Source of the DNA: an uncultured Granulosicoccaceae bacterium
GTDB taxonomy: Bacteria > Pseudomonadota > Gammaproteobacteria > Granulosicoccales > Granulosicoccaceae
Direction of reading: 5' to 3'
Assembly (NCBI GenBank): GCA_937922675.1
Contig: CALAJN010000010.1
Coordinates: forward strand, 62,001 to 126,000
DNA: 64,000 nucleotides
Made by a program: the position numbers and the translations under genes. Under the pieces are notes generated by a model. The model saw only the letters and a program-made list of their open reading frames with translations. It did no database searches and was not told where the DNA came from. This document shows positions 1 through 64,000 of the stretch, piece after piece (position 1 is the first letter of the stretch; every line of letters starts with the position of its first letter).

Positions 1-183
1 GTAGGGATCCTCTTCCCACTGCCTTTCAACGTCAGCCTGTGTTTCCGCATTTGATGCATCCTCGGCAGGCATGTGTCTGGAAAACTGAGCCCAATCCTTG
101 TTGTTGGCACCAATGATGGTGTCCAACAGAATCGGCTTGGCCAAGGCAAACACGTCGTCATCAGATAGTGTGTACAAGCCCAT
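1..183 (-). CDS. Hypothetical protein, 5' part only (runs off left edge)
   Basis: The open frame starts with ATG at 183 and continues past base 1, giving the first 61 residues (beginning MGLYTLSDDD). A good Shine-Dalgarno sequence (GGGGAGG) lies about 9 bases before the ATG, which supports this start. The visible part is acidic, has no signal peptide or membrane segment, and I do not recognise the family. It is divergent from the acetyltransferase at 358, with about 170 bp between them that could hold both promoters. The C-terminus is outside the window, so function cannot be judged. Confidence 0.65.
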   Translation of the reverse strand, partial: MGLYTLSDDDVFALAKPILLDTIIGANNKDWAQFSRHMPAEDASNAETQADVERQWEEDPY

Positions 184-357
184 CACTCAGGCCTCCCCTT
201 TGCGAAAAGTCGTTAAAGCTAGCATGCCAGTGCTGGGTATGTGAATGGCGCGTCTGCGACGGGAGCCGTGCCCACTCATGCAACTCGGATTCAAGCACTT
301 CGCTCGCTTGATAGTGTGGATGTGACTTGAACACCGAGTAACAAGACCACAACAGAC

Positions 358-831
358 ATGTCCCATCCAGTCGAATCCGCTCTACCAGAGGACCTCGCAG
401 CAATAGAGGCGCTGCTACCCCGCCTGGCCGATTTCAAGGTCCCCGTTCAACGCCAACCGGAGGACTTGTGGCACGGGGATCGCGAACTGTTGAGAAGCTG
501 GAGCCGTGGCACTCGACCGGATGTGCGCGTGCGTGTGGTGCGCGGTGACACCGAGTTACTCGGTGTTTGTGTAGTCAGCGATAAACCGGAACTATTGACC
601 CATGAACCCTCGGCGCACCTGGAGATTCTCGCGGTTGCTGAATCTGCCGAGGGCCAAGGCGTGGCTCGAGTGCTCATGGCAGCGGCCGAGACCGAGGCGA
701 TCGCTGCTGGCGCCAGCCTGATGAGCCTGCATGTGTTCGCCAACAACGAGCGCGCACGCAAGCTGTACGAGCAGGCCGGTTTTGATGGCGAAATCCTGCG
801 CTACGTTAAGCCATTGACACCTGCGAGTTAG
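358..831 (+). CDS. GNAT-family N-acetyltransferase
   Basis: The 157-residue protein has the size and layout of a single-domain GNAT enzyme, which moves an acetyl group from acetyl-CoA to an amine. The central strand leads into the acetyl-CoA pyrophosphate loop (VAESAEGQGVARVLM, about residues 92-106), matching the Q/R-x-x-G-x-G/A motif. The C-terminal part has the usual N-x-x-A-x-x-x-Y-x-x-x-G-F pattern (NERARKLYEQAGF). It stands alone between a divergent gene and typA, so the substrate cannot be inferred. It could act on a small metabolite, an antibiotic or a protein N-terminus. The family call is firm. Confidence 0.85.
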   Translation: MSHPVESALPEDLAAIEALLPRLADFKVPVQRQPEDLWHGDRELLRSWSRGTRPDVRVRVVRGDTELLGVCVVSDKPELLTHEPSAHLEILAVAESAEGQGVARVLMAAAETEAIAAGASLMSLHVFANNERARKLYEQAGFDGEILRYVKPLTPAS

Positions 832-1082
832 CCGTATCGCGCACACTTCGGCATAACTACCATACCAGTTTGCCTGTGCTCCGCCGAGCCGTGCGGGGCG
901 GCCACTTCGTCCTCGTTCACGTCACCCCGGCCATAGCGTCACCGGTAGGTCCAAACGAAGCGCTATACTCGGCGGTTACATTCCGGCACGTCTTTAGCGT
1001 GTCCACTCTCCCCGAAACGCCTCTACTGGCCGCCGTTTGACGCGCAGCTGGTGCGGTGTTGCGTAAGCACGAGACTCGAACC

Positions 1083-2915
1083 GTGATCCAGAAACTCCGC
1101 AATATCGCGATCATCGCGCACGTTGACCACGGCAAGACCACGCTGGTCGACAAGCTGCTGCAGCAGTCCGGCACTCTGGACATGCGCAAGGAACAGACCG
1201 AGCGCCTGATGGACTCGAATGCCATCGAGAAAGAACGTGGCATTACCATCCTGTCCAAGAACACGGCAATCCGCTGGAACGACTACCGGATCAACATCGT
1301 TGATACCCCCGGACACGCCGACTTTGGTGGTGAGGTCGAGCGGGTGCTGTCGATGGTGGACTCGGTACTGTTGCTGGTAGACGCCGCCGAGGGCCCTATG
1401 CCGCAAACGCGCTTTGTTACCCAAAAGGCATTTGCAATGGGTTTTCGGCCCATTGTGGTCATCAACAAGATCGACCGTGAAGGCGCGCGCCCGGATTGGG
1501 CGCTCGATCAAACCTTCGAGCTGTTCGACAACCTCGGTGCTACCGACGAGCAACTGGATTTTCCGGTCATCTACGCCTCTGCCGTCAATGGCTACGCAGG
1601 TGTCGAGCCCAGCGTCACCGAAGGCGACATGACCCCACTTTTCGAGACCATTATCGATGAAGTGCCTGCACCGGATGTCGATGTACACGGACCGCTGCAG
1701 ATGCAGATCTCATCGCTCGACTACTCAAGCTATGTGGGTGTCATCGGGATCGCGCGGATCAAGCGCGGTGAGTTGCGCCCAAACCAACAGGTAAAGGTGG
1801 TGGGTGCCGACAGCGCACAACGCTCGGGGCGCGTACTGCAGGTACTGGGTTTTCATGGTCTGGAGCGGGTCGAGACGGACGTGGCCCAGGCAGGTGACAT
1901 CGTCTGTATCACGGGACTCGACAAGTTGCATATCTCGGACACCTTGTGTGACCCGACTGTGGTCGAAGCCATGCCGCCGCTGACCGTGGACGAGCCGACC
2001 ATCAGCATGATGTTCCAACCCAACAGTTCACCCTTTGCCGGCAAAGAAGGTAAATACGTCACCAGCCGCAATATCTGGGATCGCCTGCAAACAGAACTGC
2101 TGCACAACGTCGCGCTACGTGTAGAGCGGACCGAGCAAGGCGAGACCTTCAAGGTCTCTGGCCGCGGTGAACTGCACCTGTCGGTACTGATCGAGAACAT
2201 GCGTCGAGAAGGCTACGAAATGGGTGTCGGCCGCCCTGTGGTCATCACACGTCACAACGAAGAAACCGGCAAGACCGAAGAGCCCTTCGAACAGATCACC
2301 ATTGATGTCGAAGAGCAGCATCAAGGCGCCATCATGGAAAAGATGGGCGTACGCAAAGGCGAGCTCAAAGACATGGTCCCGGACGGCAAGGGGCGCGTTC
2401 GTCTTGACTACATCGCACCCGCGCGCGGCATGATCGGATTTCGTACTGAATTCCTGACAGCGACCTCAGGCACCGGCCTTATCTACTCTGTCTTCGATCA
2501 CTATGGCCCGCAAATCCAGATCGCAGGCATCGGCCAGCGCCGCAATGGCGTGCTGATCAGCAACGGCACGGGTAAGGCGCTCGGCTTTGCGCTGTGGAAT
2601 CTGCAAGAGCGCGGCAAGCTCATCATCGGTGCCAATGTGCAGGTCTACGAAGGCCAGGTGGTCGGCATTCACTCTCGTGACAACGATCTCACCGTTAACG
2701 TACTCAAGGGCAAGCAACTCACCAACGTGCGTGCCTCGGGCACCGACGAGAACATCCAGCTCACACCACACATCGACTTCAGCCTCGAGCAAGCGCTTGA
2801 ATTCATCGATGACGACGAACTCGTCGAAGTCACACCCGAGAACATCCGCGTGCGCAAAAAGATCCTCACCGAAGGCATGCGCAAGCGCGACTCCCGCCAG
2901 GCCAAAGCGAGCTAA
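1083..2915 (+). CDS. typA: Translational GTPase TypA/BipA
   Basis: Ribosome-associated GTPase of the EF-G-like superfamily, involved in 50S subunit assembly, cold and stress adaptation. G motifs are intact: [10 protein letters not shown] (G1), DTPGHADF (G3) and NKID (G4). An EF-G-like domain III/V region and the BipA-specific C-terminal domain follow. Length with the chosen start is 610 residues, as in other TypA proteins (about 607). I chose GTG at 1083 (M-I-Q-K-L-R-N-I) because family members begin [11 protein letters not shown]; an in-frame GTG at 1056 would add nine unconserved residues. Neither start has a strong ribosome binding site. The gene appears to be monocistronic. Confidence 0.96.
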
Positions 2916-2918
2916 GCC

Positions 2919-2951
2919 GTGGGGTCGGACCTCACGAACTGATTGTTTTTT
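2919..2951 (+). terminator. Possible terminator after typA
   Basis: Four bases after the typA stop, GTGGGG and CCTCAC form a short dyad around 2919-2935, followed after about ten bases by a run of six T (2946-2951). The distance between stem and T-run is longer than in a classical intrinsic terminator, so the call is tentative. Confidence 0.35.
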
Positions 2952-3072
2952 ATAGAAAAAAGCTTGAAAAGGCGTCGAATAGAGGCCTTATATGCGGAAT
3001 CATGCAGCAGTTACACAATGCACTCTTCCGCGCGTAGAGCCACCATGGGCGCAGCCTGACACCCACGTAACC

Positions 3073-3380
3073 TCAGCCCTGGTCGACAAGCGCACAAGGC
3101 TGGAGGGCGAGAGACAGAACTTGCGCAGCGGCTTGCGTAATTCACGAACTGACTGGAGGCTCTGGACGCGACCATTGGCCAGTTCGACCCCGACCTGAAA
3201 CCGCGCAACCTAAAACCGATAGCGCCGCGCCGACGCAACGCGCTCCGGCTCACCGTTCATGACGTGCTTCAGGGACTGGTTAGGCAGGGGCGGGTTGAGG
3301 TCTTGAAGGCAGAGCCCGCGAAGTGGGCTGGCCACCAGTGTGAGCGTATTTGGTCAAGGTCACCATCTTGTAGGGTCTGA
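3073..3380 (+). pseudogene. Decayed small gene (coiled-coil/basic-tail hypothetical family)
   Basis: Two adjacent frames read as one degenerate protein. The first (from about 3073) gives ALVDKRTRLEGERQNLRSGL, a charged helical start. At about 3150 the reading shifts to another frame (from 3153), giving LEALDATIGQFDPD and then KPIAPRRRNALR, and continuing to a stop at 3378-3380. From memory, this resembles small accessory-region proteins with a coiled coil, an L-x-A-x-D-x-x-x-x-x-F-D-P-D stretch and a K-P-x-x-P-R-R-R tail. No intact start or ribosome binding site is visible. Similar GGGTC-N-GAC strings flank it (near 2922 and 3373). Probably a frameshifted relic. Confidence 0.5.
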
Positions 3381-3391
3381 CACCGCTCGAA

Positions 3392-4534
3392 TCAGCCGCT
3401 TTGGTCGCCCTTCCCGCTTTCGCGTCGCTCTGTAGAGCGGGCCGCCCGCTCGAGCCACTCGGCGCTGCGCATCTCGAACAGGCGGCTGGCAGCGCGCTGA
3501 AACTCGAAGGCGAGTCGATCACCTACATAGAGCGCTTCAGGTTCCGCCGCCGCAGCGGCGGCAATGCGTACGCCGCGATCGTAGAACTCATCCACCAGAT
3601 TGACAAAGCGGCGTGCCGCATCGTCGGTGTACTTATCCAGAACCGGTACGTCGGCAATGAGCACCGTGTGAAACCGATTTGCCAGCTCGATGTAGTCACT
3701 GGTAGCACGAGCCTCAACGCACAAGGCATCAAACGTCACCAGCAAAGCGCCGCTACCATGCGCCAGTACGGGTAACTCATGCCCTCCGATATTGAGCGAG
3801 TCTGCTGCGGTAAATCCAAGCCCTGCCAGGCGTTCGAACAGCTTGCGCAAACCGGGCCTGCCGGCACCCACAGAGGGCTCGAGCATCCAGATAGGCTCGC
3901 TCTTGAGTACCCCGAGTCGATAGTCGTCCCCGTCTGCTATCTCAACGACGTCGCAATGGTTTTTCAGCTGAGCGATAGCCGGTAGAAAACGCGCTCGTTG
4001 CAGCCCATCTCGATACAGCCCATCGGGCGGCACGTTGGACGTTGTTATCAAGGTGACGCCACGAGCGAACAGCGCAGTAAGCAATCCCCCAAGCAGCATC
4101 GCGTCGGTGATGTCATTGACATGGATTTCATCGAGCAACAACAGACGAGCATTTGCCGCCCAATCATCGGCGATCCGTTCAAGTGGATCCTCGACGTTGC
4201 CCCGGTCACGCAGGTTCTGATGAATCGCTTGCATGAAACTGTGAAAATGCAGACGTATCCTGTCATCGAAGTCGATGCTGTCAAAGAACATGTCAGCCAG
4301 GTGAGTCTTGCCGCGCCCCACTCCTCCCCACAGATACAAGCCGCGCACGCCATCAACTCGCATATCCCTGGCGGGACGCCAGCGTGCAAACACCGATCGC
4401 TGAGGTGGACTCCAGCGCTTGCGGATCCTTAGCTCATCACCGATGAAGGCGAGGCGCTCGACCACACTAGCCTGAGCGGGGTCTGGTTTCAGCTCGCCAG
4501 AGGCAAGGGCATCACGATAGCGCTTCTGGACCAC
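3392..4534 (-). CDS. zapE: Cell-division-associated ATPase ZapE (AFG1-like)
   Basis: AAA-type ATPase of the AFG1/ZapE family, which in E. coli associates with the FtsZ ring under stress. The 380 residues match the family length (375 in E. coli). Walker A is GGVGRGKTHLAD (about residues 70-81) and Walker B is LLLLDEIHV. The start is GTG at 4534. It is the third gene of a tight leftward operon, six bases after the PilZ gene and downstream of a MotA-like gene. zapE more often sits alone or near ribosomal protein genes, so this neighbourhood is unusual. Family identity is secure; a link with c-di-GMP is inference. Confidence 0.92.
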   Translation of the reverse strand: MVQKRYRDALASGELKPDPAQASVVERLAFIGDELRIRKRWSPPQRSVFARWRPARDMRVDGVRGLYLWGGVGRGKTHLADMFFDSIDFDDRIRLHFHSFMQAIHQNLRDRGNVEDPLERIADDWAANARLLLLDEIHVNDITDAMLLGGLLTALFARGVTLITTSNVPPDGLYRDGLQRARFLPAIAQLKNHCDVVEIADGDDYRLGVLKSEPIWMLEPSVGAGRPGLRKLFERLAGLGFTAADSLNIGGHELPVLAHGSGALLVTFDALCVEARATSDYIELANRFHTVLIADVPVLDKYTDDAARRFVNLVDEFYDRGVRIAAAAAAEPEALYVGDRLAFEFQRAASRLFEMRSAEWLERAARSTERRESGKGDQSG

Positions 4535-4540
4535 GTGCGA

Positions 4541-4918
4541 TCAATCCGAGGTCGTGCCTCGTGGCCCTCTAAGCGATCGAATCGCCTCCCTTTGACGCAC
4601 GAGAACGTAGTGATGCAATGCATCAAGCTCTTCAGGCCCCAGGTTCACAAACTTGCAATGCAATTGTTCGCGATCTGCAACCTTGAGAACATCTACATAG
4701 CCTGCAATCGGTTTGTGAGAACTCGGCAGATCCATGCTGAAAGGGTAGCGCCGCCCGTATTCCACGACATCAGGCGGTGCCGAGAATCCGGTTGCGCTGA
4801 TGTCGAGTACACGCGACAGATGACCATCTATTTGCAGGATGATCGGATCATCGGGATCCGGCACCACGCGATACGCGGTACGCCCGGTTGAGGCTGCCTC
4901 TACAGTGATATCAGACAC
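4541..4918 (-). CDS. PilZ-domain protein, likely c-di-GMP binding
   Basis: A 125-residue single-domain PilZ protein. Both c-di-GMP-binding motifs are present: R-x-x-x-R (R13-TAY-R17) and D-x-S-x-x-G (DISATG, about residues 39-44). It should therefore bind cyclic di-GMP, although partner and output are unknown. Start is GTG at 4918, twelve bases after the MotA-like gene stops; six bases separate its stop from the zapE start. In the YcgR family, PilZ domains brake flagellar stators by contacting MotA or the rotor, so its position behind a MotA homologue is suggestive. Confidence 0.85.
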   Translation of the reverse strand: MSDITVEAASTGRTAYRVVPDPDDPIILQIDGHLSRVLDISATGFSAPPDVVEYGRRYPFSMDLPSSHKPIAGYVDVLKVADREQLHCKFVNLGPEELDALHHYVLVRQREAIRSLRGPRGTTSD

Positions 4919-4930
4919 GTGTTATGCCGC

Positions 4931-5692
4931 TCAAGCCCGGAGTCCGGGTGGAACGAGTACAGACAGACGAGCTCGCAATCGCTGCACGTTGTTATCTTCA
5001 AGGATGATCGAAGCCGCTCGATACGCAATTTCACAAGCGACAAGCGCACGGGCGTGAGCCGCGCGCAAACGCCCAATCAGGATACCCATCAATATTGCAA
5101 GACTGACACCACATACGAAAGGCAGCAGCGCGCTACCGACGTGCACGGTGCTGCGATCAATTACGTTTGGCGCAGCAAAATGAACCAACGAGCCAAGTAG
5201 CCCGATGAGCACCGCGTACAAGGCGGTGAACAAAAAGGTATCCGAGCTCATCTGGTTGTACAGCCGCTCAGCTGATTGCCGGCGCTCCAGGTTGAACCTG
5301 ATGACCGTGTCCTCTGCAGCATCGCCGATCAAATGACAGGCTTCCTCCACCTCCCAAGAGCTGGAACGCACATCGGCAACGCCGAGTAACCCATCGCGGC
5401 GACTGATATCGCAGATCTTCATCATCGCGCGGATCATTTCATCAGGGGAACTGCCGCCCCGAATACCCCTCGCCAGGGCCGTCTGCAAGGCTTGCCCAAG
5501 CTGGGTCAGAGGGAAGGTGACGAGCAATGCGACCAGGGTGCCGCCGAAAACCACAATGACCGGGCGCACGATGTCGATAACGCTTTGCGTGCCGCCGAGA
5601 AACATCGACAGACCGATCGTCAGCATCACCGCAGCAGCGATCAGCGGTATGACATGCCAGACATCGACGCGGTGATTTTGGCGCGTTGGCAT
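4931..5692 (-). CDS. Divergent MotA-family membrane protein
   Basis: Inner-membrane protein of the MotA/TolQ/ExbB superfamily, 253 residues from ATG 5692 (GGA-containing ribosome binding site), the size of PomA/MotA. Four predicted membrane segments lie at about 12-31, 41-61, 151-172 and 186-208, with the long cytoplasmic loop typical of MotA (ISRRDGLLGVADVRSS near 96-111). The prolines and glycines that normally mark the third and fourth helices of MotA (Pro173 and Pro222 in E. coli) are not apparent, so proton conduction is doubtful. No motB-like gene is adjacent. It leads an operon with a PilZ gene and zapE. An in-frame upstream extension to 5836 looks non-coding. Confidence 0.75.
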   Translation of the reverse strand: MPTRQNHRVDVWHVIPLIAAAVMLTIGLSMFLGGTQSVIDIVRPVIVVFGGTLVALLVTFPLTQLGQALQTALARGIRGGSSPDEMIRAMMKICDISRRDGLLGVADVRSSSWEVEEACHLIGDAAEDTVIRFNLERRQSAERLYNQMSSDTFLFTALYAVLIGLLGSLVHFAAPNVIDRSTVHVGSALLPFVCGVSLAILMGILIGRLRAAHARALVACEIAYRAASIILEDNNVQRLRARLSVLVPPGLRA

Positions 5693-5931
5693 GTGTTCCG
5701 TTACTGGTGTCAACACGAGGCGTAAGAAGAGGCCGGGGTGAACATAGCCCGGTCTGGTGAGGGTCAGATAACTGGCCAGCACCGATACAAGACCGATACC
5801 GTTTCTGCTGAAATGAGAATAGCAGACTGCCAGCACAACGAAGGCACAGCGTCAACAGACTGCCGGCGGCCCTGAAATGCACCTGAGGCTCAGCCTGGCT
5901 CAGCCACGTCTGGTACAGAGAGCTACTGGGC

Positions 5932-6780
5932 TCAACGCGCCAACTCAAGCCAAGGCGGAACACGCTGGTCGGCATCCGCCAGTTGAGCATCGATGGCCCT
6001 GGCGTTTGGCAGCATCGCCTCAAGCGTTGCCCAGAAGGCTGCTGAGTGATCCATGTGACGTGTGTGCGCCAGCTCGTGCAACAGCACGTACTCAACCAGC
6101 TCCGGGCGCAGAAACATCAGCTTGTAGTTAAGGCTCAGCGTGCCGCTCGAACTGCAGCTCCCCCACAGAGACCGTTGGCCGCGAATGCTCACACGCCGAA
6201 AGGACAGACCGTGCTTGTCCGCGAGTCGCTTGAGCAGCACAGACAGGTGTGCCTTGGCCAGACCCTTCACCCAGCGTGCAATCGCCGTCGCAACGGCAGG
6301 TCGATCATCCGCGTCACAGTCGAGCACCAATACCTGCTCTTTGTCGATGGAGGTTTCGGGCGGTACCTGGCTCGCACCCGCGTTGCGATCGAACACAACA
6401 AGCACCCTCACACCAATGGCCGCGAGCTGCAGGCGTTGCGGCGGCCATTGCCGGTAGATAACAGGCGTGCGCGCGTCGAGATCTGCCAGCGCCTCCAGTA
6501 CCCAATCTCTGTGGGACTCCACCACGGTCGCCACATCACGACGCGGATAACCACGCGGGATCGTCACGACCAGGCCACGCCCGTGAACTACCCGCAGGCT
6601 CATACGGCGCGCTCGAGCAGATACACGCAGGTCGTAGTCAAGCGAGGCGGCAAGCGGCGCCATTACCGCAGGCTGTGGTGCCACCTGCGCCATGCGCTCG
6701 TCGCCCGTTCCTCCGGGCGCAGAGCGTGGCTCAGCAGTCGGACTCGGCTCGTCAAAATCAAAACTCGTCTGATGCGACAC
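5932..6780 (-). CDS. YgjP/SprT-like zinc metallopeptidase (M48-type)
   Basis: Cytosolic protein of the YgjP (DUF45) metalloprotease family, 282 residues, starting at GTG 6780. The zinc site is clear: HELAHTRHMDHSAAFW has H-E-x-x-H and the downstream histidine. The conserved R-G-x-x-x-x-W-G-S-C block precedes it (RGQRSLWGSC). The first 45 or so residues are low-complexity and variable, so a later start is possible. Substrates of the family are not well defined. It is separated by about 240 bp from the MotA-like gene and is divergent from the antiporter. Confidence 0.88.
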   Translation of the reverse strand: MSHQTSFDFDEPSPTAEPRSAPGGTGDERMAQVAPQPAVMAPLAASLDYDLRVSARARRMSLRVVHGRGLVVTIPRGYPRRDVATVVESHRDWVLEALADLDARTPVIYRQWPPQRLQLAAIGVRVLVVFDRNAGASQVPPETSIDKEQVLVLDCDADDRPAVATAIARWVKGLAKAHLSVLLKRLADKHGLSFRRVSIRGQRSLWGSCSSSGTLSLNYKLMFLRPELVEYVLLHELAHTRHMDHSAAFWATLEAMLPNARAIDAQLADADQRVPPWLELAR

Positions 6781-6925
6781 AGGCGGGGCGCACGGGCGGG
6801 AACCTCGCCATGATATCCGGATTCAGCTCTTCCAAGACAACAGCAGCCACAGCCGGATCGCCTATAGTTGCCAGCACTTGCGCAGATGTATCCGCAACCG
6901 CCAGCGACTAATACCGGGACACGCG

Positions 6926-8188
6926 ATGGGCCTGCTTGCCATAACCAGCCTGCTGATCACCGTTTCTGCCGTGTTTGCCTGGATCAACGCACGCACACTG
7001 AAGCTTCCGACCACCATCGGCATCATGGTGATTTCGCTACTTTTCAGCCTCGTGCTGGTCGGCATCGGAAAGCTCGGCTTTGCTGATGCCGAGTCCTATG
7101 CCAGAGACATCGTCGCTCAGGTGCAATTCGATAAAACCCTGCTCAACGGGATGCTTGGTTTTTTGCTGTTTGCTGGCGCCTTGCACATCAATCTGGATGA
7201 TCTTCTGGAGCGCAAGTGGACCATCGGCCTGTTGGCGTCTGTCGGCATGATCTCGTGCATGTTTCTTGTCGGTATCGGCAGTTGGTGGCTATTCCGGGCG
7301 TTCGGATACGAGCTGCCGTTCATCTATTGTCTGCTGTTTGGCTCACTGATCTCACCGACGGATCCCATCGCTGTCATGGGCATCCTCAAGACGGCCGGCG
7401 CCAGCCGCTCGCTGGAGACAAAGATCGCCGGCGAGTCCTTGTTCAATGATGGAATTGCAATCGTGGTGTTTCTCGCGATATTCGGCATGGCCGTGAATGG
7501 CGATCCGTTCGATGCAGGGCACATCTCGGTACTGTTTGTCCAAGAGGCCCTCGGCGGTGCGGCCTTCGGTTTTGCGTGCGGCTGGGTTGTTCTGTACATG
7601 CTCAAGCGCGTCGACAACTACCAGGTTGAGGTACTGCTGACACTCGCACTGGTATCAGGTGGCGCAACGGCAGCTGCCGGCTTGCATTTGTCAGCGCCTA
7701 TTGCCGTCGTCATCGCAGGCCTGATGATTGGCAACCATGGTCGCCGCGACGCCATGAGTAACACGACAACCCAACACCTGGATACGTTTTGGGAATTGAT
7801 AGACGAGATCCTCAACGCCTTGTTGTTTCTACTGATCGGCTTGGAGGTCATGGTCCTGACCATCGACGGTAAGCTCTGGCTCACCGGCATGGCCATGGCC
7901 CTGCTAGTGCTGCTGGCACGACTGATGGCAGTTGCCGTGCCTGTCACCCTGCTACGCAGCTTGAGTCGCGATTTTCATCCTCACGCTATCAAGATCCTGA
8001 CATGGGGTGGTCTTCGCGGCGGCATCTCGGTAGCACTCGCCCTGTCCATTCCAGCAGGAGCAGAGCGCGATCTGATTGTTGCGGTTACCTACGTTATCGT
8101 TGTCCTGTCAATTCTGATACAAGGGTTGAGCATTGGTACGCTAGTACGCGCAACGACAACCGAAGAGCCGCGAGAGAGCGCGCACTGA
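6926..8188 (+). CDS. CPA1-family cation:proton antiporter
   Basis: Inner-membrane sodium (or potassium):proton antiporter of the monovalent cation:proton antiporter-1 family. The 420-residue protein has about twelve hydrophobic segments and the CPA1 signature around KIAGESLFNDGIAIVVFL, containing the conserved F-N-D-G. The chosen ATG at 6926 has GGGAC just upstream and begins directly with the first membrane helix; an upstream extension to 6878 is polar and unlikely. The stop lies three bases from the convergent hybrid-kinase stop. It would add to the Mrp complex at 49.8-55.7 kb in Na+/pH homeostasis. Confidence 0.9.
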   Translation: MGLLAITSLLITVSAVFAWINARTLKLPTTIGIMVISLLFSLVLVGIGKLGFADAESYARDIVAQVQFDKTLLNGMLGFLLFAGALHINLDDLLERKWTIGLLASVGMISCMFLVGIGSWWLFRAFGYELPFIYCLLFGSLISPTDPIAVMGILKTAGASRSLETKIAGESLFNDGIAIVVFLAIFGMAVNGDPFDAGHISVLFVQEALGGAAFGFACGWVVLYMLKRVDNYQVEVLLTLALVSGGATAAAGLHLSAPIAVVIAGLMIGNHGRRDAMSNTTTQHLDTFWELIDEILNALLFLLIGLEVMVLTIDGKLWLTGMAMALLVLLARLMAVAVPVTLLRSLSRDFHPHAIKILTWGGLRGGISVALALSIPAGAERDLIVAVTYVIVVLSILIQGLSIGTLVRATTTEEPRESAH

Positions 8189-8191
8189 GAC

Positions 8192-9946
8192 TCAGCCGAC
8201 AGCACTTTGTATGGACGGCACAAGGCGCTGCAGCAGACCCTGCAATTCGGCCGGTGCAACCGGCTTGTGCAGCACGTGCAAATCACTGGCAAGGATTTCA
8301 CGCAGCCTCTCCGGAGAAGTGTCACCGGTAATGATCACGGCCGGCACCTCACTGTCTATCGATTCACGCACAGCAGCCACACAGTCAACACCATTTTCCC
8401 CTTGGCGCAGACGATAATCGGAGAACACCACGTCCGGCACGGTATCTGACAAGGCAATGATCTTGAGCGCATCACGTGCGGACTCAGCCAGCATTACTGC
8501 GCAGCCCGAGCCCTCAAGTGTGGTGCGCATACTGTTGAGCACGGCACGCTCGTCATCAACAACCAGTACCACACAGCCATCATGCATAACCTGTTCGGAC
8601 AAAGGCTCCTGTGAGGTGTCTACTTGCAGTTTTGATTCATCGCCTGCCGGTACCTCCAACCTGAAGGTAGTGCCCTTGCCCACTGTTGACTCCATGCTCA
8701 ACGGCAAGTCCATCAGCTCTGTCAAACGTCGCACGATAGACAGACCCAAACCGAGTCCCTTGCCTCTATCTCGCTCGGGATTGTTGAGTTGATAGTACTC
8801 GGAGAAAACCTCCTCACTTTCATCATCAGGAATACCAATCCCGGTGTCGGCAAGTGTTATCACGAAATCGCCAGAAGGATCGCGCTCAGAACCAAGCTCA
8901 ATACGACCACTCGATGTGTACTGCACCGCGTTGGATACCAGGTTTCTGAGAATGCGCTCCAGCAGTATCGCATCGCAATAGATTGCCCCCGGAGAGACAT
9001 TTACAACGAGCTCGACACCCTTCGCCTGCGCTTGCTGAATGAATGTTGCCCTGACCCGATTGAACATCTCATCAAGGCGGTGATGATCGGGATTGAAGTC
9101 AATCACCTCTGCATCCAGACGAGAGACATCCAGAAGGCTTGTGAACAGACTATTCAGCGCATCGGCCGATTGCGACATGTCATCGATTATGGATAGGTTT
9201 TCCGGATTGCTTTCTCGTCGACGAAGTGCCGCGAGAAACAGACCCATCGCGTGCAAGGGTTGTCGCAGATCGTGACTGGCCGCTGCGAGAAAGCGCGACT
9301 TGGCAACCACTGCTCGCTCGGCGATGGCCTTCTCCTCGGTCAAGCGTGCCATCAATTCCTGATTCTGAAACTGGGCTCGAAGCAGGGCCTCGTTTTGCCG
9401 GTTGCCCCGCGAGGCCAAAAAGTAGTTGACCGCCAGAAACATCATCAACAACCCACCAGTCAGACGCAGCGACTCACTACTGGAAAACAAGTGAGTGAAC
9501 GACAGCGGCAAGACCAGTGGCATCGAGAAGGACAGGAATACAGGCAGGTAGATCCCGCCAGAGGCTGCGCTGACCGCAACCATGCCCGCGAAGATCGTTG
9601 AGACCAGCAACAGAAACTCGGTGTTGTAGAGGCTGTAGAACATAAGCGGCCACGCGCCCCACACCACCCCGGCCATGAGTGTTCCGAGCCAGAAAAAGCG
9701 CCCCCACTCCGGGTTCAATCGCTCCTCGTTGCTAGCTCGTTGGTAGGCACGAATCGTCAGATAACGAAGAACGGTGGTCAGGGCCAACACTCCCAACCAA
9801 AACAACAGACCGGACAGCGGCAGGCTGCGCCACAAGAAGCCGGTAATCATCACGGCACAGAACGTAGAACCGAAGACCAGCACCGGCCCCTGGTTGTAGA
9901 TCAATCGAATTTTTTCAGCCTGAATCTTTAGATCAAGTTCGTTCAT
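8192..9946 (-). CDS. Membrane hybrid histidine kinase with C-terminal receiver
   Basis: A 584-residue hybrid sensor kinase. Residues about 20-175 hold six hydrophobic segments with little periplasmic sequence, so the sensor is probably membrane-embedded. The dimerisation/phosphoacceptor motif is AAASHDLRQPLHAMG (His225), followed by an HATPase_c domain with N box (NLVSNAVQY, about 335-343) and G boxes (DTGIGIP, GKGLGLGLS). The C-terminal receiver carries the acidic pocket (VVDDE) and Asp510 in FSDYRL. The family often partners with a LuxR-type regulator, but none is adjacent, so its output partner is elsewhere or absent. Divergent from the ferredoxin gene. Confidence 0.92.
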   Translation of the reverse strand: MNELDLKIQAEKIRLIYNQGPVLVFGSTFCAVMITGFLWRSLPLSGLLFWLGVLALTTVLRYLTIRAYQRASNEERLNPEWGRFFWLGTLMAGVVWGAWPLMFYSLYNTEFLLLVSTIFAGMVAVSAASGGIYLPVFLSFSMPLVLPLSFTHLFSSSESLRLTGGLLMMFLAVNYFLASRGNRQNEALLRAQFQNQELMARLTEEKAIAERAVVAKSRFLAAASHDLRQPLHAMGLFLAALRRRESNPENLSIIDDMSQSADALNSLFTSLLDVSRLDAEVIDFNPDHHRLDEMFNRVRATFIQQAQAKGVELVVNVSPGAIYCDAILLERILRNLVSNAVQYTSSGRIELGSERDPSGDFVITLADTGIGIPDDESEEVFSEYYQLNNPERDRGKGLGLGLSIVRRLTELMDLPLSMESTVGKGTTFRLEVPAGDESKLQVDTSQEPLSEQVMHDGCVVLVVDDERAVLNSMRTTLEGSGCAVMLAESARDALKIIALSDTVPDVVFSDYRLRQGENGVDCVAAVRESIDSEVPAVIITGDTSPERLREILASDLHVLHKPVAPAELQGLLQRLVPSIQSAVG

Positions 9947-10132
9947 GTTCCGTCAATCCGACGGCTCCGAAGCTGGCGTTATTGCCAACACTTCGGTCCT
10001 GCCCGAGTATGTCAGCTGACAATCTCCAGTTGGCAGCAGGTGATGCCGAGTGTGACCTTGCGCACCCGATAGCGGGATCCGAGGCCAGGAATTGCTACCA
10101 TCGTCGCTCTTCAAGCAATCAATGCATACTGC

Positions 10133-10462
10133 ATGTCTCAGGAAATTGTCCTCAATTACCAACTGAGTGACGGCACGGTCCGCACGGTCGACGCACGCGT
10201 TGGCGACACAGTCATGGACACTGCCATCGAAAATGATATCGACGAGGTGGTCGCCGAATGCGGTGGCAACCTGATCTGCGCAACCTGTCACGTCTATTTG
10301 GATGAGGCCACAGCTGCCTTGTTCGACGAGCCGGATGAGGCCGAGCTGGAAATGCTCGAAGGTGCTGCAGCCGCGCGCCGTGAATACTCTCGCCTGGCTT
10401 GCCAATTGGTCATCAGCAAGGAACTCAACGACCATACAATCGAGACGCCAGAGCGCCAGTGA
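10133..10462 (+). CDS. [2Fe-2S] ferredoxin, adrenodoxin type
   Basis: Small electron carrier of 109 residues with cluster cysteines at 43, 49, 52 and 90 (C-x5-C-x2-C-x37-C), the spacing of adrenodoxin/ThcC-type ferredoxins, which serve cytochromes P450 and related oxygenases. The surface is acidic, as usual for this class. No P450 or ferredoxin reductase is in the window. The stop codon overlaps the start of the next gene by four bases (GTGA), implying translational coupling with the aminotransferase. Confidence 0.93.
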   Translation: MSQEIVLNYQLSDGTVRTVDARVGDTVMDTAIENDIDEVVAECGGNLICATCHVYLDEATAALFDEPDEAELEMLEGAAAARREYSRLACQLVISKELNDHTIETPERQ

Positions 10463-11649
10463 CGACACCACGCCTGATCGACGGCTTCTCGCGTATCGGT
10501 GAGGAGAACGCCTTCGCAGTACTGGCGCGAGCCGGGGAACTTGCAGGTCAAGGGCGGGACATCATCAACCTGGGGATTGGGCAGCCGGATTTTCCAACAC
10601 CACCCAACATCGTGGAGGCCGCCATCAAGGCGCTACGCGATGGCGCTCACGGCTACACACCGGCAGTTGGTATAGCGCCCCTGCGCGAAGCGGTGGCAGC
10701 CGATCTGCACAATCGCCACGGTGCCGATGTAGACCCGGATTCGGTCATCGTCGTGCCAGGCGGCAAGGTGACGATGTTCTCGGCCATTCTGATGTTCGGT
10801 GAACCCGGTGCACAGATCCTCTACCCCGATCCCGGCTTTCCGATCTATCGATCGATGATCGAATTCACTGGTGCTGAGCCTGTAGCGGTGCCGATACGCG
10901 AGAGCAACGGCTTTGCCTTCTCGGCAGAGGAGACGCTGTCACTGATCACACCCGAGACCCGGCTGTTGATTCTGAACTCTCCGGCCAACCCGACCGGAGG
11001 CGTCACACCGCGAGCCGAGTTTGATCGTCTTGCCGAAGGTCTGGCGGCCCACCCTCATGTGGCCATTCTCGCCGACGAGATCTATGACCACATGACCTAC
11101 GACGGCGAGGAGCACGCAAGTCTGCTCAATTACCCGGAGCTGCGCGAGCGCCTGATACTACTCAATGGTTGGTCGAAGACCTATGCCATGACGGGCTGGC
11201 GACTGGGCTACTCGGTGTGGCCCGAACAATGGTACGAGGCGGTCAGAAAACTCGCCGTCAACTGCTGGAGTTGCGTTAACGCGCCGGCTCAATTCGCAGC
11301 TCTGGAAGCACTGACAGGGCCTCAGGATTCAGTGGCTACGATGATGACGGCCTTCGATGAGAGGCGGCGCTATGTGGTCGATGCACTCAACGACATCGAC
11401 GGCATGAGTTGCGTCACACCACGCGGTGCCTTCTATGCCTTCCCCAATATCAGTGACACCGGCTGGAAGGCCAAGCCATTGGCCAGCGCACTACTGGAGC
11501 AAGGCGGCATAGCAACAATCGGGGGACCAGACTTCGGAATACACGGTGAGGGATATCTTCGAGTCTCCTATGCCAACTCCCTGGAGAACATCAAGCGCGC
11601 CATGGATCGCATGCAGACCTTTCTCGTCAATCACTCCGCACCGGGCTAG
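10459..11649 (+). CDS. PLP-dependent aminotransferase, class I/II
   Basis: Fold-type I aminotransferase of the aspartate-aminotransferase superfamily, 396 residues from GTG 10459, which overlaps the ferredoxin stop as GTGA. Conserved blocks are LGIGQPDFPTP near the N-terminus, NSPANPTGG, the Asp/Tyr pair in ADEIYDHM, and the PLP-binding lysine in GWSKTYAMTGWRLGY. An alternative start at 10399 lies inside the ferredoxin gene and adds unconserved sequence. The substrate cannot be assigned; aromatic, alanine or aspartate donors are all plausible. The coupling to a ferredoxin is not explained by any pathway I know. Confidence 0.9.
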   Translation: MTTPRLIDGFSRIGEENAFAVLARAGELAGQGRDIINLGIGQPDFPTPPNIVEAAIKALRDGAHGYTPAVGIAPLREAVAADLHNRHGADVDPDSVIVVPGGKVTMFSAILMFGEPGAQILYPDPGFPIYRSMIEFTGAEPVAVPIRESNGFAFSAEETLSLITPETRLLILNSPANPTGGVTPRAEFDRLAEGLAAHPHVAILADEIYDHMTYDGEEHASLLNYPELRERLILLNGWSKTYAMTGWRLGYSVWPEQWYEAVRKLAVNCWSCVNAPAQFAALEALTGPQDSVATMMTAFDERRRYVVDALNDIDGMSCVTPRGAFYAFPNISDTGWKAKPLASALLEQGGIATIGGPDFGIHGEGYLRVSYANSLENIKRAMDRMQTFLVNHSAPG

Positions 11650-11652
11650 TCC

Positions 11653-12972
11653 ATGGAATCGTTACAGGCTCCGATGCCCGATATTGCATCACGGGTATAC
11701 AATCATAACTTCAAGCTTGATCCCATTGTGCGGAGCCTGCTTGACACGGATGTCTACAAGCTGCTCATGTTGCAGACAATCTGGAAGGAGCGCCGCGATG
11801 TACCAGTGACTTTTTCCTTGATCAATCGCACCACGTCCGTGCGGCTTGCCGATGAAATCGATGAGCGCGAACTCCGTGCTCAGCTGGACCATGCTCGCAC
11901 CATTCGCTTGAGCAAGCGAGAGCTCATCTGGCTCACTGGTAATACCTTCTACGGTCAGGAACGGCTGTTTCAGAAGGAATTTCTTGACTGGCTGAAGCGG
12001 TTCTCATTGCCTGCCTATCGCTTGCGTACCGAAGGAGGCCAATACAAGATCGATTTTGAAGGCAGCTGGGCAGAAGTGACTCTTTGGGAGATTCCCATTC
12101 TCTCTATCATCAGTGAACTTCGATCACGCTCGGCCTTGACAGGCACCGGTCGATTTGAACTCGATGTGTTGTACGCGCGTGCCAAGACCAAGCTCTGGGA
12201 GAAGGTGTTGCGCCTGGACGCACTACCTGAACTTCGGATTGCAGACTTTGGCACGCGACGTCGCCATAGTTTCTTGTGGCAACGCTGGTGTATCTCGGCC
12301 ATGGCGGAGGGTCTTGGCGAGAAATTCATCGGTACCAGCAACGTGTTGATGGCGATGGGTCTCGATCTGGAAGCTATCGGCACCAATGCGCACGAGCTTC
12401 CGATGGTAGAGGCGGCTCTTGCTACCAACGACCAGGAACTGACAAATAGCCCCTACCGCGTACTCGAAGCCTGGAGCCGCACTTATGACGGCAATCTGTT
12501 GATCGCCCTGCCCGACACCTACGGCTCCACCACCTTTTTGAAGAATGCACCCGCCTGGGTAGCCGATTGGTCAGGCTTTCGTATCGATTCCAAGGAACCG
12601 CTGGCCGCCGGTGAGGAGCTGATCGCATTCTGGCGGTCCCATAACAAGGACCCGAATGACAAGCTCTTGATCTTCAGCGACGGGCTGACTGTGCAGACGA
12701 TCGAAGAGGTTTATCAGCGATTTCACGGTCGAGTCCGCCTCTCCTTCGGTTGGGGCACTCACTTGACCAATGATTTTCGTGATTGCTCCACCAAACCCAA
12801 CGACGCACTACGCGCCATCTCACTGGTGTGCAAGGTAACCCACGCCAACGGCAAGCCAACCGTGAAGTTGTCTGACAACTTTCACAAGGCTACCGGCCCT
12901 GCAAGCGAGATAGAGCGGTACCGCAGGCTGTTCGGCACGGATGACATGGGCGAACAGCACGTCGAGGTGTAG
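11653..12972 (+). CDS. pncB: Nicotinate phosphoribosyltransferase
   Basis: Enzyme of the NAD salvage pathway that converts nicotinate, PRPP and ATP to nicotinate mononucleotide. The 439-residue protein shows the family blocks: an N-terminal [36 protein letters not shown] and the phosphorylated-histidine region GTNAHELPM. Its length is slightly above the E. coli enzyme (400). It starts three bases after the aminotransferase stop region and is probably co-transcribed with it. It converges on the class V aminotransferase at 13034. Confidence 0.95.
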
Positions 12973-13033
12973 CCAGGCCCCGGCTGCCGCGCAAGCAATA
13001 CCAGGGAGACATCAGCCGCGACGCCTGGGTCCG

Positions 13034-14191
13034 TCAAGCCATGGCCGGAGCTCGCGCGCTGGCAGCCGCAATGCGTCCCAGCACTCGCTCAAAGCGATCA
13101 ACAGCAGCATCAACATCCTTGAGCTTGTCGAGACCAAACAAGCCGATACGAAAGCTCTTGTAGTGATCAGGCTCGCCAATCTGCAGAGGCACGCCGGCTG
13201 CAATCTGCACGCCCTGTTCAGCAAAGGCCTTGCCGGTGTGCAGCCCATCATCGTCGGTATGAAAAACCGCAACACCACTCGCCTGCCACCCTGCTGCTGC
13301 CACGCTCTTGAATCCGCGCTCATCAAAAGCACCGCGAATACGCTTGCCAAGCTCTGCTTGACGAGCCTTGAGCGCATCAAAACCCGACTCCTTCATCTCT
13401 TCCATGGTGTCACGAAACACCAACAAACCGTCTGTGGGCATGGTGGCGTGATAGGCATGCTTGCCATCAAGATAGGCCTGCATGATGCTCGACCACTTGG
13501 CAAGATCCAACGAGAAACTATCGCTCTGCGTCTTGGCCAAACGCGCAGCAGCACGCTGTGACAGCATCACAAGACCCGCGCAAGGCGAGGCACTCCACCC
13601 TTTTTGCGGAGCGCTCACCAGCACATCAACCCCGGTAGCCTGCATGTCTACCCACGTCGTGCCCGAGGCGATGCAATCGAGGACAAACAAGGCGCCTACC
13701 TCGTGAGCTGCGTCTGCGATGCTCTTGATGTACTCGTCCGAGAGTTGCATTCCCGCAGAGGTTTCCACGTGTGGGGCAAAGACCACACCGGGGCGCTCGG
13801 CAAGGATGCGCTCGCACACCTGATCGGCGGCAGCGGGCACGTAAGCTGGCAACTCACTATCGTCTGCGGGCACCGCATTCATGACGGTTACACCAGCAGC
13901 GATTTCAGAGGTGTCCAGAATCTGCGACCAGCGGAAGCTGAACCAGCCATTGCGCACCACAAGACATTGCTGGCCACGCGCAAATTGGCGGGCAACCGCC
14001 TCCATGCCGAAGCTGCCGCTGCCGGGTAGCACCACAGCATGTTCGGCCCGGTATACCGAGCACAAGGTCCCGTGGATGTCGCGCATCGCCTGCTGAAAGC
14101 GCGCAGACATATGATTGACCGCTCTATCGGTGTATACCACCGAGTACTCAAGCAGGCCGTCCGGATCAACAGTGTCGAGCAGACCAGGCAT
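13034..14191 (-). CDS. Class V aminotransferase (alanine-glyoxylate type)
   Basis: PLP enzyme of the class V family that includes alanine-, serine- and 2-aminoethylphosphonate-using aminotransferases, 385 residues. The PLP lysine is in SAPQKGWSASP, and an aspartate that contacts the cofactor lies in FVLDCIAS. I chose ATG 14191 because GGAGAA stands eight bases upstream and the protein then begins at the family's usual point; an extension to 14245 is possible. It follows soeABC on the same strand with a 121-base gap. That position suggests a role linked to sulfonate or sulfite metabolism, but this is inference only. Confidence 0.88.
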   Translation of the reverse strand: MPGLLDTVDPDGLLEYSVVYTDRAVNHMSARFQQAMRDIHGTLCSVYRAEHAVVLPGSGSFGMEAVARQFARGQQCLVVRNGWFSFRWSQILDTSEIAAGVTVMNAVPADDSELPAYVPAAADQVCERILAERPGVVFAPHVETSAGMQLSDEYIKSIADAAHEVGALFVLDCIASGTTWVDMQATGVDVLVSAPQKGWSASPCAGLVMLSQRAAARLAKTQSDSFSLDLAKWSSIMQAYLDGKHAYHATMPTDGLLVFRDTMEEMKESGFDALKARQAELGKRIRGAFDERGFKSVAAAGWQASGVAVFHTDDDGLHTGKAFAEQGVQIAAGVPLQIGEPDHYKSFRIGLFGLDKLKDVDAAVDRFERVLGRIAAASARAPAMA

Positions 14192-14312
14192 GGGTATTCT
14201 CCAGATCAGAGCCAAGACATGAAAGCTTGGTGGGTCATACAGCATGCCACGACCACGCGAATCTCGCAGAGGGGCGCGAGTTCAGGGTCGCTTCTGGACA
14301 GTTGTCGCAGAC

Positions 14313-15254
14313 TCAGGTGCTCTGCGCGCCGTGGTAGAGATTGACGACATGCCGTGCTTCAGCAAAAAACAACCAACGCTCGACGAAAACACCGACGTAC
14401 GCGCTGAGTGCTGCCAACAACATCAAGGCAAGCCCCGACTCTGACCCTACAGGCCAGCTGATCAACAAAGCCAGCACTGGAACGGCAAACGCCAATGCAA
14501 AACACACCACGCGCGCCCAGTACAGTCGCGCCCGCGCTACCTGGTGGCCAAACTCTCGCGTGTGAAAAGTTTCACCGCTGTGCCCGACATCCAGCAGGCG
14601 CAGACTGGCCTGTGTGAAGTTCAGGGCTGAATTCATGGTGGGGCCTGCCGGTGTGCCGATTACCTTGAAGTAGATGAACTTGAGCACGGCAGTGACAACA
14701 ATCAAGACCACTGTCAGCCCGGCAAGGCGCCCCAGGATCAGATCACTCAAAGCCCCAACACACATCAGTAGCAACGCACCGACGACCAGCGCCAGCAAGA
14801 GAAACAGCACAGGCACCAGGCGGGTGTTCCACTGCCTGATAGTCTTGAGCGAGGCATAGATCATGGCCGTGCAGATGAACACGACCACCGCGAGCGCCGC
14901 AGACAGAAAACCAAGCAGATTGGAGGCAAAGGTGTTGCCTGTGAACCACTCGGTTGCCAGCCACGCGATCGCAAGTGGGTAGAAGGCAACAGCAAACACC
15001 GCCTCACGCGACAACCAGGAAGTGCGAAAACGCGTGAAGGCCCGCCAGGCGTTACGCGGGTTAGCCAAGTGCAAGGTAGAGGACAACAGACCCGCGGTCA
15101 CCAGCACAAGACCCAACAGCCCGGTGAACACGATCTGATCCGGGCTGATGTTTGGCAACAACCCTGCCGGGCGGGCAAAGGCGAGCAGTATCAACAGGCC
15201 GTAGCCGGAACCTGCGGTAACCGTGAAGAAGATGACCGATAGCGCTGGATGCAT
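14313..15254 (-). CDS. soeC: SoeC/DmsC-type membrane anchor subunit
   Basis: A 313-residue membrane protein with about eight hydrophobic helices, of the DmsC/NrfD-like anchor family that links a molybdoenzyme to the quinone pool. Loop motifs such as HLANPRNAWRAFTRFRTSWL are typical of DmsC members. Its ATG overlaps the soeB stop (TGATG). The symbol depends on reading the whole operon as a sulfite dehydrogenase (see soeA); a DMSO/thiosulfate/polysulfide reductase anchor would look similar. Confidence 0.8.
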   Translation of the reverse strand: MHPALSVIFFTVTAGSGYGLLILLAFARPAGLLPNISPDQIVFTGLLGLVLVTAGLLSSTLHLANPRNAWRAFTRFRTSWLSREAVFAVAFYPLAIAWLATEWFTGNTFASNLLGFLSAALAVVVFICTAMIYASLKTIRQWNTRLVPVLFLLLALVVGALLLMCVGALSDLILGRLAGLTVVLIVVTAVLKFIYFKVIGTPAGPTMNSALNFTQASLRLLDVGHSGETFHTREFGHQVARARLYWARVVCFALAFAVPVLALLISWPVGSESGLALMLLAALSAYVGVFVERWLFFAEARHVVNLYHGAQST

Positions 15255-15997
15255 CAGGCTTCTCCCGAGGTGCGTTTGCCAAAACGGTCAAAGGCATCCT
15301 TTTGTCGCTTCATCCACTTGCCTATCAGCCCGGCAGCGCCACCGGGCGTGGAATCACCACGCGTCTCTTCAGATACGGTGACTTCGGGCTTCTCGCGAGG
15401 CGGCAGGTAGCGATTGACCGGCGCGTAGCCAAGCTCTGGCATCTGCGCCACCCCGCCGCGCTCAGCCACCGCACGACTCACCTCCGAGTCAGGATCATCA
15501 AAGTCACCAAACAGCCGCGCACTGGTTGGACAGGTCAGCACACAGGCCGGCTGACGCTGCGACTCTGGCAGGTTTTCATCGTAGATTCGGTCCACGCACA
15601 AGGTGCACTTCTTCATCACGCCGGACTCCTCGTCCAGTTCGCGGGCCCCATACGGACAGGCCCAGGCGCAGAGGTTGCAACCCATGCACTTGGATTGATC
15701 AACCAGCACGATGCCGTCATCACGCTTCCACGATGCGCCGGTGGGGCAGACCGTCACACAGGCTGCATCCTCGCAATGCATGCAAGACATCGGTACGTTA
15801 ACCGTCTTGCTGTTTGGATAAACGTCGGCCTCGTAGTGGCGAATACGATTGAACCAGACACCACTCGGCTCTGCACCGTAGGGCTCAAGATCCGACAAAG
15901 GACCCGTGGTACCAGAGGTGTTCCACTGCTTGCAGGCCACAGCGCAGGCATGGCAACCCACACAAGTGTCAAGATCAATCACCAGACCGAGCTTCAT
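15254..15997 (-). CDS. soeB: SoeB-type iron-sulfur electron-transfer subunit
   Basis: A 247-residue ferredoxin-like subunit with four 4Fe-4S cysteine motifs: CVGCHACAVAC, CMHCEDAACVTVCP, CMGCNLCAWACP and CTLCVDR...CVLTCP, as in DmsB/PsrB/SoeB. It should pass electrons between the molybdenum subunit and the membrane anchor. No Tat or Sec signal is present, in line with a cytoplasm-facing complex. It overlaps soeA by four bases (ATGA) and soeC by one base. The tail after residue 200 is variable and charged. Confidence 0.88.
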   Translation of the reverse strand: MKLGLVIDLDTCVGCHACAVACKQWNTSGTTGPLSDLEPYGAEPSGVWFNRIRHYEADVYPNSKTVNVPMSCMHCEDAACVTVCPTGASWKRDDGIVLVDQSKCMGCNLCAWACPYGARELDEESGVMKKCTLCVDRIYDENLPESQRQPACVLTCPTSARLFGDFDDPDSEVSRAVAERGGVAQMPELGYAPVNRYLPPREKPEVTVSEETRGDSTPGGAAGLIGKWMKRQKDAFDRFGKRTSGEA

Positions 15998-18918
15998 CGC
16001 TTGCCTTCCTCTTTCTTGAACGTAGAACCTTTTGTCAAGGCATCACTGAACGGTCTCTCAAGGTTCACCGCTTCATGTGTGTGATAGCGCAAGACCTGGG
16101 GAGAGTCGGGCATGCCGGGCAAGGGCTTGACAGCATCCAGACTTGGCCAGATACCACTCTCGCCGGGCTCTGCAAGAAAGACATTGACCTTGAGGTCATA
16201 CCAGGCGGCCTGCCCGGTAACAGGGTCAGAGTTGGTGATTGCCCGCCCCTGACCCGGCGGCAACAGCTCGGAAATCAGATGGTTCATCAAAAAACCCTCA
16301 TTGGATTCTGGTGCGTCCTCGGAAAGCCCCCACGTACCCTTCTGCTTACCGATCGCATTCCAGGTCCATACCGTGTCCGGGTTGCACCCTTCCATGAGCT
16401 TGAGCTGACAACGAATCTTGCCGTGATGACTCTCCACCCATACCCACGAGAGATCCTCGATGCCCAGAGACTCACCACGCGCTCGGTTCATGTACAGATA
16501 GTTCTGCGCCATGATTTGACGTAGCCAGGCGTTTTGACTGTCCCAGGAGTGGTACATGAACATTGGCCGCTGATTGACCGCATGAAAGCGGTAACGGCTG
16601 TTGTCCACGCGCTGCTCCTCAAGCGGTATTGACCAATCAGGCAACGGGTCAAAGTGGTCGATGAGCCGCTGACGGTCTTCAGGCTCTACAGGACAAGGAC
16701 CGTCATATATGCCATGCCCTGCAAGTCGAAATTTCTGCATCGTCTCCGAGTACAGCTCCATCACGATCGGCCCATCCTCAGCGTTGAACCCCACCGACTT
16801 TGACCACTCGAGATAATCCTTGTTGGCGAAGCGATAGTAGCGCTGCTCCGGCGGCAGCTTGTGCTCAAAGAAGCAGCCGTTATCGATATAGCGCTGCCAT
16901 TGATCCGGGTTGGGCTCACCCTTCATGTGAGACTCCCCATCCTTGCCACGCCAGCCCGCCAGAAAGCCGATACCGGGAGCCTTTTCCCAGCGCGTAATAA
17001 AGTCCTCATAGCCCGAAAATTTGGCACTACCGTCTTCGTTGACCAATGCGGGAAAGCCAAGCCGGGTACCTATATCGATCAGCACCTCCTGCCAGGGGCG
17101 CACGTCACGGTCCAGATCCACAATCGGTTGCCGAATGGCGTCACAGGCCGCATGCGGCTCTGATATCGGGCGATCCAGCATCGATATCGTGTCAAAGCGC
17201 TCGAGATAAGTGGTGTCCGGGAGGATCAGATCAGAGAAATTGACCATCTCTGAATGAAAGGCATCGCTGGTGACAATGAAGGGAATCTTGTAGGCACCAT
17301 CATCGTCCTTCATACGCAGCATGTCCTGCACCTCCGCGGTGTTCATGCTGGAGTTCCAGCCCATGTTGGCCATGAACAGGATCAGGGTATCGATCTGATA
17401 CGGGTCGGCATTGACCGCATTGGTGATGACCATATGCATCAACCCGTGAGCTGCCACCGGTGCGTCCCAAGAGTAGGCCTTGTCAATGCGCAGTGGCTTA
17501 CCATCGGCATCGATGGCAAGATCTTCTGGCCCCATCGGAAAGCCGAGTGGCGGTGACTTCAACGGCGTATTCGGTGCCATGTCGCGAGCCGGCTTGATCG
17601 GCGGTGCGATGTGTTTGGGAAAAGGAGGCTTGGCGAGATGCGACCCAGGTGAATCTACTGCACCCAGTAGCATCTGCACCAAATGGATGGAGCGGCAGGA
17701 CTGAAACCCGTTGGAGTGTGCTGACACACCGCGCATGGCGTGCATAGCCACCGGTCGCCCGACAAACTTCTCGTGCCGGCGTCCTGTCCAGTCAGTCCAG
17801 GGCGTGTCGATAGTGATGCTTTCACGAAAGGCTACCTCAGCCATCTCCAGGGCAAGTCGCTCGATGGTCTCGGCATCGACACCGCAACGCTCGGCTACAG
17901 CCGCTGGCGCATAGTCGTCGCTCAGGTATTTCTCAGCGGCAAGGGTCATCACTGTCTTGACGCGAACACCTTCGTCGGTGGTGTACTTACCGAACAGTGC
18001 CAGATCGCTCTCGTCACTGCGTGAGGCAGCATCCCAGGCGCACTGAAGTCCTGTCGCTTGATCATGTGCCTGAATCTGACCGTGCTCATCGCGCAGCATC
18101 AGACCGTGCTGCGAGGTGCCGGGCGCATCGATGACCAGTTGGGTCGCATTGGTGTAGCGCACCAGGTAGTCCCAGTCGAAGTTCTCGGTCTTCAACAGAA
18201 CGTGTACAAACGCGAGTGCCAACAAACCATCGGTGCCGGGACGAATGCCAATCCACTCATCAGCGATCGCCTGATAACCGGTGCGCACCGGATTGATGGC
18301 GACAAACTTGGCGCCGCGCGACTTGAGCTTTTCAAGCCCGATCTTGATCGGGTTGGAGGCGTGATCCTCGGCAACGCCCCACATCATGAAGTACTTGGCG
18401 TGATCCCAGTCCGGGTCACCAAATTCCCAGAAGCTCTGGCCGGTCATGTAGAGTCCGGCGGCTGCCATGTTGACCGAACAAAAGCCGCCGTGAGCGGCCC
18501 AGTTGATGGTGCCAAACTGGCTTGCCCAGAAGCCGGTCAGGGCCTGCATCTGATCGCGCCCGGTGAAAAAGGCCAAGCGCTTGGGGTCGGTCGCGCGAAT
18601 CTTTCGCAGCCTCTTGGTGAGCATATCGAGTGCGCGCTCCCAGCTGATCGGCTCGAACTCGCCCGCACCACGCTCGCTGCCGGGCTTGCGCAGCAGGGGC
18701 TGCCGCAGCTTGGCCGGGCTCTTCTGCTTCATGATCCCGGCGTTACCCTTGGCACAAAGCACTCCTTTGTTGACCGGGTGGTCCGGATTGCCCTGGATAA
18801 AGCGGATCTCGCCGTTTTCCAGCGTGACGTCGATGCCACAGCGGCAGGCACACATGTAACAGGTGGTGGATTTCACCTCCTGGTGGGCATGTTTTTCGAA
18901 CTCGGGCAACGCGGCCAT
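15994..18918 (-). CDS. soeA: SoeA-type molybdopterin oxidoreductase, likely sulfite dehydrogenase catalytic subunit
   Basis: A 974-residue DMSO-reductase-family protein. The N-terminal cluster motif is C20-x2-C23-x3-C27-x27-C55, and the probable molybdenum ligand is Cys147 in HGGFCSVNMA. There is no twin-arginine signal, which argues for a cytoplasmic enzyme. Together with soeB and soeC this matches SoeABC, shown in Allochromatium vinosum to oxidise sulfite to sulfate in the cytoplasm and common in marine sulfonate users. A polysulfide/thiosulfate reductase is the main alternative; the missing Tat signal and protein length favour SoeA. The operon is divergent from the epimerase-like gene. Confidence 0.82.
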   Translation of the reverse strand: MAALPEFEKHAHQEVKSTTCYMCACRCGIDVTLENGEIRFIQGNPDHPVNKGVLCAKGNAGIMKQKSPAKLRQPLLRKPGSERGAGEFEPISWERALDMLTKRLRKIRATDPKRLAFFTGRDQMQALTGFWASQFGTINWAAHGGFCSVNMAAAGLYMTGQSFWEFGDPDWDHAKYFMMWGVAEDHASNPIKIGLEKLKSRGAKFVAINPVRTGYQAIADEWIGIRPGTDGLLALAFVHVLLKTENFDWDYLVRYTNATQLVIDAPGTSQHGLMLRDEHGQIQAHDQATGLQCAWDAASRSDESDLALFGKYTTDEGVRVKTVMTLAAEKYLSDDYAPAAVAERCGVDAETIERLALEMAEVAFRESITIDTPWTDWTGRRHEKFVGRPVAMHAMRGVSAHSNGFQSCRSIHLVQMLLGAVDSPGSHLAKPPFPKHIAPPIKPARDMAPNTPLKSPPLGFPMGPEDLAIDADGKPLRIDKAYSWDAPVAAHGLMHMVITNAVNADPYQIDTLILFMANMGWNSSMNTAEVQDMLRMKDDDGAYKIPFIVTSDAFHSEMVNFSDLILPDTTYLERFDTISMLDRPISEPHAACDAIRQPIVDLDRDVRPWQEVLIDIGTRLGFPALVNEDGSAKFSGYEDFITRWEKAPGIGFLAGWRGKDGESHMKGEPNPDQWQRYIDNGCFFEHKLPPEQRYYRFANKDYLEWSKSVGFNAEDGPIVMELYSETMQKFRLAGHGIYDGPCPVEPEDRQRLIDHFDPLPDWSIPLEEQRVDNSRYRFHAVNQRPMFMYHSWDSQNAWLRQIMAQNYLYMNRARGESLGIEDLSWVWVESHHGKIRCQLKLMEGCNPDTVWTWNAIGKQKGTWGLSEDAPESNEGFLMNHLISELLPPGQGRAITNSDPVTGQAAWYDLKVNVFLAEPGESGIWPSLDAVKPLPGMPDSPQVLRYHTHEAVNLERPFSDALTKGSTFKKEEGKR

Positions 18919-19104
18919 GATCTTGAGGCAAAATTAGGCTGAGGGTATAGCTTCACGGTCTGAAGCCCTGGCCGCCAACGGTTTTTTCTTTTTGGCCGAT
19001 AAGCAGAGTATCGTCTGCCAGCTGTGGTCTGCGATGGGCGGCGCCAGTCCAGTGCCCACCCGGTCCATCCACTTTTACTTTCACGGTTTTTTAGTCACAC
19101 TTTC

Positions 19105-20052
19105 ATGTCCCACAACTGCATTACCCTGGTTGGCGGCTCCGGCTTTGTCGGCACCGAACTTGTCATCCGGCTCGCCGAACGCTTTGACGAGGTCCGCGTC
19201 CTGACCCGCCGAGCTCGGCGCCGCGCCGAGTTTCGTGTGCTGCCCAATGTGCGCATGGTCGAGACCGACGTCCATGACCCGAAGGCGCTAGCCAGCGCCA
19301 TCACAGGCTCTGATGTCGTGGTTAATCTGGTGGGCATCCTCAACGAGGCTGGCGGTGCGAGTCGCTCTTTTGGCGGTGCGCACGAGTCGCTGACTGAGCT
19401 GGTGCTCGCCGCCTGTCAGCAAAACGGCGTTCGACGCTACCTGCACATGTCTGCTCTCAATGCCGATGCCGACAAAGGCAGCAGCGAGTACTTGCGCAGC
19501 AAGGGCCGCGCGGAAGCCCACGTTCGCGCGGTGAAGGCAGGCCTTGCCTGGACGATCTACCGACCGTCGATCATCTTTGGCAAGCGAGATGCCTTCTTCA
19601 ATCGCTTTGCAGGTTTGCTGCGCTCGGTCCCCTACGTGTTTCCGTTGGCTGTGCCCGAGGCGCGCATGGCACCGGTATGGGTGGGTGACGTCTGCCGTGT
19701 GATGATTGACTCCATCGCTGATCCAGCGACGCACGGCAGCACCGTGCACCTGTGTGGCCCGGAGGACTTCAGCTTGCGTGAGCTGGTCGAGTACACCGCA
19801 AAAACCGCGGGGCTCAAGCGCCGCGTGATCGGCCTGCCGGATTGGGCAGCCAGGCTTCAGGCAGCGGTTCTCGGCCGTGTTCCCGGCAAGCCTTTCAGCC
19901 ATGACAACTACCTGTCACTGCAGACCGACAGTATCTGTGATGCGGATTGCCCGCGTCAGCCCACCTCTCTCGACGCTATCGTGCCCCGCTACCTCGGCGG
20001 TGAGGATTGGACTGGGCAACTGCAGGATCGCAGGCAGTTGGCGCGCCGCTAA
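19105..20052 (+). CDS. NAD(P)-binding epimerase-like protein (NDUFA9-like atypical SDR)
   Basis: A 315-residue Rossmann-fold protein. The N-terminal dinucleotide loop is LVGGSGFVGTELV, followed by DVVVNLVGIL. The active-site Tyr-Lys pair of classical epimerases is replaced by a Y-L-R-S-K stretch (EYLRSKGRAEAHV), as in the atypical NDUFA9-like subgroup, whose bacterial members are often annotated as complex I-associated or NAD-dependent epimerases. ATG 19105 places the dinucleotide loop at the start; the upstream frame back to 19024 looks non-coding. There is no strong ribosome binding site. The substrate is unknown. Confidence 0.85.
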   Translation: MSHNCITLVGGSGFVGTELVIRLAERFDEVRVLTRRARRRAEFRVLPNVRMVETDVHDPKALASAITGSDVVVNLVGILNEAGGASRSFGGAHESLTELVLAACQQNGVRRYLHMSALNADADKGSSEYLRSKGRAEAHVRAVKAGLAWTIYRPSIIFGKRDAFFNRFAGLLRSVPYVFPLAVPEARMAPVWVGDVCRVMIDSIADPATHGSTVHLCGPEDFSLRELVEYTAKTAGLKRRVIGLPDWAARLQAAVLGRVPGKPFSHDNYLSLQTDSICDADCPRQPTSLDAIVPRYLGGEDWTGQLQDRRQLARR

Positions 20053-20117
20053 GGCATCACCACGGCGCATTCGTCATGGCCCACTCATCGTGCGCTGAGA
20101 GCCTTGATGACGCGCCA

Positions 20118-21188
20118 TCACGCAGCAGCCGAGCGCTCCAGCAGCTCTTCCATCAGCTCGCGACGCGCCTCTCGTTTCATCAGCCCAACCTGTTCCACGC
20201 GCGCGTGGAAGGCATCCATATCCCGGCCAACATCATCGAACAGCACGGCAAACGCCGGGATGTATCGCCGGTAGGTTGATACCGATACCAGACGGGCATT
20301 GTTCGGCTCACGACGAAACCAACCGTCGTAGCCCGCATAACCGTCCCAGCTCTGCTTCAGCTCCTCGTAGGCGTGCAGCATCCGGGCGAAGGCCGCTTCC
20401 TTGCCCTCTCGCATGGTGGCCTCATCCCCGGAACTCTCATACACGTCAAGCAGCTCACTGCGCGTTTGTCCGAGTAGATTGACAAAGCCCTCGGCACGCT
20501 TGAGCGAAGCCTCATAGGCCCCGATACGTTCAGCCTCACCGCGCGACTGCAACCAAATGCGCACCCCTTCCTGCTCTACAAAGCTTGCATAGGCTTCATT
20601 GAAGTCGCTGTCATCGGCGATGTAGAGCTTTTGATGCGCCATCTCGTGAAACAGCGTGCCTACATAGCGCGTATCCGATCCGCGCAGCATGGTGTCCAGT
20701 ACCGGATCGTCGAACCATCCCAGTGTGGAATAGGCAGAGGCACCGCCGACTGTCACGTCATAGCCTTCACGGCGAAAATCATCGGCGTACTCGAGCGCAT
20801 CGGCGCGCGAGAAATAACCGCGATAGTTGACGCAACCTGCAATCGGGAAGCACCAGATGTAGGGGCTCAGCGAAAACTCCTCGGCAGCGACGACATTCCA
20901 GGTCACCGCATTGCGCCCGGTCTCCACATAGCTGCGGTAACTGTTTGTGTCCGGCAGGCCTAGTGACTCCACAGCGAACACCCGTGCGGAAAGCAGGGTT
21001 TCCAACTGCGTGCGCAGCCTCGGGTCCAACGCATCATCAGCGAGTAGCTCGTCGATTGGCTCGCGCGCTCGCATGAGTTTTAGATGACCACCAGCCGCCT
21101 GCGCGTAGTAACCGAGGTTTGAGCACGCGCCCAGCGACAGGCCTGCCAGGATGACAAGAGACACGGCCACGAACGAAAACCGTCGCAT
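20118..21188 (-). CDS. Predicted aminopeptidase lipoprotein (COG4324 type)
   Basis: A 356-residue envelope protein with a lipoprotein signal: hydrophobic leader then LSLGAC, with Cys22 as the lipidated residue. The metal-binding H-E-x-x-H occurs in FHEMAHQKLY, followed by a conserved glutamate in FNEAYASFVEQEG, as in the family of predicted aminopeptidases. Residues after 230 are helical and charged. It stands alone between convergent and divergent neighbours. Catalytic specificity is not known to me. Confidence 0.85.
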   Translation of the reverse strand: MRRFSFVAVSLVILAGLSLGACSNLGYYAQAAGGHLKLMRAREPIDELLADDALDPRLRTQLETLLSARVFAVESLGLPDTNSYRSYVETGRNAVTWNVVAAEEFSLSPYIWCFPIAGCVNYRGYFSRADALEYADDFRREGYDVTVGGASAYSTLGWFDDPVLDTMLRGSDTRYVGTLFHEMAHQKLYIADDSDFNEAYASFVEQEGVRIWLQSRGEAERIGAYEASLKRAEGFVNLLGQTRSELLDVYESSGDEATMREGKEAAFARMLHAYEELKQSWDGYAGYDGWFRREPNNARLVSVSTYRRYIPAFAVLFDDVGRDMDAFHARVEQVGLMKREARRELMEELLERSAAA

Positions 21189-21238
21189 ACGTCTGATACA
21201 ACCGTCTGGAGAAGCGCATCGAGTGTAGCATCGGCCCC

Positions 21239-22465
21239 ATGCAAACCTATCTTGTAGGCGGCGCTGTCAGAGACGCCTTGTTAGGCCTTGAAGTCGCAGA
21301 CCGCGACTGGGTCGTTGTCGGCGAAACACCTGAGTCAATGGTGGCTGCGGGATACACACCTGTGGGCAAGGATTTTCCGGTCTTTCTGCATCCCGACACC
21401 CATGAGGAATACGCTCTTGCCCGCACGGAACGCAAGTCCGGCCCTGGGTACGCCGGCTTTACCTTCAACACCTCACCGACGGTCACACTTGAAGAGGATC
21501 TGAACCGTCGTGACATCACTATCAATGCCATCGCACAAACACCTGCCGGCGAGCTGATTGATCCCTGCAATGGGCAGCGCGACCTTGAGGCACGGACGTT
21601 GCGCCACGTGTCACCGGCGTTTGTAGAAGACCCGGTGCGCATCCTGCGCGTCGCGCGCTTCATGACTCGTTTCTCATCAATGGGTTTTACTGTTGCGACT
21701 GACACACAGGCTCTGATGCAAGAGATGGTCAGCAACGGTGAGGTCGATCATCTGGTGGCAGAGCGCGTCTGGCACGAAATGGAGCGCGCCTTCGCAGCTC
21801 AGTCCCCGCGTGCGTTTATCGAAACGCTACGTGACTGCGGGGCACTTGCACGTGTGCTACCCGAAGTCGACAAGCTCTTCGGTGTGCCGCAACCTGCAAA
21901 GCACCATCCCGAAATTGACTCAGGCCTGCACACGCTAATGGTGCTTGATCAGGCCGCAACCCTGTCCACGGACGTCGACACACGCTTTGCCGCGCTGTGC
22001 CATGACCTTGGCAAGGGCACAACGCCACGCGAGCTATGGCCAAAGCATCACGGACATGAGGATGCCGGCGCAGAACTCGCCGCTACCATGACTGAGCGCC
22101 TGCGCACACCAAAGAAGACTCGCGAGCTTGCGATCCTCGCTGCGCGCTGGCACACGCATGTACACCGGGTGGAAGAACTGCGAACAGCTACGCTTGCGGA
22201 TCTACTGCAGTCGCTGGACCCAGCACGCCGCGCTGAACGCTTTGATGCGTTTTTGCACGTCTGTGAAGCCGATGCACGGGGTCGGCTGGGACTTGAAAAC
22301 AGAGACTATCCGCAGGCAAATGTGATGCGCAACGCAGCACAAGCATGGTTGTCAGTGGATGCTGGCGCAATCGCGCAATCCACCGAAGACAAAAAACGTA
22401 TTCCAGACGCGGTGCGTGAGGCGCGAATCGCGGCCTTGCGCCTGGGCCGGCAACGCAGCCGATAG
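21239..22465 (+). CDS. cca: Multifunctional CCA-adding tRNA nucleotidyltransferase
   Basis: Adds or repairs the 3'-CCA end of tRNA. The 408-residue protein begins with the nucleotidyltransferase G-G-A-V-R-D motif and the metal-binding Asp pair in EVADRDWVVVG. The basic R-R-D motif is in LNRRDITINAIA. The C-terminal HD domain (CHDLGKGTTP) gives the extra phosphatase/phosphodiesterase activities of the gammaproteobacterial type; E. coli Cca is 412 residues. It starts close to its own promoter region, divergent from the aminopeptidase gene, and appears to be single. Confidence 0.95.
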   Translation: MQTYLVGGAVRDALLGLEVADRDWVVVGETPESMVAAGYTPVGKDFPVFLHPDTHEEYALARTERKSGPGYAGFTFNTSPTVTLEEDLNRRDITINAIAQTPAGELIDPCNGQRDLEARTLRHVSPAFVEDPVRILRVARFMTRFSSMGFTVATDTQALMQEMVSNGEVDHLVAERVWHEMERAFAAQSPRAFIETLRDCGALARVLPEVDKLFGVPQPAKHHPEIDSGLHTLMVLDQAATLSTDVDTRFAALCHDLGKGTTPRELWPKHHGHEDAGAELAATMTERLRTPKKTRELAILAARWHTHVHRVEELRTATLADLLQSLDPARRAERFDAFLHVCEADARGRLGLENRDYPQANVMRNAAQAWLSVDAGAIAQSTEDKKRIPDAVREARIAALRLGRQRSR

Positions 22466-22624
22466 TAGCGCCCGGACCAGAGCATTGTGCTGGCCCAACG
22501 ACAGCGCACGTCGCTCTCGGACAAGCAAACGCCGGGACTGTGCTCCTGCCAATCGGCACCCGTAGTCGCCGAGCGTTTAGAGTAAGGAACATCTGATCAA
22601 CGCTTCATACGAGTCCAAGCCTGT

Positions 22625-25192
22625 ATGGCCAGCTTCCCCTCCTCCGCCCGCGTCGTGATCATTGGACAGGGCGGTATCGTCGGCGCATCCGTTGCCCACC
22701 ACCTGATCGAGCGTGGCTGGGATGACATCGTGGGCATCGATATGTCTGCCATTCCGACTGATGTCGGCTCTACCGCACATGCGTCTGACTTTTGTTATGC
22801 CACCGCGCACGACAACATGACCTGCAAGACCACGGGCTACAGCATCGACTTCTTTGAGAAACGTGGCCGCTACGCCAAGGTCGGTGGTCTTGAGGTCGCG
22901 CGTGTTGGCGACGATGAGCGCATGGGTGAGCTACAGCGCAAGGTCGCCTCGGGCAAGGCGTTTGGCACGCGTGCGCGCATGATCAGCGCGAAAGAGGCTG
23001 CTGAGAAAATGCCGCTGCTTGAAGAGGATGTAATCCAGGGCGCCTTGTGGGACCCGGATGCAGGCCTTGTCATCCCGCGCTCGCAAGTGGTTACCGGTGA
23101 GATCGTTGAAGAAGCGGAGAAGACTGGCAAGCTCAAGGCCTTTGCCAACACGCCTGCAACAGCGCTCAAGATCGAGAACGGGCGTATCGTCGGTGTCGAG
23201 ACATCACGTGGCTATATCGCGGCTGAATACGTCGTCGTGTGCGCAGGACTCTGGGGGCGATTGATCGCCGAAATGGCCGGCGAGGATCTGCCTGTCATGC
23301 CTGTCGATCATCCTCTACTGTGGTTCGGCCCCTATGAAGAGTTTGCCGGTACGGGCAAGGACATCGGTTACCCGCTGCTTCGTGATCAGGGCAACTCGGC
23401 TTATCTTCGTGATACAGGGGACCCAACAACGGCCGAAGGCGGCATGATCGAGTGGGGCTACTACGAGGAGTCCGAGCCGCGTTTGTGTCACCCGCGTGAT
23501 TTGCAGACCAAGGAAGAGGCTCGCTTGTCTCCGTCACAGCGTGATCTGGAAATGGAACAGATCATCGAGCCACTTGAGCGTGCGATCGAGTTGACGCCCA
23601 TCCTTGCCGAACTCGGTTACGACGAGAAGCGCTCCTTCAACGGCCTCTTGCAAGTTACGGCAGACGGTGGCCCCTCGGTTGGTGAGTCCGCGAAGGTGCG
23701 CGGGCTTTGGTATGCGGTCTCTGTCTGGGTCAAGGACGGTCCTGGCACCGGCAAGCTCATTGCTGATTGGATGACCGATGGGCGCACAGACGTTGATCAC
23801 TGCGGTGTAGACGTGTCGCGCTACTACCCCTTCCAGCAGGAAGAGCAGTACATCCACGATCGCTGCTATGAAACCGCCTTCAAGATCTACAACCCTGCGG
23901 TCCATTCACGTGAACCCTATACCAAGGGCCGCGGTCTTCGCCGCAGCCCCTTCTACGAGCGCGAACAGGCTCTGGGCGCCTACTTCATGGAGGCCGCTGG
24001 ATGGGAGCGTGCGCACGGATATGCCAGCAATGAACATCTGTTGGAAAAATTTGGTGAACGGGTGCCTGTGCGTGAGGCCGAGTGGGACAAGCGCCACTTC
24101 TGGCGCGTCTCCAATGCCGAGCACCTGCAACTGTCTGAAGACGTTGGCATGGTCAACCTCTCGCACTTTGCCATCTACGATGCGCGTGGCGCCGATGCCG
24201 AGGCTCTGATGGAATACGCCTGTGTTGCGAAAGTCGGTGGTGACACGCCCATCGGCAAGGGCGTGTACACGCACTTTCTCGATCAAGCAGGCGGTGTGCG
24301 TGCAGACCTCACCGTGATCCGGATGGCAGAAGATCACTTTCGCATCATTGACGGTGGCGCCTCAGGCAACCGAGATCTTGTCTGGCTGCAACGTATGAGT
24401 CAGGACAAGGGCTGGACTGACCTGACACTCCAGGATCGCACCGTTGACTACGCCTGCATTGGCGTATGGGGGCCCAACGCACGTAGCGTGCTGCAAGGTG
24501 TTGTTGACGATCCGGACGCCTTGAGCCAGGAGAACTTTGCGTTTGCAGCCGTACGCAGCATCACTATCGCCGGCGTCAAGATCGCAGCCTTCAGGATTTC
24601 CTATGTAGGCGAGCAAGGCTGGGAGTTGCATTTTGACTATGACGATGGGCTTTCAGTGTGGGATGCGCTTGCAGCGGCAGGCATCACCCCCATTGGTATA
24701 GAGACCTACGCCAACAGCCGACGCCTTGAGAAAAGTCTGAGACTGCAGAACGCAGATCTGCTGACCGAGTACAACCTGGTCGAGGCCGATCTTGCTCGGC
24801 CCAAGGTCAAGGCGGCAGACTTTTTTGGCAAGGCAGCCTACCTCGGTATTCGTGAACGCAAGCGTCAAAGCGCGTACCTGTGCACTCTCGTCATGCTCGA
24901 CAACATTGACTCACACGGCGTTGCTCGCTACCCGGTGGATACCAGCCCGATCATGGACCCTGCAAGCGGTGAAACTCTGATTGATGATCAAGGGCGCAGG
25001 TCGTACACCACCAGTATTGCCTATGGTCCGAGCGTCGGCAGGAACATCGCTCTTGGATACCTGCCAGAGGCCTGGTGCGAAGTGGGACGTGAACTGACGA
25101 TCGAGTACTTCGGTGAGACGTATCCAGTGCGGGTCGAATGTGTTGGTTATCAACCGCTCTACGATCCGGACAATCTCAAGCCGCGTTCCTAG
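22625..25192 (+). CDS. FAD-dependent dimethylglycine/sarcosine dehydrogenase-like protein (FAD + GcvT domains)
   Basis: An 855-residue two-domain flavoprotein. An N-terminal DAO-type FAD domain (VVIIGQGGIVGASVAHHL, residues about 10-27) spans to about 400, and a folate-binding GcvT-like domain covers the rest. Such enzymes oxidatively demethylate N-methylated or related substrates and pass the C1 unit to tetrahydrofolate. Where DMGDH has a flavin-linked histidine in S-G-T-T-W-H, this protein reads VGSTAHASD: the histidine is kept and the tryptophan is lost, as in side branches of the family. No transporter or C1 gene is next to it. The exact substrate cannot be told. Confidence 0.82.
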   Translation: MASFPSSARVVIIGQGGIVGASVAHHLIERGWDDIVGIDMSAIPTDVGSTAHASDFCYATAHDNMTCKTTGYSIDFFEKRGRYAKVGGLEVARVGDDERMGELQRKVASGKAFGTRARMISAKEAAEKMPLLEEDVIQGALWDPDAGLVIPRSQVVTGEIVEEAEKTGKLKAFANTPATALKIENGRIVGVETSRGYIAAEYVVVCAGLWGRLIAEMAGEDLPVMPVDHPLLWFGPYEEFAGTGKDIGYPLLRDQGNSAYLRDTGDPTTAEGGMIEWGYYEESEPRLCHPRDLQTKEEARLSPSQRDLEMEQIIEPLERAIELTPILAELGYDEKRSFNGLLQVTADGGPSVGESAKVRGLWYAVSVWVKDGPGTGKLIADWMTDGRTDVDHCGVDVSRYYPFQQEEQYIHDRCYETAFKIYNPAVHSREPYTKGRGLRRSPFYEREQALGAYFMEAAGWERAHGYASNEHLLEKFGERVPVREAEWDKRHFWRVSNAEHLQLSEDVGMVNLSHFAIYDARGADAEALMEYACVAKVGGDTPIGKGVYTHFLDQAGGVRADLTVIRMAEDHFRIIDGGASGNRDLVWLQRMSQDKGWTDLTLQDRTVDYACIGVWGPNARSVLQGVVDDPDALSQENFAFAAVRSITIAGVKIAAFRISYVGEQGWELHFDYDDGLSVWDALAAAGITPIGIETYANSRRLEKSLRLQNADLLTEYNLVEADLARPKVKAADFFGKAAYLGIRERKRQSAYLCTLVMLDNIDSHGVARYPVDTSPIMDPASGETLIDDQGRRSYTTSIAYGPSVGRNIALGYLPEAWCEVGRELTIEYFGETYPVRVECVGYQPLYDPDNLKPRS

Positions 25193-25235
25193 GGCCGCAT
25201 CCTAGGGCCGTGTTCCTCAGCACGGTATTGGAAAC

Positions 25236-25712
25236 TCAGCGCGCTGGCGCTGCAAACAGCCGAAGCCATAGACGCTCAACCGCTGGGAGGATCTGGCCTA
25301 TACGCGTGTAAGCGAGTGCCCACGAGAGCAATGCGCCTGAGCTATTGGCGATCATGTCCAGCACCTCGAATTGGCGTGACGGCACCATTCCTTGCACAAA
25401 CTCGACCCCGACGCCAAGCGACACAAACGCGAGCAACAGCACCAGACGGGTGAGGTCGTGTCGAAAGATTTGCACGAACCAGCCCATCAAGCCTGCGTAG
25501 GCAATCAGGTGAGCGATCTTGTCGTGCAGCATCACTTTCTGCACCTGATCCGGCAGATCGATCAGGGACAACACGGTCACGGCTGAGACCATCAAAAAGC
25601 CGAGCGTGAGCCACAACGCCGGAAAGCGTAGATGGTCAGTCTTGAACCAGTGCGGGGATGTGAAATCGAAGGCCACAATTGGGTATCGGTTAAAACCGCG
25701 CATAGTTGACAC
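25236..25712 (-). CDS. VanZ-like membrane protein
   Basis: A 158-residue protein with four hydrophobic segments. It has the VanZ-family pattern DKIAHLIAYAGLMGWF, then GVEFVQGMVPSRQFEVLDM and a conserved A-N-S-x-G-A. Bacterial VanZ-like proteins are mostly of unknown role; the name comes from a teicoplanin-resistance accessory gene, so no resistance is implied. Start is GTG 25712, or ATG 25703 three codons later. Confidence 0.82.
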   Translation of the reverse strand: MSTMRGFNRYPIVAFDFTSPHWFKTDHLRFPALWLTLGFLMVSAVTVLSLIDLPDQVQKVMLHDKIAHLIAYAGLMGWFVQIFRHDLTRLVLLLAFVSLGVGVEFVQGMVPSRQFEVLDMIANSSGALLSWALAYTRIGQILPAVERLWLRLFAAPAR

Positions 25713-25765
25713 GTGACGCCGTCACACCGTGCTCACCGCGACAGGCACGAACTGTGATGCGCGCC

Positions 25766-26173
25766 TTACAAGCGCGTCGTCACAAAGATAGACACGACCA
25801 GCAAGGCCGCCAGCACCACGTGGCCCACGCTGGACACGATCAAGGGATGCCAGCGAGCACCGCCCTTGAGGCGGACCCAGAGCGCCACGACGGTGCAGTA
25901 GGCAAGCGTGGCAAGCCCCACGTAGACGCCAACCTTCTCGGCCTCCAGCGACCAATTGAGGTGATCCCTGCCCTCAAGAATCCAGCCCGTCAGCGCGTAC
26001 ACCAGAAAAAAACCGCTGATGACCATGGGCACAATCAACAAGGCGAACTGTATGACGGGCCCGATGGGGCCACGCGCTGCCGCCACTCGGTCACGGTCTA
26101 GCGGGTCATTACCTTGCTGTACTGCGGGTCTGCTGGTCACTGCCTTGAGGCTGCTTCGGGTGGTAGTGTGCAC
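25766..26173 (-). CDS. Small integral membrane protein of unknown function
   Basis: 135 residues with a polar N-terminus (about 38 residues) and three hydrophobic helices at about 40-62, 82-103 and 113-132. I recognise no family. It is divergent from the secreted-protein gene at 26207 with 33 bases between the starts, and lies 53 bases upstream of the VanZ-like gene on the same strand, so those two may be co-transcribed. Confidence 0.65.
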   Translation of the reverse strand: MHTTTRSSLKAVTSRPAVQQGNDPLDRDRVAAARGPIGPVIQFALLIVPMVISGFFLVYALTGWILEGRDHLNWSLEAEKVGVYVGLATLAYCTVVALWVRLKGGARWHPLIVSSVGHVVLAALLVVSIFVTTRL

Positions 26174-26206
26174 ATGTTACGTTGATACTCAAGGATTCGG
26201 ACCCAC

Positions 26207-26617
26207 ATGAGCACAACCGCATCTTTACGCCGAACGCTCACAGGTCGTGTCGCCGCGGGCGCAGTACTACTCGTCTCTGTCGCGACGACGACGCAGGCTC
26301 CGGCAGGTGATGCCGACGTCCTGGCGGCCACCATCGCAGCCGCGGGTGACTCGCGCTTTCGTATCGACGCCACAGTGGCGCATTCTGATACGGGCTGGGA
26401 TCACTACGCTGACCGCTGGGACGTACTTACCGAGGATGGCACCCTGCTCGGATCGCGCACTCTGCATCATCCACACGAAACCGAACAACCCTTCACGCGC
26501 TCACTGACCATCGAGATACCCGCCGATATATTACGTGTGGTGATTCGTGCAGGGGACTCGGTGCACGGCGATGCAGGCGGACAAACCGTGACGATCGTTG
26601 TGCCCCATGACAATTAA
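26207..26617 (+). CDS. Small exported protein of unknown function
   Basis: 136 residues with a Sec-type signal peptide (RRTLTGRVAAGAVLLVSVA, cleavage probably near TQA-PAG). The mature part is predicted beta-rich and includes HSDTGWDHYADRWDV and SRTLHHPHETEQPF. This pattern is one I associate with a conserved hypothetical periplasmic family, but I can name no function. The stop is 15 bases from the convergent uppP stop. Confidence 0.7.
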   Translation: MSTTASLRRTLTGRVAAGAVLLVSVATTTQAPAGDADVLAATIAAAGDSRFRIDATVAHSDTGWDHYADRWDVLTEDGTLLGSRTLHHPHETEQPFTRSLTIEIPADILRVVIRAGDSVHGDAGGQTVTIVVPHDN

Positions 26618-26632
26618 TGCAAGCGCGGCACG

Positions 26633-27463
26633 TCAAAGAAATACAAGCAGCAACAATACCCCTAGTGCGAGGCGATAGATCACAAACGGCAACATGCCGA
26701 TGCGATTGATAAAAGCCAGGAAAAAATGAATGCAGATAAAGGCTGACACCGCGGCGACCAACGTGCCAAGACCAAGCGCTGTCCAGTCAACTGGCGCGCT
26801 GTCTTCGAGTAAGTCCTTGGTGACACCGAGCCCCGATAGCACGATTATCGGGATGGACAGCAGGAAGGAGTAACGCGCTGCGGCCTCACGGGTAAGTCCG
26901 AGCAGGAGCGCGGCCGTTATGGTGATGCCCGAGCGGGATGTTCCAGGTATGAGGGCAAGCGCCTGCGCCGCACCAATGACCAAAAAATCCCCCCAGCCCA
27001 AGGTGAACTCATCGCGCGCCAGACGGCTGCGCCTGTCCGCATACCAAAGCACCAGGCCAAAGATGATGGTGGTGGCAGCGATGACCAGTGGTGATCGCAG
27101 GTGAATCTCGATAACGTCCTTGAAGGCAAGCCCTACAAGCCCCGCAGGAATGGTCCCAAGAATCACACCCCAGGCGAGACGCGAATCCGGCGTGTGTGCA
27201 GATGTTGCAGCGTCCGAGGCTCCAAGCCCGACGAGCGATCCTGCCGAGCGACACCAGGCAAAGAACAAGGTCACGATATCGGCGCGAAAATAGCCGACGA
27301 CCGCGATCAGGGTGCCCAGGTGCACCGCCACATCGAAGGCTAGCCCCTGGTCAGGCCAACCCAGCAGCTTGGGCACCAAAATAAGGTGGGCCGAGCTCGA
27401 GATCGGCAGGAATTCGGTCAGCCCCTGAACCAGGGCCAGCCAGATGATGTGCAACGTGTCCAT
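26633..27463 (-). CDS. uppP: Undecaprenyl-diphosphatase UppP/BacA
   Basis: Inner-membrane enzyme that dephosphorylates undecaprenyl pyrophosphate to recycle the lipid carrier for peptidoglycan and O-antigen. The 276-residue protein carries both signature regions: the glutamate-rich LTEFLPISSSAHLIL near the N-terminus and PGTSRSGIT with the catalytic serine/arginine. It has about eight membrane helices. The start is 18 bases after the methyltransferase stop, so the two are likely one transcript. Confidence 0.95.
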   Translation of the reverse strand: MDTLHIIWLALVQGLTEFLPISSSAHLILVPKLLGWPDQGLAFDVAVHLGTLIAVVGYFRADIVTLFFAWCRSAGSLVGLGASDAATSAHTPDSRLAWGVILGTIPAGLVGLAFKDVIEIHLRSPLVIAATTIIFGLVLWYADRRSRLARDEFTLGWGDFLVIGAAQALALIPGTSRSGITITAALLLGLTREAAARYSFLLSIPIIVLSGLGVTKDLLEDSAPVDWTALGLGTLVAAVSAFICIHFFLAFINRIGMLPFVIYRLALGVLLLLVFL

Positions 27464-27481
27464 GCTGTACTCGTTAAACGC

Positions 27482-28711
27482 CTACAAACGATAGGCAAGA
27501 TCCTGCAGCGAGAAGCCGCGGAGCGCGCGATCATAGCCCTTGCCCAGTGCAATCACCTGGAAACGTTCTCCCATTTCGCCCGGAAGTGTCAGTGTCTTCA
27601 CGGCGCTTGCCAGAACAATGCGATCGAGCTCACGCTCGAGCGGCGCCGAGGCGGTCTCGGCCAGTCCTGTCAGATCATTGCCGAGCAGAAAAGCCCCCTG
27701 CGAGGCGTAACCCAGAAAGTCCAGATTCGACGGCGCTGCGGCCTCAGCGATGGCCGTGAAATCCACGTGTGCCGTGATGTCCTGAAGCCCCGGCCAACGG
27801 TACGCATCGTCGTGAGCGCGATGCCGGTAGTAGCAAGCCAAGGTACCGCGTCCACGCTCCTCGCTATAGCGCTCACGACGCGGATAGCCGTAGTCAGCGA
27901 TCAGCACTACACCCCGCTCTAGCGACGCACCCACAGCCCCTACCCACGGCGCCACCTGCAATCCGATCTCCGAGGCGTAACCCGGCGGCAGTGGTGCCTC
28001 AAGGTCTGCCTCAACCGCTGATACGCCGGCGATCAGTTCCGGTGTCGGCTCCAGGGCGTCATCCACAAAGGGTGACGGCGCACCCGGCGCAGCCATCCCC
28101 ACCCCAATCTGCCAGATATCGCCCGCCTGAGCTGACCGTTTGACAAACCGCTCTACCGCCAGGGCATCCACAACCTCGTTGGCGACAATGACACCCTGCA
28201 CCTTGTCCGGCAGGGCGTTCAGCCAGTCAACACGGCCCAGGATCTCGACCCCAAACGCTGCGACGAGAGCATCCCGCTGCCGCAAGGCAAGCTCCGAGCT
28301 GGTCTCGACAATCCGATAACGAAGCTCCGCACGATCCTGCAGAGCACCGAAGAGTGACACCGCCAAAGCGCCGCTGCCCGCTCCAAACTCCACGATGCAC
28401 TCGCGCTCACCTGCGTCAAGCTCGTCGAGCACCTCGCGGCACTGCACCGCCAGCGCGCGGCCAAATAGCGGACTGACCTCCGGTGCGGTGATGAAGTCTC
28501 CATCCGCGCCAAACTTCTGGGCTCCAGCCATGTAGTAGCCGAGGCCAGGCATATACAGCGCAAGCCGCATGTACTCGGCAAAGGATAGTGGTCCGGCTTC
28601 AATGCGCTCGGCGATCAGGGCGGCGAGGCGGTCCGAGTGCGCAAGACCCACCGCGTCCGGAGGCGGCAGAGCGGCGCCGTCGGCGTGCGGTGTGGCGGAG
28701 CGTAGCGTCAT
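27482..28711 (-). CDS. MidA/NDUFAF7-family SAM-dependent methyltransferase
   Basis: A 409-residue protein of the MidA family. Mitochondrial NDUFAF7 methylates an arginine of a complex I subunit; the bacterial targets are mostly unknown. Visible blocks are the N-terminal [32 protein letters not shown], the SAM-binding [15 protein letters not shown], and [15 protein letters not shown]. The length fits the family. It is upstream of uppP on the same strand and divergent from rpmB. Confidence 0.9.
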
Positions 28712-28832
28712 GGTCAGCGATAGGTCAGGCGGCAGGGATAGGCTGGCAGTGGGTGGGAACAGTCAGGATTCAGAAAGTGAGTGTGAATTACCTCAAAATC
28801 GCCTCTCGAGGCACGCACTTTGCGAAAAGCAC

Positions 28833-28861
28833 TTGCACAGCATGCCCGGTTTCGCTACGCT
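28833..28861 (+). promoter_or_regulatory. Probable sigma-70 promoter for rpmB-rpmG
   Basis: TTGCAC at 28833-28838 and TACGCT at 28856-28861 are separated by 17 bp, giving a plausible housekeeping promoter. The expected transcript start near 28868 leaves a leader of about 49 bases before the rpmB ATG. This is called by eye only. Confidence 0.45.
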
Positions 28862-28916
28862 TCGCGGGCTCGGCCCTGCCGAATTCCTTATCTGTAGTAG
28901 CACCGGAAGAGTTTCG

Positions 28917-29153
28917 ATGTCCAGAATCTGCCAGGTCACCGGCAAGGGCCCGATGAGCGGCAACAACGTGTCGCATGCCAAGAACCGCCGCAAGCGCCGT
29001 TTTCTGCCCAATCTGCACACCCACCGTTTCTGGGTGGCCGCAGAAAATCGTTTCGTCAGCCTGCGTGTTTCCTCCAAGGGGATGCGCATCATCGACAAGC
29101 GCGGTATCGATACCGTGCTCGCTGATCTGCGCGCCCGCGGCGAACAGGTCTAA
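28917..29153 (+). CDS. rpmB: 50S ribosomal protein L28
   Basis: 78 residues beginning [20 protein letters not shown], the standard L28 N-terminus, with a basic body ([18 protein letters not shown]) for rRNA contact. ATG 28917 has GGAAGAG about eight bases upstream. It is followed 28 bases later by rpmG, the usual bacterial pair, and both end at a strong terminator. Confidence 0.98.
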
Positions 29154-29181
29154 CCGCACCCCAATCAGGAGAGCAGCAGCG

Positions 29182-29337
29182 ATGAGAGACAAGATCAAGA
29201 TGGTGTCGTCGGCCGGTACAGGTCACTTCTACACCACCACCAAAAACAAGCGAACCATGACTGGCAAGCTTGAGATGATGAAGTTTGATCCGAAAGTGCG
29301 CAAGCACGTGGTCTACAAGGAAGCAAAAATCAAGTAA
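29182..29337 (+). CDS. rpmG: 50S ribosomal protein L33
   Basis: 51 residues, [20 protein letters not shown] at the start and a lysine-rich C-terminus, as in gammaproteobacterial L33. The ribosome binding site AGGAGAG precedes it. It lacks the cysteine pairs of zinc-binding L33 forms, so it is the zinc-independent (C-minus) type. Confidence 0.97.
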
Positions 29338-29361
29338 TCGCCACGCTAGAGCGAATTCGAC

Positions 29362-29389
29362 AAAGCCCGCCTCAGTGCGGGCTTTTTTA
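29362..29389 (+). terminator. Intrinsic terminator of rpmB-rpmG
   Basis: AAGCCCGC and GCGGGCTT form an eight-base stem around a short loop (CTCAGT region), followed directly by a T-run. This is a classical rho-independent terminator 25 bases after the rpmG stop. Confidence 0.9.
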
Positions 29390-29925
29390 TGGGTGGGTAT
29401 TTTCTGGCGTGGGGAGTCGACGACAAGAGCGTATTGTGCAAACAGTTCGCTGTCTTTTGGCTCGCATTCCAGAATGCGCGTGATTCATGTCGACAAAAGC
29501 TCTCGACAGCGACAAGGACAAACCGTCACATGTCGGACCCGCCTGCCAATCCGTCCGCGGGGCCAGAACGCAAGCATTTATAAACGTCTGACGATCATGT
29601 CAGATCCCAGGTCACTGGATAGCGACAGCAGTGTCTCAGCGACAGGAACACCTTTGAGTACGGATTGAATTGGCCTCGGCTGTTACACCGTGACGAACGA
29701 GATGCTCCATCATTGCGTCAGATACTGTGTCTGTACACGCTGACGCCTTGCTGCTCGCTGTAAACACATGAACCTCGCTGTATTGAAGACCAGTTCATTC
29801 TGGATTTACCACGGCAGCGCCAATGCCATCGCCAATCAGATCTTGTGCCTTTGTCGCAACTTCATCTCTGGTCAGAGGATTTCGTCGACAATGCCAACAA
29901 TCAGCACCTCTTTTTCGAGAATCTC
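29390..29925. other. 536-bp stretch without a recognisable gene
   Basis: Between the rpmG terminator and the SDR start I find no convincing coding region. Short open frames here have no ribosome binding site and read as low-similarity sequence. Base composition looks less GC-rich than in neighbouring genes. The string CGACA and near-copies recur between 29410 and 29640 but form no clear array. It may hold the SDR promoter and remnants of lost sequence. Confidence 0.5.
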
Positions 29926-30711
29926 ATGTCCAGGAATAGCGACACCGCCCTGATCACCGGCGCCTCTGGAGGCATCGGTCTCGAGCTTGCAAGAATCCAC
30001 GCCAGCAAGGGAGGCAACCTCGTGCTGGTAGCACGCTCGGGAGACAAACTCGACGCACTGAAGACAGAACTGGAAACCCAGTTCGGTGTTTCGGCTGTCG
30101 TCATAATCCAGGACCTGGCAACGCCTCACGCGGCACTAAACATCTTCGAGAAGACCGAAGCACTAGGGCTCGAAATCGATGTGTTGATCAACAACGCTGG
30201 CTTCGGTGGCCACGGGTTGTTTCATGAGCAGACGCTCGCAAACACGCAAGCGATGATGCAGGTCAACATCGCTGCACTCACCGAACTAAGCCACTACTAC
30301 CTTACGGGCATGGTGCAACGCCAGCGAGGTCGTATCTTGAACGTGTCATCCACGGCGTCTTTCATGCCGGGCCCGCTACAGGCGGTGTACTACGCCACCA
30401 AGGCCTATGTCACATCGTTTACACAGGCCATCGCTGAAGAGGTGGCGGCACACAAGGTGACGGCGACTGCGCTCTGCCCGGGTGCAGTCGCTACCGGTTT
30501 TGTTGAAGCGGGTAATCTTGAAGGAGTGGGTATTTGGAAGCACGCAAGATCAGCTGCCTCGGCAGCTCAATGCGGCTACAAGGCAATGGAGAAAGGCGAG
30601 CTTGTGGCCTTCAACGAAGCCAAGCTGAGATTTCTGGTGAACTGGCTTGTACCGTTACTGCCACGCAGAGTCGTGCTTGGCTTGTCACGCCAGGCAATGG
30701 AAAAACCGTAG
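29926..30711 (+). CDS. Short-chain dehydrogenase/reductase
   Basis: Classical-size SDR of 261 residues. The NAD(P) motif T-G-A-S-G-G-I-G is at residues about 10-17, NNAG at about 87, and the catalytic Ser-Tyr-Lys set is visible (NVSSTASF, then YYATK). Start ATG 29926 has GAGA at a suitable distance; the frame extends upstream to 29845 but that part is not SDR-like. The family spans hundreds of substrates, so only the class is assigned. It converges on the desaturase gene. Confidence 0.9.
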   Translation: MSRNSDTALITGASGGIGLELARIHASKGGNLVLVARSGDKLDALKTELETQFGVSAVVIIQDLATPHAALNIFEKTEALGLEIDVLINNAGFGGHGLFHEQTLANTQAMMQVNIAALTELSHYYLTGMVQRQRGRILNVSSTASFMPGPLQAVYYATKAYVTSFTQAIAEEVAAHKVTATALCPGAVATGFVEAGNLEGVGIWKHARSAASAAQCGYKAMEKGELVAFNEAKLRFLVNWLVPLLPRRVVLGLSRQAMEKP

Positions 30712-30763
30712 ATGTCGGGGGGACGTCGCAGGGCCCGGGCTGCGACCTCCTCGCGCAGTCCAG

Positions 30764-31984
30764 TCACATCACACCGGGCTTCAGCTCATACCCGCGAAGG
30801 CGTGTTGCAAATTCCTGCAAGCGCTCGACACCGGAGGCTTCTGCCTGATGGCACCAGTCCTGCAGCGCGTGAAGCAAAGCTTCCTGATTGGCCCCAGCCT
30901 TGTGCCAGATGGCTTGCAGACGCGCTTGGTACTCGTGCACCGTGGCGAGTACATCGCTCGATGCAAGTGCTTCTTGCAAACGCTCGCGACCGGCAGCATC
31001 CAGCTTTGACTCACTCTTGACAAGATCCCGGCCGACACGTCGCAAGCGACGACGCTGCAATGTGGGCAGGCTGTCCCGCACTGCCTTGAACTCAAGCGCA
31101 TGCACCGGTCGCGTGACGCGCTGCGCGTAACTCTCCATCACATGCAAACGACTCGAGATGATCGCCTTGACGGTCTCGATGTCCATACCGTCCTTGCCCT
31201 CTCGAAACGTCGGGCGTGGCGCAACCCGCCGAACCTTCGCAAGTCCGAGCCAGGAGAACAGGCGCAGGTAGGCCCAGCCGAGATCAAACTCCCAGCGTCG
31301 CAGCGAAAAGCGTGCTGAGGAGGGATAGGCATGGTGGTTGTTATGCAATTCCTCTCCGCACACGATGGCGGCAAACGGCACGATGTTTGTCGCCGCATCC
31401 TCGGTCTCGAAGTTGCGATACCCCCAGTAGTGCCCGATGCCGTTGATCACACCCGCGGCAAGCACAGGTATGCACAGCATCTGTATGGCAAAGACCGCGA
31501 TCCCGGCGAGCCCGAAGAGCAAGAACTCGGTGGTGGCGAGAATCATCAGGCCCAGCGCGCTAAAACGACTGTAGAGATGCAGCTCTATCGCATCATCTGG
31601 CGTGCCATGGCCAAATTTGTCGGTTACCGCTGGATCGGCCGCTGCCTCACGGTACAGCTCTGCACCTTCAAGCAACACCTTGCCGATGCCATGGATCTGT
31701 GGTGAATGCGGGTCGTCGGGGCCCTCGCAACGCGCGTGATGCTTGCGGTGGACGGACACCCACTCCCTCGTATTCATCCCGGTAGTCATCCACAGCCAGA
31801 ACCGGAAGACGTGCGCCAGCGCCGGGTGCAGGTCAACCGAGCGGTGCGCCTGGCTGCGGTGCAGATAGATTGTCACCGCCAGCAGCGTCACATGGCAGCT
31901 GACGACCGTCCAGGCCACCAACGACCACAACGATACGTCCCACAGACCAGTGGCAAGCGCCAGCATTGTTCCCGCGACTTCCAT
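30764..31984 (-). CDS. Membrane fatty-acid desaturase (delta-9/DesA type) with helical C-terminal domain
   Basis: A 406-residue di-iron acyl desaturase that puts double bonds into lipid acyl chains. The three histidine boxes are present: YLHRSQAHRS, VHRKHHARCEG and ELHNNHHAYPSS, with a fourth His in GIGHYWGYRN. Hydrophobic pairs flank them. From about residue 280 a charged, all-helical tail follows (RRRLRRVGRDLVKSESKLD, then a Y-E-Y-R/Q-like stretch). In my recollection this tail occurs in Pseudomonas DesA relatives and resembles the helical end of ISL3-type transposases. Membrane-fluidity control is the likely role. Confidence 0.9.
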   Translation of the reverse strand: MEVAGTMLALATGLWDVSLWSLVAWTVVSCHVTLLAVTIYLHRSQAHRSVDLHPALAHVFRFWLWMTTGMNTREWVSVHRKHHARCEGPDDPHSPQIHGIGKVLLEGAELYREAAADPAVTDKFGHGTPDDAIELHLYSRFSALGLMILATTEFLLFGLAGIAVFAIQMLCIPVLAAGVINGIGHYWGYRNFETEDAATNIVPFAAIVCGEELHNNHHAYPSSARFSLRRWEFDLGWAYLRLFSWLGLAKVRRVAPRPTFREGKDGMDIETVKAIISSRLHVMESYAQRVTRPVHALEFKAVRDSLPTLQRRRLRRVGRDLVKSESKLDAAGRERLQEALASSDVLATVHEYQARLQAIWHKAGANQEALLHALQDWCHQAEASGVERLQEFATRLRGYELKPGVM

Positions 31985-32075
31985 TTACTATCTCCGCTAC
32001 ACGCTCATTCAGGCTCAAGGAGCACTCCCCGAGGTCTTCGATTCCGACTTTAGCCGCAGGTTCGCGGCGTCGCAC

Positions 32076-32081
32076 TATACT
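32076..32081 (+). promoter_or_regulatory. Possible -10 element giving a near-leaderless transcript
   Basis: TATACT lies nine bases before the ABC-ATPase ATG at 32090 in the divergent gap from the desaturase. If used, transcription would begin at or within two bases of the ATG. No convincing -35 hexamer is visible and no ribosome binding site precedes the ATG. Confidence 0.3.
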
Positions 32082-32089
32082 CTGCCCCG

Positions 32090-32848
32090 ATGACACGCAC
32101 CGGTCCCCCCTTGCTCGAGGCAAGCGATCTCTCGCGCCGCCTCCCGAAGGCCCGCCGTGATGCCGGCGACAGTTACGCTGTGCGCGGCGTATCACTGACA
32201 CTGTACGCCGGTGACGTACTCGGCCTGCTCGGTCTCAACGGCGCTGGCAAATCAACCACTTTGCGCATGCTTGCCGGCTGTCTCGTCCCGCACCGCGGCA
32301 GCGTACACATTGCCGGACACTCACTGAACGATGAGCCGATGGCAGCGCGTGCCGAGCTGGGTTACCTCGCTGACCTGCCACCGCTGTACGACGATATGCG
32401 GGTCGACGCCTACCTCCACCTCTGCGCACGCCTGCGCGGCGTAACGCGACAGGATGTATCACTGAGAGTGGCTGCGGTTATCGAAGAATGCAAGTTAGCC
32501 GAGGTTGCAAGACGTCGGATCAGCAAATTATCCAAAGGCTTTCGCCAACGCGTCGGCATCGCTCAGGCCATCGTGCACGCCCCGGCGGTGTTACTACTGG
32601 ACGAGCCGAGCAATGGCCTCGATCCGCAGCAACAGGAGGAGCTGCGCTCGCTGATCAAGCGCCAGGGTACGCAGCGCGCAGTGATTTTCTCGACCCATCT
32701 GCTTGGTGAGGTACAGGCCTGCTGCTCGCGCGTAGCCATCATGCATCATGGCCAACTCATGGCCGAACACGATCTGGCCGATGGCATGCGCGATAACATC
32801 GCTGCGGTGTTTGCCAAAGTCACCAGCAGCGCGCAGCAAGTCGCATGA
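32090..32848 (+). CDS. ABC transporter ATP-binding protein (GldA/NosF-like)
   Basis: 252-residue ATPase subunit with Walker A LGLNGAGKSTTLRML, signature LSKGFRQRVG and Walker B LLLDEPSNGLDP. The sequence fits the CcmA/GldA group that pairs with ABC-2 permeases. It is the first of four genes with overlapping or near-overlapping ends (permease, GldG-like, DUF4340), a set known from gliding Bacteroidetes and, in proteobacteria, of unknown cargo. Confidence 0.92.
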   Translation: MTRTGPPLLEASDLSRRLPKARRDAGDSYAVRGVSLTLYAGDVLGLLGLNGAGKSTTLRMLAGCLVPHRGSVHIAGHSLNDEPMAARAELGYLADLPPLYDDMRVDAYLHLCARLRGVTRQDVSLRVAAVIEECKLAEVARRRISKLSKGFRQRVGIAQAIVHAPAVLLLDEPSNGLDPQQQEELRSLIKRQGTQRAVIFSTHLLGEVQACCSRVAIMHHGQLMAEHDLADGMRDNIAAVFAKVTSSAQQVA

Positions 32849-33612
32849 AAATCCTCTCAATGACTCTGCTGGTAGCTCGCCACGAATGCACACGTTTGCT
32901 GCGCTCCAGTGCCAGCTGGATAATCGCCGCTTTGTTTGCAGGCATTGCTGCATGGTTGTTCCTGACTCAACTCGAACACTGGCTAAACGCACAGACCCGT
33001 ATCGGCTTGCAAGATCATCCACCAGGGCTTGCAGGTTTTCTGGGTAGCAATTACCTTGCTCCTCTGGCGGTGGTTCTCACAATACTGGCGCCGCTCTACG
33101 CCATGCGCAGCTTCAGCGACGAATACCGTGACGCTACCTGGGCCTTGTGGCAATCATCCCCTGTACCCACCACAGCGATCGTCCTGGGCAAATTGATTGG
33201 CGCATGGGTTGCACTCGCTGTACCTCTGCTTGTGGCTATCGGCATGATTGTAGCCATGACGCTGTGGACACCTTTGGACGCAGCCGTCGTTGCTTCGGGC
33301 GCGCTGGGTCTCGCCTTGTGCACTGCTGCATCCGCAGCTGCAGGCTTGTATTGCTCGAGCCTGGTACGTCAGCCGATGTTGGCGGCAGTCATGGCAGTGG
33401 CTTTGCTCGCTTTCCTGTGGCTTCTAGGCAGTACTACGGGCGTCGCACCTTGGCTGGACGCGCTTGCCAGCCTGTCGCCCGGCAATCATCTCGCAGGCTT
33501 TTTACAAGGTTATCCAGATACGGCCGACCTTTCGTATTTCGTGTTGTTCACGGCCTTGTTTACCGTGCTGACATTGATACGCCTCGACGCTTTGCGGCAC
33601 AGCAGCGACTGA
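32845..33612 (+). CDS. ABC-2 type permease (GldF-like)
   Basis: 255 residues with six hydrophobic segments, an amphipathic N-terminal helix (LLVARHECTRLLRSS) and the layout of GldF/NosY permeases. It overlaps the ATPase gene by four bases (ATGA), so the two are translationally coupled and form the membrane pore and motor of one transporter. Confidence 0.87.
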   Translation: MKILSMTLLVARHECTRLLRSSASWIIAALFAGIAAWLFLTQLEHWLNAQTRIGLQDHPPGLAGFLGSNYLAPLAVVLTILAPLYAMRSFSDEYRDATWALWQSSPVPTTAIVLGKLIGAWVALAVPLLVAIGMIVAMTLWTPLDAAVVASGALGLALCTAASAAAGLYCSSLVRQPMLAAVMAVALLAFLWLLGSTTGVAPWLDALASLSPGNHLAGFLQGYPDTADLSYFVLFTALFTVLTLIRLDALRHSSD

Positions 33613-33618
33613 CCTGAC

Positions 33619-35028
33619 ATGGGCACACGCATCCATTTGTTGCTATCGCTGGCGACCCTGCTTATCGTGCTGACGCTCGGTTGGTTCGCAGAACGCTTTT
33701 CTGTCGGTGTTGACCTGACCGCGAACGACAGGCACAGCCTGACCGCCGGCACAGTCGCCACGCTTGCGTCACTGACCACACCCATAGAGATTCTTGCCGT
33801 GCTCGGCCCTGACGCTACCGTGCGCGAGGCAGTACGTGATCTGGTGGACCGCTATCGGGCTATCAAACCGGATCTGCAATTGAGTTTTCTGAACCCGGAT
33901 ACAGATCCTGCACAAGCGCGTGCACTGAATGCAGCGCCCGGTGGCGAACTGATCATAAGCGGCGGCGGACGCGAGCAACGCCTGAATAGCCTGGACGAAC
34001 GCAGCCTGACCGGAGCTCTGCGACAAATCGGACGTGAGGGCACACGCCGGCTTGCGTTTATCACAGGTCACCGCGAGCGCTCGCCGCTGGCCAGCACCAA
34101 TCATGATTGGTTGCTCATCGCGCAGCGACTGGCAGCCATTGGCTTTGAATCCAGCGAATTGAGCTTTGTCACTACACCCGTGGTACCCGATGAGATCGAT
34201 GTGCTGGTCGTCGCAGCGCCGCTTGACCCCTGGTTCCCTGGCGAAATCGCAAGCCTTGTGGAGTACGTGCGTCGGGGCGGCAACCTCCTGTGGCTACTCG
34301 AAACATCCACTCACAGCAAGATTCCTGCGGCCGCGATCAAAGACGGCGCACAGACCGCCATACAGGCCGAATCTCCGCTGGTCAGCACAACTGAAACCGG
34401 CCCCGGGCTGAGTTTGCTGGCGACAGAATTGGGTGTGGACACCTTGCCCGGCCGCGTCATTGATACTGCAAGTCAGTCACTCAATCTGGATGCACCGGAT
34501 TTTGTTGTTTTGTCAGCCTTTCCTGATCACCCGGTCACTGCCAGCCTGAGGAGTGCGCTGCTGTTGCCGCAGGTGCGGGCACTAAACGTCACGCCGCTGG
34601 CGGGTCAAACAACACTGCCACTACTGGCAAGCCCTGAGTCCAGCTGGACCGAGACTGGGGCATTGCAGGGCGAGGTGAGCTTTGACAACAATAGCAGTGA
34701 GGTCGCCGGCCCCCTGATTCTTGGCGCCACAATAGAACGACCACGCACCGATGGCGATAGCCAGCGCATCGCGATCATTGGCGATGCCGACTTTGCGGCA
34801 TCCGCATATCTTGGCAACGGCTCCAACGCAGCATTTACCGAGAGTCTGTTTGTATGGCTAGGCGGCGATGATGAGGCACTCGCGTTTGTTACCGCCCCGG
34901 CACCGGATGCGGAACTCGTGATGAGCCCAAGAAGTATCGCGGCACTGACCATCGTCTGCCTGTTTGGTATACCGGTTCTATTGTTGCTCTTTGCTCTTGT
35001 AGCGCGCGTACGTATGGCCCGTGGCTGA
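33619..35028 (+). CDS. GldG-like ABC transporter auxiliary protein
   Basis: 469 residues with one membrane helix near each end (about 8-26 and 445-463) and a large extracytoplasmic domain between. This is the architecture of GldG and related ABC auxiliary proteins. Central features include FITGHRERSPL and VEYVRRGGNLLWLLE, typical of the family's GATase1-like fold. It starts six bases after the permease stop. It probably works with the ABC pair in the inner membrane; its ligand is unknown. Confidence 0.85.
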   Translation: MGTRIHLLLSLATLLIVLTLGWFAERFSVGVDLTANDRHSLTAGTVATLASLTTPIEILAVLGPDATVREAVRDLVDRYRAIKPDLQLSFLNPDTDPAQARALNAAPGGELIISGGGREQRLNSLDERSLTGALRQIGREGTRRLAFITGHRERSPLASTNHDWLLIAQRLAAIGFESSELSFVTTPVVPDEIDVLVVAAPLDPWFPGEIASLVEYVRRGGNLLWLLETSTHSKIPAAAIKDGAQTAIQAESPLVSTTETGPGLSLLATELGVDTLPGRVIDTASQSLNLDAPDFVVLSAFPDHPVTASLRSALLLPQVRALNVTPLAGQTTLPLLASPESSWTETGALQGEVSFDNNSSEVAGPLILGATIERPRTDGDSQRIAIIGDADFAASAYLGNGSNAAFTESLFVWLGGDDEALAFVTAPAPDAELVMSPRSIAALTIVCLFGIPVLLLLFALVARVRMARG

Positions 35029-35845
35029 GATACCACCCACTCAAGTACGTCGACACTCGCGTAGAGCCGGACACACCGCCAAACGCCGCAGGCTCACTGT
35101 GCTTGTTATCGGTTCGGCTGTAGTACTACTCACTGCAGCCTTGTGGGTAGCACACGAGGATGCAGAGAAAAACAACACACAAGCACCGAGCGCACGCGAC
35201 CCACGCATCATCAGGATTCAACGCCCGGAACGCAACGATCTGGTATTACAGCGCGAGAGTGGCACCTGGGGCATAACGGCTCCTTGCACTCTGGCGGTCA
35301 ATCAGCAGCGACTGTCACCCTTGCTCGAAGCCTTGAATACTCCGGCTGCAAGTTACCCTGCTTCCGACGTCGACATAGAATCAGCTGGCCTGACATCACC
35401 ACTTGCCACACTGATACTTGACGATGAGTCAATTGCTGTAGGTGGCATTGATCTGTCCGGTGAGCGGCGCTATCTACAACCAGGGGATCGTGTCGAGTTG
35501 GCACCCGAATGGATATTATCGCTCGTTGACGGGGGACTATCCGCGTTTGCAAGCTCAGATGTCTTCGCCGATGTGGTGACCGAGGTATTTATCGAACAGC
35601 GCAGAGTCGTTGTCGACCCATGGCTCGATTTGAGCTCTGGTCAAACAGTTGAATGGCCCCTGTCGGACACGCTGCCTGTCAATAGCACCGAGTTCATGGC
35701 TGTTGTCACGCTGGCAAGCGGTACGACACACAAGGTGCAAGTCACCAGCAATAGCGAATGGCAGGCCCTCGTCCTTGACGACGGCGGCTGTGCCAGACTG
35801 CTGCCAGCGGCAACACTGCCGACTGACACAGCACGCGACAACTGA
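35021..35845 (+). CDS. DUF4340-type membrane-anchored protein
   Basis: 274 residues with a basic N-terminus, one membrane helix at about 27-44 and a periplasmic beta-rich domain. DUF4340 proteins follow GldG-like genes in such clusters; the region around [20 protein letters not shown] fits that family. Start is GTG 35021, overlapping the GldG stop by eight bases. Its stop overlaps the mutM start (TGATG). Function is unknown; it may be a substrate-facing partner of the ABC complex. Confidence 0.72.
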
Positions 35846-36657
35846 TGCCTGAGCTACCAGAAGTCGAAACCACACGTCGCGGTATCGAGCCACACCTTCT
35901 TGGACAGAGCATTGCCAAGGTATGCGTTCACGACAGCCGCTTGCGTTGGCCAGTCGCTCCGCAACTAGTCGCACTGGAGGGCGCAAGCGTTACAGCCGTA
36001 CGACGCCGCGCCAAGTATTTACTGATCGATGTACCTGACGGTACCGCTATCGTGCATCTCGGTATGTCTGGCAGTCTGCGCATTGCGTCGCCGCAACAGC
36101 CATTGCGCAAACACGATCATGTGGAGTTGATCATGGACAATGGGGCCGTGCTGCGATATCACGATCCGCGACGTTTTGGTTGCTGGCTGTGGCAGGCAGC
36201 CGATGCCACAACGCACCCACTACTTGAAAAACTTGGGCCTGAACCGCTAGATGCAGCGTTCAATGCCGAACACCTGTTCGCATCAACGCGCAACCGCAGG
36301 GTGGCCATAAAGGTCTTGATCATGAACGCGGCCGTCGTGGTGGGCGTTGGCAACATCTACGCGAGCGAATCCTTGTTCATGGCGGGTATCAGACCAGGAC
36401 GCAGCGCCGCACGAATATCCCGCGCAGAGGCGACACGCCTTGTCGATGCTATCAAGCATGTGCTCACACGATCCATCGAACAGGGCGGCACAACACTCAG
36501 GGATTTTGTCGGTAGTGATGGCACACCGGGATACTTCGCTCAACAGCTCCTGGTCTATGGGCGCGCTGATGAGGCATGCCGGCTATGCACAGCGACGATC
36601 AAGCAAAAAGTCATGGGGCAACGCTCAACCTTCTGGTGTTCTGTCTGTCAGAAATAA
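35845..36657 (+). CDS. mutM: Formamidopyrimidine-DNA glycosylase (Fpg)
   Basis: Base-excision repair enzyme that removes 8-oxoguanine and formamidopyrimidines and nicks the strand. The catalytic N-terminus P-E-L-P-E-V-E-T is intact (Pro2, Glu3). The helix-two-turn-helix region ([12 protein letters not shown]) and the C-terminal zinc finger with C-x2-C-x16-C-x2-C spacing are complete. Length is 270 residues (269 in E. coli). It overlaps the DUF4340 gene by one base, so expression is tied to the ABC cluster, a non-obvious pairing. Confidence 0.97.
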
Positions 36658-36694
36658 AGTAGCGAGTTGATCACTCATCATTGCACTTGCTACT
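36658..36694. repeat. Inverted repeat after mutM
   Basis: AGTAGCGAGT (36658-36667) and ACTTGCTACT (36685-36694) pair over ten bases with one mismatch around a 17-base loop that itself contains ACTC. It starts immediately after the mutM stop. There is no T-run after it, so it may be a weak terminator or an RNA 3'-end hairpin. Confidence 0.4.
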
Positions 36695-36835
36695 CGAATT
36701 GTTTGCCAAAGTCCAGCGCATGAGAAACGGCCATCCGAACGCTCACCCGTGTCGCGATCTTGGTACGCGATGTTTCTATTGATCTCAAGCCACAGGCTCG
36801 GCATCATGCCTGCTCACACTTAGACAGGAAGAACA

Positions 36836-38020
36836 GTGCAGGAAACCTGGCGATGGTTTGGCCCGGAGGATCCGGTAAGACTAGCGCATGTCCGCCAGGC
36901 AGGAGCAAGTGGCATCGTGACGGCGTTACATGCGGCCGCACCCGGTGAGCTATGGCAGCACGAGGCCATAGCCGAGAGAAAACACGAGATTGCCGCTGCC
37001 GGGTTGGAATGGTCTGTGGTGGAGAGCATACCCGTGCATCCGGCCATCAAGCTGGGAAGCGCTGATTGTGCCAGGCATACCGCTGTATGGATAGAGACCA
37101 TGCAGAGACTTGCTACTCACGGCCTGAAAACCATCTGCTACAACTTCATGCCGGTGGTTGACTGGACACGCACCGAGCTACGTCACGTTGCACCCAAGGG
37201 TGGGCTTGCCCTGCGCTTTGATCCGATCGCATTTGCAGCCTATGATCTGTTTGTTCTGGAGCGCGCCGGTGCGCAACAAGACTACGCGTCTGATGTTGTC
37301 GAGGCGGCAAGATCTCGCCTGGATGGCATGAATGCAGTCGCACAAGAGGCGCTTGAGCAAACTATCATCGCAGGACTCCCCGGCTCAGAGTTACGGCACG
37401 GGCGTGAAGACATACGCGCTGCTATCGCTGAATACAGCGGCATGGGTTCTGATGACCTGCGCGGCAACCTCATTCAATTCCTCGAGGCGGTAGTGCCTGC
37501 AGCGGAAGAGTGTGGTGCCCGTATCTGTCTGCATCCGGATGACCCACCCTTCTCGCTTTTCGGCCTGCCGCGAGTGGTCTCCACACAGGCGGACTACGCG
37601 GCGCTTTTTGATGCTGTGCCGTCGCAAGCGAACGGTATTACCTTGTGCGCAGGCTCGCTCGGCTCGCGCACCGACAATGATGTCATCGCTATTGCCGAAG
37701 CCTTTGCTGAACGCATCCACTTCGTGCATCTACGAAACGTAACCATCGAGGACTCAGGCGCATTCTTTGAAGATGATCACCTGGACGGTGGCGTTGATAT
37801 GGTGGCTCTTTCAGCCACGCTGATGCGTGAGGAAGCCCGTCGGCGCGCAGAGAACCGTGTCGACGCAGAGATTCCCATGCGCCCCGATCATGGACACCTG
37901 CTGATCGATGACATCGACAAGCACACCAACCCCGGCTACTCCGCTATCGGGCGCTTGAAGGGCCTGGCAGAATTGCGGGGTGTTGCCCGCGCCATCACAT
38001 CACTGGGCGCTGTCCAGTAA
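36836..38020 (+). CDS. uxuA: Mannonate dehydratase
   Basis: Converts D-mannonate to 2-keto-3-deoxy-gluconate in hexuronate (glucuronate, alginate/pectin-type) catabolism. The N-terminus QETWRWFGPEDPVRLAHVRQ matches UxuA closely and the length (394) equals the E. coli enzyme. Metal-binding region residues are seen in ICLHPDDPP, CAGSLGSR and MRPDHGH. Start is GTG 36836 with GGAAGAA just upstream. No uxuB, uxaC, kdgK or GntR regulator is next to it, so it is isolated from its pathway. Confidence 0.95.
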   Translation: MQETWRWFGPEDPVRLAHVRQAGASGIVTALHAAAPGELWQHEAIAERKHEIAAAGLEWSVVESIPVHPAIKLGSADCARHTAVWIETMQRLATHGLKTICYNFMPVVDWTRTELRHVAPKGGLALRFDPIAFAAYDLFVLERAGAQQDYASDVVEAARSRLDGMNAVAQEALEQTIIAGLPGSELRHGREDIRAAIAEYSGMGSDDLRGNLIQFLEAVVPAAEECGARICLHPDDPPFSLFGLPRVVSTQADYAALFDAVPSQANGITLCAGSLGSRTDNDVIAIAEAFAERIHFVHLRNVTIEDSGAFFEDDHLDGGVDMVALSATLMREEARRRAENRVDAEIPMRPDHGHLLIDDIDKHTNPGYSAIGRLKGLAELRGVARAITSLGAVQ

Positions 38021-38078
38021 AGTACCAAGGCAGCAGCTGTTATGAGACGACGAGGCCATCGTCCGGCAACAAAACGCC

Positions 38079-38330
<252 letters not shown>

Positions 38331-38831
38331 TTACTCTCCAAACTCTCCCAGCTCTGCATACTTGCGCTGAAAAGCGTCCACCACAACAGGATGCACAAAC
38401 GACGAGTAGTCACCCTCGTGACGCGCGATCTCGCGCACGATGCTTGAGGACAGGAATGTGTAGTCCTGGGAGGCGGCGATAAACACGGTCTCAACGCTTG
38501 GCTCCAGATGCCGATTGACTCCGGCTATCTGTACTTCATAGTCAAAGTCCGAAATCGCACGCAGACCACGAATCACTACACGACAATCAATCGATTTGGC
38601 AAAGCGCATCAACAGACCCTCAAAGGGTTGCACCGAAACATTGCCCAGTGGGGCGGTAATTTCTGTTGCCAGCGAGACCCGCTCCTCCAGTGAGAAGAAG
38701 GGATTTTTACGTTTGCTGGCCGCCACTCCAATGACCACCTCATCGAACATACGACTTGCGCGCTCGGCCACGTCGGTATGCCCGACGGTCATCGGGTCGA
38801 AGGTTCCGGGGTAAATCGCAGTTACGTGCAT
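38331..38831 (-). CDS. coaD: Phosphopantetheine adenylyltransferase
   Basis: Penultimate step of coenzyme A synthesis (4'-phosphopantetheine + ATP to dephospho-CoA). The nucleotidyltransferase motif GTFDPMTVGH is present near the N-terminus, along with ISDFDYEVQIAGVNRHL and the C-terminal LSSSIVREIA. ATG 38831 gives 166 residues beginning MHVTAIYPG, matching the family; a start three codons earlier is less likely. It is in a conserved rsmD-coaD-yfhL run. Confidence 0.96.
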   Translation of the reverse strand: MHVTAIYPGTFDPMTVGHTDVAERASRMFDEVVIGVAASKRKNPFFSLEERVSLATEITAPLGNVSVQPFEGLLMRFAKSIDCRVVIRGLRAISDFDYEVQIAGVNRHLEPSVETVFIAASQDYTFLSSSIVREIARHEGDYSSFVHPVVVDAFQRKYAELGEFGE

Positions 38832-38870
38832 CAGGATCAAACGCTCTGTATTGAGGCGAGTCTGCGCGAA

Positions 38871-39527
38871 TCATTCTGTTGACGCAATGGGCGGCGCCGA
38901 GCGGCCCACGAGGCGGGCTTGCACGTCGCCAAATCGCCTGTCCCTGATCACGGAAAACGCAGGCGGGAGCAGCAACCGGTCGCGCACGGCCGATTCGATG
39001 TGCACCCGCGCATCGACGGCAAGCACCCCGTCAACGAGCGCGTTCAGCACATCAACGTGAAGTCCCTGTTCGAACGGAGGGTCCACAAACACGATGTCCC
39101 ATTTACCGGGTAGATCGCGAAGCGCATCGGCCCAATCCGCTTGCACCACATCGATTTGTACCCGTGCAGGCTCTTCAGCGGAATTCAGACGCGAAAGATT
39201 CTGGCGCAGGCGCTCGGCCACCGCGGGTTCTCGCTCAACCAGTGTGACCTCTGCCGCTCCCCTTGATGCCGCCTCGATGCCGAGCGAGCCACTGCCAGCA
39301 AACAAGTCCAGACAACGCGCACCGGGCAGCACCGGAGCCAACCAATTGAACAGCGTTTCACGCAGCCGGTCCGGCGACGGCCTGAGGCCTGGCGAATCGA
39401 GCACATCGAGCTTGCGACCGCGCCACCGACCACCAATCACACGCACGCTGCCGACAGCTGCGGGGCGCCGCACCCGCGCGCGCTGTTGAGCCGCCCTGCC
39501 TGGCCCAAACGAGGATCGCCTCACCAT
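38871..39527 (-). CDS. rsmD: 16S rRNA (guanine966-N2)-methyltransferase RsmD
   Basis: SAM-dependent methyltransferase for G966 of 16S rRNA, 218 residues from ATG 39527. Visible motifs are RVIGGRWRGRKL, GLRPSPDRLRETLFNWL, the SAM-binding LDLFAGSGSLGIEAASRG and the catalytic VFVDPPFEQG (D/N-P-P-F). An in-frame ATG ten codons upstream (39557) is possible but would overlap the ftsY upstream region. Divergent from ftsY, as in many gammaproteobacteria. Confidence 0.95.
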   Translation of the reverse strand: MVRRSSFGPGRAAQQRARVRRPAAVGSVRVIGGRWRGRKLDVLDSPGLRPSPDRLRETLFNWLAPVLPGARCLDLFAGSGSLGIEAASRGAAEVTLVEREPAVAERLRQNLSRLNSAEEPARVQIDVVQADWADALRDLPGKWDIVFVDPPFEQGLHVDVLNALVDGVLAVDARVHIESAVRDRLLLPPAFSVIRDRRFGDVQARLVGRSAPPIASTE

Positions 39528-39595
39528 GATCTGCGGTTGGCAGCGTAGTGATAGCATCGCGAGTCAATCACGTTATAAGGGGTTCTCTGGCCGCC

Positions 39596-40711
39596 GTGGG
39601 TCTATTCAGCTTTCTCAAACGCCAGAAGGATCGACGCGCCTCCGACGGAGCTTCAGAGATTACGTCAGATGCGGCCACCGCTGCGCAAACGTCCGTCGAA
39701 ATTCGCGCCGATACCGCCGACACACAACTGGTAGAGGCGTCCGTGGAGCCTCCCCCGGAACACGGCATCGATGCGGGTGTGGAGGTAGGCCTTGAAGCGG
39801 GCTTGGGCAAGACTCGCTCTCGCTTTCGCGACAACCTGCTTAACTTTCTGCTAGGCGACAAGCCGATCGATGAGGACCTGCTTGAGGAGCTTGAAAGTCA
39901 GCTGATCATGGCCGATGTCGGCGTGGTTGCCACGCGCAAGATCATGTCATCGCTCGGCGCAAGCGTTGCCCGCTCCGAGGTGGGCGACAGCGCGGCGCTC
40001 GGCAAGGCGCTTCGGCGTGAGCTGCTGGCTCTGCTCAAACCGGTTGAGGTCCCGCTGGAGATTCCTGATCAAAGCGGCCCCTTTGTCATTCTGGTCGTTG
40101 GGGTCAATGGCTCGGGCAAGACCACCACCATCGGCAAGCTTGCGCGCCAGATGACCGAGGGCGGCTTGTCGGTAATGCTCGCCGCTGGCGACACGTTCAG
40201 AGCTGCCGCTGTTGAGCAACTGGAGACCTGGGGCGCACGTAACAAGGTTCCAGTGGTCGCTCAGGGCTCCGGCGCAGACTCCGCCTCGGTCATCTTTGAT
40301 GCAATGCAATCGGCCAAGGCACGCGGCATCGATGTGCTCATCGCCGACACCGCTGGCAGGCTGCACACGCAAGCCAACTTGATGGACGAGCTCGCCAAGG
40401 TCAAGCGGGTACTCAGCAAGCTCGACCCCACCGCCCCTCATGAAACCTTGATCGTGCTCGACGGTGGTACCGGCCAGAACGCTCTGGCTCAAGCGCAGCA
40501 GTTCCACGATGCAATCGGACTGACCGGCATGGCGGTCACCAAGCTCGATGGCACGGCCAAAGGAGGCGTTGTCTTTGCGATAGCCGAGAGCCTCGGGCTG
40601 CCGATTCGGTTTATCGGTGTCGGAGAGGGCGTATTTGATCTGCAAGTCTTCGAGGCCGAGCCTTTCATCGATGCCTTGGTCGATGTTGGTGCCCCGGTAG
40701 ATGTCGCTTGA
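39596..40711 (+). CDS. ftsY: Signal recognition particle receptor FtsY
   Basis: GTPase that docks SRP-ribosome complexes at the membrane. The protein is 371 residues from GTG 39596 (M/V-G-L-F-S-F-L-K-R): a short basic helix, an acidic variable A domain (to about 80), then the NG domain. GTPase motifs are GVNGSGKTTTIGKLA, DTAGRL and TKLDGTAKGG. A GTG start fits because the preceding frame (to 39548) is unlike FtsY; AAGGGG lies about 13 bases upstream. First gene of ftsY-ftsE-ftsX. Confidence 0.95.
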   Translation: MGLFSFLKRQKDRRASDGASEITSDAATAAQTSVEIRADTADTQLVEASVEPPPEHGIDAGVEVGLEAGLGKTRSRFRDNLLNFLLGDKPIDEDLLEELESQLIMADVGVVATRKIMSSLGASVARSEVGDSAALGKALRRELLALLKPVEVPLEIPDQSGPFVILVVGVNGSGKTTTIGKLARQMTEGGLSVMLAAGDTFRAAAVEQLETWGARNKVPVVAQGSGADSASVIFDAMQSAKARGIDVLIADTAGRLHTQANLMDELAKVKRVLSKLDPTAPHETLIVLDGGTGQNALAQAQQFHDAIGLTGMAVTKLDGTAKGGVVFAIAESLGLPIRFIGVGEGVFDLQVFEAEPFIDALVDVGAPVDVA

Positions 40712-41427
40712 TCACCTTCGACTCGGTTAGCCTTCGCTACAGCGGGGGTAAAGCGGCCCTTGAAAACATCTCGTTCAGCCTCGAGACCGGTAGCTTTACT
40801 TTTTTGACCGGACACTCGGGCGCTGGCAAGAGCTCGCTCCTGCGCCTGATTGCCAGGCTCGAGCGACCTACATCGGGGCGTATCGACGTGGGCGGCATCG
40901 ATTACAGCCGCCTGAAGCCACGCCGCGAGCTCGCTTTGCGACGCCAGATGGGGGTCATCTTCCAGGACAATCAACTGCTCAACGATCGCAATCTGTTCGA
41001 CAACGTTGCCCTGCCCTTGATCATCGGCGGCTATGGCTACAACGACATCGTCACACGTGTGAGCGCAGCCTTGCACCGTGTCGGACTTGAACATGCTGCC
41101 GACATGCAACCCGAAACTCTCTCCGGTGGCGAGCAACAACGTGCCGGAATCGCGCGCGCTCTGGTAGCGCGGCCGCGACTGTTACTGGCTGATGAGCCCA
41201 CCGGTAACCTGGATGCAGCGATGAGCGAAGACATCATGCAACTGCTGCTGCAGTTTCATCGCTCGGGTGTAACGGTGCTATTTGCAACACACGACACCGA
41301 GCTTCTTGCCCGCCACCGCTTTGCGCAGCTCAAACTAGCTGGCGGACGCAGCGTCAGCCCACGAGGATTGTCCGATACATCCTTGGCGCAACACCAGATC
41401 CCCCGACGATCAGAGTCGCATGTCTGA
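40708..41427 (+). CDS. ftsE: Cell division ATP-binding protein FtsE
   Basis: ABC-type ATPase that with FtsX activates periplasmic peptidoglycan hydrolases at the division septum. The 239-residue protein has Walker [14 protein letters not shown], signature [10 protein letters not shown] and Walker [13 protein letters not shown]. It begins with a TTG codon that overlaps the ftsY stop as TTGA, so translation is probably coupled and kept low. The C-terminal 20 residues are variable. Confidence 0.95.
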
Positions 41428-42406
41428 ACCCAGAGCTGGTCACCGCAACGCAAGTCCCCACACGGCGCTAACACGCGCCATTGGCTCTCGCATGAGTTAT
41501 ACCCAACGCGGCTACGCCTGGCGTCGCACCCTGGCACGGCTCCGCACCCGCCCCTTCGCAAGCGGCTTGACCTTGTTGGTTCTCGGCATCGTCCTGGCAA
41601 TGCCGGTGTTGCTGTCTTTTCTCGCGGGCGCGCTAGATGAATTGCGTGGCAATGAGGACCAGGGGGCCACCCTGACAGCCTACCTCTCGCTGGATGTGGC
41701 AGATCTTGATGGAGCATCGCTTGCAACACAGCTCGCCGCACGTCCTGGTATACAGAGCACGCGCTACGTGTCCCGTGACGAGGCTCTGGCGACCTTTCGC
41801 GCAGAGAGCGATCTAGGCGATGCACTCGATGTACTCGGAAGCAATCCCCTGCCGGGGGCGATCGTTATCGCGCCCGAGCGCGCCACCGCCGGCCGGCAAC
41901 GCATGCAGGCACTTGCGACCGAGATCGAGCAAATCAGTGATATCGAACGCGTGCGCTACGACTTGCAATGGGTGGAGCGTCTACGGGCTGTCGTTGCGGT
42001 CGCCCGCGTTGCCGCCGCTCTGTTGGCAGGGTTTCTGACCCTGACAGCCCTGCTGGTCGTGGGCAATACCATCCGGCTCGAGCTACTCGATCGGCGCTCC
42101 GAGCGCGAGGTCAGCCACCTGCTTGGCGCAAGCCGCAGCTTCATGAATCGGCCATTTGTCTACACAGGCTTGTTGTACGGCCTGCTAGGCGGGCTGATCG
42201 CCACAGGGCTCGCTATCGCGGCCTTTTCTCTGCTAAAACGCCCTGCCGATGAGTTGGCGGGTCTGTATGGAGCCCAAATGGGCTTGAGTTGGCCGCCAAA
42301 GGCTCTGATTGGCTTGATTCCCGCCACAGGAGCCCTACTGGGGCTTGTTGGCGCATTATCCACTCTGTACGGACCCTCACGACAGAGAATTTACGCCGAC
42401 GCGTGA
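41420..42406 (+). CDS. ftsX: Cell division membrane protein FtsX
   Basis: 328-residue permease-like partner of FtsE. A long cytoplasmic N-terminus (about 45 residues) precedes the first helix (ASGLTLLVLGIVLAMPVLLS region), then a periplasmic loop (about 75-210) that in the family contacts amidase activators, and three further helices with the conserved LLGASRSFMNRPF. It overlaps ftsE by eight bases. Last gene before rpoH. Confidence 0.93.
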   Translation: MSEPRAGHRNASPHTALTRAIGSRMSYTQRGYAWRRTLARLRTRPFASGLTLLVLGIVLAMPVLLSFLAGALDELRGNEDQGATLTAYLSLDVADLDGASLATQLAARPGIQSTRYVSRDEALATFRAESDLGDALDVLGSNPLPGAIVIAPERATAGRQRMQALATEIEQISDIERVRYDLQWVERLRAVVAVARVAAALLAGFLTLTALLVVGNTIRLELLDRRSEREVSHLLGASRSFMNRPFVYTGLLYGLLGGLIATGLAIAAFSLLKRPADELAGLYGAQMGLSWPPKALIGLIPATGALLGLVGALSTLYGPSRQRIYADA

Positions 42407-42505
42407 AATCCAAACACCTCGGAAAACGTACAAGTCACTGAATTTAGTAATTTATTTCGTTAGTCTGGGTAATTCAGGCATAGGATCTGAACCTCAAGTT
42501 TCAGA

Positions 42506-42533
42506 GGAACTTTGCCGCCAGTTAGCACTCTCA
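42506..42533 (+). promoter_or_regulatory. Sigma-E-type promoter of rpoH
   Basis: GGAACTT at 42506-42512 equals the sigma-E -35 consensus. After exactly 16 bases comes TCTCA (42529-42533), one change from the TCTRA -10 consensus. Transcription would start near 42540, about 44 bases before the rpoH ATG. E. coli rpoH also has a sigma-E-dependent promoter, which supports the reading. The -10 overlaps the left arm of the CIRCE operator. Confidence 0.7.
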
Positions 42534-42548
42534 CCTCTTGAGTGCTAG
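42522..42548. promoter_or_regulatory. CIRCE operator (HrcA binding site) before rpoH
   Basis: TTAGCACTC, nine bases, GAGTGCTAG: 17 of 18 arm positions match the CIRCE consensus TTAGCACTC-N9-GAGTGCTAA, with the exact nine-base spacer. CIRCE is the operator of the heat-inducible repressor HrcA and normally precedes groESL, dnaK or hrcA. Here it overlaps the core of the rpoH promoter, from about -18 to +9, an ideal place for repression. Confidence 0.88.
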
Positions 42549-42583
42549 CCTAGGCTGGCAAGAACTATTGGAGGTACTTGATA

Positions 42584-43453
42584 ATGAGTACAGCACTGAC
42601 TACTTCACACAACAACGTAGCCCTTCCGTCGGTCAGCGATGACCTGAATGGCTACTTCGCGCGCATCGCCAATATCGAGCTGCTCTCCGTCGAGGAAGAG
42701 CAAACTCTGGCGCGGCGTCTGCGCGAAAACGAAGATCTGGATGCGGCACGCCAGCTGGTCATGTCCCAGCTGCGGTTTGTGGTGCATATCGCGCGCACGT
42801 ACAAGGGCTACGGTCTGCCGATGGCCGATCTGGTCCAAGAGGGCAACGTGGGGCTGATGAAGGCTGTAAAACGCTTTGATCCGGATGTAGGCGTGCGCCT
42901 GATCTCGTTCGCGGTCCATTGGATTCGTGCCGAGATTCACGAATACGTGATTCGCAACTGGCGCATCGTGAAGGTGGCAACCACCAAGGCACAACGCAAG
43001 CTGTTCTTCAAATTGCGCAGCGAGAAGAAAGCTCTCAACTGGTTTAGCCAGGATGAGGTAGATCGTGTTGCTGAAGACCTGAACGTAGACCCGAAGGTGG
43101 TGGTCGAGATGGAGTCACGAATGCACGGTCACGACAGTGCATTTGACGCGCCTGTGGGAGCTGGCGAGGATCGTGTCGCCCTGTCACCATCTGATCTTCT
43201 GCATGATGATGCTGATGATCCGTCCATGGTGATTGAAAGCGGCGACGACTACGAGCGATCGCTCGAAGGACTTGCAGCAGGCTTTGAAACGCTTGATGAG
43301 CGCAGCCGCACAATCCTTGAGCGGCGCTGGTTAGCCGATGAGAAGGCCACCCTGCACGAACTTGCGGGTGAATACGGTGTATCAGCCGAGCGGATCCGTC
43401 AGATCGAGAAGGCGGCGATGAAGAAGCTCAAGACACAACTATTGGCAGCGTAG
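42584..43453 (+). CDS. rpoH: RNA polymerase heat-shock sigma factor RpoH (sigma-32)
   Basis: 289-residue group 3 sigma factor. Region 2 is complete (DLVQEGNVGLMKAVKRFDP, then VHWIRAEIHEYVIRNW) and the RpoH box is recognisable (TTKAQRKLFFKLRSEKK), which separates it from RpoD and RpoS. Region 4 ends in YGVSAERIRQIEKAAMKKLK. ATG 42584 has GGAGG nine bases upstream. The gene follows ftsEX as in other gammaproteobacteria, with its own promoter carrying sigma-E and CIRCE elements, and ends at a strong terminator. Confidence 0.97.
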   Translation: MSTALTTSHNNVALPSVSDDLNGYFARIANIELLSVEEEQTLARRLRENEDLDAARQLVMSQLRFVVHIARTYKGYGLPMADLVQEGNVGLMKAVKRFDPDVGVRLISFAVHWIRAEIHEYVIRNWRIVKVATTKAQRKLFFKLRSEKKALNWFSQDEVDRVAEDLNVDPKVVVEMESRMHGHDSAFDAPVGAGEDRVALSPSDLLHDDADDPSMVIESGDDYERSLEGLAAGFETLDERSRTILERRWLADEKATLHELAGEYGVSAERIRQIEKAAMKKLKTQLLAA

Positions 43454-43460
43454 TAACGAC

Positions 43461-43486
43461 AAAGGGGCAGCGAAAGCTGCCCCTTT
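43461..43486. terminator. Strong intrinsic terminator after rpoH (possibly bidirectional)
   Basis: AAAGGGGCAGC and GCTGCCCCTTT form a perfect 11-base stem around GAAA, eight bases after the rpoH stop. The A-rich 5' arm and T-rich 3' arm allow termination on both strands, which suits the convergent kinase gene ending at 43520. Confidence 0.88.
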
Positions 43487-43519
43487 GACCTCGTCTAGCA
43501 ATAAAGCTGCACTGCGCTA

Positions 43520-44917
43520 TTACCCGCTTGAGGAAAAGGTAACTGTCACTTTCAGCCCCGGATCGTTGTCAGACATAACAATTGATCCGGCATGCAAATC
43601 GCTTATCGCCTTCACCATACTCAAACCAAGTCCCGTACCACGCGTGGTCCGGCTACGCTCCAGGCGGTACAGTCGCTGAAGCACTTTTTCGCGATACTCG
43701 GCAGGAATGCCGGGCCCAGTATCAGTAACTGACACCCAGACAGTATCACCTGTCACTCCTCCGTCAAGCTCGATGTTGACACCGTCAGGACAATGATGAA
43801 TCGCATTCTCGACAAGGTTGATCACCAGTTGCAGTAGCAACTCACGATCGCCCAGCATTGACAGCTCGGACGCGCCTGAAAGTCGATTGACCAGCGTGTG
43901 GCCAGATTCTTCTGCCACAGGCTCGTACACTTCATGCGCCAAGTCGAGTATGTCAGCTAGATTCAGCTGCTCGAAGCTGGCACGCCTCGCTCCAGACTCG
44001 ATCTGTGCCACCCGCAGTAGTGCTTCAAACGTAGAGTTTATGTGATCACCTTCAACCATCGCTTCTTCCAGTGACGCACGCGCGCTCACGGCCGCCTCAT
44101 CAGAAAGCGTGCTCACATGATCGGAAGCTTCATTCAAGTGAATATGCAAACGATTCAAAGGGGTTTTCAGGTCGTGCGCGATGTCGGTACTGACCTGACG
44201 AATGCTATCTACATTGTCTTTCAGCCGATCCACGGCTGCATTGATATGCATCGCAAGATCATCGATGTCATCCATCGCGGGCGTGACAGGGACGCGCGCC
44301 GCCAAATTGCCTTCAGCTACCAGCGACATGGTGTTACGGAAGCCGTACATCCGGCAGTTGTAATAGCGCGCAAGCCATATTGCCGCCCCTACGGCCAGGA
44401 GCACAGACCCTGCCAAGGCCCACAATAGACACCGCAGTGCGATAGAGCGCAGATCTTCCAGAGGATTGAGCCCCTTGCCGACAGACAGGATGTAATCGTC
44501 TTTCAGCAAAGAGGTGAAAAATCGATACTCGCCGTCGCCACTTTCGATTCCAAGAGTATTGGCGTCCAACGTCGCCAGGCCGACGTCACCAGGACTAGCA
44601 CCAATGTTGCTGTATCGCAGCTCACCTTGCGCATCTGCCAGATAAAACCCGAGAGGCTCTCGCATCGGGCCTTCTTTGCTCGCTATGAGGTAGTCGACGA
44701 CTCCATCTACACCATCATTGTCATAGATCTTGCCAATGACCGCATGCCGTGCCTGCAGACTCTCGTCGATACGCTCAAGAGCTTGCTGCTGCAGAGCATG
44801 GTGGAAGCTGTAACCAGCTATACCAACGGTCAGGCAGAACAGCAACCAGAAGCCCATACCGATACGGAAGGGCGTGCTTCTCAACAAGGAGGAACGCGCG
44901 TAAGTCTCGCGTAACAT
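43520..44917 (-). CDS. Two-component sensor histidine kinase with HAMP domain
   Basis: 465-residue kinase from ATG 44917. First helix at about 18-37 (GMGFWLLFCLTVGIAGY), a periplasmic sensor loop of about 130 residues, second helix (LLWALAGSVLLAVGAAIWLA), HAMP, phosphoacceptor TDIAHDLKTPLNRL, then HATPase_c with LVENAIHHC and DTGPGIP. The frame stays open upstream to 45205 but that part lies inside the regulator gene; the true start may be slightly upstream of 44917, and 136 bases separate it from the regulator stop. Partner of the response regulator just upstream. Confidence 0.9.
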   Translation of the reverse strand: MLRETYARSSLLRSTPFRIGMGFWLLFCLTVGIAGYSFHHALQQQALERIDESLQARHAVIGKIYDNDGVDGVVDYLIASKEGPMREPLGFYLADAQGELRYSNIGASPGDVGLATLDANTLGIESGDGEYRFFTSLLKDDYILSVGKGLNPLEDLRSIALRCLLWALAGSVLLAVGAAIWLARYYNCRMYGFRNTMSLVAEGNLAARVPVTPAMDDIDDLAMHINAAVDRLKDNVDSIRQVSTDIAHDLKTPLNRLHIHLNEASDHVSTLSDEAAVSARASLEEAMVEGDHINSTFEALLRVAQIESGARRASFEQLNLADILDLAHEVYEPVAEESGHTLVNRLSGASELSMLGDRELLLQLVINLVENAIHHCPDGVNIELDGGVTGDTVWVSVTDTGPGIPAEYREKVLQRLYRLERSRTTRGTGLGLSMVKAISDLHAGSIVMSDNDPGLKVTVTFSSSG

Positions 44918-45053
44918 CAATTGCCACAGATTGGCTGGTTCCGGGCATTGGCGACGATCGACAACCAACGGCGCGCCCGTCTCCTCAAACCTCACAGCGC
45001 ATGCCGGGTTTGTCGCAATGCCTCCTGTGGCGTGAGTCGGCATGGAACTGGAG

Positions 45054-45731
45054 TTAGCGTGGCGCATGCAGGCTGTACCCCAGGTTCCGTACTGTATGCA
45101 ACAGAGCTTGGTCAAAGGGCTTGTCGATTTTAGTGCGCAACCGGCTGATGTGAGTCTCGACCACGCTGGTCTTGGGGTCGAAGTGGAAATCCCACACCTG
45201 CTCAAGCAGCATGGTCCTGCTGACTACTCGGTCCGAGTTACGCATCAATACCTCAAGCAAGGTGAATTCACGCGGTTGCAATTCAATATTCACCCCCCCA
45301 CGACGCGCTGTCCTCTTGAGCAGATCCAGTTCAAGATCGGCCACGTTCAGATGAGTGACCTCAACCGATGCAGCGGGTCGGCGCGACAAGGCATTGACCC
45401 TGGCAAGCAGCTCTGAAAAAGCGAAGGGCTTGGTCAGGTAGTCGTCGGCGCCTGCCTCCAGACCCTCTACTCTGTCGTCCACCCCGGATACGGCTGTCAG
45501 AAATATGACTGGCGTCTTCAGCCCTGCCGCCCGCAAACCCTTGACCAGAGCCAGACCGTCCATGCCTGGCAGCATCCTGTCTACAACGAGTACCTCGTAC
45601 TCGGTTTGCATACACTGGGCCATGGCCTCACGCCCGTTGTCCAGCGTGTCCACTACATGACCGGCCTCAGTCAGACCCTTGGCTGCGTACTCGGCCGTGC
45701 GCTGATCATCTTCAACGAGCAGGATGTGCAC
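45054..45731 (-). CDS. OmpR/PhoB-family response regulator
   Basis: 225-residue DNA-binding regulator. The receiver has the acidic pair (VEDDQ), phosphoacceptor Asp51 in VVDRMLPGMDG and the conserved lysine in DYLTKPFAF. The winged-helix domain spans about 125-222 (LQPREFTLLEVLMRN, VETHISRLRTKID). It lies between a small exported-protein gene (19-base gap) and the sensor kinase. The divergent GH16 gene is a natural regulatory target. Confidence 0.94.
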   Translation of the reverse strand: MHILLVEDDQRTAEYAAKGLTEAGHVVDTLDNGREAMAQCMQTEYEVLVVDRMLPGMDGLALVKGLRAAGLKTPVIFLTAVSGVDDRVEGLEAGADDYLTKPFAFSELLARVNALSRRPAASVEVTHLNVADLELDLLKRTARRGGVNIELQPREFTLLEVLMRNSDRVVSRTMLLEQVWDFHFDPKTSVVETHISRLRTKIDKPFDQALLHTVRNLGYSLHAPR

Positions 45732-45750
45732 TTTATTCTCCTAGGAAGGC

Positions 45751-46023
45751 TCAGATATCGCTGGTGTAGAGAAGCTTTTTTCGCTGCGTTACGCCGACAA
45801 GATCCTGGTTGAACAGATCCAATTGATCGAGTTGCCCTTGCGCGTCCTGTGCCGGTGGCGCGTCTGGTACACCGGCCCGCAGGTATGTCAGCCCGGTGTC
45901 TTGCTCAGGCAGGCTGTCGTGCACGATCGCAGAGGCAAATCCGGCTGGTAGCAGCAGGCCCACAAGTGCCGCGCCGTAAAAGAGTTTGGAAAGGGTGTTT
46001 CTTTGATGGATAGCGTGTTGCAT
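45751..46023 (-). CDS. Small exported protein of unknown function
   Basis: 90 residues with a clear signal peptide (KLFYGAALVGLLLPAGFASA) and a short acidic mature part of about 55 residues rich in Gln, Asp and Leu, including a DAQGQLDQLDLFNQDL stretch. I do not recognise a family. It is the first gene of the operon with the response regulator and kinase, so a role as accessory to the sensor in the periplasm is plausible. The ATG at 46023 opens the divergent region shared with the GH16 gene. Confidence 0.65.
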   Translation of the reverse strand: MQHAIHQRNTLSKLFYGAALVGLLLPAGFASAIVHDSLPEQDTGLTYLRAGVPDAPPAQDAQGQLDQLDLFNQDLVGVTQRKKLLYTSDI

Positions 46024-46049
46024 GAGGTATGTCGCAGTTGATTTCCAGT

Positions 46050-46071
46050 GCCTGCACTATCGGTGCAAGGC
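46050..46071. repeat. Dyad between the two-component operon and the GH16 gene
   Basis: GCCTGCAC and GTGCAAGGC flank a five-base loop (TATCG) with one bulged base. It lies 27 bases from the start of the small exported protein gene, in the 187-bp divergent region. It could be an operator or part of a leader hairpin. Confidence 0.35.
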
Positions 46072-46210
46072 TTGGCCTCAGCTTCGCCGACAATTTACGG
46101 ATTTGTATGCTTTTACCCACTCGCTCCCGGTTGCACCCTTTGCTGATGCCTGGTCAGCGACCTGAGAATTGTGTCACATTGACTCGGTCGCCCCCGCTTC
46201 CGATGTCACG

Positions 46211-48760
46211 ATGATCACTCCACGCACCTGTCTGTACACGCGCCTGTTCCGCGAACAGCACCTGTCCATGCTGGTTGGCGGCCTTTTTGCTCTGGGGCTG
46301 GTCGGCACGGCCGCTGCCGGCGCACCAGACCAGCCAGCTGCGCCAACCGGTACGGTCTCTGGCGACTTGATCTCGCTCACCTGGCCTGAAGGCACGGACG
46401 ATGAAGAGGTCAGCGGTTACAACGTCTACCGCGATAACCAGTACGTCACCACCGTGCGCTCGACCACAGCCAGCCTTCGATTCGGTGACGCGGACAGCGT
46501 TGCCATTTCAATCGTCGCCTTTGATACACCCGGTGACGGCTCGGCCCGCGGTTACTCGATCCAGTCTCAGGCCACGGTCTTCACCCGCGACGGCGAGCCA
46601 GAGTTGGCCGAAGAGCCCGAAGAGCGCGCAGAGCCCGAAGAGCCGGGCGTCCAGCCAATCCCGAACAATCCCACCACACCAGCTGAGCTGGTCGCCGAAA
46701 GATCCACTGAGAACTCAGCCACCCTGAGCTGGCAGGCCTCGGTCGACAGCGATGGTGTCGCGGGTTACAACGTGTACCGGGATGACCGCTATGTCGCTTC
46801 GGTCGGCTCTCCCGGCTATATCGATACCGGGTTGACCGCCGGTGTGGCATACGATTACTACGTCGTCGCCTATGACACGCCGCGAAATTTCTCTGGTCGA
46901 TCAGCCAGTGCCACAGCGCCCGATCAGGTTGGATTGGGCGAGATAGAGACCGAGACTGAGACCGGGGCGGATACCACGCCGCCTATGGCACCGGCTGGCG
47001 TCATGGTTACCAGCAGCGCCACCGGCAATCTGATCGCCTGGAGTACAGCATCTGACGAAGTCGGAGTCGCAGGCTACAACCTGTACCGGAATAATCGCTA
47101 CCTCACGACCGTGCCAGGCCTGTTTTTCAATGACACCGAAAGCACGCTGATCTCGGACGAGTACTACTTGGTGGCCTTCGACGACGCGCGCAACTTCTCC
47201 CCTCGTTCCGCGACAGCCAGCGGCACCGACGACACGACCGACGGTGGTACAGAGTTGACTCCCCATAGCCCCCCAGACCTTGACGAGCCTTTCGCCGACG
47301 CGATTCCGAGCCCGTCTTTTTCTGATCCCTTCGGCTACGAACTTGAGACCGATCCAGAGAGCGCGGTCGAGGGCGGCGCACCGACGCAGCCCAAGAACCT
47401 GAGACTGGATATCGTCGGCAACGATTGGGCCGAGTTCAGTTGGGCACCTTCCAATGATGACCGGGAGGTTGTCGCTTACGAGATTACGCGCAGTGATGGC
47501 GTTACCTATACCTTGACTTCGTCTTTACCTGAAGGCCTTGCACTGGATGCAGGCACGTATGCGGAATACGAGAAGTACTGGCAAACCACAAGCTTTATCG
47601 ACTGCAACAACACGCGATTTGCGTTTGCGCCAGGTAGCGATAAAGCCAATGATGCGCCGTGGAATTGCGTTGATACCGGCCCGCGTCCCGGCGACGACTT
47701 CAGCTACACGGTTGCGGCCATAGACGATGAAGGGCAGCGCTCTCCTGAATCAGAAACTCTGGAAATTGCCTTTGCAGAACAAATCAATTCCCCGGTTCCC
47801 TTCTACGACGACATCTTTCTCGAACCGGGCGATCGCTTTGCCTCTGTTAACAATCTGTCTGAAGTGCAGCACTTCATTGAGGACTTTGATCTCGTGTTTG
47901 AAGACGACTTTGACACAGACAGTATCGAGCCAACTCATTGGAACACGGGGCTCGTGTGGGCCGACACGCGCATCATCAATGGCGAGCAGCAGTACTTCGT
48001 CAATACACAGCAAGCGCCGGACTTTGGCTACAACCCTTTCAATCTTGATGGCGATGCAGACGACGGAGCACTGGACGGCGAGGGCTTGAGCATCGAGGCC
48101 ATACCGATACCAGACAGCTTGCGCGGCAGCTTGCCGCCAATCTGCGATGAGATTGATCCAACAGGACTCGACCGTTGCGAGTTCTTGTCAGGCGCTCTGT
48201 CCAGCCATGATCGATTCAGTTTCATCTATGGCTATGTAGAGGGGCGCATCCGAGCCAGCTCTATCTCGGGTGCGCTATCAAGCTTCTATCTCTATCATCG
48301 ATACTCAGGCGGCGAAGATGATATTCGCCTGCGCCACGGGCCCGAGATAGACATTCTGGAGTACTTGGGTGAAAACCCGTTTGGCGATGCGGATGCATTC
48401 CAGACCTACCACTTTGAGGATCCAAACACCGGGATCATCCGCTCGTCACCCACGATGAACCACGAGAAAAACCCGCTTGATTCCAGTGATGTCTTTGGCG
48501 GTGAATACCACACATTTGGTGTTCTCTGGGAGCCGCAGTTGGTAATCTGGTACATCGATGGCATTGAGATCAAGCGATTGCGCGGTCCGCAGATCGCTCG
48601 CCAGCCCATGAACATCGTTAACTACCTTGTAGCCGGATCAGGCTGGGCGCCGACACCGGACATCACCCAAGCGGATACCTTTCCGCTGAACATGGATATC
48701 GACTATATCCGCGTCTATCAGCGTGAGGCCTATCAGGGGACAGCCAACTTCGGGAACTGA
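46211..48760 (+). CDS. Secreted family-16 glycoside hydrolase with fibronectin-III repeats
   Basis: 849-residue exported enzyme. A long signal region (hydrophobic MLVGGLFALGLVGTAAAG) precedes four Fn3-like modules. The first three share a Y-N-V/L-Y-R-D/N-N/D-x-Y motif (YNVYRDNQYV, YNVYRDDRYV, YNLYRNNRYL) and are joined by Glu/Pro-rich or Thr-rich linkers. The fourth ends near residue 520. The C-terminal domain is GH16, with catalytic motif E-I-D-I-L-E (E-x-D-x-x-E) and an end strand DIDYIRVYQ. GH16 enzymes hydrolyse beta-1,3/1,4-glucans, agar, carrageenan or similar; laminarin-type glucan is likely but unproven. Divergent from a two-component operon. Confidence 0.9.
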   Translation: MITPRTCLYTRLFREQHLSMLVGGLFALGLVGTAAAGAPDQPAAPTGTVSGDLISLTWPEGTDDEEVSGYNVYRDNQYVTTVRSTTASLRFGDADSVAISIVAFDTPGDGSARGYSIQSQATVFTRDGEPELAEEPEERAEPEEPGVQPIPNNPTTPAELVAERSTENSATLSWQASVDSDGVAGYNVYRDDRYVASVGSPGYIDTGLTAGVAYDYYVVAYDTPRNFSGRSASATAPDQVGLGEIETETETGADTTPPMAPAGVMVTSSATGNLIAWSTASDEVGVAGYNLYRNNRYLTTVPGLFFNDTESTLISDEYYLVAFDDARNFSPRSATASGTDDTTDGGTELTPHSPPDLDEPFADAIPSPSFSDPFGYELETDPESAVEGGAPTQPKNLRLDIVGNDWAEFSWAPSNDDREVVAYEITRSDGVTYTLTSSLPEGLALDAGTYAEYEKYWQTTSFIDCNNTRFAFAPGSDKANDAPWNCVDTGPRPGDDFSYTVAAIDDEGQRSPESETLEIAFAEQINSPVPFYDDIFLEPGDRFASVNNLSEVQHFIEDFDLVFEDDFDTDSIEPTHWNTGLVWADTRIINGEQQYFVNTQQAPDFGYNPFNLDGDADDGALDGEGLSIEAIPIPDSLRGSLPPICDEIDPTGLDRCEFLSGALSSHDRFSFIYGYVEGRIRASSISGALSSFYLYHRYSGGEDDIRLRHGPEIDILEYLGENPFGDADAFQTYHFEDPNTGIIRSSPTMNHEKNPLDSSDVFGGEYHTFGVLWEPQLVIWYIDGIEIKRLRGPQIARQPMNIVNYLVAGSGWAPTPDITQADTFPLNMDIDYIRVYQREAYQGTANFGN

Positions 48761-48837
48761 TACAACTCGTGCCCCAGCAGGCTTCGGATCCCGTCAACAG
48801 AGCGGGTGTGACGTCCGTTGGGGCGCGTGGTTGCGTA

Positions 48838-49770
48838 TCAACTCACCAACCAGACAACATAGGCTGCGTAGCTGACCAGTAAAGCGGCGCCTACCGGCCG
48901 CACAACGCGTCCAGGTTTCAGACCAAGCACCAACAACAACAGCGACAGAACCACAAGGTAGAACAACGATCCCAAGCCAATACCACTGGCGTCAAGTGGC
49001 ACGATTACACCCGACACACCCAGTACCAGCCCGAGGTTCATGATGTTGGAGCCAACGATGTTGGCAATCGCCATGTCCACTTCACGGCGCGCCACAGCGA
49101 GTACCGTTGCGACAATCTCTGGCAGACCGGTACCGATCGAGGTAACCGTCAGCGCAATCACAGCCTGTGGCACACCAAATACCTGTGCAAGCCCGGAGCC
49201 GCCCCTGATCAGAGCTTCTGCACCAATGGCCAGGGCAATGATGCCAAGCAGGGTGTTTATGAGGTCGCGCCGCACGGAGTGCTCTTTGTCCTTGTCCTCG
49301 TCCTCATCGTCGATCGGAGGCAGGCCACTTCCCTTGATCGCCCACGCTAGTAGCACTGCTGCCACGACTATTACGACAATAGCCTCAGTGCGCGAGAGAT
49401 GCCCGTCAAACAGCAGTCCGACCGTCACAAACGTCAGTAACAGCATGACAGGCGTGTGCCGACGAGAAATTTCAGCGCCGACTGGCAACGTAATGATCAC
49501 CGCACCTATACCCAGCACGATGGCTAGATTGACGATGTTGGAACCGATGGCATTACCAACAGCGATGTCGCCAAAACCCTGAACCGCAGCGCCGACACTG
49601 ACAAACAATTCGGGAGCGCTGGTACCGACTGAGACCAGCAGCAAACCTATCAGTGCGGGAGACCATCCAAGATCCGCCCCGATACCCTTGACACCATCTA
49701 TCAGCCAATCACCACCGCGATACAGCGCGTAGCACCCGATGACAACGAGAGCAATATCGAGCAATGGCAT
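48838..49770 (-). CDS. Calcium/sodium antiporter (CaCA family, YrbG-like)
   Basis: 310 residues with about ten membrane helices and the two inverted alpha repeats of the CaCA family: GTSAPELFVSVGAA with GNAIGSNIVNLAIVLG, and GTGLPEIVATVLAV with ANIVGSNIMNLGLVLG. The central cytoplasmic loop is very acidic (DDEDEDKDKEHS), as in YrbG relatives. It starts nine bases after the mrpG stop and so may be the last gene of the mrp operon. Confidence 0.93.
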   Translation of the reverse strand: MPLLDIALVVIGCYALYRGGDWLIDGVKGIGADLGWSPALIGLLLVSVGTSAPELFVSVGAAVQGFGDIAVGNAIGSNIVNLAIVLGIGAVIITLPVGAEISRRHTPVMLLLTFVTVGLLFDGHLSRTEAIVVIVVAAVLLAWAIKGSGLPPIDDEDEDKDKEHSVRRDLINTLLGIIALAIGAEALIRGGSGLAQVFGVPQAVIALTVTSIGTGLPEIVATVLAVARREVDMAIANIVGSNIMNLGLVLGVSGVIVPLDASGIGLGSLFYLVVLSLLLLVLGLKPGRVVRPVGAALLVSYAAYVVWLVS

Positions 49771-49779
49771 GAAGCGAAT

Positions 49780-50169
49780 TCAGTCAGTTGAGTGATCGGT
49801 GACACCGCTGCGAGTATCCCCGGCTATAGGGCCGCGGCGACCATCCCGCCATTCATCCACCACGTCCTTGCCATCCACACCACCTGTCAGCGGTGTGCCA
49901 TTACGCCAGGCGGCACGACCCACTAGATGCGCAGCCACGGGCGCTGTCAACAAAAGAAAAGCGATGACCAATACTGTACGCGCAATGACGGTGTCTGCGG
50001 GCATCATCACCGCAGCCGCTATCGCAAGCAGCCCTACTCCGAGGGTCCCGGCCTTGGTTGCTGCATGCATGCGCAAAAACACATCGCCAAAGCGCAACAC
50101 CCCAAGCCCGGCAACTGCTGCAAAGGCTGCACCTAGCAACACAAGAACACTGCCTATCAACTCACTCAT
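49780..50169 (-). CDS. mrpG: Mrp Na+/H+ antiporter subunit G
   Basis: 129 residues; three helices in the first 85 residues and the family pattern LGAAFAAVAGLGVLRFGD then RMHAATKAGTLGVGLL. A polar C-terminal tail of about 40 residues follows. It overlaps mrpF by eight bases and completes the A-G set. Confidence 0.93.
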   Translation of the reverse strand: MSELIGSVLVLLGAAFAAVAGLGVLRFGDVFLRMHAATKAGTLGVGLLAIAAAVMMPADTVIARTVLVIAFLLLTAPVAAHLVGRAAWRNGTPLTGGVDGKDVVDEWRDGRRGPIAGDTRSGVTDHSTD

Positions 50170-50497
50170 CGATGTTCACCCGACCTTGATTCTCGCCATC
50201 GATGACTTGCCGATGCCGCGGCCCATTACCCTTGGGCTCAGGCTCGGTTTCCAGGTAGCGCGCAAACGCCACAGTGGCCAGGAACCCTACCAGCGCCAAC
50301 ACCAGGGCAAGGTCCAGAAAGGCGATGCGACCGCTGTGTAGCGTCACGAGAAAAGAGACCGCGATCAACAATACAGTCACCAGGTCAAGTGCCACGACTC
50401 GATCCGCCCGCGATGGCCCGATCACCAGTCGACACACCGCTGCCAGCAGGCCAATACCGACGAGTACGAAGGCAATCGGGAGCACGGTAGTCAGCAT
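50162..50497 (-). CDS. mrpF: Mrp Na+/H+ antiporter subunit F
   Basis: 111 residues from ATG 50497 (CCGGAG ribosome binding site). Three helices, with the MrpF motif RLVIGPSRADRVVALDLVT and a conserved F-L-D-x-A-L. The reading frame extends to 50575 but that part overlaps mrpE and is not family-like. Its Arg/Asp-rich loop is typical. Confidence 0.93.
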   Translation of the reverse strand: MLTTVLPIAFVLVGIGLLAAVCRLVIGPSRADRVVALDLVTVLLIAVSFLVTLHSGRIAFLDLALVLALVGFLATVAFARYLETEPEPKGNGPRHRQVIDGENQGRVNIDE

Positions 50498-50537
50498 GTG
50501 AATCTCCGGATTTTGCGGGCTTTGCAGACCTGCATAA

Positions 50538-51011
50538 TCATCTGAGCGCATCCAGAAGGCGTTGCTCCAGCCCACGCTTCAAGTCACTGCGAGCGGCATC
50601 CGGATCATCTACAAACATCGCGTGTACCGCAAACTCGTCGCGATTATCACTGACATCAAAGGTCAAGGAGCCCGGTGTCAGGGAAATGAGATTGGCGAGT
50701 AGCGTCTGCTCGAGATCACTACGGGCATCCACGCGCAGCGCGAGAACAGCGGCCTTGGGATTCGGTTTTGGTGACAGTACGACAACGGCGACCTGAAGAC
50801 TGGACACCAACAACTCGTACACAAAGCTCACCGACAGCATGACGATGCCTTTCAGGCGCGCTACATAGCTCTGATCCTGGAAGGATGGGCCGAGCGCCCA
50901 CAGGACAATAGCGCCAACAACAAAACCGATGCACAGAGCCGCTAGCGTAAAGCTGCCAAACAAGGCCGCCCAGATAAACGCAAGCACAAGATTGACAGCA
51001 AACAGATTCAT
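50538..51011 (-). CDS. mrpE: Mrp Na+/H+ antiporter subunit E
   Basis: 157 residues from ATG 51011, which overlaps the mrpD stop (ATGA). Two or three N-terminal helices, then the cytoplasmic part containing ALRVDARSDLEQTLLANLIS and LTPGSLTFDVSD, the standard MrpE signature. The frame upstream to 51236 is inside mrpD and not coding for MrpE. Confidence 0.93.
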   Translation of the reverse strand: MNLFAVNLVLAFIWAALFGSFTLAALCIGFVVGAIVLWALGPSFQDQSYVARLKGIVMLSVSFVYELLVSSLQVAVVVLSPKPNPKAAVLALRVDARSDLEQTLLANLISLTPGSLTFDVSDNRDEFAVHAMFVDDPDAARSDLKRGLEQRLLDALR

Positions 51012-52537
51012 GAACCAGCCTCCGGCTTGATACCCAGGACCACTTGCACATACTCGGCAGGTGTCGAGATTCCCACGGCAGCGGCCTCGGCTAAAGAGTG
51101 CAAGAGTGTCGGCCAGATACCTATCAATGCACTCACGCCAACAAGTGACACCAGCGCGAATATAGACGCACTTGGCGTGTGTATCGGCACTTGTCCTGGC
51201 GCAGCGGGGGCAAAGCCAGCAGGTGATGGCTTGCAAAAAGCTTCATTCCAGATGCGCATCAAGGGCAGCAGACCGAGCAAACTGGCCACCACCAGCGCCA
51301 CGATCAACACCGTACCTGCCGTGCCTGCATCAGCGCCAAGGCCTGCCTCGACAAAAGCGAGTTTGGCCCAGAACCCGGCCGTGGGCGGTATTCCGGCCAG
51401 CGACAAGGCAGTAAAGAGATAGGCGGCGGCCAACCAGGGCTTGAGCTGTGCAACGCCACCGGACTCTGCCAGACGCTCAGCCATACCGACGCGCTCGCCC
51501 AGACCGATAATCAGCAGCAACGCAGCCTTGGCAAGCATGCCATGCACAAAATAGAACAAGGCTGCAGCAAGACCTGCCGGCGTACCGAGGGCGACTCCGA
51601 GCAACAAAAAGCCCACCGATATCATCACCTGCCAGGCGGCAAGACGTCGCAGGCTGGTCTCGGCCAGCGCGCCCGCCACTCCCATGAGCAAGGTCAACAC
51701 AGCGAGCGCCATCATCAGAGACGCAGCGCTCGCAAGCTCCATACCGAACACCAGCGTGCCTATGCGCAACAACGCATAGATGCCTACTTTGGTCATCAAG
51801 GCCGCAAACAATGCACTGACGGTTATCGGTACCGTGTGGTACGACGCGGGCAGCCATGAAAACACGGGGAAAATAGCCGCTTTGATACCAAAGGCAACCA
51901 GAAATAGCGCGCCAACCACCAAGGCAAGGCTGTCGTTTTCACGCGCTGCCATGACCTGATGAAGGTCTGCCAGATTCAAGGTTCCAGCCAGACCGTGCAA
52001 AAGACCAATCGCTGTCAACATCAACACGGTGGACACCAGATTCAACGCGATGTATTTGACCGCTCCGTCGAGTTGCCGCTTGCCAGCACCGAGTGTCATC
52101 AGCGCAAACGAGCCAATCAACATGACTTCAAACCAGACATAGAGATTGAACACATCGCCAGTCAAAAAAGCACCGACCACTCCGGTGAGTACGACATGGA
52201 CAAATCCGTCGAATCCAGCCTCTGCACGGAACTCGTCTATATCGTGCAAGGCAAAGCTGGTAATCGCCACGGCAATAGCGGCAGTCGCCAGCACCAGCAT
52301 CGCAGCCAGATTGTCGGCAACCAACGTGATGCCAAACGGCGCTTTCCAGCCACCCGGTTGCACTACAAGTGCCCCCGCAGAAGACACCCGCATCAACTGC
52401 CAGATCGCAAGCAACAGCAATACGACTGCGCCACCGATGGACAACAGGCCTCGCAGCTTGCGGTTACGTGGCGAGCCAAACACCGCAACCGCTGTCAGCA
52501 GTGGAGTCAGCAGACAGGCAACCGGGAGCCAGCTCAT
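51008..52537 (-). CDS. mrpD: Mrp Na+/H+ antiporter subunit D (complex I NuoN/M-like)
   Basis: 509 residues, about fourteen helices, homologous to proton-pumping subunits of complex I. Key charged helix positions are visible (FEVMLIGSFALM, KAAIFPVFSWLPASYHT with the conserved Lys, MTKVGIYALLR, HGMLAKAALLLIIG). It overlaps both mrpC and mrpE by four bases. Confidence 0.95.
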   Translation of the reverse strand: MSWLPVACLLTPLLTAVAVFGSPRNRKLRGLLSIGGAVVLLLLAIWQLMRVSSAGALVVQPGGWKAPFGITLVADNLAAMLVLATAAIAVAITSFALHDIDEFRAEAGFDGFVHVVLTGVVGAFLTGDVFNLYVWFEVMLIGSFALMTLGAGKRQLDGAVKYIALNLVSTVLMLTAIGLLHGLAGTLNLADLHQVMAARENDSLALVVGALFLVAFGIKAAIFPVFSWLPASYHTVPITVSALFAALMTKVGIYALLRIGTLVFGMELASAASLMMALAVLTLLMGVAGALAETSLRRLAAWQVMISVGFLLLGVALGTPAGLAAALFYFVHGMLAKAALLLIIGLGERVGMAERLAESGGVAQLKPWLAAAYLFTALSLAGIPPTAGFWAKLAFVEAGLGADAGTAGTVLIVALVVASLLGLLPLMRIWNEAFCKPSPAGFAPAAPGQVPIHTPSASIFALVSLVGVSALIGIWPTLLHSLAEAAAVGISTPAEYVQVVLGIKPEAGS

Positions 52538-52920
52538 GCTCGTGGCTCCTCGAGCTGCGATGTTGTAGCCTCGTCAGGTTCAGGCTCGGCAAAACGCATC
52601 TGGTCGATATCGACGGTGCGAAACACCTTCCAGCTGCTCAGCGCGAGCACCAACATGAAAGCCACCAGACCGAAACCGATGACGATCGCGGTAAGCACCA
52701 GAGCCTGCGGCAAGGGATTGGCCATGACCAGATCAGGTTGCGCGGTATCGACCAGGGCCGGTGCGAGCGGCTCAAGGCCTCCACCGACAAAAATCACAAG
52801 GTTTGCCACATTACTCACCAGCACCAGTGCAAACAGAAACCGCACCAGACTCCGGCTGAGCATCAACCAGACGCTGGTTGCTGTCAGTACGGCAATGAGC
52901 AGACACAGAAGCGCGGTCAA
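52534..52920 (-). CDS. mrpC: Mrp Na+/H+ antiporter subunit C (NuoK-like)
   Basis: 128 residues with three helices, similar to complex I NuoK, with the conserved [19 protein letters not shown] in helix three. The acidic C-terminal tail ([15 protein letters not shown]) is not conserved. Overlaps mrpB and mrpD by four bases each. Confidence 0.94.
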
Positions 52921-53339
52921 GACTCTGACTCCTCAAGCGCCAGCACCATGGCCGCAACCCCGCCCACAACTGCAAGATAGACACCCAGATCAAAGATCAA
53001 GGGCGTCCCCAGTGCAAGCCCCTTGCTGGTCTCGCTTGCACCGAGAAAGACCCACAGACCGCTTAAAAAAGCCTTGCCTGCAAGGGCCGACAGCAAGCCG
53101 GAGGCGGTAGCGATCGCAAGACCGATCACAGCGACAAGGCCAGGATCCGCATGCAAAAGGGCACGCGCCTCGCGTGGCGATGTTGCCAGCGTGTACACAA
53201 CAAAGGCTGCAGCGGCAACCAATCCCCCGATAAAACCGCCACCCGGCTCGTTGTGACCTCGCCACAACAAGAACAGCGAGAACAGCAGCATCACACCGAC
53301 AAGCAGACGCGCAACGGTCGTCAGGACCACAGAATTCAT
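52917..53339 (-). CDS. mrpB: Mrp Na+/H+ antiporter subunit B
   Basis: 140 residues, four helices, with the MrpB signature [20 protein letters not shown] and [16 protein letters not shown]. Here it is a separate gene rather than fused to mrpA, so this is the seven-gene group 1 type. Overlaps mrpA and mrpC by four bases. Confidence 0.95.
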
Positions 53340-55660
53340 GCGCCCTCTCCCGCGTTCTCGACGTCACGCTTTTGATTGAAGCGCGAGAGGACCGCAACAA
53401 CGGCAAGCGCCGCTGTTACCACCACTGCCACCTCACCGAGTGTATCCAGAGCACGAAAGTCAACGAGAATCACGTTGACTACATTGGCACCGTAGGCCTC
53501 CGGCAGACTGGCGCTCTCATAGAAGCGCGCTACTGCATGATCCGTGGAGCGGGTCGCAACAAGCCACGTAGCCAAGCCAATGACAGCTCCTGTACACATA
53601 GCAAGCGCCCCATGCCAGATGCGTGTTCGGCGATTGGTGTGGTCATCGCCGCTGAGTCTCGGCAATTTGGAAAGCACCGCTGCAATCAACACAACAAACA
53701 GCGTCTCAACGAGCAGCTGGGTAATGGCAACGTCTATGGCGCCGTACCAGAAATACACAAGCGCTGCGCCTGCACCCACCAGACCCAGTGCACCGATGGA
53801 TAGCATTCTGGACTCACTCACTGCCGTCACCAGGGCGGCATACATCATCAAAAGGACAATTGTCACAACCACCGGCGTCAGAGCTGCCTGTTGACTCTGT
53901 GCGCTCCAGGTCTGTGTAGTGGCGAGCGCCGCGCCACCTGCCACAACAACGGTCACGAAAGTCACCATCAGGTAGTGCCCAAGACGGCCAGTCTGTATCC
54001 GCTTGACCACCGCAGCCGCAACACGATCGAGGGCGTGCAGAAAACGATCCCAACCCATATCCAGTGTGAACGGCAAGGTCGCCACCAGGCGGTCAAGCAA
54101 GCCATGTACGCGCACGCGGTTCACATGCAGCAGGACACCGAGAATTACGGTGAGAACGCTCATCATGAGCGGTAGATTGACGCCGTGCCACAACGCCAGC
54201 TTGACCTCTGTTTCCTTGGCAAGGACACCGCTGGTGGCAGCCTGCACCAGACCGCCGAGCAAGTGCTCAGGGAAGATGCCAGCGACCAGCCCACCGACTG
54301 CCAACACCAAAGGGGGGAACCACATACCCATAGGTGCCTCATGCGGTTGGCGCGGGGAGTTGACCTGGCCGCCAAAAAAAACACCGCGCACGAGCGTCAA
54401 TGCAACGGCCACCATCATCGCATTGGCAGCCAGTGCTGCCATGGCGATGAGCAACGGCTCCTCGGCAATGGCGAGAGCGCCCTCGTACTTGAGCTCCTTG
54501 CCGATAAAGCCAAGAAAAGGAGGGAAGCCTGCCATCGAGAATCCGGCAGCCAGCGCCACCGTGCCTGTAACAGGCAAGGCCTTGAATAACCCGCCGAGAC
54601 GATCGAGCTGTCGCGTGCCGGTGCCGTGATCCACGTTCCCGATCACAAGGAACATCGCGCACTTGTAGAAGGCGTGCACAACCAGAAACGTCATTGCCGC
54701 AAGAACCGCGATGCGCTCGTTGGAGCCTAGAAACAAGGTCAGGATGCCCAGCGCCATCACTGTCGTCCAGGCCAACATCAGTTTGGCGTCTTGTTGTCGC
54801 AAGGCCATCATTGACGCCCACACGGCAGTTACAGCTCCTACACACGTCAACGTGTAGAACCACACATCATGTTCGCCAAAGGCGGGCTGCACGCGCGCCA
54901 GCAGATAGATACCCGCCTTGACCATGGTGGCCGAATGCAGAAATGCGCTGACAGGCGTCGGTGCCGACATCGCCCCTGGCAACCAGAAGTGAAATGGCAT
55001 CTGAGCGGACTTGGTAAAGGCACCGCACAGCACCAATGCCAGGGCCCAGGCAGCCTGCGGGTTGCCAATATCTACCGTGCCCGCTGCGATGATCTCTGAC
55101 AGCAGCCGGGTATCGGTCACGTCGGCGAGTAACAGTAGCCCAATCAACAGCAACAACCCACCCGCAGCAGTGATCCACAGAGCTTGCAGCGCCGCACGAC
55201 GCGCGCTCGCCTTTTCACGATCAAAACCGACCAGCAAAAAAGAGGTGACCGTCGTCAGCTCCCAGAAGATGAACAGCAGCACCACATCGTCAGCGAGTAC
55301 AACACCCAGCATGGCGGCAGTGAACGCCATCAACATCAGAATCAAGCGCGGCAACCGAGCGTCGCCGCGGAAGTAAGCGCCGGTGTACACGCCAATCAAG
55401 GTACCGATTCCCGTGACCAACAACAGAAACAGGAGCGCCAGACCATCGATGTGAAAAGCGAATTCGACGTTGAAGGCTGGAACCCACGGCACGGACACCT
55501 TCAAGGCATCACCCGCTGCGATGGTTCCGATCAGTGTCAGGCCCCAGGCAAAGACAGCGGCACAGGCAATCGCCATGCACCAGGCCAGCAAAGCCCCCAG
55601 GGTCCTGGACGATTTGGATTCCGGGTTGTGCGAGGCCTGCGCCACGTTATCTGTCGCCAT
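53336..55660 (-). CDS. mrpA: Mrp Na+/H+ antiporter subunit A (complex I NuoL-like)
   Basis: 774 residues, the largest subunit, homologous to NuoL in its first 500 residues and with the extra C-terminal MrpA/NuoJ-like part ([12 protein letters not shown] and [15 protein letters not shown] regions). Conserved blocks include [30 protein letters not shown] and [15 protein letters not shown]. The ATG at 55660 lies 44 bases after the haem-O synthase stop on the same strand. The complex exchanges Na+ for protons across the inner membrane. Confidence 0.95.
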
Positions 55661-55704
55661 GACCTAACCAACCGAGCCTGGAGACGGAAATGAAGACGCT
55701 GGCG

Positions 55705-56736
55705 TCACAACCACAGGGACAGTGATTTGGGCAGCCATGGTGATAGCAGAGGCAAATAGTGATCAACAAGCATGATCGCAAAAAGCCACATCAGGTAGTT
55801 GATCGAGAAGACAAAAGTCTTGATCGGCTGCCTTTCAGCTTTTTCGTCAAACAACCTGATGGCGTGATACAGAAACATGCCGCCCAAAACCAGGGCGCCT
55901 GCAAGGTAGACAAGGCCGCTCATGCCGATAAGCCACGGGAATACCGTCACTACCACCAACAGGATTGTGTAGAGCAGGATCTGGATGCGGGTAAAAGGGA
56001 TACCGTGGGTGACCGGCAGCATGGGTATGTCCACCTTGGCGTAGTCATCACGCCTGTGAATGGCGAGTGCCCAGAAATGTGGCGGGGTCCAGACGAATAC
56101 GATCAGGAACAACAACAAGGCACCGGCAGAGACTTCGCCTGTGACTGCAGCCCAACCGAGCACCGGCGGCATGGCGCCGGCTGCGCCTCCGATCACAATA
56201 TTCTGTGGCGTGGCGCGCTTCAACCACACGGTGTACACCACGGCATAGCCAATGAGCGAGAAGAAGGTGAGTACGGCAGTGAGCACATTGACAAAGGCCA
56301 CGAGCAACACCATCGCCACGATGCCAATAATCGCGGCAAACAACAAACACTGAAACGTGCTCAAAGCCCCTTGTGGAATGGGGCGATTCTGGGTACGCCC
56401 CATCTGCGCGTCCGCTTTTTGATCAATCACGTGATTGATCGCAGCAGCCGCCCCCGACGCCAGACCGATACCCAGCAGCCCAATCGTACTCTCGACCAGC
56501 GGCAACCAACCGGGCACAGCGAGCGCCATACCGACCAGTGCCGTGAATACCAGCAACAAAACCACCTTGGGCTTGGTGATTTCCAGGTAGTCACGCCAAT
56601 GGGCCACGACCCCACCGGTGGCGAATTTCGCGGGCGCAGTGCCTGCCTGTCCACCTGGGGTGTTACCGGACGCAGACGCGGGTGCCGCTTCCATAGGGGG
56701 GTGGGCTGCCGAACCGGTGGCTGATGGAGATTTCAT
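55705..56736 (-). CDS. ctaB: Protoheme IX farnesyltransferase (haem O synthase)
   Basis: Membrane enzyme that farnesylates haem b to haem O for haem-copper oxidases. 343 residues from ATG 56736 (a GTG at 56763 is also in frame). About eight helices follow a 50-residue low-complexity N-terminus. The prenyltransferase motifs are [20 protein letters not shown] and [16 protein letters not shown]. It follows an SCO-like gene and SURF1. No ctaA (haem A synthase) is in between, although that gene usually is. Confidence 0.95.
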
Positions 56737-56773
56737 CGAATGCGGGTGTAAAACGCCGCGCACAGGACAATCA

Positions 56774-57463
56774 TTATCCGATCCGCGACACCTTCAGTAA
56801 ATGCTTGAGGTCTTTTAGCATGTAGCGCGGATCAAGGTCTTCGTCAAAGCGCATCATCAGGTTGCCATTTGGATCGACCAGATAGATTCCGGAGAACTCT
56901 GGCGCCTCACCAGCCTGCCCCCTCGCCGCGTGCATGGCGCTTTCAGCGTCGCGCACCTGAGCGACGAAATCAGCGTGCTGGGCCGGGTCTGCATCGAGCA
57001 CAAGCAATCCGGGGTGCTCTGCGACAAGCGTTGTATCAAGCGGCGTATCAACGTCAGGCAAGACCGCTCGTCGCACGCGGTCCATTCTGTGATTCAAGGC
57101 GAGCCGCACCTGACGCATGTGATAAAGACTCTGTTGGCAAGCATCCTCACACTCGCCATCGGCCAGGTACATCAGTGTCCACGCACCGCGCAACTCATCC
57201 AACCCCCAGGACTGATCATCCGTCGTCGACAAGGTGAAGGGTTCGAAAGGCCGTGCCGGCACGATCAGCTCACCTCGCGAGGTGTCGCCGTAAGTGCTGC
57301 CCTGCACACGCAGCACTTGCAACCAGACGATCGCGAGAATCAAGGGGACAGCAAAACACGCCAGGATCAGTAACAACTTTCGCTGCGAGGCGCGCACGGT
57401 ATCGGGGTCGGGGGCAGCCGAGCTATGCGGATCAGGCGATGAGCTGGTCGACATCGGATTCAT
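56774..57463 (-). CDS. SCO-like/cytochrome oxidase assembly-associated membrane protein
   Basis: 229 residues with a proline/serine-rich N-terminus, one membrane helix (about 29-50) and a periplasmic thioredoxin-like domain. A C-x-x-x-C pair (CEDAC, about residue 114) sits where SCO proteins bind copper, and the end reads [16 protein letters not shown]. The distal copper-binding histidine of true SCO proteins is not apparent. Its ATG overlaps the SURF1 stop (TAATG). The equivalent conserved hypothetical in Pseudomonas lies between SURF1 and COX15. Confidence 0.78.
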
Positions 57464-58251
57464 TAGCTGTTGAGGTTCGTTTCAATGCGGCGGCCGTTGA
57501 CGACAAGGAAGATGATCGTCAGAGCGCCAGCCATGCCAAACCACTGCACAGCATAGGCGTAGTGTTTTTCGGGGCCGGAAGCGGCCGGCCGCCAGTTGGA
57601 TTGTAACCACGGGCCGCTGGTTTGATGATCTGCCTGCAACACGACAGGCAACACCTCGGCCTCCAGTTCAACAGACAAGGCTGCATAGTCGAAGTATTGC
57701 AGGTAGCGGGGCCAAGGTGCAGCCGGATCAAAGGCTTGCCCCTTGGCAAAACCTCGTGATGGCCGGGACAGAGTGCCAGAGACAGTACCCGCGGTACGCC
57801 GGGCTAACTTGTCAAGGTCGGACGCGGCATGTGTTGCACCCGCTATGAACACGTCCGGCAATATATCGCGGGTAACTCCCAGACGAGTCCAACCGCGGTT
57901 GACCAGCAGCACGCGCCCATCGGCAAGCTCAAGCGGGCTGATCACCTCAACGCCAGCCTGACTGGCGTGCGCTCGGTTGTCCCACAGAAACTGTTGCTCA
58001 GCTCGCCAATGACCAGACGCGAACGCGCGCACGTAAGTATCGCCCGCCTCGCGCAGACGGTCAGGGCCTGGCATGCTGGATACGTCCACAGGCGGCAGCA
58101 ACGCAGCCTCTTCGGCAGCGCTCAGAATCATGATCTTCTCGTCGGCTCGCAGAAGCTGCCAACGCGCCAGCGCGAGCATGGCGACGCAGACTACAAGGTA
58201 GAGCAGTACAGCCCACAGCGGAGGGGCAAAACGGTAGCCGAATACACTCAC
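57463..58251 (-). CDS. SURF1-family cytochrome oxidase assembly protein
   Basis: SURF1/Shy1 proteins help insert haem a into cytochrome c oxidase. This one has the family layout: a helix at the N-terminus (WAVLLYLVVCVAMLALARW), a periplasmic domain with VLLVNRGWTRLG, and a C-terminal helix (WFGMAGALTIIFLVVNG). I chose GTG 58251 (V-S-V-F-G-Y-R-F) because family members start there; the frame is open to 58323. Divergent from the DUF2909 gene. Confidence 0.88.
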   Translation of the reverse strand: MSVFGYRFAPPLWAVLLYLVVCVAMLALARWQLLRADEKIMILSAAEEAALLPPVDVSSMPGPDRLREAGDTYVRAFASGHWRAEQQFLWDNRAHASQAGVEVISPLELADGRVLLVNRGWTRLGVTRDILPDVFIAGATHAASDLDKLARRTAGTVSGTLSRPSRGFAKGQAFDPAAPWPRYLQYFDYAALSVELEAEVLPVVLQADHQTSGPWLQSNWRPAASGPEKHYAYAVQWFGMAGALTIIFLVVNGRRIETNLNS

Positions 58252-58344
58252 ATTGACTAATACGCAGTGAGCTGCCTGTTCGGCCACTCGTACAAGCTTC
58301 GTCTGGCCGTTGCCCGCCAACACAAGCCGGGCCCAAGGCTGTTG

Positions 58345-58350
58345 TATTCT
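58345..58350 (+). promoter_or_regulatory. Possible -10 element close to the DUF2909 start
   Basis: TATTCT ends six bases before the ATG at 58357, so a transcript from it would start at or next to the start codon. There is no ribosome binding site before this ATG. No good -35 is visible. Confidence 0.3.
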
Positions 58351-58356
58351 CGCCGC

Positions 58357-58647
58357 ATGCTATTTGTTAAATTCATCGTCTTGCTGCTGCTCGGCTTTGT
58401 GATCGTCGCGCTGTTTTCCGGCCTGTACTTTCTCGTCAAGGACAAGGGCCAGACCAGCCGCACGGCCAACGCACTAACCGTGCGTATTGGCCTGTCGGTC
58501 CTTGCCATCGTAGTCATCATTATTGCCGGCGCAACAGGTGTTATCGAGATCAACCCAAACCCGATGTACGGCGAGGGCGCCGCGTCTGCACAAGCGGACC
58601 CGGACGGTGACCCTGTCGCACCCGAGACCGGGAGGCGGCGCGAGTAG
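58357..58647 (+). CDS. DUF2909 twin-transmembrane protein
   Basis: 96 residues with two helices (about 3-25 and 41-62) separated by a short basic loop (LVKDKGQTSRTANALTVRIG). This is the pattern of DUF2909 proteins, which accompany SURF1 in cytochrome c oxidase clusters of gammaproteobacteria. ATG 58357 begins directly at the first helix. The C-terminal 25 residues are polar. Specific function unknown. Confidence 0.8.
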   Translation: MLFVKFIVLLLLGFVIVALFSGLYFLVKDKGQTSRTANALTVRIGLSVLAIVVIIIAGATGVIEINPNPMYGEGAASAQADPDGDPVAPETGRRRE

Positions 58648-58672
58648 CAACCGTGGATACCTCTGACGGGAC

Positions 58673-59179
58673 ATGAGAAGGCAACTGATTCTACTTCGCC
58701 ACGCTAAATCGAGCTGGGCGGACGCGGGTATCGACGACCACGAGCGACCGCTCAACGCGCGGGGCCGCCAGTCAGCAGCGGCGGTCGGTCGGTGGCTGAA
58801 CACCCGGGGCTATCTGCCAGAGCTTGTCCTGTCATCAGACTCCGCGCGAACGCGAGAGACCTGGGTGCTGGTGGGGCAACAACTCCAGACACAACCGCGC
58901 GTCCAATTCCTGCAGGAGCTGTATCTGGCCAATCCGCACACCCTGCTGGCAGCGCTACAGAACGCCCCAGGCGATCCATCCTGTGTGCTGATGCTCGCAC
59001 ACAATCCCGGTATCGCCGAGGCGGCGCTGCAACTCGCAGCAACGCTGCCTGAGCACGCGGAATTCAGTCGCTATCCGACCGGTGCAACGGCGATTTTTGA
59101 CGTGAATCTCGATGCCTGGCTGTCGCTTGCCTGGCGTACAGCTGACTTGCAAGACTTTGTGGTGCCACGCGAGCTGTAG
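58673..59179 (+). CDS. SixA-type histidine phosphatase
   Basis: 168 residues of the phosphoglycerate-mutase-like superfamily. The catalytic motif is LLRHAKSSWAD (R-H-A, as in SixA, rather than R-H-G). Conserved D-x-x-R-P-L-N-x-R-G (DDHERPLNARG) and S-D-S-A-R-T-R-E-T follow, with a second histidine in MLAHNPGIAE. E. coli SixA acts on phosphohistidine of a phosphotransfer protein; the target here is unknown. Starts 26 bases after the DUF2909 stop. Confidence 0.88.
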   Translation: MRRQLILLRHAKSSWADAGIDDHERPLNARGRQSAAAVGRWLNTRGYLPELVLSSDSARTRETWVLVGQQLQTQPRVQFLQELYLANPHTLLAALQNAPGDPSCVLMLAHNPGIAEAALQLAATLPEHAEFSRYPTGATAIFDVNLDAWLSLAWRTADLQDFVVPREL

Positions 59180-59227
59180 GCCGCCTGCAACCCGTAGCTG
59201 CAGTCGGCAGAGACAGGGCGGGAGGCC

Positions 59228-61651
59228 TCAGGACCGAACGAGCAGGTATTGCGGGTCGTACAGCTCAGGCTGAACTACCGTCGCGGGAAACGCCTCACCA
59301 ATGACTTCCACCTGAAGCTCGGTACCCACCGACTCATAGGCGACATCAACAAATCCCATGGCGATATTCTTGTCAGTTCGGTAGCCCCAGCCGGCTGAGG
59401 TGACCGTACCGATGCAACTGCCATCGGGAGCAAGGATGCTGTCACCGCCGTGCGCGGGTGCATGCGCGCAGTCAAGAACCAGACTGACAAACTTTGCTCT
59501 TGCGCCGTGCTTGTGACGCTCGACCAGCGCGTCCTTGCCGATAAACTGCGGCTTGTCCATGAGCACAAAGCGTTCAAGCCCACTCTCGATCGGATCAAAC
59601 TCGGTAATCAGATCGGCCTTCCAGTGACGGTAACCCTTTTCAAGACGCATGGATTCCACGGCACGACTGCCAAAGAGACCCAGACCAAACTCATTCCCCG
59701 CCTCTGTCAGTGCAAGATAGGCCGCGTAGAGCTGTTGATTCGGTACATGTATCTCGTAGGCAAGCTCGCCTGAGAAACTCACCGACATGACCACTGCGCG
59801 CGCTATGCCAATGAAGGCTTCACGCACCGAGAGCCAGGGAAACGCCTCCGGTGACCAATCCTTGCGAGAAACAGCAGTCAGAAGGTCTCGAGATCGAGGC
59901 CCCGCGAGCACCAGAATCGTCCACTCGTTGGTAAGCGAGCGAATCTGCACTGAGCCATCCCCGGGTAGCCACTGATTGAGCCAGTCCATGTCGTGAAACT
60001 CGGACGCTGCGGCAGAGCCGTACCAGATCCGCCCTTCATCCAGGTTGGCAAGCGTTGCTTCGCTCTTGATGTTGCCCTGCTCGTTGAGTAGGTACGTCAG
60101 CGCAATTTTTCCTGACTTGCGTGGCACCCGGCTGCACACAATCGTGTCCAGCCACTCACGAGCACCCTCGCCGGTGATTTCAAAACGATTGAAGCCATTG
60201 ACCTCGGTCAAGCCCACACCTTCCTGCAGGGCCTTGATCTCCTTGCCGACAACATCAAAAGTCTCGTTGTAGTGAAACCCGTGTGTTTCGGTAAAGTCAG
60301 CCGATGGCTTGAAATAATCGACGCGCTCCCACCCGTTGACCACCCCGAACTCGGCACCGCGAGCTGCGAGTATCGGCGTCAGCGGTGTGGTCTTGGCGTT
60401 GCGCCCCGCGGGTCGGTGCTCATGCGGGTAATGGAAACGAAACTCGTTCTGGTAGTCCTCGATGGCCTTGAGCGAAGTGAGCTCCACGTTGGCATGCCCG
60501 GTAAAGCGTCTCGGGTCAATCACCCAGGTGTCGTAGCAGGCCTCACCGTGTGCGATCTGCTGCGCCAAAAGCCAACCATGCCCTCCACCCTCGCCTACAC
60601 CGGCACGCAGACCGATGATGCAAAAGGCATTGCGCCTGCCGGGTATCGGCCCGACGAGTGGCGCGCCGTCAATGGTGTAGGTAATCGGGCCATTCACGAT
60701 TGAATGAATGCCGGCTTCAGTCAAGGCTGGCATCCGCTCGAACGCGCCTTCGAGCACGTCCATGACGCGGTCCATGTCATCAGGGCACAACGCGTTGACA
60801 AAGTTGGGATCGATGCCGTCCATGCCCCAGGTCTTGCAGTTCTGCTCATAAAAGCCGACCAATAGCCCGTTTTTTTCCTGACGGCAGTAGTAGTCGCTTA
60901 TAGGGCAGCGCAACAGCGGCATGCGGTGCCCGGCTGCTTCAATCTCCGGAATGGACTCGGTGACAAAATACTGATGTTCCATGGAGGCGACCGGATGGTG
61001 CACGCCCATCATGGCGCCGACCTCGTTGACCCGATACCCCCCGGCATTGACTACGATCTCGCAGCGAATATCACCACTGTCGGTGTGCACCGTCCAGCTG
61101 TCATCAGAGTGCTGGGTCAGGTTGGTGACCGGAGTATTGCGATACACCTTCGCGCCTGCAAGGCGTGCCCGGCGAGCGAGCGCCTGACACAACTGCGCTG
61201 GATCGATATCGCCATCCAGTGGGTCCCAAAGCCCCCCCAACAGGTTCTCGGTGGATACCAACGGATGCCGGCGCGCGCATTCCTCGGCATCGATAACCTC
61301 AAAGTCGACACCCATACCCTTGGCCATACTGACAAAGTGACGGTAGCCATCCATTTGTGCCGGCGTGTTGGCCAGACGTATGCCCCCATCAGCATGGTGA
61401 TAATTGATGGGGTATGCAGGATCCTCTGCCAGCTCCTTGTAGAGCTTGATCGAATGCGACTTGAGGCCAACCATGGTCTGGGTGCCACCAAAATTGGTGA
61501 CCTGCGCCGCCGAATGCCAGGTCGTGCCGGAGGTCAGCTCATTACGCTCAAGCAGAACCACATCGGTCCAGCCCTCTTGCGTCAGGTGATACAGGGTGGA
61601 GCAACCGGCAATTCCACCACCAATGACGACAACTCGGGTCTGGTCTTTCAT
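59228..61651 (-). CDS. FAD-dependent dimethylglycine/sarcosine dehydrogenase-like protein (FAD + GcvT domains)
   Basis: 807 residues from ATG 61651, with an FAD-binding DAO domain (RVVVIGGGIAGCSTLYHL) and a C-terminal GcvT-like folate domain. The flavin-linking motif L-T-S-G-T-T-W-H is intact, so covalent FAD is likely, as in DMGDH. The second half contains TEVNGFNRFEITG and GYRHWKADLITEFDPIE, typical of the aminomethyltransferase part. Substrate is probably a methylated glycine or a glycine-betaine breakdown product. Divergent from a LysR regulator, which probably controls it. Confidence 0.88.
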   Translation of the reverse strand: MKDQTRVVVIGGGIAGCSTLYHLTQEGWTDVVLLERNELTSGTTWHSAAQVTNFGGTQTMVGLKSHSIKLYKELAEDPAYPINYHHADGGIRLANTPAQMDGYRHFVSMAKGMGVDFEVIDAEECARRHPLVSTENLLGGLWDPLDGDIDPAQLCQALARRARLAGAKVYRNTPVTNLTQHSDDSWTVHTDSGDIRCEIVVNAGGYRVNEVGAMMGVHHPVASMEHQYFVTESIPEIEAAGHRMPLLRCPISDYYCRQEKNGLLVGFYEQNCKTWGMDGIDPNFVNALCPDDMDRVMDVLEGAFERMPALTEAGIHSIVNGPITYTIDGAPLVGPIPGRRNAFCIIGLRAGVGEGGGHGWLLAQQIAHGEACYDTWVIDPRRFTGHANVELTSLKAIEDYQNEFRFHYPHEHRPAGRNAKTTPLTPILAARGAEFGVVNGWERVDYFKPSADFTETHGFHYNETFDVVGKEIKALQEGVGLTEVNGFNRFEITGEGAREWLDTIVCSRVPRKSGKIALTYLLNEQGNIKSEATLANLDEGRIWYGSAAASEFHDMDWLNQWLPGDGSVQIRSLTNEWTILVLAGPRSRDLLTAVSRKDWSPEAFPWLSVREAFIGIARAVVMSVSFSGELAYEIHVPNQQLYAAYLALTEAGNEFGLGLFGSRAVESMRLEKGYRHWKADLITEFDPIESGLERFVLMDKPQFIGKDALVERHKHGARAKFVSLVLDCAHAPAHGGDSILAPDGSCIGTVTSAGWGYRTDKNIAMGFVDVAYESVGTELQVEVIGEAFPATVVQPELYDPQYLLVRS

Positions 61652-61687
61652 GCGGTGCTGAATGGGATACAGGGGGCGGGTGTCGAA

Positions 61688-61768
61688 CTTAAGACCAAAG
61701 CCCCTTCGCACACAATACGAAAACGATGCGTTAAGTATTTCAAAACGCTATTATCAAGATTGCTTAAC
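61688..61768. promoter_or_regulatory. Candidate LysR operator region (TTAAG elements)
   Basis: The 206-bp gap between the flavoprotein and lysR holds CTTAAG (61688-61693) and an inverted pair GTTAAG (61730-61735) and CTTAAC (61763-61768), 33 bases apart, in a locally AT-rich stretch. LysR regulators commonly bind spaced dyads in such divergent regions. This is a pattern seen by eye. Confidence 0.4.
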
Positions 61769-61857
61769 CTATATCTGCAAAAACCGGGACCCAGCCCCCC
61801 TGGACAGGGCATCCGCACCGACCACCGAAATCTGCTCCTACAGCCTGCTACTCCCTG

Positions 61858-62868
61858 ATGTCCTCTAATCGGCTGACTCTGCGCGGGCTGCGTGTCTTCA
61901 TTGCACTCGAGGAGGCGCGATCGCTTGCCAGAGCCAGCGAACGCCTCGGTGTCAGCACATCCGGGGTCTCTCAGCACATCACTACGCTGGAGCAGAATAT
62001 CGGCGTCACTCTGTTTGACAGAAAACACCAGCCGGTAACACTGACACCAGCCGGGCAAGTCCTGAGTTTGCATGCCCACCGCATCATCGCAACCGTGTCT
62101 GAGGCAGAAGCGGCCCTTGCAGAAATTGATGCAGGCAGCCCAACAGTGCTCAGTCTTGCCATCATAGATGACCTGGATGCATCACTGACACCGGTCATGG
62201 CAACAGCACTACAGGCCAAGTACTCAAAGAGTTTTATCCGCACCTTTTCAGGACGATCTGACCAGGTCACTGATCGCATGATCTCGCGCAAGGCCGACAT
62301 CGCTGTTACGGCAAGTTTGCCCGGGGATCTGACAAAATTCCGGATAAGCGAACTCTTCAGTGAGCAATTTGTCCTGATTGTTGCCAAGGGCAGTTATCAC
62401 CCCGGTGAGAACTGGCGCGAGCAATTGACCACACAGCCTTTTGTGCAGTATTCGGAGGCGATGCCAATCGGACAGATGGTTATCACTCACCTCAAGCGCA
62501 TACGGCTCGATGTCGAGCGACGTTTCTCGTTTGAAACCACACGCTCGGTCATTGCTACCGTTGCAAAAACTGGAGGCTGGACGCTCGCTACGCCACTGAG
62601 CATCCTGGATGCGCATCGATTTCAAGATCAGATTGATATCTATCCGGTACCCTTTCAGAGCCTGGAGCGCAGCGTGTATCTGATCAGCCGGCTGCATGAA
62701 CTTGGATCATTGCCCGAGACGCTGACCCGATCATTGCGCCAGTTACTGCATCAGGAACTGCTACCTGACCTGGTCAGGATTGCACCTCAGATCGCTGATG
62801 CGCTACAAGTGCATGATGCGGAAACCGACCCGGGCTTCAAAACGAAAGTTCATCTGCGCGGCCTCTGA
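61858..62868 (+). CDS. LysR-family transcriptional regulator
   Basis: 336 residues. The N-terminal winged helix reads LTLRGLRVFIALEEARSLAR, then VSTSGVSQHITTLEQNIGVTLFDR, followed by an effector-binding domain (about 95-300). The C-terminal 30 residues are extra. Divergent from the DMGDH-like gene, the classic arrangement for a LysR regulator and its target. Its last 19 bases overlap the convergent gene at 62850. Confidence 0.92.
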   Translation: MSSNRLTLRGLRVFIALEEARSLARASERLGVSTSGVSQHITTLEQNIGVTLFDRKHQPVTLTPAGQVLSLHAHRIIATVSEAEAALAEIDAGSPTVLSLAIIDDLDASLTPVMATALQAKYSKSFIRTFSGRSDQVTDRMISRKADIAVTASLPGDLTKFRISELFSEQFVLIVAKGSYHPGENWREQLTTQPFVQYSEAMPIGQMVITHLKRIRLDVERRFSFETTRSVIATVAKTGGWTLATPLSILDAHRFQDQIDIYPVPFQSLERSVYLISRLHELGSLPETLTRSLRQLLHQELLPDLVRIAPQIADALQVHDAETDPGFKTKVHLRGL

Positions 62869-63428
62869 AGGATGACCGGCCTTGGCTTATCATCGAATGT
62901 GCGGTATCCGTATTCCGCCATATGCGTGGCAAGGGTCCCCGGAGGTTGCCAGAATACAGCGGCCCTGTGATCTCGGACCGCGTGCATCACTGCATCGTAG
63001 GACAAGGTCAGCGGAAAGAGCTTACCGTGGCGGGGTAAGGATGCTGTCATCTCTGCATCAACCATGACGAGGCTCCCGACATCTTCGCTTTGACTCTCGC
63101 GTAGCACTGCATCCTCGAATGTCAGCGATAGCCTTGTCCTTCCCTGCGAGAGACTGATGTGCCTGGCCAGATAGCGCGCAAGCAGTACCCTTTCGAGCAG
63201 CGCGAGCTCCTGCGCGGCCTCTGCGTCGTTCAATGGACCCAGAGAAGCGGACGCGGCCACAAGACCCTCTACAGGGAGACTGATCCGCAAATTGAGCTGG
63301 TTACCCTCTGTCCAGAGCGTCAGTGTGCTAGCGGGCAAGTCCCTCGCCAGTGCGTTGCCAGCACCCCACGCCAGAAGCAAACAAACCGAGGCTGCTGTAG
63401 CCCAATGCTGACAGAAGGCACTTTTCAT
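62850..63428 (-). CDS. Exported protein of unknown function, coupled to a sensor kinase
   Basis: 192 residues with a signal peptide (ATAASVCLLLAWGAGNALA) and a predicted beta-rich periplasmic domain containing LPASTLTLWTEGNQLNLRIS and LTLSYDAVMHAVRDHRAAVFW. The last stretch reminds me of the soluble N-terminal part of HupE/UreJ-like proteins, but the membrane half of those is missing; this is weak. Its start overlaps the kinase stop by four bases (ATGA), so the two are translationally coupled and it may act with that sensor. Confidence 0.6.
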   Translation of the reverse strand: MKSAFCQHWATAASVCLLLAWGAGNALARDLPASTLTLWTEGNQLNLRISLPVEGLVAASASLGPLNDAEAAQELALLERVLLARYLARHISLSQGRTRLSLTFEDAVLRESQSEDVGSLVMVDAEMTASLPRHGKLFPLTLSYDAVMHAVRDHRAAVFWQPPGTLATHMAEYGYRTFDDKPRPVILQRPRR

Positions 63429-64000
63429 ATGGCGAGGCGCAAGCTGAAAGAAAAACTACTAGCGGCTCCAAGCCTGCTTCGTACCTGCAGAGATTCGCCA
63501 TGCCCTTCGATGATGTCGCGCGCTATGCTCAGCCCAAGACCAATGCCGCTGTTCCTGCCATCACTGCCATGCTCATCGACCTGGTACAAGCGGTCGAAGA
63601 TTCGCTGGCAGTCTTCTCGCGATATGCCGGTGCCCGTATCCACGATGCGAACTCTCAGTCGCTCACCATCGTCCGAGCGACGAATAACGATACGTACGCG
63701 CCCGTCAGCATCCGTGAACTTGATCGCGTTGTTCAATAAATTGGAAACGACCTGAGAGATGCGCGAAGCATCCATAACGACATCCGGAAGATCGAATTCA
63801 CCATGACGCTCGAGTGTGATGGAGCGCCTCTCAGCCTCGCCTGCTGCGAGTGTCAAACATCGTCTGATCACGCTCTCGAGTGACGCCCTCTCAAGCTTCA
63901 ACGACAGCTTGCCGGTATCCAGTCTCGTCATATCAAGTAGATCGTGAAACTGACGCGCGAGCTGATCACAGCAGACGAGCACGTCGTCCAGGGCCTCTTT
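63425..64000 (-). CDS. Sensor histidine kinase, C-terminal part (runs off right edge)
   Basis: Only the last 191 residues are visible. They include the end of the dimerisation helix (DLLDMTRLDTGKLSL), the ATP-binding N box (VVSNLLNNAIKFTD), and G boxes (DTGTGIS, GIGLGLSIARDII). The phosphoacceptor histidine and any sensor domain lie outside the window. No receiver domain follows. Overlaps the exported-protein gene by four bases. Confidence 0.9.
   Translation of the reverse strand, partial: KEALDDVLVCCDQLARQFHDLLDMTRLDTGKLSLKLERASLESVIRRCLTLAAGEAERRSITLERHGEFDLPDVVMDASRISQVVSNLLNNAIKFTDADGRVRIVIRRSDDGERLRVRIVDTGTGISREDCQRIFDRLYQVDEHGSDGRNSGIGLGLSIARDIIEGHGESLQVRSRLGAASSFSFSLRLAI

Follow-up and report, generated by a model that had tools for sequence, protein, structure and literature searches.

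In this bacterium, transcription of rpoH appears to be governed by a composite control site in which a sigma-E promoter and an HrcA operator are interlocked, with HrcA excluding sigma-E polymerase and chaperone feedback acting through the repressor, a reading to which we give a probability of roughly 80%. Our comparisons suggest that here, and in many related bacteria, a single DNA site couples two stress alarms.

Layout of the rpoH control region

The window, that is, the whole stretch of 64,000 nucleotides that was analysed, carries the following features around rpoH.

41420 to 42406, + strand: ftsX, the neighbour 5' of rpoH, in the gene order ftsY-ftsE-ftsX-rpoH
42506 to 42512, + strand: GGAACTT, sigma-E-type -35 element, by direct sequence reading
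42522 to 42548, no strand assigned: CIRCE operator (predicted HrcA site), TTAGCACTC-N9-GAGTGCTAG, 17 of 18 arm positions; left arm TTAGCACTC at 42522-42530, spacer TCACCTCTT, right arm GAGTGCTAG at 42540-42548
42529 to 42533, + strand: TCTCA, sigma-E-type -10 element, 16 nt after GGAACTT, by direct sequence reading
42538 to 42542, + strand: expected start region of the sigma-E transcript (about 42540), placed from the spacing
42543 to 42551, + strand: TGCTAGCCT, degenerate equivalent of the extended -10-like TGCTAANNT conserved in relatives
42570 to 42574, + strand: GGAGG, probable ribosome-binding site of rpoH, by eye
42584 to 43453, + strand: rpoH, heat-shock sigma factor sigma-32, ATG at 42584; TIGR02392 at 390.8 bits (cut-off 323.1)

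Judged by the consensus of sigma-E promoters and their -10 element (GGAACTT, 16-17 nt, TCNNA), which served as our criterion, the GGAACTT-N16-TCTCA found between ftsX and rpoH is a full-consensus sigma-E-type promoter. Its -10 element straddles the inner edge of the left CIRCE arm, taking two bases from the end of that arm and three from the start of the spacer, and the operator ends 35 nt before rpoH; a transcript starting near 42540 would fall at the right CIRCE arm. An earlier note on this DNA had read GGAACTT, 16 bp and TCTCA as a sigma-E promoter of rpoH with its -10 inside a CIRCE of 17 matching arm positions in 18 and a nine-base spacer. The promoter motif is confirmed by direct reading of 42506-42533, and the operator by a pattern scan together with shuffles.

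Elsewhere in the neighbourhood, the opposite strand directly 3' of rpoH (43520-45731) encodes a sensor kinase and a response regulator with a Trans_reg_C domain, and 46169-48760 encodes a large protein with fibronectin type III and glycoside hydrolase family 16 domains, perhaps a secreted polysaccharide-degrading enzyme.

Motif significance and the predicted HrcA regulon

The CIRCE at rpoH is the sole match in the window at up to three mismatches, and 100 shuffles produced none. At the same threshold the whole genome holds CIRCE at two places only, rpoH and groESL, while the reversed CIRCE used as a genome-wide control gives one forward and one reverse match, and none at up to two mismatches. 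The exact string GGAACTT-N16-TCTNA occurs once in the genome, at rpoH. When one mismatch is allowed, the sigma-E string shows no genome-wide enrichment (15 matches vs 60 in the reversed control), which is a weak test of a single promoter; the motif is significant because it is conserved at a fixed distance from CIRCE, and on its own it would not be. Chance origin of the overlap was considered as well, and was rejected by the shuffles, the reversed-pattern control and the offset profile described below.

Both the putative repressor and the sigma factor are encoded in the same genome. The hrcA gene adjoins grpE and is recognised by PF01628 at 208.7 bits and, in its DNA-binding domain, by PF03444 at 21.9 bits (cut-off 21), whereas rpoE is recognised by TIGR02939 at 311.2 bits (cut-off 236.15) and is directly followed by a gene encoding RseA (RseA_N). 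The groESL CIRCE lies at C6:54581, with groES at C6:54713. An hrcA gene elsewhere in the genome and a CIRCE before groESL, which had been named as things to look for, are thus both present. No CIRCE at up to three mismatches was found at hrcA-grpE in this genome. Since the operator occurs at groESL and rpoH only, the predicted HrcA regulon consists of these two. A possible sigma-E promoter, TGAACTA-N15-TCCTA (a partial match), is located 83 nt 5' of the first ATG of the rpoE frame, and the scan for sigma-32 promoters before hrcA, grpE and groES returned no more than partial matches (9-10 of 13), on which no claim is based.

Conservation at named rpoH loci

Protein similarity yielded 80 named rpoH loci, of which 78 had at least 120 nt of upstream sequence (L031 and L077 were left out). 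They include Granulosicoccaceae, Ectothiorhodospiraceae, Sedimenticola, Halothiobacillus, a Solemya symbiont and Alcanivorax (among them the cultured A. hongdengensis, L060, which has the overlap), the closest being Granulosicoccus and other Granulosicoccaceae, mostly metagenome-assembled genomes. CIRCE at up to three mismatches was found 5' of rpoH in 70 of the 78 (54 perfect, 11 with one mismatch and 5 with two) and was absent in 8; four Acinetobacter loci (L074, L080, L081 and L083) have no CIRCE at rpoH.

The distance between the two motifs is strikingly constant. GGAACTT (5/7 or better) has its first base precisely 16 nt 5' of CIRCE at 60 of these 70 loci, compared with 0 to 3 of 70 at each of 23 other tested offsets; in the nearest named relative (L004) it is found at -17. 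Seven of the 70 CIRCE-bearing loci have no sigma-E-like promoter and one has it elsewhere. The spacer is biased too, with T at its first position in 48/70 rpoH sites vs 4/34 groES CIRCEs and A at its third in 49/70 vs 2/34. The idea that GGAACTT could simply be part of the HrcA site was rejected, given that none of the 34 groES CIRCEs has GGAACTT at -16. Conservation of the overlap in close relatives, a further check proposed in the earlier note, is therefore seen both there and across part of the class (60/70; 117/369, see below).

More broadly, CIRCE at up to two mismatches is present in 50 of 57 genomes comprising our own, relatives and class members, and 62 of 69 such sites inspected in context precede groES or rpoH by the rule used; the CIRCEs at L156, L163, L169, L171, L178, L181 and L182 have neither gene recognisable on their downstream side. 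At one locus (L140), two tandem CIRCE-like sites, with one and two mismatches, stand before a single rpoH.

The repeat might alternatively act at the RNA level, as part of a longer upstream transcript, affecting the stability or translation of rpoH mRNA. CIRCE has a role in mRNA stability elsewhere, and a transcript reading through from ftsX, which precedes rpoH and shares its strand, would include the whole repeat. However, conservation of the operator sequence in both arms (perfect in 54 of the 70 named sites) and of its register to the -35 element would be needless for a hairpin, and a transcript begun by sigma-E would have its 5' end within the repeat and contain the right arm only. We consider an RNA-level action very improbable.

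Distribution across the class and association with hrcA

The exact pattern GAAC-N11-CIRCE, which fixes only GAAC, 11 free bases and the CIRCE arms with R at two places, was found in 117 of 369 class genomes and 83 of 271 genera, and its reversed control in none. Among the bases left free in these 117 genomes, TCNNA, with A as third spacer base, is present in 104 and TCTNA in 66, no other spacer position being as skewed as the third; GAAC is followed by T in 89 (GAACT) and then by a further T in 75. In addition, 110 of the 117 overlap genomes have a recognised hrcA vs 268 of 369 overall. Like the other counts given here, these come from related, not independent, genomes, so that the Fisher values overstate independence and are indicative only. 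Six of the seven overlap genomes in which hrcA was not found are 62-88% complete and the seventh (G129) is 99% complete. Three loci or genomes at 97-99% completeness, namely G129, L250 (G163) and L263 (G051), show the overlap, or else a CIRCE with one mismatch at rpoH, and no recognised hrcA; such genomes may reflect either recent loss of hrcA with leftover sites or assembly gaps.

A looser pattern allowing up to three mismatches matched 163 of 369 genomes, 155 of them with hrcA; this count was set aside in favour of the exact one, as many of the rows listed are without the GAAC core and represent chance matches or shifted registers. The downstream neighbour was established for 30 plus 20 loci from the looser pattern. 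In 27 of the first 30, rpoH follows on the same strand; of the others, L125 has rpoH on the other strand, L123 has groES, and at L126 neither was recognised. The 20 further loci, hand-picked for a recognisable -35 element, all stand before rpoH. In a draw from the phylum, the overlap at up to two mismatches occurred in 7 of 299 genomes, all from our own or the same class, a draw much of which is filled by one family (f200) and which does not prove absence outside the class. A lineage-specific oddity was among the candidates rejected, given the 83 of 271 genera in the class draw.

We also looked at genomes in which even the loose overlap is absent. Of the 80 sampled (50 of 113 with hrcA and 30 of 93 lacking it), 75 yielded rpoH (46 and 29, respectively), and the upstream check covered 40 of the 46 and 20 of the 29, mostly those with better RpoH scores, so that the following figures come from partial samples. 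CIRCE stands before rpoH in 32 of the 40 hrcA-bearing genomes. In these 32 regions, the sigma-E-like promoter is found at offsets 14-17 in 12, at 30-32 in five, and at 37 and 43 in two; two others have a sigma-E-like motif only elsewhere and 11 have none by the rule used. In the register at 30-32, CIRCE lies just past the -10 element, over the expected start. Among the 20 genomes without hrcA, by comparison, 3 have a CIRCE-like site at rpoH, two of them with a single mismatch and the third with three; a sigma-E-like promoter is seen in 6, compared with 2.1 expected from shuffles. On the basis of 32/40 vs 3/20 and of the offset counts, CIRCE at rpoH tends to accompany hrcA and, where it occurs, tends to overlie a promoter of sigma-E-like type, at either of two registers. 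This suggests that the site at rpoH is apparently lost when hrcA is lost.

In this regard, CIRCE and the sigma-E promoter could both be real and yet be an inherited accident of no mutual effect in vivo, for instance if HrcA levels were too low. The variety of geometries, including CIRCE with no nearby sigma-E motif in 11 of 32 regions, would agree with such a view. It is nonetheless difficult to reconcile with a register held fixed in 83 of 271 genera or with the rarity of CIRCE at rpoH where hrcA is missing (3/20), and the other recurring register (offset 30-32, 5/32), with CIRCE over the expected start, would also suit repression. An accident of this kind thus seems improbable to us.

A second, extended -10-like element in the right arm

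In most relatives, the right CIRCE arm together with the following NNT forms TGCTAANNT (TGC-TAA-NNT), which looks like the extended -10 of a housekeeping promoter placed inside the operator. The sixth base of the hexamer is T at 62 of 70 named rpoH loci vs 0 of 34 distinct groES CIRCEs, the commonest hexamers at rpoH being TAAAAT (37) and TAATAT (14). Lineage was rejected as the cause of this contrast: all 30 distinct rpoH sites of close relatives carry the sixth-place T, and these relatives also supply 32 of the 35 groES rows. In the window and in L004 the hexamer is TAGCCT, a degenerate form (TGCTAGCCT), and a scan of 42300-42620 in the window revealed no sigma-70-like promoter.

These observations bear on the occlusion reading of the earlier note, in which HrcA would block transcription started by sigma-E. 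That reading is supported, although the note missed the second -10-like element carried by the right arm at 62 of 70 rpoH loci of relatives; in most of them, sigma-E is probably not the sole holoenzyme that HrcA would block. Taken further, HrcA at rpoH might mainly control the housekeeping promoter to which the right arm lends its extended -10, with the sigma-E overlap being secondary. The 62/70 vs 0/34 contrast, which lineage does not explain (30/30 in close relatives), speaks for this possibility, as does the recurrence of the sixth-place T after CIRCEs that have no sigma-E-like promoter nearby (e.g., L224, L227, L229 and L230). Against it, the window itself pairs TAGCCT and no detectable sigma-70-like promoter with a sigma-E promoter at full consensus, and the -10 reading is a matter of sequence resemblance only. 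We therefore regard a mainly housekeeping role as doubtful, though deserving of attention, and retain the interlocked sigma-E promoter and HrcA operator as the preferred reading.

Proposed model for rpoH control

From the sequences found, from their degree of conservation and from the co-occurrence of hrcA, rpoE-rseA and the groESL CIRCE in one genome, we propose a model, in which we infer HrcA binding at rpoH, occlusion of the promoter, the transcript starts and the feedback. As the sigma-E -10 element is built from the left arm and the spacer of the operator, an HrcA dimer and sigma-E polymerase should not occupy the site together. HrcA activity depends on GroE in several bacteria. In Campylobacter, GroESL enhances HrcA binding, as described in passages of a paper that also refers to the titration model of B. 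subtilis (PMC8533110). Along these lines, free GroEL would keep HrcA active and both groESL and rpoH held down. When unfolded protein occupies GroEL, HrcA would lose activity, groESL would be derepressed and sigma-E would gain access to rpoH; in most relatives the housekeeping holoenzyme probably would too, through the extended -10 of the right arm. Sigma-32 would then induce the remaining heat-shock genes, and HrcA would regain its activity as GroEL accumulates. Full rpoH transcription would need both free sigma-E and inactive HrcA.

If this model is true, envelope stress converges with cytoplasmic folding stress on a single DNA segment, and, should it hold in about one third or more of the sampled class genomes, many of them would use repressor and sigma-factor strategies in series, not in parallel. 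The textbook heat-shock circuit of the class comes from E. coli, where no hrcA was found and sigma-32 is controlled mostly by translation, stability and chaperone binding. A bolder extension of the model, plausible although we lean slightly against it, is that in hrcA-bearing gammaproteobacteria the operator at rpoH arose as a component of the promoter, with some 45 nt serving at once as sigma-E -35 and -10 elements, HrcA operator and housekeeping extended -10. Transcription of rpoH would then act as a logical AND, requiring both envelope stress, with sigma-E set free, and cytoplasmic folding stress, with GroEL occupied and HrcA inactive. Such control of the sigma-32 regulon would be ancestral in the class, and the circuit of E. 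coli a simplified remnant left after the loss of hrcA.

Comparison with known systems

The closest precedent is Geobacter sulfurreducens, for which a perfect CIRCE at position -51 relative to rpoH was predicted in 2004 (PMC545781, text and Table 8); groESL and hrcA-grpE-dnaK-dnaJ were assigned sites as well. CIRCE thus precedes rpoH and groESL in both organisms. Geobacter sulfurreducens, however, is a delta-proteobacterium, the text and Table 8 of that paper mention no sigma-E promoter or overlap at its rpoH, and its site at hrcA-grpE-dnaK-dnaJ has no counterpart at up to three mismatches at hrcA-grpE in the genome studied here. In the light of this prediction, and of the 32 out of 40 sampled hrcA genomes that still have CIRCE at rpoH while being without the usual overlap, the interpretation offered by the earlier note stands, with the correction that the wiring is not peculiar to this organism. 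The CIRCE profile of PMC545781 comes from Permina and Gelfand (2003), a study that, from what is cited of it, covers the present class and may have reported such a site at rpoH for some gammaproteobacteria; we found no description of the sigma-E/CIRCE overlap at rpoH in the open-access literature searched.

With E. coli, the likeness lies in the promoter. According to passages of two papers, sigma-E transcribes rpoH from P3 (PMC8745692, PMC8103513), and GGAACTT, the -35 element seen here, is the E. coli RpoE -35 box (PMC8103513). The difference lies in the repressor: PF01628 matched in 7 of 14 control genomes, E. coli not among them, and E. coli P3 would have no HrcA control because no hrcA was found there, in agreement with the earlier note, which had contrasted this wiring with an E. 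coli devoid of HrcA.

The HrcA/CIRCE control of groESL, in turn, shares with the rpoH site its operator (TTAGCACTC-N9-GAGTGCTAA, from which the rpoH site departs by one mismatch in 18) and its predicted repressor. The groES CIRCEs differ from it in having a -10-like stretch at their left edge, no GGAACTT at -16 and no TAANNT (0/34 for each of the latter two). Judged from these sequence comparisons, the overlap at rpoH joins known parts in a variant form that is conserved and widespread in the class; it does not amount to a new kind of system.
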